Positions 1 through 18,289 of a stretch of DNA of 18,289 bases are shown here, piece by piece. Source of the DNA: Candidatus Woesearchaeota archaeon (GTDB lineage Archaea > Nanoarchaeota > Nanoarchaeia > Woesearchaeales > CALCXY01); assembly GCA_030751555.1 (NCBI GenBank), contig JASMFX010000079.1, positions 1 to 18,289 of the forward strand, written 5' to 3'. The translations under genes and the position numbers were made by a program. Below the pieces are notes generated by a model, which saw only the letters and a program-made list of their open reading frames with translations, had not been told where the DNA came from and did no database searches. Every line of letters starts with the position of its first letter. Position 1 is the first letter of the stretch.

Positions 1-56
1 TTATGGCTATTGTTTTAGCTGTTAGTGGATTTCATTACTGGCGAAGAAATAAGTAA
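1..56 (+). CDS. C-terminal end of an unidentified protein (partial)
   Basis: An open frame enters from the left edge and stops with TAA at 54-56, three bases before the spt5 stop on the other strand. The visible residues are a short hydrophobic run (AIVLAVSGF) followed by HYWRRNK, which looks like a membrane-spanning end with a basic cytoplasmic tail. Too little is present to name a family. It would converge on the secE-spt5 pair. Confidence 0.35.
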   Translation, partial: MAIVLAVSGFHYWRRNK

Positions 57-59
57 TTG

Positions 60-635
60 TTAGAATTCTTCATCGTCTTCCTCAGATTCTTCATCTGACT
101 CCCTTCGGATAACCTTTACAGCATCAAACTTAAGAGTGATAGGAATAGGTACTGCTGCTTCAAGCAATTCGACAACAACCTCTTCCTTTGTTTTGTCTAT
201 TCTCGATATTTTTGCTTTTTCTCGCTTGAAAGGCCCTGATATAATCTCACAGATATCATTTTTTTGAATATTGACTTCCCGTTTTACCTGCTCCAACATG
301 TGTTCTATTTCCTTGTAGTCTATCAGATTTGGAAGGATGCCTCTTGCATAGGGAACCCCAAATGCTGCCTGTTCTGCGTCTTGTCTAGAAAAGGATTCAA
401 TGAAGATGTAACCTTTCATTCCATGAGGTCGGATTATACAGTAAACGCCTAGTTTCTTCTTTGGCGCATTTGTAGAAACAAAGTCCATAACTTGATCTTC
501 TCTGTTAGCAGTTGTTCTTAGAGCGAAGATTTTGATATCTTCCTTCTCCTTTGATTCTTTTTCCTTGGCGTCCTTGTCCTTTGGATCAGACTTGGCGTCT
601 TTTGATTCAGGATTTTCCTTTTTTTCGTTTCCCAT
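60..635 (-). CDS. spt5: Transcription elongation factor Spt5 (NusG-like)
   Basis: Spt5 binds the RNA polymerase clamp with Spt4 and raises processivity. The 191-residue protein has an NGN domain at about 34-115 (IKIFALRTTANREDQV, then HGMKGYIFIE, typical of NGN) and a KOW domain at about 122-175 (KNDICEIISGPFKREKAKI). Archaeal Spt5 is usually near 150 residues. The excess here is an N-terminal K/E/D-rich extension of about 33 residues and an acidic tail (residues 179-191, mostly D/E/S). The start codon lies one base after the secE stop, so the two are surely co-transcribed. In many archaea this pair precedes ribosomal protein L11; here it is followed by a convergent gene instead. Recognition of the NGN-KOW order is firm; the role of the charged tails is unknown. 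Confidence 0.93.
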   Translation of the reverse strand: MGNEKKENPESKDAKSDPKDKDAKEKESKEKEDIKIFALRTTANREDQVMDFVSTNAPKKKLGVYCIIRPHGMKGYIFIESFSRQDAEQAAFGVPYARGILPNLIDYKEIEHMLEQVKREVNIQKNDICEIISGPFKREKAKISRIDKTKEEVVVELLEAAVPIPITLKFDAVKVIRRESDEESEEDDEEF

Positions 636-636
636 T

Positions 637-834
637 TTAAAAAAATAATTGTTTTACCATCTGGATCAAAAAGCCTATGAGACCGATAGCAATTATGCCT
701 AGTCCTGAGACTTTAACAATTGTCTTAAACTCCATTCCATTTGGTTTTTTTGTAACCCTTAAGACTCTCCAACACTCTTTAAGATAATTTTTTATCTTAA
801 AAAGGAGAGAAGGTTTTTCTTCGTAATATTCCAT
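637..834 (-). CDS. secE: Preprotein translocase subunit SecE (Sec61-gamma)
   Basis: This 65-residue protein fits archaeal SecE, the single-span subunit that clamps SecY in the membrane. An amphipathic N-terminal stretch (about residues 8-35, with KNYLKECWRVLRVTKKPN, the typical W/R-rich and K-P pattern) is followed by one hydrophobic span at about 41-60. Length and topology match the family. It heads a two-gene unit with spt5, an archaeal arrangement seen widely. A TATA-like box at 861-870 lies about 31 bases upstream of the start, giving at most a very short leader. Confidence 0.88.
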   Translation of the reverse strand: MEYYEEKPSLLFKIKNYLKECWRVLRVTKKPNGMEFKTIVKVSGLGIIAIGLIGFLIQMVKQLFF

Positions 835-860
835 GATAATAAGATAGAGTTATATGGGAC

Positions 861-870
861 ATTTATAAAG
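861..870 (-). promoter_or_regulatory. TATA box of secE-spt5
   Basis: Read on the minus strand this is CTTTATAAAT, centred about 31 bases before the secE ATG. The next start on the other strand (fkbp) has its own box 45 bases away, so the two genes are divergent with separate promoters. Confidence 0.6.
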
Positions 871-909
871 GTTGCGGTTCTACAGTTCGGTTACTTGTCG
901 AACAAAACA

Positions 910-917
910 TTTATAAA
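910..917 (+). promoter_or_regulatory. TATA box of the FKBP gene
   Basis: TTTATAAA, centred 26-27 bases before the ATG at 940. With archaeal transcription starting about 26 bases after the box centre, the mRNA would begin at or next to the start codon (leaderless). This argues against the upstream in-frame TTG at 895. Confidence 0.65.
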
Positions 918-939
918 CATCCTCCAGACCTCATTCATT

Positions 940-1602
940 ATGTCCTTAAAAGAAAAAGAATTCATAGAGATTGAGTATACTGGTAAAACTAAAGAAGAAG
1001 AGATTATCTTTGATACTACTGATGAAAAAATAGCTAAAGATAATGGGCTTTTTAACGAACAGGTAAAGTATGGACCTGTTACTGTTTGTTTAGGAGAGGG
1101 ACATATCATACCTGGCTTGGATAAACAGATAATTGGCAAGGAACCAGGGAAGTATGAGTTTGAGGTGGGGCCTGAAGATGCTTTTGGAAAGAAAAATCCT
1201 AAATATATCCAGCTTATTCCTACCTCTAAGTTTGCTAAGCAAGGAATTAAGCCAATGCCTGGTTTGCAAGTCAATATTGACGGATCTATGGGGATTGTAA
1301 AGACAGTTTCTGGTGGGAGGACTATTGTTGATTTTAATAATCCTTTGTCAGGAAAGGATGTTGTTTACAGTGTTAAGATTAATAAGAAGGTTAGTGGCAC
1401 TAAGGAGCAGATAGAGGCTTTACTGCAACTGGTTTTTCAGGTAAAGGCGCCTGCTGTTAAAGAGGAAGATGGCAAGTTTACGATTGAGATGGAGCAGGAA
1501 CTTCCGGAAGAAGCGCAGAAGGCTATTAAGGAGAAGATTTTGTCACTAACAAAGACTAAGAACGTGGCGTTCTCATTCAAAAACAGTAAAAAACAACAAT
1601 AA
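940..1602 (+). CDS. FKBP-type peptidyl-prolyl cis-trans isomerase (SlyD/FKBP26-like)
   Basis: This enzyme would catalyse proline isomerisation and act as a folding chaperone. From ATG 940 the protein has 220 residues. The FKBP core is at about 6-150: EIEYTGK, then GEGHIIPGLDKQIIGKEPGK, and GPEDAFGKKNPKYIQ at the entry to the insert-in-flap chaperone domain, then a return to the core (GGRTIVDFNNPLSGKDVVYSVKI). A C-terminal domain of about 70 residues follows, as in the longer archaeal FKBPs of the FKBP26 type. A longer in-frame version from TTG 895 is unlikely because the TATA box lies inside it. It is divergent from secE-spt5 and precedes ftsZ1, which has its own promoter and leader. Confidence 0.9.
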   Translation: MSLKEKEFIEIEYTGKTKEEEIIFDTTDEKIAKDNGLFNEQVKYGPVTVCLGEGHIIPGLDKQIIGKEPGKYEFEVGPEDAFGKKNPKYIQLIPTSKFAKQGIKPMPGLQVNIDGSMGIVKTVSGGRTIVDFNNPLSGKDVVYSVKINKKVSGTKEQIEALLQLVFQVKAPAVKEEDGKFTIEMEQELPEEAQKAIKEKILSLTKTKNVAFSFKNSKKQQ

Positions 1603-1603
1603 A

Positions 1604-1640
1604 TTTAAATAGTAGATGTGCTATCTTTTATTTGAGGTGG
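1604..1640 (+). promoter_or_regulatory. ftsZ1 promoter, short leader and Shine-Dalgarno site
   Basis: A TATA box TTTAAATA (1604-1611) begins two bases after the fkbp stop. Its expected transcription start is near 1633. The strong Shine-Dalgarno sequence GAGGTGG (1634-1640) ends four bases before the TTG at 1645. Unlike most genes here, ftsZ1 therefore seems to use a short leader with SD-guided initiation. Confidence 0.6.
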
Positions 1641-1644
1641 TCTA

Positions 1645-2760
1645 TTGGAACCAGAGATAAAGGAGGCAGAGAATGTAGATGTTTCTCAAAGTGTTCAACC
1701 TTCGAATAATAACAATAATGTTGATGCTGAGCTTGAACAGATGCTAACGCAGAAGAAGGCTAGTATTAAGGTTGTTGGCGCAGGTGGTGGCGGTAATAAT
1801 ACCATCAATAGGATAACAGAGGTAGGTGTTGCAGGAGCTGAGACTGTTGGGATTAATACCGATGCGCAGGATTTGCTTTTTACTAATTGTGATCATAAAG
1901 TTTTGATAGGAAAAGAGGTTACACAGGGCTTGGGCGCTGGGAGTAACCCTAAATTAGGAGAGGAGGCTGCTAGAGAGTCTGAACAGCAGATTAAACAGAG
2001 CTTAGCAGGATCAGACTTGGTTTTTATTACCTGTGGCCTCGGAGGTGGTACAGGAACAGGGAGTGTGCCTGTTATTGCTGAGATTTCTAAGAAAATGGGT
2101 GCTTTGACTGTTGCTATTGTTACCATTCCTTTTGCAATGGAGGGACAGAAGCGATTTGAAAATGCAACTATGGGCTTGGAAAAGCTAGAGGCAAGTGTTG
2201 ATACGCTTATTGTGATCCCTAATGATAAATTATTGGAGTTGGCTCCTGATTTGCCATTGCATACTGCTTTTAAAGTAGCTGATGAGATTTTAACAAATGC
2301 TGTTAAAGGAGTTGCTGAAATGGTTACTAAAGCAGGGTTGGTTAATCTGGATTTTGCTGATATTAGAGCAGTGATGACTGATGGAGGAGTTGCCTTGATT
2401 GGGGTTGGAGAGAGTGATTCTGATAATAGGGCAACTGAGGCTGTTGAGAAGGCTATTAATAATCCTTTGCTTGATGTTGATATTGGAGGGGCTAACGGTG
2501 CCTTGATTAATGTGGCTGGAGGCCAGGATATGACCCTGGATGAGGCTAGGAAGGTTGTTGAGACTGTTTCTGAACGGTTAAGTGATGACGCCAAGATCAT
2601 TTGGGGGGCTCAGATCCTTGAAGATTTGGATAAAACCATACGTTGTATATTGATTATTACTGGTGTCAAAAGTTCTCAGATCTTTGGACCTGCAAATAGC
2701 ATTGTAGGAAAGCAGAAAAAGGAGATTGAGACAGAATTAGGAATAGATTTTGTTGATTAG
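1645..2760 (+). CDS. ftsZ1: Cell division protein FtsZ, paralogue 1
   Basis: FtsZ is the tubulin-like GTPase that forms the division ring. The 371-residue protein has a variable, Asn-rich N-terminal tail (1-39), the glycine-rich nucleotide loop VVGAGGGGNN (43-52), the tubulin signature GGGTGTG (133-139), the switch segment IPFAMEGQKR (161-170) and the T7 synergy loop NLDFAD (234-239) with the catalytic acidic residues in place. The C-terminal linker is short and ends in KEIETELGIDFVD. The start is TTG, chosen because it directly follows a strong SD site. The stop overlaps the last codon of the convergent gene at 2757. A second FtsZ is encoded at 8577-9647; many archaea need both. Which paralogue matches the named FtsZ1 or FtsZ2 clades would need a tree. 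Confidence 0.96.
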   Translation: MEPEIKEAENVDVSQSVQPSNNNNNVDAELEQMLTQKKASIKVVGAGGGGNNTINRITEVGVAGAETVGINTDAQDLLFTNCDHKVLIGKEVTQGLGAGSNPKLGEEAARESEQQIKQSLAGSDLVFITCGLGGGTGTGSVPVIAEISKKMGALTVAIVTIPFAMEGQKRFENATMGLEKLEASVDTLIVIPNDKLLELAPDLPLHTAFKVADEILTNAVKGVAEMVTKAGLVNLDFADIRAVMTDGGVALIGVGESDSDNRATEAVEKAINNPLLDVDIGGANGALINVAGGQDMTLDEARKVVETVSERLSDDAKIIWGAQILEDLDKTIRCILIITGVKSSQIFGPANSIVGKQKKEIETELGIDFVD

Positions 2761-3269
2761 GATTTTCGTGCTGATTCTACGAGGATACCTGCTTCATGTA
2801 CTGCTCTTTTAATTACTGTTTCAATGTGTTTGAATAATACTATTAATTGCCAGGTGTCTTCTTTATTCCACATTGTTTGATTGCGTGTTTTTTCGTCGTA
2901 AACCCGCAGAGCACGATCAAACATTGTGTTTATACTTAAGGTATTTCCTTGAATATGAGATTGGAGCTCTGCGTCGTGTGGACGTCCATGCTCATGCATG
3001 TGGTTTTTTAGGAGCTCAGATAATTCTGCAGAATAATCCTCGACATCACTCCTCAGGCGTTTATACTCTCCGAAGAGTCTTTGTGCTTTATCTTTTATAA
3101 TATGGAAATCAAGTTTTTCTCTCCTTCCGGCTACGATGAGGCCCTCTAGATATGCAAGGTATGCTTTTATGTCTGTGTGAAATTTTTCTAGTTCTTCTTT
3201 TTCATTACTAGCACTAAATAGTTTAGGATTAGTAAAGCGTTGAATACTGAATGGATGCCTAAATACCAT
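2757..3269 (-). CDS. Conserved-looking helical protein of unknown function
   Basis: I do not recognise this 170-residue protein. After a short basic N-terminus (about 1-20) it is predominantly charged and helical, with heptad-like spacing through about 25-90 and 115-165 and no clear membrane span, signal peptide or metal motif; a His-rich patch HMHEHGRPH lies near residues 89-97. It converges on ftsZ1 and the two reading frames overlap by four bases at their stops. A TATA-like palindrome at 3292-3301 lies 27-28 bases upstream of its ATG, which supports the start and a real, leaderless gene. It resembles short coiled-coil bundle proteins, but no function should be assigned. Confidence 0.72.
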   Translation of the reverse strand: MVFRHPFSIQRFTNPKLFSASNEKEELEKFHTDIKAYLAYLEGLIVAGRREKLDFHIIKDKAQRLFGEYKRLRSDVEDYSAELSELLKNHMHEHGRPHDAELQSHIQGNTLSINTMFDRALRVYDEKTRNQTMWNKEDTWQLIVLFKHIETVIKRAVHEAGILVESARKS

Positions 3270-3291
3270 GAGTTACTATGCTGGAATGTGA

Positions 3292-3301
3292 TATTTAAAT
3301 A
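3292..3301 (-). promoter_or_regulatory. TATA box of the helical orphan
   Basis: TATTTAAATA, a perfect 10-bp palindrome, centred 27-28 bases from the ATG at 3269. The desulfurase on the other strand has a better placed box of its own at 3352-3360. Confidence 0.6.
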
Positions 3302-3351
3302 TTGCTATTTTGGGGTGTGTTTAGTGGTTTCAAGCATATATGGAGGAAATG

Positions 3352-3360
3352 TTTTTAAAT
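3352..3360 (+). promoter_or_regulatory. TATA box of the cysteine desulfurase gene
   Basis: TTTTTAAAT centred exactly 26 bases before the ATG at 3382. It lies inside the longer open frame that begins at ATG 3340, so it argues that 3382 is the true start. Confidence 0.65.
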
Positions 3361-3381
3361 GGTTTTGAAACTATTAGTCAT

Positions 3382-4485
3382 ATGAAAGCAGTATATCTAG
3401 ATAATGCAGCCACTACCAAAGTTAGGAAAGATGTAGTTTCAGCTATGATGCCTTACTTTAGCGATAGTTTTGGAAATGCTTCTTCGCTTTATAAGATGGG
3501 GGAGGATGCTAGTGATGCGGTTGGTTCGGCTCGTGGGAAGATTGCTCGGTTTTTGGGTGTAAAAGATGATGAGATTATCTTTACTTCAGGAGGGACTGAG
3601 AGCAATAACCTTGCTTTGAAGGGGATTGTTTGTGCAGGAGATCATGTGATTGTTTCAAAGGTTGAGCATGATTCTATTTTGAAGGCTTGTAAAGCTTTGG
3701 AAAAAGAAGGTGTGGAGGTTAGCTATGTTGGTGTGGATAAGGATGGTAAGGTAGGTGTTGATGATGTTGAGAAGGCTCTAAAGGATAATACCAAGCTTGT
3801 TTCTGTGATGCATGCTAACAATGAAGTTGGAACTTTACAGGATATTGATGCTATTGGGAAGATTTGTCGCTCTCATGGGGTTTTGTTCCATACTGATGCT
3901 GTCCAGAGTTTTTGCAAGGTTAAGATTGATTTAAGTAATGTTGATTTAGCTAGTTTTTCTGCTCATAAGATTCATGGCCCTAAAGGCGTTGGAGGGCTTT
4001 ATGTTAAGAAGGGGGTTAGACTGAAGGCTCTGCTTGATGGAGGAGGGCATGAGTTTGGATATCGCTCGGGGACTGAGAATGTTCCGGGTATTGTTGGTTT
4101 TGGAGCAGCTGTTAAGATGATTGATGCTGAGAAAGTCTTGGGGTTGAGGGATAGGCTAATTGAAGGTGTTTTGCAGATTGATGGCTCGTGGTTGAATGGT
4201 TCTGCAGGGGATAGATTGTGTAATAATGCTCATTTTGGTTTTAAAGGGATTGAAGGCGAGGCACTTGTTTTGAAACTGGATGATGTTGGGATTATGGTGA
4301 GTACTGGGAGTGCTTGTAGTTCTAAGAGTTTGGAACCGAGTCATGTTTTGGTTGCGATGGGGTTGTCGAAAGTGGATGCTCATGGGGGTTTGCGATTAAC
4401 ACTATCTTCGGATACGACTGCTAAAGAGATTGATTATGTTTTGAAAGAATTGGGAAAGGCTGTTGAAGAGCTGAGAAACCCATAA
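3382..4485 (+). CDS. iscS: Cysteine desulfurase (NifS/IscS family)
   Basis: A PLP enzyme that takes sulfur from cysteine for Fe-S clusters and thiolated tRNA. From ATG 3382 there are 367 residues, a normal length. The canonical N-terminus YLDNAATTKV (5-14), the phosphate-binding TSGGTESNN (68-76), His96 in VEHDSI, HTDAVQ (170-175, PLP-ring Asp172), the Schiff-base lysine K196 in SAHKIHGPKG and the catalytic C312 in STGSACSS are all visible. The extended start at 3340 adds 14 residues before the family's usual N-terminus and contains the TATA box, so it is rejected. No IscU scaffold is adjacent, so the sulfur acceptor cannot be told from context; a role in tRNA thiolation as well as Fe-S assembly is open. 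It converges on the transaldolase gene with a 15-base gap. Confidence 0.94.
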   Translation: MKAVYLDNAATTKVRKDVVSAMMPYFSDSFGNASSLYKMGEDASDAVGSARGKIARFLGVKDDEIIFTSGGTESNNLALKGIVCAGDHVIVSKVEHDSILKACKALEKEGVEVSYVGVDKDGKVGVDDVEKALKDNTKLVSVMHANNEVGTLQDIDAIGKICRSHGVLFHTDAVQSFCKVKIDLSNVDLASFSAHKIHGPKGVGGLYVKKGVRLKALLDGGGHEFGYRSGTENVPGIVGFGAAVKMIDAEKVLGLRDRLIEGVLQIDGSWLNGSAGDRLCNNAHFGFKGIEGEALVLKLDDVGIMVSTGSACSSKSLEPSHVLVAMGLSKVDAHGGLRLTLSSDTTAKEIDYVLKELGKAVEELRNP

Positions 4486-4500
4486 GTTTATCTGATAAGA

Positions 4501-5307
4501 TTATTTAAACACTTTTTCATATTCTGGGACAACATCGTTTATGAATGCAACCATTCCTTCTGATGTTTTATGATGGATTAAGGTGTTAGTTAATGCTGGA
4601 TAGGGGATAGTTCCCACATGAGCCCCTACAAGGGCTGCTTCCCTCACCTGTCTTGCGTTTCTTAGGCTAGCTGCGATTATTTGGGATTTTATGTTGAAGT
4701 TGTCGAAGAGAAGGCGTGTTTGTTTTACTAAGTCTATTCCGCTGAGTATTCCATTATCTTCTAAAAACTGACCATCTTTTTTCCATCCTAACGCTGGGAA
4801 GTAATCAGATTTTTCAAATTCGATATTAGCGTTTTTTCTTAGATCATCGTCTACTCTTCCCACAAATGGGGATACGTATTTTGCCCCAGCTTTAGCTGCA
4901 AGCCAGGATTGTTCTGGTGTAAAGCAGAGGGTGACGTTTAATCCTATTCCTTTTTTTGCTAAGAAGGATATGGCTCTTAGACCGTCAGGGTTTGGTTCAT
5001 CTTTAGTAGATGGATTGATGGGAACTTTGATAACTACATTATTTGCAATCTTATTGTATTTTTTATAGAGGGTAAGGCCTTGTTCAGTCATGGTTTTATA
5101 GTCAGTGCCGATAACTTCTAATGAGAGGTCTTTTCCTTTTCCTACGGCTTGGCATAAGGTTTTGATGTATGCGTCCATGTCTTTTACTTTATGCTTTTCC
5201 TGGGCTTTTTTTATTAGAGAAGGGTTGGTTGTTACGCCATCTGCAACTCCCCAGGTCATTACCTCTTTTATTTCATCAATATCTGCTGAGTCTAGGAATA
5301 TTTTCAT
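4501..5307 (-). CDS. tal: Transaldolase family protein (fructose-6-phosphate aldolase/TalA type)
   Basis: This enzyme transfers a dihydroxyacetone unit between sugar phosphates, or acts as a fructose-6-phosphate aldolase. The 268-residue protein starts MKIFLDSAD, then DGVTTNPSL (24-32), the Schiff-base lysine K94 in NVVIKVPIN, NVTLCF (124-129), SPFVGRVDD (146-154) and AASLRNARQV (212-221). These are family motifs of the compact (beta/alpha)8 class I aldolases. Typical short members have about 215 residues; the extra length is largely an insert around 155-190, so specificity is uncertain. In DPANN genomes transaldolases often belong to a partial pentose phosphate route. A TATA box at 5330-5338 is 27 bases upstream of the ATG. 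Confidence 0.9.
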   Translation of the reverse strand: MKIFLDSADIDEIKEVMTWGVADGVTTNPSLIKKAQEKHKVKDMDAYIKTLCQAVGKGKDLSLEVIGTDYKTMTEQGLTLYKKYNKIANNVVIKVPINPSTKDEPNPDGLRAISFLAKKGIGLNVTLCFTPEQSWLAAKAGAKYVSPFVGRVDDDLRKNANIEFEKSDYFPALGWKKDGQFLEDNGILSGIDLVKQTRLLFDNFNIKSQIIAASLRNARQVREAALVGAHVGTIPYPALTNTLIHHKTSEGMVAFINDVVPEYEKVFK

Positions 5308-5329
5308 AACAGTTTTATGGAATTGGGGG

Positions 5330-5338
5330 TTTATAAAT
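5330..5338 (-). promoter_or_regulatory. TATA box of the transaldolase gene
   Basis: TTTATAAAT, centred 27 bases from the ATG at 5307. As it is nearly symmetric it could also serve the + gene, placing a start near 5361, just before an in-frame ATG at 5369. Confidence 0.6.
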
Positions 5339-5437
5339 TTTGTGTGTTGGTGTTCAATGGGTGTTTTGATGGTTATTGATGGTTGTATGTGTTTCAGACA
5401 CGAAATGCATAAATACTTTGGATTGTTTTTGGTATTG

Positions 5438-6598
5438 ATGTTATTAACTGATTTTCCTATTGGTAATATTCGATATATTCTGTATCCTGAGGCTATTGCA
5501 ACATTGGAGGGGAATGGGATAGCTAGGAGGGTGAGGAATACACTTTCTGAAGTGGGAAAGTTTCTTAGGAATTTTGTTAGACCTAATATTATGCATTGTA
5601 GGCAGGATATTAAGGAGTTAGAAGAGGAGGTATTCTTTTATAGTAAGCTTATTGCTGCTGAGAGGGATGAATTACTTAGTGGTGTAAGAGAGATAATTAG
5701 GACACCGAGACTTTTAAAGTGGGATGTTGAGAGGACACATGGGACTTTTGGGACTCTGGAGATGTCTCAGCTCCAGAGATATGAGGAGATTTCTATGTTG
5801 GCGGGGTTTCATGCTTCCCATATTATTTTTCCTAATGAATTAGCTGCGTATAGAAATTTTGGTTTTGAGAGTGTTAGTGCTTTTGCTGGGGCTGTTGGAG
5901 CGTATATTGATCAGTCGCTGCGCAGCAAACAAGGACTTGGTTATGTTTGGGAGACTAAGCTGGAAGATGGGAGGACCTGGTTGAATAGTATGCAGCCAAG
6001 TGATGACCAAGATTTTGAGGTTGGTCAATTGGATGTGAGTAGCTATGAGACAAAAGATCCTCTTGGAAAAGAGGTTTTATATCGACCGAAAAGAAGCCAT
6101 GACTCAAGAGGCTTTAGATATGAGCGTGGAGAGGGGCCTTTTTTAAGCTTGATGTTGAAATATACGTTTCATGTTATGGCTGAGAGTGCTGTATTGGCTG
6201 ATCATGGCAGGGCGTTGATTGAAGAAGTTAAGGAACATAGGGAGGGGAATCTGGGAAAGGAGGATATGGGCTATGAGGGTGTATCATCTAACTTTTTGGA
6301 TGAGTTTCCCAGGGTTGATGGAGATTATAGGCCTTTAGACGAGGTTAAAGAGTGGTATCATACATTTAATGTCTGGATGGGGCAGGAGAATGAGTTAGTG
6401 ATTGGGGGTGTGGAAGATGGCAGGGTTGTTCCTCGGGCTGTTTTTTATCCTCAGGATGTGGATCATGCTTTAAGGGGATTGTTTATTGGGATGACTTGTA
6501 CAGGTATTCCTGGGAGAACAAGTCCTGCGCAGTTGATTAAAGTTATGGAATATCGGTTTTCTGAGCAGTTTAGAGAGGATGTTCTGACTGTTGATTAG
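5438..6598 (+). CDS. Unrecognised protein of about 386 residues
   Basis: I cannot assign a family. The stretch from about residue 20 to 80 is helical and charged (EVGKFLRNFVRP, then KELEEEVFFYSKLIAAERDELL). Later parts look like a globular soluble domain with many aromatic residues (GLGYVWETKLEDGRTWL, SMLAGFHASHIIFPNE, EWYHTFNVWMGQENEL). No catalytic motif stands out. The start is uncertain. ATG 5438 has a TATA-like CATAAATAC centred 26 bases upstream, matching the local rule. In-frame ATGs at 5357, 5369 and 5405 are alternatives; from those the protein would begin with a hydrophobic stretch (YFGLFLVLMLL) that could act as a membrane anchor. The frame remains open further back but there it runs antisense to the transaldolase gene. 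It converges with the nuclease at 6616. Confidence 0.72.
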   Translation: MLLTDFPIGNIRYILYPEAIATLEGNGIARRVRNTLSEVGKFLRNFVRPNIMHCRQDIKELEEEVFFYSKLIAAERDELLSGVREIIRTPRLLKWDVERTHGTFGTLEMSQLQRYEEISMLAGFHASHIIFPNELAAYRNFGFESVSAFAGAVGAYIDQSLRSKQGLGYVWETKLEDGRTWLNSMQPSDDQDFEVGQLDVSSYETKDPLGKEVLYRPKRSHDSRGFRYERGEGPFLSLMLKYTFHVMAESAVLADHGRALIEEVKEHREGNLGKEDMGYEGVSSNFLDEFPRVDGDYRPLDEVKEWYHTFNVWMGQENELVIGGVEDGRVVPRAVFYPQDVDHALRGLFIGMTCTGIPGRTSPAQLIKVMEYRFSEQFREDVLTVD

Positions 6599-6615
6599 GA
6601 TTCGGTGGGCAAAAA

Positions 6616-7449
6616 CTATTCCTTAATACAAACATTATAATGGTCACATTGCCCTGTACGCCATTTGCATAGAGGAGTGATTTGTTTCGAATAGTCTTTT
6701 ATATCTATTGAGGTGGTTGATTTATGGATCAATTCCACTTCTTTCTTTGCAAACTCTAGGAGTTCTTTATCTACTGTCAAGGTTTGTTCGTTGAATTTGA
6801 GAAAGTTAATCCCTACTTTTGATGGTAGGGTGTCGTGGGTTTGCTCATAGAGAAGGGCATAGATTGCTAATTGGAGTTTGTAATCTTCTGATATCACATC
6901 TCTCTTGGAGGTTTTGTAGTCCATGAGGATGACTTTGCCTTCGATCTTGTGGATAGCGTCGATAAATCCCCTCACTCCGTGGTCTTTTGAGATGTAGTAT
7001 TTTTCAGTCTCAGGGGCGAGATGTTTGAAGGCTTGCTGGAGGGTTTCTTTTTCTAGAAACACCTTTATCTTTTCTACAAAATTCTTATGGAATTGATTGA
7101 TCATCATGACTGACTCGTCGTGGTAGTGTTTTAATTCCTCGGGCTTGAGTTGCAAGGAGCTGAGCTCTCTGTAGCTCTTTTGCCAGTGTTTTTTGAATAT
7201 TTCGTTGAGGACTACCTTGAACGTGTAATCGTAATCATCCTTTGTGAGATTGTCTATGTTGATTGTGAAGAACTCCTCTAAGGTTGAGTGTACGACTTTT
7301 CCCCTCGTGAGGTGGATTGAGGGAAGACTCTTTAATTTTTTGATGTAGGAATAGTAGTATTTTCTTGGACATTGGCGGTAGGTGTTTATCGAAGAAGGTG
7401 ATTGGATTCTTGCAAACTTTGCGACTTGCTCTGCCTCTTTTTCAGTCAT
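6616..7449 (-). CDS. PD-(D/E)XK nuclease, RecB/Cas4-like, with probable Fe-S cluster
   Basis: A stand-alone RecB-type nuclease domain of 277 residues, expected to cut or trim DNA ends in repair. Visible motifs are H54 in RGKVVHSTLEEF, D164 in GFIDAIH, D177 and K179 in MDYKTS (the D-x-K core), and the QxxxY motif Q193/Y197 in YKLQLAIYALLY. C27 in YRQCPRKYYY plus C261, C268 and C274 at the C-terminus make the four-cysteine pattern that holds a 4Fe-4S cluster in AddB, Cas4 and related nucleases. There is no CRISPR array or cas1/cas2 in the window, so a Cas4 role is not supported. ATG 7449 is chosen over an in-frame TTG at 7452 because a TATA box (7471-7480) is centred 26 bases upstream. Confidence 0.9.
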   Translation of the reverse strand: MTEKEAEQVAKFARIQSPSSINTYRQCPRKYYYSYIKKLKSLPSIHLTRGKVVHSTLEEFFTINIDNLTKDDYDYTFKVVLNEIFKKHWQKSYRELSSLQLKPEELKHYHDESVMMINQFHKNFVEKIKVFLEKETLQQAFKHLAPETEKYYISKDHGVRGFIDAIHKIEGKVILMDYKTSKRDVISEDYKLQLAIYALLYEQTHDTLPSKVGINFLKFNEQTLTVDKELLEFAKKEVELIHKSTTSIDIKDYSKQITPLCKWRTGQCDHYNVCIKE

Positions 7450-7470
7450 CAAAATATGGGAGGGTAGGTA

Positions 7471-7480
7471 GTATTTAAGG
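7471..7480 (-). promoter_or_regulatory. TATA box of the nuclease gene
   Basis: Read on the minus strand it is CCTTAAATAC, centred 26 bases before ATG 7449. It is only nine bases from the left target duplication of the 7498-7709 element, so the insertion lies just upstream of this promoter. Confidence 0.6.
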
Positions 7481-7488
7481 TTTTCTTG

Positions 7489-7497
7489 AAACCTTCA
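7489..7497. repeat. Left 9-bp target-site duplication
   Basis: AAACCTTCA, repeated exactly at 7710-7718 on the far side of the inverted-repeat element. A perfect direct repeat directly abutting both inverted-repeat ends is the mark of transposition. Confidence 0.8.
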
Positions 7498-7709
7498 GGT
7501 TAAGTTACGTATTGTGTGCTGTGTGTGGTGATGCTGGGCCAGGCCCTATTTTACGGCCACCTCTGGTGGCCGTAAGTGTCAGAATTCCACTTCTATTAAG
7601 CTGGTAGAATTCTGAGCATATCAAGACCCCAAAATTAATAGGATAGTTGGGTCTTGATATCCCTCATCGGCTCCAGCATCACCACTAACACACTTAATGT
7701 AACTTAACC
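7498..7709. mobile_element. MITE-like non-autonomous element with nested hairpins
   Basis: A 212-bp element with no open frame of note. Its ends are a perfect 11-bp terminal inverted repeat (GGTTAAGTTAC at 7498-7508, complement at 7699-7709). This extends inward, with a 3-base length difference and a few mismatches, to 7537 and 7673, where another perfect 13-bp block (GTGGTGATGCTGG) pairs. Inside are three separate hairpins: 7551-7561 with 7565-7575 (11 bp, 3-nt loop), 7579-7587 with 7607-7615 (9 bp) and 7618-7629 with 7649-7660 (12 bp, 19-nt loop). The element is flanked by 9-bp direct repeats. Duplication of 9 bp and ends starting GGT would suit several transposase families, for example IS1-like; no transposase is present, so it would need one in trans. 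If removed with one duplication copy, the two divergent genes would be about 83 bases apart. A structured RNA is the alternative, but that would not explain the direct repeats. Confidence 0.8.
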
Positions 7710-7718
7710 AAACCTTCA
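7710..7718. repeat. Right 9-bp target-site duplication
   Basis: Second copy of AAACCTTCA, touching the right inverted-repeat end. Both copies are identical, which suggests a fairly recent insertion. Confidence 0.8.
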
Positions 7719-7724
7719 CAACTT

Positions 7725-7749
7725 TTTTAAATATTAAAAATAGGGAGTG
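7725..7749 (+). promoter_or_regulatory. Promoter and ribosome-binding site of the MBL-fold gene
   Basis: A T/A-rich TATA box (TTTTTAAATATT) at 7724-7735 is centred about 24 bases before the ATG, and GGGAGTGA at 7742-7749 can serve as a Shine-Dalgarno sequence. The promoter lies just to the right of the mobile element. Confidence 0.5.
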
Positions 7750-7753
7750 ATTT

Positions 7754-8326
7754 ATGGTACTTCATGTAGAGCAAATTGAGGTTGGAGGATTAGATAAGAA
7801 TCTTTCTTATGTTGTTTATAATAAAAAGTCAAAAGAAGGCATTATTGTGGATCCTGCAGGAGACTATGATAAAATTGAGGAGTTTATTGATGATAATAAG
7901 ATTAAGGTGCTGTTTATTGTAAATACACATGGACATCATGACCATATTGAGGGGAATGATCATTTTAAGACAAAGTATGCTTCAGAGGTTATTGGGCATG
8001 AGTTAGGGAAGCAAGAGCTTGACATAAGGGTGAAAAAAGGCGATGAGATCCAAATTAGCGAGGATGTTGTTGAGGTGATGCACACACCAGGGCATGCTCC
8101 TGACTTGATCTGCTTAAGGTTTGGAAAGAATTTGATCTGCGGGGATTTAGTTTTTGCTCAGGGGACTGGAAGGACTGATCTAGAGGGGAGTGATGATGGT
8201 GTAATGAAGAGAAGTTTAGGGATATTGTTTCATCTTCCTGAGGAGATTATAGTTTGGCCTGGGCATAATTATGGTGGGAAGAAGACTACTATTAAAAAGA
8301 TTAAGAAGGATTTATTGGGGTATTGA
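7754..8326 (+). CDS. Metallo-beta-lactamase-fold hydrolase (glyoxalase II-like)
   Basis: A binuclear metal hydrolase of 190 residues, the size of short archaeal and bacterial glyoxalase II-like proteins. The metal ligands are all visible: H59, H61, D63 and H64 in THGHHDH, H114 in HTPGHAPD, D131 in CGDLVFAQGTGRTD and H171 in WPGHNYGG. The GRTDL segment after D131 is usual for the glyoxalase II branch. The natural substrate is not known: archaea generally lack glutathione, so another thioester or a persulfide-linked substrate is possible. Its promoter region was split from the divergent nuclease gene by the MITE-like insertion. A T7 run follows the stop within ten bases. Confidence 0.92.
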   Translation: MVLHVEQIEVGGLDKNLSYVVYNKKSKEGIIVDPAGDYDKIEEFIDDNKIKVLFIVNTHGHHDHIEGNDHFKTKYASEVIGHELGKQELDIRVKKGDEIQISEDVVEVMHTPGHAPDLICLRFGKNLICGDLVFAQGTGRTDLEGSDDGVMKRSLGILFHLPEEIIVWPGHNYGGKKTTIKKIKKDLLGY

Positions 8327-8333
8327 TTATAGA

Positions 8334-8340
8334 TTTTTTT
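8334..8340 (+). terminator. T-tract terminator of the MBL-fold gene
   Basis: Seven T residues start eight bases after the stop codon, followed by more pyrimidine-rich sequence. Archaeal RNA polymerase terminates at such U-tracts without needing a hairpin. Confidence 0.5.
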
Positions 8341-8359
8341 CTCGTTTCAGAACGAAAAT

Positions 8360-8384
8360 AAAAAAAAATCCCCATCGCTGGGGA
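8360..8384 (-). terminator. Hairpin plus T-run, minus strand
   Basis: On the minus strand TCCCCA-gcga-TGGGGA (stem 8369-8374 with 8379-8384) is followed directly by nine T residues (8360-8368). It has the form of an intrinsic terminator and would stop read-through from ftsZ2 or end a separate minus-strand RNA, before it enters the convergent MBL-fold gene. Confidence 0.55.
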
Positions 8385-8445
8385 CGAATGCCTTCATTTT
8401 TATGTGTTGGGGGTGGTATAAAAGATGAAGGCAAGAACTTGTTCC

Positions 8446-8545
8446 ACCACAAAGACCAAGGGGGTGAACATGAGCGTTATGCCTTAATTGGGTAATACCC
8501 AAATTTACTAAAGATTAAGAAATTCCTTTCTTAACCCCATTGAAA
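8446..8545 (+). ncRNA. Candidate small + strand RNA with five-codon ORF (speculative)
   Basis: A TATA-like GGTATAAAAG (8415-8424) predicts a transcript from about 8446. It would carry GGGGGTGA (8460-8467), then ATG at 8470 and a five-codon frame M-S-V-M-P ending at TAA 8485-8487. A hairpin (8488-8493 with 8497-8502, loop AAT) starts right after that stop, and a second follows (8515-8522 with 8527-8534, loop TTCC). Another 9-bp inverted repeat (8389-8397 with 8425-8433) brackets the promoter. No gene follows on this strand; ftsZ2 converges. The whole gap 8327-8553 has no convincing protein gene. Confidence 0.3.
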
Positions 8546-8553
8546 AGGAAAAT

Positions 8554-8580
8554 AAAAAAAAGTAAAAGCAATGCTTTTAC
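8554..8580 (-). terminator. ftsZ2 terminator overlapping its stop codon
   Basis: On the minus strand an 8-bp perfect stem (8562-8569 with 8573-8580, 3-nt loop) is followed by eight T residues (8554-8561). The stop codon (8577-8579) lies inside the stem. The form is that of an intrinsic terminator. Confidence 0.6.
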
Positions 8581-9647
8581 TGGATTATCTCTATGCCTAG
8601 TTCGTCAGAGATTTCTTTGGTTTCAGCGCTTACTTGACCTTGATCAAGCTTGCCAACAATCCAAGGTGATTTTACACCTGTCATGATGGTCATCACTGTT
8701 AATTTACCTTTCATCTCTTCGGAGACTCTAGCGCCCCAAATTACGTTAGCTTCATCATCCAAACTTTCGGTGACTAGCTCGCCTGCCCTGTTGATCTCAT
8801 CAAGAGTTAGATCTTGTCCGCCTTCGATGTGGATAAGAGCTCCTGATGCGCCTTGATATGATATATCAAGCAACGGGTTGCTTAGCGCGCCTTTTACTGC
8901 TTCTTCTACTCTGTTGTTTGTGTCTGATGCGCCTACGCCAATAGCGGCTACTCCACCATTGGTCATGATTGTTTTAACATCTGCATAGTCCAGGTTGACA
9001 AGGCTTGGGATGGCTATTGTTTCAACAATTCCTTTGATCATTGTAGAAATGAGTTCATTTGCTACTGCAAAGGCTTGCTGTATAGGAAGATTGCCTGCGA
9101 TGTTAACTAATCTGTTGTTGTCAATGACAATTACTGTATCAGCAACTTGGCGAAGCTGGCCTAAACCAAATTCTGCTTTGTCTACTCTTGCACGCTCGAT
9201 TCTGAAAGGCATGGTTATTGTACCAATAACAATTGCTCCTGTGTCCTTAGCTACAGATGCAACTACAGGTCCTGCTCCAGTTCCTGTTCCACCACCCATT
9301 CCTGCGCAGACAAATACCATATCGGATCCTTTTAGAGCCTCTTTAATCTCTTGCAAGGATTCCTGAGCTGCTTCAGCTCCTTTTTCGGCGAATCCTCCGC
9401 AGCCTAAACCACGAGTAAGATCCTTTCCAATCAGGAATTTCTTGTCTGAATCAGCAATATCAAGATGCTGCTGGTCGGTATTACAAGCGATGATTTCAGC
9501 GCCCTTAATACCTTTTTTGTAAAGCCAGCTTACCATATTATTGCCAGCTCCCCCTACCCCTATAACTCTGATGCATGCCTGATTTACATGGCTTGCAACA
9601 GGTTGTTCTTCTAATTTTTTGGTCGCGTTTTCCACGATAAAGTCCAT
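8577..9647 (-). CDS. ftsZ2: Cell division protein FtsZ, paralogue 2
   Basis: Second tubulin-like division GTPase, 356 residues. The nucleotide loop RVIGVGGAGNN (27-37), tubulin signature GGGTGTG (118-124), MPFRIERARV (146-155) and the T7 loop NLDYAD (218-223) are intact, so it should be an active GTPase. The N-terminal tail (1-24) is short and the C-terminal linker ends in KEISDELGIEIIQ, closely resembling the end of the other FtsZ (KEIETELGIDFVD). The ATG has a good SD site, GGGGTGA at 9654-9660 on the minus strand, six bases away. In haloarchaea the two FtsZs have separate tasks in ring assembly and constriction. Its long upstream region holds dyads suggesting regulated expression, unlike the compact promoters elsewhere in the window. 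Confidence 0.96.
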   Translation of the reverse strand: MDFIVENATKKLEEQPVASHVNQACIRVIGVGGAGNNMVSWLYKKGIKGAEIIACNTDQQHLDIADSDKKFLIGKDLTRGLGCGGFAEKGAEAAQESLQEIKEALKGSDMVFVCAGMGGGTGTGAGPVVASVAKDTGAIVIGTITMPFRIERARVDKAEFGLGQLRQVADTVIVIDNNRLVNIAGNLPIQQAFAVANELISTMIKGIVETIAIPSLVNLDYADVKTIMTNGGVAAIGVGASDTNNRVEEAVKGALSNPLLDISYQGASGALIHIEGGQDLTLDEINRAGELVTESLDDEANVIWGARVSEEMKGKLTVMTIMTGVKSPWIVGKLDQGQVSAETKEISDELGIEIIQ

Positions 9648-9680
9648 TTGTATTCACCCCTTGTGTTTGTGGTCAACATA

Positions 9681-9708
9681 TATACTGTAATATATACTTT
9701 ACAGTATA
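9681..9708. promoter_or_regulatory. Perfect 10-bp dyad upstream of ftsZ2 (candidate operator)
   Basis: TATACTGTAA (9681-9690) and its exact complement TTACAGTATA (9699-9708) are separated by eight bases. The centre is about 47 bases upstream of the ftsZ2 ATG, on top of the TATA-like sequences and probable transcription start region. Such a site suits a dimeric repressor. Confidence 0.5.
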
Positions 9709-9745
9709 ACAATCTTTATATATATGTTTATCTACTTATCCCTAG

Positions 9746-9848
9746 AACTCAACGTGTACCACGCCAATGGTTTACGTTTACTGTTTACAAATTAAATGAG
9801 GTTCGCCAAAACCTTGTTATATATTTATCATTTCTGAGTTTTCTTTTA
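9746..9848 (+). ncRNA. Candidate small RNA with two CGCCAA-loop hairpins
   Basis: A strong TATA box on the + strand (CTTTATATATATG, 9714-9726) predicts a start near 9746. Hairpin 1 pairs 9751-9760 with 9769-9778 (nine of ten pairs, one G-U) and its loop is ACGCCAAT. Hairpin 2 pairs 9798-9803 with 9810-9815 and its loop is CGCCAA. Between them is GTTTAC three times (9770, 9776, 9783). A T-rich stretch at 9839-9847 could end the transcript. The same strand has no believable protein: the open frame at 9648-9938 starts inside the ftsZ2 SD region with TTG and is rich in Y, I and L as AT-rich noise usually is. The features could instead be DNA-level sites for ftsZ2 control. Confidence 0.35.
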
Positions 9849-9946
9849 TATAAAGATTTAGTAAGTCGAACATATATATTTGAATATATAGGTTGGAGAA
9901 TATATGTTTGGGAAATATTCACTCTTTTTTTAGAATAAATTGATTT

Positions 9947-10594
9947 TTACTTCTTTTTCTTAGGAGTTGCTAGTTTTTTAAGAAAACCTGTAGTAGCTTT
10001 AACTCCTTTTGCGAGTTTATCGGAAAATTCACCCAAATAGGCAGGAATATCCTCAATTCTATTAGGTTGGCCTCCAAAGTCCCTGAAAAACATCACTTCT
10101 TCTAGAGAAAACTCTGGTGGAGGAGGAGGATTTTCGTCTGGATAACCTATTGTTATTATGGCTTGAGGCCTTGCTTGCTCTGGCAGGTTTGTGAGCATCT
10201 TAATTTTTGACTCATCAAATGCTCCAATCCAGCAGGCTCCGAGGCCTTGATTATGCGCTTCTAGAAGCATGTTCATGGTAGCTGCTGCACAGCCTTGGGG
10301 GGAATATAAGCGTTCTCCTCTGATTCCATAGAATTGTCGCACTTTGTCTGGTTCTGCTACTACGATGATGATGGTAGGTGCTGAGGCGATCCACCACTGT
10401 TGGAGGCATGCCTCGGCTATTTTTTGTCTTTTGTCTTGTGATTCGATTAATAGGAACTTCCAGTTTTGGATATTTCCTGCGGAAGGGGCTGCTTTTCCTG
10501 CCTCCATGATAACGCCTACTTTATCTCTCTCTACAGGAACTGCGAGATATTTGCGAATAGAGCGCCTTGAGAGGATGCAATCTGTTACTTCCAT
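9947..10594 (-). CDS. Nitroreductase-family flavoprotein
   Basis: An FMN-dependent NAD(P)H oxidoreductase of 215 residues. The N-terminal SRRSIRKY (9-16) is the FMN phosphate-binding motif, APSAGNIQNWKFLLI (36-50) the second FMN contact, and GLGACWIGAFDE (about 117-128) with TIGYPDENPPPP (147-158) complete the family pattern. Family members normally end soon after the last of these; here about 55 more residues follow, ending in a lysine-rich tail (KKLATPKKKK). The substrate is not predictable. It follows the radical SAM gene by 38 bases on the same strand but has its own TATA box centred 26 bases from its ATG, so it may be transcribed separately. Confidence 0.9.
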   Translation of the reverse strand: MEVTDCILSRRSIRKYLAVPVERDKVGVIMEAGKAAPSAGNIQNWKFLLIESQDKRQKIAEACLQQWWIASAPTIIIVVAEPDKVRQFYGIRGERLYSPQGCAAATMNMLLEAHNQGLGACWIGAFDESKIKMLTNLPEQARPQAIITIGYPDENPPPPPEFSLEEVMFFRDFGGQPNRIEDIPAYLGEFSDKLAKGVKATTGFLKKLATPKKKK

Positions 10595-10615
10595 GAGTGA
10601 TTATTTTATTTTGGG

Positions 10616-10625
10616 TTTTATAAAG
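10616..10625 (-). promoter_or_regulatory. TATA box of the nitroreductase gene
   Basis: CTTTATAAAA on the minus strand, centred 26 bases before ATG 10594, inside the short gap after the radical SAM gene. Confidence 0.6.
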
Positions 10626-10632
10626 TTTGCTT

Positions 10633-12114
10633 TTATCCAACATTTTTTCCTGTTCTAATATTGAATGAGGATAGTGTTTCATTTACGTCATTGATTCTTT
10701 CTACTGCGTAGTTTTCATCAATATGGGTAAAATGGGCAAACCAGTCAGAGGCTAATTCCTCAATATCTAGTAGATCTGCCTCTTTGTATTGATCTTTCAA
10801 TTGATCTCTGATGTGTGGAGGTATTGAGATACCTCTGATGGCTAGCTCAAGTTTTATCTCGTCAGGGCTTTTGTAGAATTTGGGATCTTCAAAATCTACT
10901 AGTAAATCCCAGGCAGGGCTATTTGGGAGAGGAATGAATCTTGAAAATTCTATTGCGCTGAATTTCGATGCTTTGGCTATGCTCTCAATATGACTGATTG
11001 TGGTTTCTAATGATTCAGTGGTTTCTCCCAATGCTCCTGCAATAAATGAGGCATGAATTATAATACCTCTTTGAGATAATAATGATATGGCATCGAGATT
11101 TGTCTCTAATGTGGTTTTGTTTTTTCTTTGTGCTTCTAGGATGGTGGTGTCTCCTGCATCTAGGCCAATGTTCACAGCCCGAACACCTATTTTGTAGAGT
11201 TTTCCTATGTTATCTCTCTTAAGAAGACCCAATGCTCTTGCATAGACCATGAGTTCTATATCTCCTTGTGCTATTAGGTTTTCTAGATCTTTTGGTAAAG
11301 AGGTAACCAAGCCATCAATATATTTTGGACTTGCGGTGAAGCTATCATAAACCTCGAAGAATAAGTTTATTCCAAAATTTTCATGATATGATCTTACAGT
11401 GTCCCAGAACTGTTTTGGATTACCGGTATTGATCATGAGATCAGCGATACTACAGTAGGTGCACCTATTTAGGTTTTCACATCCTCTAGCGTTGTTTATG
11501 GTTACTGGTTTTATCTGCTTTGATTTTAGGTGTCCGAATGCCTCGTTGTAATTCTGAGCATATGTGCCTAAAGTATTGCTAATTAACGCTAGATCTGGGA
11601 CAGTATTCTGGTCTTTTAGAAAGTATGGTGTTGAGGGATTTGCTTGGATTCCTGAGTCTGCTCTGTACACTCGGGAGGAAACCTTGTCTAATGATCTTTG
11701 ATACAGTAAAGCTCTAATTAATTGTGAGAATGGTCCTTCTGCTACATCATTCGCCACAATGTAGTCAATTTCTGGGCGATTTTTTAATATTAATTCAGGG
11801 AAAAAGATTGCGTGGTCATCTCCTAGGATTACTTTGGCACCACCCTTTTTAGCGTGCTGAGCAATTTTCAATCCTTCAGCATAAGTAGGTGTCAGGACTC
11901 CTATACCGACCACATCTGGATGGTATCTGTCAATCTCAGCCATAATAGATCCTGTAGTGGAGAGACCTCCATCGAGGATATTAACATCCACCTTGTCAGC
12001 GTAATCCTGTTTAATTCTTGTCCCTAATTGGATTATTCCAATAGGCGGAAATAGGGCGTAGTTTGTATTATGGCCTGAACTTTTGTTCGGGCTATTAATC
12101 AACATGAGTTTCAT
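10633..12114 (-). CDS. B12-binding-domain radical SAM protein
   Basis: A 493-residue enzyme with an N-terminal cobalamin-binding-like Rossmann domain (about 1-140: MKLMLINSPN, then LFPPIGIIQLGTRI and VVGIGVLTPTYAEGLKIAQ) followed by a radical SAM barrel. The cluster cysteines are C212, C218 and C221 in RGCENLNRCTYC, spacing CX5CX2C instead of the usual CX3CX2C. Downstream FFEVYDSFTAS, NIGLDAGD (about 326-333) and an E-F-S-R-F-I-P-L-P-N-S-P-A-W stretch fit the family of anaerobic-metabolism enzymes of this type. The reaction is unknown; methyl transfer or a cyclisation are typical of relatives. The start follows the family's usual MKxLLIN opening. A TATA box at 12130-12137 is 20 bases from ATG 12114 but 29 from the in-frame ATG at 12105, so the start could be three codons later. 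Confidence 0.9.
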   Translation of the reverse strand: MKLMLINSPNKSSGHNTNYALFPPIGIIQLGTRIKQDYADKVDVNILDGGLSTTGSIMAEIDRYHPDVVGIGVLTPTYAEGLKIAQHAKKGGAKVILGDDHAIFFPELILKNRPEIDYIVANDVAEGPFSQLIRALLYQRSLDKVSSRVYRADSGIQANPSTPYFLKDQNTVPDLALISNTLGTYAQNYNEAFGHLKSKQIKPVTINNARGCENLNRCTYCSIADLMINTGNPKQFWDTVRSYHENFGINLFFEVYDSFTASPKYIDGLVTSLPKDLENLIAQGDIELMVYARALGLLKRDNIGKLYKIGVRAVNIGLDAGDTTILEAQRKNKTTLETNLDAISLLSQRGIIIHASFIAGALGETTESLETTISHIESIAKASKFSAIEFSRFIPLPNSPAWDLLVDFEDPKFYKSPDEIKLELAIRGISIPPHIRDQLKDQYKEADLLDIEELASDWFAHFTHIDENYAVERINDVNETLSSFNIRTGKNVG

Positions 12115-12129
12115 TTTATATTTTAGTTA

Positions 12130-12137
12130 CTATAAAG
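12130..12137 (-). promoter_or_regulatory. TATA box of the radical SAM gene
   Basis: CTTTATAG on the minus strand, in the 114-base divergent region shared with the Lrp-like regulator. Spacing fits ATG 12105 better than ATG 12114. Confidence 0.45.
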
Positions 12138-12196
12138 TGATAATTGTCTATTCATATATTAAATTAATTTGTGTTTATTTTGTCAAAAAGGTAATA

Positions 12197-12204
12197 TTTA
12201 TATA
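12197..12204 (+). promoter_or_regulatory. TATA box of the Lrp-like regulator gene
   Basis: TTTATATA centred about 28 bases before ATG 12229. It supports that ATG over the in-frame GTG at 12220. Confidence 0.6.
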
Positions 12205-12228
12205 ATAAAGTAGGTAAATGTGTTAAAA

Positions 12229-13191
12229 ATGAAGGATTTTGACAAATTGGATAGGAAGATACTCTATGAACTCGATATAAATGCTCGTCAAAGCTATTCC
12301 CAGATTGCGAAGAAGGTTAGGGCATCCAAACAGGTTGTTGCTTATCGTGTTGAGAGGTTGCTTGAGAAAGGAGCTGTAACAGGATTTTTTACTGCAATTG
12401 ACCACTCTAAACTGGGATATTTTAGTTTTCGTGTTTATATCAAACTGAGAAATATTAGCCCTAAGAAGCAGGAAGAGATGGTATCCTATTTGAACAGATC
12501 AAAGGATGTGTGGTGGTTCGTAACAGTAGATGGAAAGTGGGATATTGATTTTGTGATACTGGTGAGAGAGGTTTTTGATTATTATCATGTATGGGAGGAA
12601 TTCTTATCTCATTTTAAGAGGTATATCCATGAATATGAAACCGTGGTGTATTCGCATATTCATGGTTTTCCAAAGTCTTACCTTCTTGGTAGAAAGAATG
12701 AGGAAAAAGGATTCTTAATCAGCAAAGAGAGATTAGTGCTGCCCATTGATACTCTTGATATTCAGATTTTGCAATTATTATCAAAAAATGCCCGTATGGA
12801 GGCAATGCAACTAGCAAAGAAAACAAAAACTACTGTTAAAACCGTTATTCAGCGGATAAAGTCGTTGGAAAATAGGAAGATAATCGTGGGTTACAGAGCC
12901 TTGATTGATCTTAAGACTATTGGATACACTTATTACAAAATTGTATTTTATCTGATGGATACTTCCAAGATTGAGAGCATGAAAACATGGGCTTTTTCTC
13001 ATCCTAATGTTCCTTATGTAAACAAGACTATTGGGGGTGGCGACTTTGAATTGGAAATCCATGCTAAGTCAAGGGAAGAATTTTTTATGGTTCTGAGTGA
13101 ATTTAAGGCCCTGTTTCATGAATCTATTGATCATTATTATTATTTTTGGGTTTTGGATGAATATAAGATGATTTATTATCCAAGTGATTAA
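12229..13191 (+). CDS. Tandem Lrp/AsnC-like transcriptional regulator
   Basis: A 320-residue protein built of two Lrp-like halves. The first winged helix-turn-helix is at about 5-55 (LDRKILYELDINARQSYSQI, then KKVRASKQVVAYRVERLLEKG), followed by a ligand-domain-like stretch (about 60-150). The second HTH is at about 174-228 (LDIQILQLLSKNARMEAMQL, then TTVKTVIQRIKSLENRKII) with its own following domain. Ordinary Lrp proteins are about 150 residues with one HTH, so this is a fused pair of a kind seen in archaea. It is divergent from the radical SAM gene, and the shared 114-base region suggests it regulates that gene and itself; no clear operator was picked out. The effector is unknown. Confidence 0.85.
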   Translation: MKDFDKLDRKILYELDINARQSYSQIAKKVRASKQVVAYRVERLLEKGAVTGFFTAIDHSKLGYFSFRVYIKLRNISPKKQEEMVSYLNRSKDVWWFVTVDGKWDIDFVILVREVFDYYHVWEEFLSHFKRYIHEYETVVYSHIHGFPKSYLLGRKNEEKGFLISKERLVLPIDTLDIQILQLLSKNARMEAMQLAKKTKTTVKTVIQRIKSLENRKIIVGYRALIDLKTIGYTYYKIVFYLMDTSKIESMKTWAFSHPNVPYVNKTIGGGDFELEIHAKSREEFFMVLSEFKALFHESIDHYYYFWVLDEYKMIYYPSD

Positions 13192-13202
13192 TCAGGCATA
13201 GC

Positions 13203-13210
13203 TTTAAATA
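13203..13210 (+). promoter_or_regulatory. TATA box of the TPR gene
   Basis: TTTAAATA centred 26-27 bases before ATG 13233, twelve bases after the stop of the preceding regulator. Confidence 0.6.
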
Positions 13211-13232
13211 TCATACTCTGAGATTCATATGT

Positions 13233-13988
13233 ATGCTAGTGGATATTATATTGGCTTGTGTTCTTCGTGGAGATGTTAAACCTTTGCCGAAAATTGAAAA
13301 AGAGCCTGTTTCTTCAAGAATTGAGCTAACTGAGGATGAACTAGCATTCCATAAATTGAGTAGGGATTTCTTGCAACAGGGAAGGAACTATCTCAAAGAG
13401 AACAAGTTAGAAGAAGCTATTGAGTGTGTAGAGGAGGCTCTAGAATATGCGCCCAGAACTAAGTATTGTTTAGGACAGGCTCATAATAATTTGGGTGCGT
13501 TTCACAATCATTATGCTAAAATGTTGAGATTTGTTATTGAGGATACTGAGAAAGAGATAACCAAGCATAAGAGAAATCGCAAAAGGAGATCAGTCAAGAA
13601 GGGAAGAAAAGAGATCAGAGCTATGAAACAATATTTAGGGTTTCAAGTTTATATGGCTGGCAAAGAATATGATAAAGCTATTGAACTGTGGGATGATAAT
13701 GAGGTTTTTTACGAAAATAAGGCCAAGTGGTGTAAATTTAGGGAGGATACATCATGGGTTCTGGAGTTTTCCAAGAAGGCTCTGGATTTGAAGCCAAATG
13801 ATCCCCATTATGTATTTCTCTACGGAGTGGCCTGCTATGAATCAAGGAAATACCAGGATGCGCTCATCTATGTTGCCAAGTCGTGTAAATTAGATGAGGG
13901 TTATCATGATAGAGCAGCTATATTGATGAAAAAGATACATCATGATATGAAAATGGATGCTAAGAAGTTTTCAGTTCTGAATAATTAG
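13233..13988 (+). CDS. TPR-repeat protein
   Basis: A 251-residue protein with tetratricopeptide-like helix pairs, expected to be a protein-binding scaffold. One clear repeat is at about 43-75 (GRNYLKENKLEEAIECVEEA, then LEYAPR), another around 130-150 (YLGFQVYMAGKEYDKAIELW), and more near 175-225 (FSKKALDLKPNDPHYVFLYG, then ACYESRKYQDALIYVAKSC). A strongly basic segment (KHKRNRKRRSVKKGRKE, about 109-126) separates the first and second and could bind nucleic acid. There is no clear signal peptide, though the first ten residues are hydrophobic. It follows the regulator gene by 41 bases with its own promoter; no partner can be named. Confidence 0.8.
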   Translation: MLVDIILACVLRGDVKPLPKIEKEPVSSRIELTEDELAFHKLSRDFLQQGRNYLKENKLEEAIECVEEALEYAPRTKYCLGQAHNNLGAFHNHYAKMLRFVIEDTEKEITKHKRNRKRRSVKKGRKEIRAMKQYLGFQVYMAGKEYDKAIELWDDNEVFYENKAKWCKFREDTSWVLEFSKKALDLKPNDPHYVFLYGVACYESRKYQDALIYVAKSCKLDEGYHDRAAILMKKIHHDMKMDAKKFSVLNN

Positions 13989-14023
13989 TAAAGTGATACT
14001 TGGTATTGTTGGTTAGAGCAATC

Positions 14024-14031
14024 TTTATTAA
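14024..14031 (+). promoter_or_regulatory. TATA box of the DNA ligase gene
   Basis: TTTATTAA centred 26-27 bases before ATG 14054, again the leaderless spacing. Confidence 0.55.
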
Positions 14032-14053
14032 CACCTAAGTTCTTACTTTTGTT

Positions 14054-15805
14054 ATGAAATATCATGATTTAGTTCAGGTATATGTGGAACTGGAAGCTAC
14101 GAGTAAACGGCTGGGAAAGACGCATATTATTGCTGAGTTTCTCAAAACTGTTCGGGAGGAGGACTTGGAGGTTATTGTATTGTTGTTGCAGGGAAGGGTT
14201 TTTCAGTCCTATGATGAGAGGAAGATTGGGGTTGCTGCAAGGTTGGTTTTGAAGGCGATTGCAAGTGGCTCTGGAGAGAGTGCTGCTAATGTGGAGACTA
14301 AATGGAAGAGTTTGGGAGATTTGGGAGAGGTTGGCAAGGCTTTGCTTAGCAAAAAAAAGCAGGCAACGCTCTTTAGCCAGGAATTGACTGTAAAGAAGGT
14401 ATTTACTAATCTTACTAAGTTGGCTAGCCTTGAAGGGATTGGGACTGTAAAGCATAAGACTGCTCTTATTGCTGAGCTATTGACTTCAGCGAAACCTGAT
14501 GAGGCAAAGTTTATTATTCGGACTGTTTTGGAAGAGATGAGGGTGGGAGTTGCTGATGGAACCTTGAGGGATGCTGTAACATGGGCTTATTTTGGCAAAA
14601 AATTGGATCTCCAGTATGATGCTAAGGAGATGAGTATTGATCCTAAGGATCGGGAGCTCTACAATGAGTATTTGGGTTTGGTCCAGGGAGCCTTTGATGT
14701 CAGGAATAATTTTGGGGAAGTTGCTTGGATTGCTAAGAGCAAGGGTGAAAAGGGCCTGAAAGCTGTTGGGATTAAGGTTTTTATACCGATCAAGGTCATG
14801 CTGGGTCCTAAGGAGAAGGATGTGAAGAGTGCTCTTGAGAGAGTGGGGAAGCCTTGTCAAGTGGAATTTAAGTATGATGGTTTTCGGATTGAGGCGCATA
14901 AGGATAAAGGAAGGGTTGAGTTGTATACTCGGCGTTTAGAGAAGGTAACAAAGCAATTTCCAGAAGTGGTGGAGTATGTTTCGAATAATGTAAAAGGAGA
15001 GAGTTTTATTTTAGATGCTGAGGCAGTTGGCTTTGATGCAAAGTCAGGGAAGTATCTGCCTTTTCAGAATGTTTCTCAACGGATTAAGAGGAAGTATGAT
15101 ATTGAAAAGATCGCTGCAAAGATGCCTATTGAACTCAATGTTTTTGATATTCTCTATTACAATGGGGAGAATATGATTAATGTTGAGTTTAAATCGAGGA
15201 GAGCATTGCTGGAAAAGATAGTTAAGCCTGTTAGAAAGAAGATTAGGTTAACTGAGAGCATTGTTACTTCAAGTTCAGGAGAGATTGAGAAGTTCTACAA
15301 GAAGAGTTTGGAGGCTGGTGAGGAAGGCTTGATGTTAAAGAATTTAGGAGCGCCCTACAAGCCCGGTGCAAGGGTTGGGCATATGGTGAAGTTGAAGACT
15401 ACAATGGAAACTTTTGATCTAGCAATTGTTGGTGCAGAATGGGGTGAAGGCAAGAGATCTAAGTGGTTGAGTAGTTTTACAATTGCTTGTGTTGATGGTG
15501 GTGAGTTTTTAGAGATTGGTAAGGTTGGGACAGGGATAAAAGAGAAAGCTGAAGAGGGATTGAGTTTTGATGAATTGACTCGATTACTTAAGCCTTTGAT
15601 TATTTCTGAGAAAGGTCGTGAGGTTACTGTTAAGCCTAAAGTAGTTGTTGAGTTAAATTTTGAGGAGATCCAGAAGAGTCCTTCTTATGGGAGTGGTTAT
15701 GCTTTGAGGTTTCCTCGGGTTGTGCGTTTGCGTGAGGATAAACATGTTTCTGATGTTTCTACTTTAGATATGGTTGAAGATGCTTATGATGGGCAGAGGA
15801 AGTAA
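14054..15805 (+). CDS. lig: ATP-dependent DNA ligase
   Basis: Seals nicks in replication and repair. The 583-residue length is standard for archaeal replicative ligases. The N-terminal DNA-binding domain (about 1-200, with RTVLEEMRVGVADGTLRDAV typical of it) is followed by the adenylation domain. The AMP-accepting lysine is K273 in EFKYDGFR (motif I), motif III is ILDAEAVGF (319-327), motif IV is EEGLMLKN (423-430) and motif V is MVKLKT (444-449). The OB domain ends with a Pro-x-Val-Val-x-Leu-Arg-like PRVVRLREDK. All catalytic motifs are intact. Its stop is two bases from the first tRNA-derived repeat unit of the convergent tRNA-Arg cluster. Confidence 0.97.
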   Translation: MKYHDLVQVYVELEATSKRLGKTHIIAEFLKTVREEDLEVIVLLLQGRVFQSYDERKIGVAARLVLKAIASGSGESAANVETKWKSLGDLGEVGKALLSKKKQATLFSQELTVKKVFTNLTKLASLEGIGTVKHKTALIAELLTSAKPDEAKFIIRTVLEEMRVGVADGTLRDAVTWAYFGKKLDLQYDAKEMSIDPKDRELYNEYLGLVQGAFDVRNNFGEVAWIAKSKGEKGLKAVGIKVFIPIKVMLGPKEKDVKSALERVGKPCQVEFKYDGFRIEAHKDKGRVELYTRRLEKVTKQFPEVVEYVSNNVKGESFILDAEAVGFDAKSGKYLPFQNVSQRIKRKYDIEKIAAKMPIELNVFDILYYNGENMINVEFKSRRALLEKIVKPVRKKIRLTESIVTSSSGEIEKFYKKSLEAGEEGLMLKNLGAPYKPGARVGHMVKLKTTMETFDLAIVGAEWGEGKRSKWLSSFTIACVDGGEFLEIGKVGTGIKEKAEEGLSFDELTRLLKPLIISEKGREVTVKPKVVVELNFEEIQKSPSYGSGYALRFPRVVRLREDKHVSDVSTLDMVEDAYDGQRK

Positions 15806-15807
15806 AA

Positions 15808-15896
15808 CGCCCCTGCCGGAAATCGAAACCTGGCAAATTTTTAAGAAAAATTTGGTAAAAACACCGGAAGTATAAGGAGGCCTAAAGCCTCCTGAA
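15808..15896 (-). repeat. tRNA-3'-end-derived repeat unit 1
   Basis: Third and last unit downstream of tRNA-Arg. On the minus strand it begins with a hairpin (AGGAGGC with GCCTCCT), then TATACT, then a second hairpin with a 9-bp stem CAAATTTTT, and ends in a decayed T-arm plus CAGGGGCG, a copy of the tRNA acceptor 3' strand. The T-stem pairing is poor here, so it is the most degenerate unit. Its second hairpin stem is identical to that of unit 3. Confidence 0.6.
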
Positions 15897-16000
15897 CGCC
15901 CCTGCCGAGAACTAGAACTCAGGCTATCCTTTAAAAAAGGATAGGGCCCAAACACCGCGAGTATATTGAGGGGTCTCGAAAAAAACTCGACCCCTCATAA
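15897..16000 (-). repeat. tRNA-3'-end-derived repeat unit 2
   Basis: Middle unit. Minus strand order: 9-bp hairpin (TGAGGGGTC with GACCCCTCA), ATATACT, a second 9-bp hairpin (CTATCCTTT with AAAGGATAG), then a T-arm-like CTGAG/CTCGG stem and CAGGGGCG. Same layout as the neighbours, but the second hairpin has different bases, so the structure rather than the sequence is kept. Confidence 0.6.
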
Positions 16001-16101
16001 CGCCCCTGCGAAGAATTGAACTCCGGCAAATTTTTGCCGTTAAAAATTTGATAAAAAGCGAAGAGTATAGAGGGATCCTCACTACGCTCAGATCCCTCGA
16101 A
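16001..16101 (-). repeat. tRNA-3'-end-derived repeat unit 3
   Basis: First unit after tRNA-Arg. Minus strand order: 8-bp hairpin (16070-16077 with 16091-16098) whose loop contains TGAGCGTAGTGA, then TATACT, a 9-bp hairpin CAAATTTTT with loop AACGGC, then a complete T-arm (CGGAG, loop TTCAATT, CTTCG) and CAGGGGCG. It has no D-arm, anticodon arm or 5' acceptor strand, so it cannot be a whole tRNA. Confidence 0.65.
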
Positions 16102-16173
16102 CGCCCCTGCCGAGAATTGAACTCGGGTCATGAAGTCCGCAACCTCACGTACTATCCACTATACTACAGGGGC
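16102..16173 (-). tRNA. tRNA-Arg (anticodon GCG)
   Basis: A 72-nt intronless cloverleaf. The acceptor is GCCCCTG with CAGGGGC and discriminator G. The D-arm lies between TA and G26. The anticodon stem TGAGG/CTTCA (one G-U) holds the loop TTGCGGA, giving anticodon GCG for CGC and CGT codons. The T-arm is CCGAG, TTCAATT, CTCGG. CCA is not encoded. The acceptor stem is identical to that of tRNA-Asn at 17660-17787. A TATA box is centred about 29 bases upstream. Confidence 0.93.
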
Positions 16174-16198
16174 ATGCGATTTGATAATAAGAATGTAG

Positions 16199-16206
16199 TT
16201 ATAAAG
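16199..16206 (-). promoter_or_regulatory. TATA box of tRNA-Arg
   Basis: CTTTATAA on the minus strand, centred about 29 bases from the mature 5' end. It directly abuts the stop codon of the upstream surface protein gene. Confidence 0.6.
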
Positions 16207-17301
16207 TTAACTTACTTTTAGTTTGCAGCATTTGATGCGGTTTATATGGCCAAACGTTTGAGATGCGCCAGGATCATATATGCCCACTAAAACCTTGTTT
16301 GATGGGCATTGTGCTTTCCAAGTATCTCCTGCTCCGTGTGGGCCTCCTGCTTGGTTAAGGATCTCTTTTGAAGTGCATGCATTATAATCTACTGTAACTG
16401 AGAGGCCTTTTACAGGTGCATTTAGGTGGATTTCTTTTCCATCTAAGATAAGATCATGTTTTTCTGAAGCAGGAGCTGTGCTTGAAGAGGTTGCAGCGAT
16501 TTTTAACCATTGGCCTCTATCAGCAGATGGCCCAGATCTTATGTTTTTTGCATAGATGTAGCCAACATATTTATTATTATGGTAAAAGCGTTGTTGGGCA
16601 AAGTTATCTCCAGAGCCTTCAACACGAATAATTTCATTATCTTCTGATCCTCCTTTTAGATGCAATAGAGACTTAATTATTATTATTTTCCCATCTAAAA
16701 CCAAGTCATACTCAGTTCCTCCAGTAGGATGTTTAGCACCTATTTTGAATATTTTATCACCACCTGAGATGTGTTTAGCGTAAATATAGCCTACATAGTT
16801 TCCATCGTGATAAAATCTTTGTTGGGTGAAGTCTGGACCAGAGCCCTCCACACGAACAATTTCATTATCTCCTAATCCTCCTTTGACGTGGAGGGGGGCG
16901 AGTGGTTGAGGTACGTCGATGCCAATCTTAGCTTCTTTGTCGAAGTATATTTTTTTACCTGATTTACCGTCAAATTCTAGATGATCTGGGCTATTCTTGG
17001 CGTTTATCTTCCATTTAGGCCCTATATTCATACCCATTCCTGTGGTATGATCGGCATAGATCTCCACTATGTCATTGAGACTTTGAACTTTCATCCTTTG
17101 AAGTCCAGAACCGTAGACATGTAATGGCGTTCCTAGATCTGGACAAGTAGTTCCAATGCAGAAAGCTTCTGCAGTAATAGTAGCACCAGCAAAATCAATA
17201 TCATCTGCAAGATGGCCTTGATCCACTGTAGCAATAACTACAGCAGCAATGAGCATAAATAAGAGAGTGAAGAAACCGTATTTGTATAGCTCTTTTTTCA
17301 T
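16207..17301 (-). CDS. Predicted secreted or membrane-anchored repeat protein
   Basis: A 364-residue cell-surface candidate. Residues 1-8 are basic and 9-26 hydrophobic (FFTLLFMLIAAVVIATV), a signal or anchor. Two tandem repeats of about 70-78 residues follow at 136-205 and 212-289; both run PLHVKGG/LLHLKGG, D-N-E-I-V/I-R-V-E-G-S-G, QQRFYH, YVGYIYAK and end D-L-V/I-L-D-G-K. An earlier PLHVYGSG at 59-66 may be a worn third copy. The C-terminal part has four cysteines (309, 332, 358, 359) around CPSNKVLVGIYDP, which looks like a small disulfide-bonded domain. PLHV-type repeats occur in tail-fibre-like and adhesin-like beta proteins, so a role in contact with a host or partner cell is possible but inferred. 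A TATA box is centred 27 bases upstream. Confidence 0.82.
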   Translation of the reverse strand: MKKELYKYGFFTLLFMLIAAVVIATVDQGHLADDIDFAGATITAEAFCIGTTCPDLGTPLHVYGSGLQRMKVQSLNDIVEIYADHTTGMGMNIGPKWKINAKNSPDHLEFDGKSGKKIYFDKEAKIGIDVPQPLAPLHVKGGLGDNEIVRVEGSGPDFTQQRFYHDGNYVGYIYAKHISGGDKIFKIGAKHPTGGTEYDLVLDGKIIIIKSLLHLKGGSEDNEIIRVEGSGDNFAQQRFYHNNKYVGYIYAKNIRSGPSADRGQWLKIAATSSSTAPASEKHDLILDGKEIHLNAPVKGLSVTVDYNACTSKEILNQAGGPHGAGDTWKAQCPSNKVLVGIYDPGASQTFGHINRIKCCKLKVS

Positions 17302-17323
17302 TGTATAACTTTCAAGATTTTAG

Positions 17324-17333
17324 GCATATAAAG
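17324..17333 (-). promoter_or_regulatory. TATA box of the surface protein gene
   Basis: CTTTATATGC on the minus strand, centred about 27 bases before ATG 17301. Confidence 0.6.
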
Positions 17334-17375
17334 ATTACTATAAATGGGAGTGGTATAACAAAAAAAAGAAAAAAA

Positions 17376-17458
17376 TGGGTCTGCGCTAAGCAAATACGCT
17401 TAGAAGGTATCGGCCAATATTCGCTACGCTCATATTGACCTGCAAAAAAAGAAAAAAA
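17376..17458 (-). repeat. tRNA-3'-end-derived repeat unit after tRNA-Ile
   Basis: Minus strand order: T-run, a 9-bp hairpin (17412-17420 with 17432-17440, one G-U) with loop GAGCGTAGCGA, then a 6-bp hairpin CTAAGC/GCTTAG, then CGCAGACCCA followed by T7-C-T8 at 17360-17375. The tRNA-Ile 3' end CGCGGGCCCA is followed by T7-C-T7 (17444-17458). The unit therefore duplicates both the tRNA end and its terminator in worn form. Confidence 0.6.
17444..17458 (-). terminator. T-tract terminator after tRNA-Ile
   Basis: T7-C-T7 on the minus strand directly follows the discriminator base of tRNA-Ile. A nearly identical T7-C-T8 tract lies at 17360-17375 after the degenerate copy. Confidence 0.6.
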
Positions 17459-17564
17459 TGGGCCCGCGGAGATTCGAACTCCGGACCACTCGATTATCAG
17501 TCGAGCATTATAATTGCCCTTTCCCAACATCAGTTGGGGAGTAGCCAGACTAAACTACGGGCCC
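17459..17564 (-). tRNA. tRNA-Ile (anticodon GAT) with a D-arm intron
   Basis: The gene spans 106 nt. The acceptor is GGGCCCG with CGGGCCC and discriminator A. The anticodon stem CTCGA/TCGAG holds CTGATAA, anticodon GAT. The T-arm is CGGAG, TTCGAAT, CTCCG. The D-arm starts GTTTAGTCTGGCTA and is then interrupted by about 31 nt (17511-17541) that contain a hairpin CCCAAC/GTTGGG. Without them the tRNA would be 75 nt with a weak D-stem (GTTT with TAAT). The junction can slide by two bases, and I could not build a strict bulge-helix-bulge there, so the exact boundaries are open. The TATA box (17588-17597) lies about 29 bases upstream, inside a repeat unit. Confidence 0.85.
17511..17541 (-). other. 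Probable intron in tRNA-Ile, D-arm (about position 21/22)
   Basis: The 31 extra nt fall between the end of a normal D-loop (AGTCTGGCTA) and the bases TAATG that precede the anticodon stem. A six-pair hairpin with loop TGAT lies in the middle. No strict bulge-helix-bulge pairing was found in the three possible registers, so this may be a relaxed motif or two short introns. Confidence 0.5.
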
Positions 17565-17577
17565 ATGAATGAAAAAA

Positions 17578-17659
17578 CGCCCCTGAGCATATAAAAGATC
17601 AAGGATCTTTTAAAGCTCAGGTTCGTCCTCGGAATCTCGCATTCGCTCGATCCCTCTTA
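17578..17659 (-). repeat. tRNA-3'-end-derived repeat unit after tRNA-Asn
   Basis: Minus strand order: a hairpin GGGATC with GATTCC (one G-U) and loop GAGCGAATGCGA, then a long two-step hairpin: CCTGAGC pairs with GCTCAGG, and inside it AAAAGATC pairs with GATCTTTT. It ends GCTCAGGGGCG then T6, copying the last bases of tRNA-Asn (TGCTCAGGGGCG). The inner arm also holds the TATA box of tRNA-Ile, so the unit both ends one tRNA and starts the next. Confidence 0.6.
17588..17597 (-). promoter_or_regulatory. TATA box of tRNA-Ile, inside a repeat unit
   Basis: CTTTTATATG on the minus strand, centred 28-29 bases from the tRNA-Ile 5' end, the same spacing as for the other two tRNA genes. Confidence 0.55.
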
Positions 17660-17679
17660 CGCCCCTGAGCAGACTCGAA

Positions 17680-17702
17680 TTCAGCAACAGTTTATACTGT
17701 TT
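17680..17702 (-). other. tRNA-Asn intron 3 (T-arm, position 53/54), 23 nt
   Basis: RNA order: CAGC, bulge AGA, AACAG, loop TATAAA, CTGTT, GCTG, bulge AAT. CAGC pairs with GCTG as the four-pair central helix, and AACAG with CTGTT as the intron helix. Cutting after AG and after AA leaves T-stem AGCAG joined to loop TTCGAGT, as needed. Confidence 0.85.
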
Positions 17703-17718
17703 CTGCTGACCTTGTGGT

Positions 17719-17730
17719 AGCTGTAAGCTT
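17719..17730 (-). other. tRNA-Asn intron 2 (anticodon loop, position 37/38), 12 nt
   Basis: CTGT pairs with ACAG as the central helix next to the anticodon stem, with the 3' bulge CTA and a loop that starts TAA on the 5' side. This is a relaxed motif because the intron is too short for a third helix. Removal leaves the seven-base loop CTGTTAA. Confidence 0.8.
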
Positions 17731-17752
17731 TAACAGCCACACGCTCTACCTA

Positions 17753-17772
17753 TTGCTCCACGCAAGGCGTGT
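17753..17772 (-). other. tRNA-Asn intron 1 (D-loop, position 15/16), 20 nt
   Basis: RNA order: GCTT, bulge AGA, CACGC, loop CTT, GCGTG, GAGC, bulge AAT. The D-stem strand GCTT pairs with an intron-borne GAGC that imitates the true D-stem partner. Cutting after AG and AA yields D-loop AGTAGGTA. Confidence 0.85.
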
Positions 17773-17811
17773 CTAAGCTACAGGGGCATAGTAGTGAGGG
17801 TTAAAAAACGG

Positions 17812-17820
17812 TTTATAAAT
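17812..17820 (-). promoter_or_regulatory. TATA box of tRNA-Asn
   Basis: ATTTATAAA on the minus strand, centred 29 bases from the tRNA 5' end, in the gap after the Nudix gene. Confidence 0.6.
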
Positions 17821-17839
17821 CTTTTGCTAAAGAGGGGGA

Positions 17840-18280
17840 TTATTTCTTAATATAGAACTTGTTTTGCTTGTAGTTGTCAATAATCTCAGCACTAGGAAAG
17901 AATACTGGAGTGGGAAGGGCATCCAGATCAAACCATTGCCATTCTGTTATCTCATCTGGCTCCATTACTTTAGGATCTCCTTCAAATTGATCTGAGAAAA
18001 AACCAATAGTGACGAAATGAGCATGCTTGTTTTTGCTGTTATTAACACAGAGGACCTGCATGTCTGTGAGATTTATACCTGTCTCTTCCATGACTTCTCT
18101 TTTTGCGCCTTCTTCAAAGGATTCTCCAAATTCCAGCTTTCCGCCAGGCATGGTCCATGTACCTTCTCCTCTTAATTCAGAGTCTGCTTTTTCAGGATTA
18201 TTATGGCGTTTTCCAAGGAGCACTTTTTGGTCTTTTAGCATCATAACGCCAAAGCCTCCCCCTACTTTTTTTTCTGACAT
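17840..18280 (-). CDS. Nudix hydrolase
   Basis: A 146-residue enzyme of the MutT/Nudix fold, which removes the phosphate from nucleoside diphosphates linked to other groups. The Nudix box fits the consensus exactly: G47, E53, then R61, E62, E65, E66 and G68 in the order GX5EX7REUXEEXGU. WTMPGGKLEFGES and the preceding KVLLGKRHNN resemble MutT-type NTP or ADP-ribose hydrolases; the substrate cannot be told. The length is normal for a stand-alone domain. ATG 18280 is nine bases from the window edge, so its promoter is not seen. The tRNA-Asn promoter lies just after its stop. Confidence 0.93.
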   Translation of the reverse strand: MSEKKVGGGFGVMMLKDQKVLLGKRHNNPEKADSELRGEGTWTMPGGKLEFGESFEEGAKREVMEETGINLTDMQVLCVNNSKNKHAHFVTIGFFSDQFEGDPKVMEPDEITEWQWFDLDALPTPVFFPSAEIIDNYKQNKFYIKK

Positions 18281-18289
18281 TGGTTTTTT

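What the first reader, a model, noticed from the sequence alone, without database searches (positions are those of the whole stretch)
17660..17787. A tRNA-Asn gene split by three tiny introns, two with matching architecture
The minus strand carries tRNA-Asn(GTT) with inserts of 20, 12 and 23 nt in the D-loop, anticodon loop and T-arm. The D and T inserts have the same design: four-base exon strand, bulge AGA, five-pair helix, short loop, four-base intron strand imitating the stem partner, bulge AAT. The bulge sequences are identical in both. Cuts after the second base of each bulge give exactly the 73-nt cloverleaf. Multi-intron tRNAs are known from Thermoproteales; three in a gene from a lineage that looks like DPANN would be unusual, and the shared design suggests one intron type spreading between positions.
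Basis: partly seen in the sequence, partly recalled or inferred. Interest (0 to 1): 0.85.

Follow-up and report, generated by a model that had tools for sequence, protein, structure and literature searches.

The report
Three-intron asparagine tRNA in Woesearchaeota
This archaeal gene for an asparagine tRNA is interrupted by three tiny introns that relatives share one or two at a time; the introns look real, and they matter because related genomes seem to cut such introns with a simpler enzyme than the textbook rule allows.

Summary
Window 17787-17660 (minus) is tRNA-Asn(GUU) with inserts of 20, 12 and 23 nt at 15/16, 37/38 and 53/54; without them an exact 73-nt cloverleaf remains. The source is a Woesearchaeales-type DPANN archaeon. 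Five other Woesearchaeal tRNA-Asn genes carry the 15/16 intron and two the 53/54 intron, with the same cut sites and covarying helices. Of 78 tRNA-Asn rows examined (a chosen sample) only this one holds all three. All three motifs are relaxed bulge-helix-bulge types.

One intron type spreading between positions is not supported: the two introns have different carriers, no likeness beyond three bulge letters, and A/AA bulges are common in this lineage.

Three-intron tRNAs, position 53/54 and multi-intron DPANN tRNAs were known; six searches of an open-access library listed no account for Woesearchaeota. Most interesting is the enzyme. A relative held as one 1.0-Mb contig has one detectable tRNA-Asn gene (with the relaxed 53/54 intron) and one detectable splicing endonuclease gene, a lone alpha subunit without the loop held necessary for relaxed introns. 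That conflicts with the published alpha4-is-narrow rule and is testable. The window's own genome is not held, so its enzyme is unknown.

The parts
17660..17787 (-). tRNA-Asn(GUU) gene, 128 nt with three introns, mature form 73 nt
17753..17772 (-). intron 1, 20 nt, position 15/16 (D loop); central helix GCTT/GAGC, bulges AG^A and AA^T, inner helix CACGC/GCGTG; no outer helix (relaxed HBh'/BHL)
   Evidence: same-site introns in L218/G207, L234/G213, L241/G121, L242/G021, L251/G084; inner helix 30 of 30 pairs
17719..17730 (-). intron 2, 12 nt, canonical position 37/38; central helix CTGT/ACAG, bulges TA^A and CT^A, outer helix = anticodon stem, no inner helix (relaxed hBH)
   Evidence: 45 of 78 Asn rows carry an insert here
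17680..17702 (-). intron 3, 23 nt, position 53/54 (T arm); central helix CAGC/GCTG, bulges AG^A and AA^T, inner helix AACAG/CTGTT; no outer helix (relaxed)
   Evidence: same-site introns in G039 (L104) and G077 (L112) with compensatory changes in the helix and in the exon-intron pair at base 49
17732..17734 (-). anticodon GTT
17459..17564 (-). neighbouring tRNA-Ile(GAT) gene, 106 nt, also interrupted
   Evidence: (49.5 bits end to end); RF00005 finds only its 3' part
17514..17544 (-). predicted 31-nt D-loop intron of tRNA-Ile, bulges GGC / AAT, central helix GTCT/GGGC (two G-U pairs); other registers exist
   Evidence: a D-loop intron in the tRNA-Ile of G007 (L182) has an AAT 3' bulge too
16102..16173 (-). 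tRNA-Arg(GCG), uninterrupted

Best explanation
It is a functional tRNA-Asn(GUU) gene of a Woesearchaeales-type archaeon, interrupted by three short archaeal (EndA-type) introns. Mechanism: the whole gene is transcribed; each insert pairs locally with the exon strand just upstream (the intron strand standing in for the D-stem, anticodon-loop or T-stem partner) to make a relaxed bulge-helix-bulge motif; the tRNA splicing endonuclease cuts after the second base of each bulge and RtcB joins the exons to a 73-nt tRNA. Shown here: the sequence, the exact cloverleaf after removal, conserved intron sites and covarying helices in relatives, one endonuclease gene and RtcB in two relatives' genomes. Inferred: transcription, the cuts themselves, their order, and that this organism's endonuclease resembles its relatives' single-alpha-subunit enzyme.
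For: Exact 73-nt cloverleaf after removal and ARAGORN Asn(gtt) on the spliced form only. The 15/16 intron lies at the same site in 5 other genomes with bulges AGA / AA[TC] and central helix GCTT/GAGC; its inner helix is 30 of 30 paired across 6 genes, and partners re-dealt among genes reach that in 0.11% of 20,000 shuffles. The 53/54 intron lies in 2 other genomes with covarying helix (AACAG/CTGTT, AACGG/CCGTT, AACGA/TCGTT; 15 of 15 paired, but shuffles reach this in 17%, 3 genes only) and a matched exon-intron change at base 49. Exons match those of G039 at 72 of 73 positions while introns differ. In G077 (one 1,000,545-bp contig plus small ones; completeness not given) the only tRNA-Asn(GTT) found carries the 53/54 intron, so it has to be spliced if no other copy was missed. 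Endonuclease and RtcB genes are present in G077 and G039.
Against: No RNA data. The window's genome is not held, so a second intronless tRNA-Asn or its endonuclease could not be looked for. The T-arm pairing has an alternative register, which the lowest-energy fold prefers; that fold shows neither the D motif nor the bulged anticodon motif. At 37/38 the central helix is imperfect in most relatives (4 of 4 pairs in 9 of 43 rows, 3 in 25, 2 in 8, 1 in 1).
Confidence: 0.93

Rival explanations
1. Intron transposition: the D and T introns are copies of one another (or of one mobile intron type) that moved between positions, as proposed for Thermoproteales.
For: Same three intron bulge letters (A...AA), similar size and design; large-scale transposition is on record for Thermoproteales (Fujishima 2010, as cited in PMC4033280 and PMC4090602, passages).
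Against: No sequence likeness outside the bulges (by eye); among the rows examined the two introns share no carrier but this gene; A and AA at these places are common also in 37/38 introns (A 20 of 43, AA 22 of 43); the intron's helix strand must mimic a stem partner at any site, so the shared design follows from EndA's substrate.
Confidence: 0.06
2. The gene is a pseudogene or the inserts stay in the RNA as enlarged loops; another tRNA-Asn does the work.
For: The genome is not held, so a second copy cannot be excluded.
Against: Exons 72 of 73 identical to G039's gene; intron sites and helices conserved in relatives; an insert between 53 and 54 would break the T loop; in G077 the one tRNA-Asn(GTT) found carries this intron.
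Confidence: 0.03
3. On the enzyme: the introns are cut not by an alpha4 homotetramer but by a heteromer whose second subunit is too diverged for my searches, or with a helper protein.
For: Closest solved relative of the Woesearchaeal subunit is the alpha subunit of the (alpha-beta)2 enzyme of N. equitans (3iey_A). All 20 subunits carry W fourth from the end, as do the alpha subunits of A. pernix and N. equitans; M. jannaschii alpha has Y (alignments). The profile listed no A. pernix chain besides alpha, so a beta of that kind could be missed.
Against: The profile recovers the N. equitans beta NEQ261 (E 1e-15) and weakly P. aerophilum PAE0789, taken to be its beta (16.4 bits), yet in G077 the best second hit of 7243 ORFs has 9.2 bits and looks unrelated; PF01974 and PF02778 each hit above cut-off once per genome in 20 of 20 genomes.
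Confidence: 0.3

Closest known systems
Multi-intron tRNAs of Thermoproteales (for example P. calidifontis tRNA-Glu(UUC), P. islandicum tRNA-Pro(UGG), three introns each; PMC4390854, passages)
   Same: Three short BHB-type introns in one tRNA, canonical plus non-canonical positions
   Different: Other phylum, other tRNA; crenarchaeal enzymes are (alpha-beta)2 with the Crenarchaea-specific loop, which the relatives here lack; no sign of intron transposition here
ARMAN-1/2 (Micrarchaeota) and Nanoarchaeum equitans disrupted tRNAs (PMC4033280, passages and section 8)
   Same: DPANN archaea with multiple and non-canonical tRNA introns
   Different: Enzymes there are epsilon2 (with ASL) or (alpha-beta)2; in Woesearchaeal relatives only a single alpha gene was found
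tRNA-Ile(GAT) of the nearest relative G039
   Same: Readable as three introns in one tRNA in the same order of archaea
   Different: Positions 30/31, 37/38 and 45/46; supported only by exact exon matches to a mature form that I supplied and by BHB pairing (4, 3 and 4 of 4 pairs); no orthologue comparison was made
tRNA-Asn of G084 (L251) and G079 (L257)
   Same: Two of the three sites filled: D loop plus 37/38
   Different: No T-arm intron; G079's D intron is at 20/21, not 15/16

Membership tests
Archaeal EndA-type (BHB) tRNA introns | About 4-bp helix between exon strand and intron strand flanked by 3-nt bulges, cut after the second bulge base, giving the mature tRNA | tested here: met
   4 of 4 pairs at all three introns; exact 73-nt cloverleaf
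Archaeal EndA-type (BHB) tRNA introns | Motif kept in relatives by compensatory change | tested here: met
   15/16: 30 of 30 pairs in 6 genes, shuffles reach it in 0.11%. 53/54: 15 of 15 in 3 genes, but shuffles reach it in 17%, so inconclusive on its own
Archaeal EndA-type (BHB) tRNA introns | Excised in vivo | not testable with these tools
   no RNA data
Strict hBHBh' motif | Both outer (exon) and inner (intron) helices next to the bulges | tested here: not met
   by inspection: 15/16 and 53/54 lack the outer helix; 37/38 lacks the inner helix (8-nt loop)
Relaxed motifs (HBh', hBH, BHL) | One of the two flanking helices missing | tested here: met
   same inspection; names from PMC6379350 Figure 1 legend, detail of the definition partly recalled
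Multi-intron tRNA genes | Two or more introns in one tRNA gene | tested here: met
   three
Transposed introns of Thermoproteales type | Near-identical intron sequences at different sites or tRNAs | tested here: inconclusive
   the D and T introns of this gene are unlike outside the bulges, but the window's genome could not be searched for copies
alpha4-type EndA (relatives, not the window) | Single gene with N and C domains of about 180 aa, no partner subunit | tested here: met
   one gene above cut-off in 20 of 20 genomes, both domains in one open frame; earlier set: 12 of 15 genomes with a match, one of them with two, three with none
alpha4-type EndA (relatives, not the window) | Homotetramer | not testable with these tools
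   no assembly was modelled or measured
Broad-specificity EndA with CSL (relatives) | Insertion carrying the RNA-binding lysine (K44-P45-R46 in A. pernix) | tested here: not met
   the aligned G077 subunit has a 9-residue gap where A. pernix has this loop; no long insertion there in the 20 subunits read by eye (19 of them listed)
epsilon2 EndA with ASL (relatives) | Three-unit protein of about 390 aa with the ARMAN-specific loop | tested here: not met
   open frames of 175-258 aa, one PF01974 match each above cut-off; the ASL was judged by the same loop position only, not by an alignment shown to 4fz2
Group I introns | Catalytic core, length far over 100 nt (recalled) | tested here: not met
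   inserts are 12-23 nt; no group I family hit in the window

The most novel reading that the evidence does not exclude
Woesearchaeota remove relaxed, non-canonical tRNA introns with a splicing endonuclease made of one alpha subunit only, without CSL or ASL. That breaks the rule that alpha4 enzymes cut only canonical BHB and that an added loop or beta subunit is required; the Trp fourth from the C-terminus, shared with (alpha-beta)2 alpha subunits, may be part of the substitute.
Probability: 0.5. Interest if true: 0.68.

Novelty: new member of a known kind. Interest (0 to 1): 0.52.

Why it matters
ARAGORN and Rfam both missed this gene (tRNAscan-SE 2.0, which has BHB models, was not run), so DPANN genomes may look as if they lack essential tRNAs. 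More broadly, the accepted co-evolution of intron types with endonuclease architecture rests on few tested enzymes; a Woesearchaeal genome whose only detected tRNA-Asn needs a relaxed intron removed, yet with a single detected loop-less alpha endonuclease gene, makes that rule directly testable with one purified protein and one RNA. The gene also offers separate gain and loss histories for three intron sites.

Tried and rejected
Global folding of the precursor as a test: the MFE does not show the D motif, closes the anticodon region as a plain 8-bp stem, and takes the shifted register in the T arm; set aside in favour of comparative evidence. R1 with filters off split the gene; with default filters it was found whole. 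A loose tRNA-Asn scan of the main G077 contig gave 624 chance hits; a stricter one gave the known gene plus one weak, G-U-rich candidate listed twice, judged chance. Rfam below its cut-offs gave only weak matches besides the two tRNAs. Papers: six searches on tRNA introns with DPANN, Woesearchaeota or Nanoarchaeota; among the rows listed (capped at 15 or 20) none is an account of Woesearchaeal BHB tRNA introns, and the only paper holding 'Woesearchaeota', 'tRNA genes' and 'introns' together is on group I introns (PMC6125680, listing only). The library lacks most subscription papers; Sugahara 2008 is not held. No structure prediction was completed.

Full report
Observation. The minus strand 17787-17660 reads as tRNA-Asn(GUU) with inserts of 20, 12 and 23 nt. 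Taking them out leaves 73 nt in exact standard numbering: acceptor GCCCCTG/CAGGGGC, D stem GCTT/GAGC, anticodon loop CTGTTAA, T arm AGCAG-TTCGAGT-CTGCT, discriminator G. The inserts lie at 15/16, 37/38 and 53/54. ARAGORN reports one tRNA in the window, an Arg; Rfam reports the Arg and the 3' part of a tRNA-Ile; neither sees the Asn gene. ARAGORN calls the spliced letters tRNA-Asn(gtt) and finds nothing in the unspliced ones. A model built from the spliced form (R1) finds the interrupted gene end to end at 56.3 bits and the adjoining tRNA-Ile(GAT), itself with a D-loop insert, at 49.5 bits.

Where it comes from. FtsZ (1645-2757) matches Woesearchaeota and Nanoarchaeota MAGs, best 79% to Woesearchaeota isolate Bin_534 (best 80 loci kept). 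DNA ligase (14054-15802) is 73% identical to that of G039, the best of 287 genomes searched in the order of that MAG, 273 with a match. The window's own genome is not held.

Comparative test. R1 over 287 genomes of the order gave matches in 278 at E up to 1e-7 (about 150 rows listed). From the listed rows I fetched mainly long (intron-bearing) hits, so what follows is no frequency. Over 78 sources R1 gave 105 matches. After two tRNA-Ile rows with gapped anticodons were dropped, 78 rows were classed as Asn (L206 and L263 are the same gene, so 77 genes): 41 with a 37/38 insert only, 24 with none, 7 D only, 2 T only, 2 D plus 37/38, 1 37/38 plus T, and 1 with all three, the window.

Intron 15/16. 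Present in the window, G207, G213, G121, G021 and G084 (6 of the 10 rows with a D insert; the other 4 fit 20/21), always with bulge AGA, central helix GCTT/GAGC and 3' bulge AAT (AAC in G207). Length runs from 20 to 38 nt. The five-pair inner helix is complete in all six (30 of 30) although the letters differ; dealing the 3' strands anew among genes reaches 30 in 0.11% of 20,000 shuffles.

Intron 53/54. Present in the window, G039 and G077, bulges AGA/AAT in all three. The helix changes in step (AACAG/CTGTT; AACGG/CCGTT; AACGA/TCGTT), and where G077 has G at exon base 49 its intron strand changes with it (CGGC/GTCG). With three genes the shuffle test is weak (17% reach it). A second pairing register, one base over, exists in all three, would leave a loop two bases longer, and is the one in the lowest-energy fold of the window's precursor; only RNA can settle that. 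Apart from the introns, the window and G039 genes agree at 72 of 73 positions. The fourth row with a T insert (G060, L243) has it at another T-loop site.

Intron 37/38. The canonical site; 45 of 78 rows have an insert there. In 43 rows with a readable anticodon (2 dropped) the intron begins with A in 20 and ends with AA in 22, so the A...AA bulge letters shared by the D and T introns are a habit of the lineage rather than a mark of common descent. The central helix in these 43 rows is often imperfect: 4 of 4 pairs in 9, 3 in 25, 2 in 8, 1 in 1; the window has 4. The separate carriers of the D and T introns also speak against one intron spreading within the gene.

Motif class. By inspection, 15/16 and 53/54 have a central helix and an inner helix but no outer helix; 37/38 has the outer anticodon stem but an 8-nt terminal loop in place of an inner helix. 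All three are relaxed in the sense of PMC6379350 (Figure 1 legend, section 4).

The enzyme. PMC4033280 (section 8) says that alpha4 and alpha2 enzymes of Euryarchaeota cut only canonical BHB. PMC8707768 (introduction passages) says that homotetramers alone cannot cut BHL-like motifs but homodimers can, so the sources differ on alpha2. CSL or ASL loops are said to confer breadth (PMC6379350 section 6; PMC12397907 sections 12, 14, 15 and 16). The rule may already have an exception: the table in PMC4033280 (passage) lists Methanothermobacter thermautotrophicus among species with multi-intron tRNAs, and I recall its enzyme as alpha4 (not checked). In Woesearchaeal relatives PF01974 and PF02778 hit above cut-off once each, in one open frame, in 20 of 20 genomes. 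In an earlier set 12 of 15 genomes had a match, one of them (G004) two; the other three had none. In the main G077 contig a profile of the 20 subunits finds one gene among 7243 ORFs (E 9e-99), the next at 9.2 bits and unrelated by eye. A nine-sequence profile (A6; 9 of the 20) recovers the N. equitans beta NEQ261 at E 1e-15 and P. aerophilum PAE0789, taken to be its beta, at 16.4 bits, but lists no A. pernix chain besides alpha, so a beta of the last kind could be missed. The alignment to A. pernix alpha shows a 9-residue gap in the G077 subunit where A. pernix has the CSL, K44-P45-R46 included; none of the 20 subunits read has a long insertion there (by eye; 19 of them). All 20 end in W-x-[RK]-P, as do the alpha subunits of A. 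pernix and N. equitans (WFRP, WKKP), where M. jannaschii has YVKP; the Arg-plus-Trp pair is said to mark (alpha-beta)2 and epsilon2 enzymes, though the Trp site is called variable.

Why G077 matters. It is held as one contig of 1,000,545 bp in a genome listed as 1.0 Mb, with small further contigs; completeness is not given, and the contig ends do not overlap. One tRNA-Asn(GTT) was found by R1 in the whole genome and in the main contig, and by a pattern scan of the main contig that allows introns (one further weak, chance-like candidate). This gene has the relaxed 53/54 intron, so unless another copy was missed the intron must come out for the cell to have this tRNA. One endonuclease gene and one RtcB gene were found. 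So a single loop-less alpha subunit seems to be the enzyme. That is inference: no protein was tested, and a hidden partner remains possible.

Second case nearby. The nearest relative found, G039, has tRNA-Ile(GAT) after tRNA-Asn, as in the window; its letters fit three introns (21, 45 and 26 nt at 30/31, 37/38 and 45/46) with exact exon matches and 4, 3 and 4 of 4 central pairs. I supplied the expected mature form there, so this is a reading, not a blind prediction.

Conclusion. The finding is real and belongs to a known kind, multi-intron tRNAs with relaxed motifs. It is new as a documented case in Woesearchaeota as far as six searches of an open-access library show (capped listings). Its larger interest is the mismatch with the endonuclease rule.

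Noticed in passing
window 15808-16101 (after tRNA-Arg), 17578-17589 (after tRNA-Asn), about 17376-17380 (after tRNA-Ile), minus strand: Extra copies of each tRNA's own 3' end lie downstream of it: three after Arg by eye (two of them within one mismatch of the last 12 nt), one exact after Asn, a short one after Ile. The copies are preceded by hairpins, several A/T-rich (like CAAATTTTT..AAAAATTTG). Across 105 tRNA rows, 9 (two of them from the window) have a copy of their last 12 nt (at most 1 mismatch) within 400 nt downstream and 0 upstream. In L193, L213 and L244 the direct repeat runs on past the tRNA end (by eye), as at an integration site. Small site-specific cassettes, tandem duplications or structured trailers are all open; no literature search was made on this.
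   Followed up: partly
L262 (G099 tRNA-Asn downstream), L104 (G039): In some of these units the 5' arm of the hairpin is complementary to the copied tRNA 3' end, so it could also pair with the tRNA's own acceptor strand (read).
   Followed up: no
G077:C1 193076-193148 (Gln) and 616055-616146 (Arg CCT): 2 of 29 tRNA predictions in the main G077 contig also have a one-mismatch copy of their last 12 nt 76-79 nt downstream; none of the 29 has one upstream.
   Followed up: no
G039:C87 17951-20749: RtcB profile matched in two pieces about 1.5 kb apart inside one 987-aa open frame: probably an intein in RtcB.
   Followed up: no
L188 1631-1764 (G168 tRNA-Ile): tRNA-Ile with both a long D-loop insert and a T-loop insert: another likely multi-intron tRNA.
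   Followed up: no
window 16207-17301, minus: 364-aa ORF between tRNA-Ile and tRNA-Arg with a signal-like start and two similar internal blocks (GG..DNEI.RVEGSG..F.QQRFYH).
   Followed up: no
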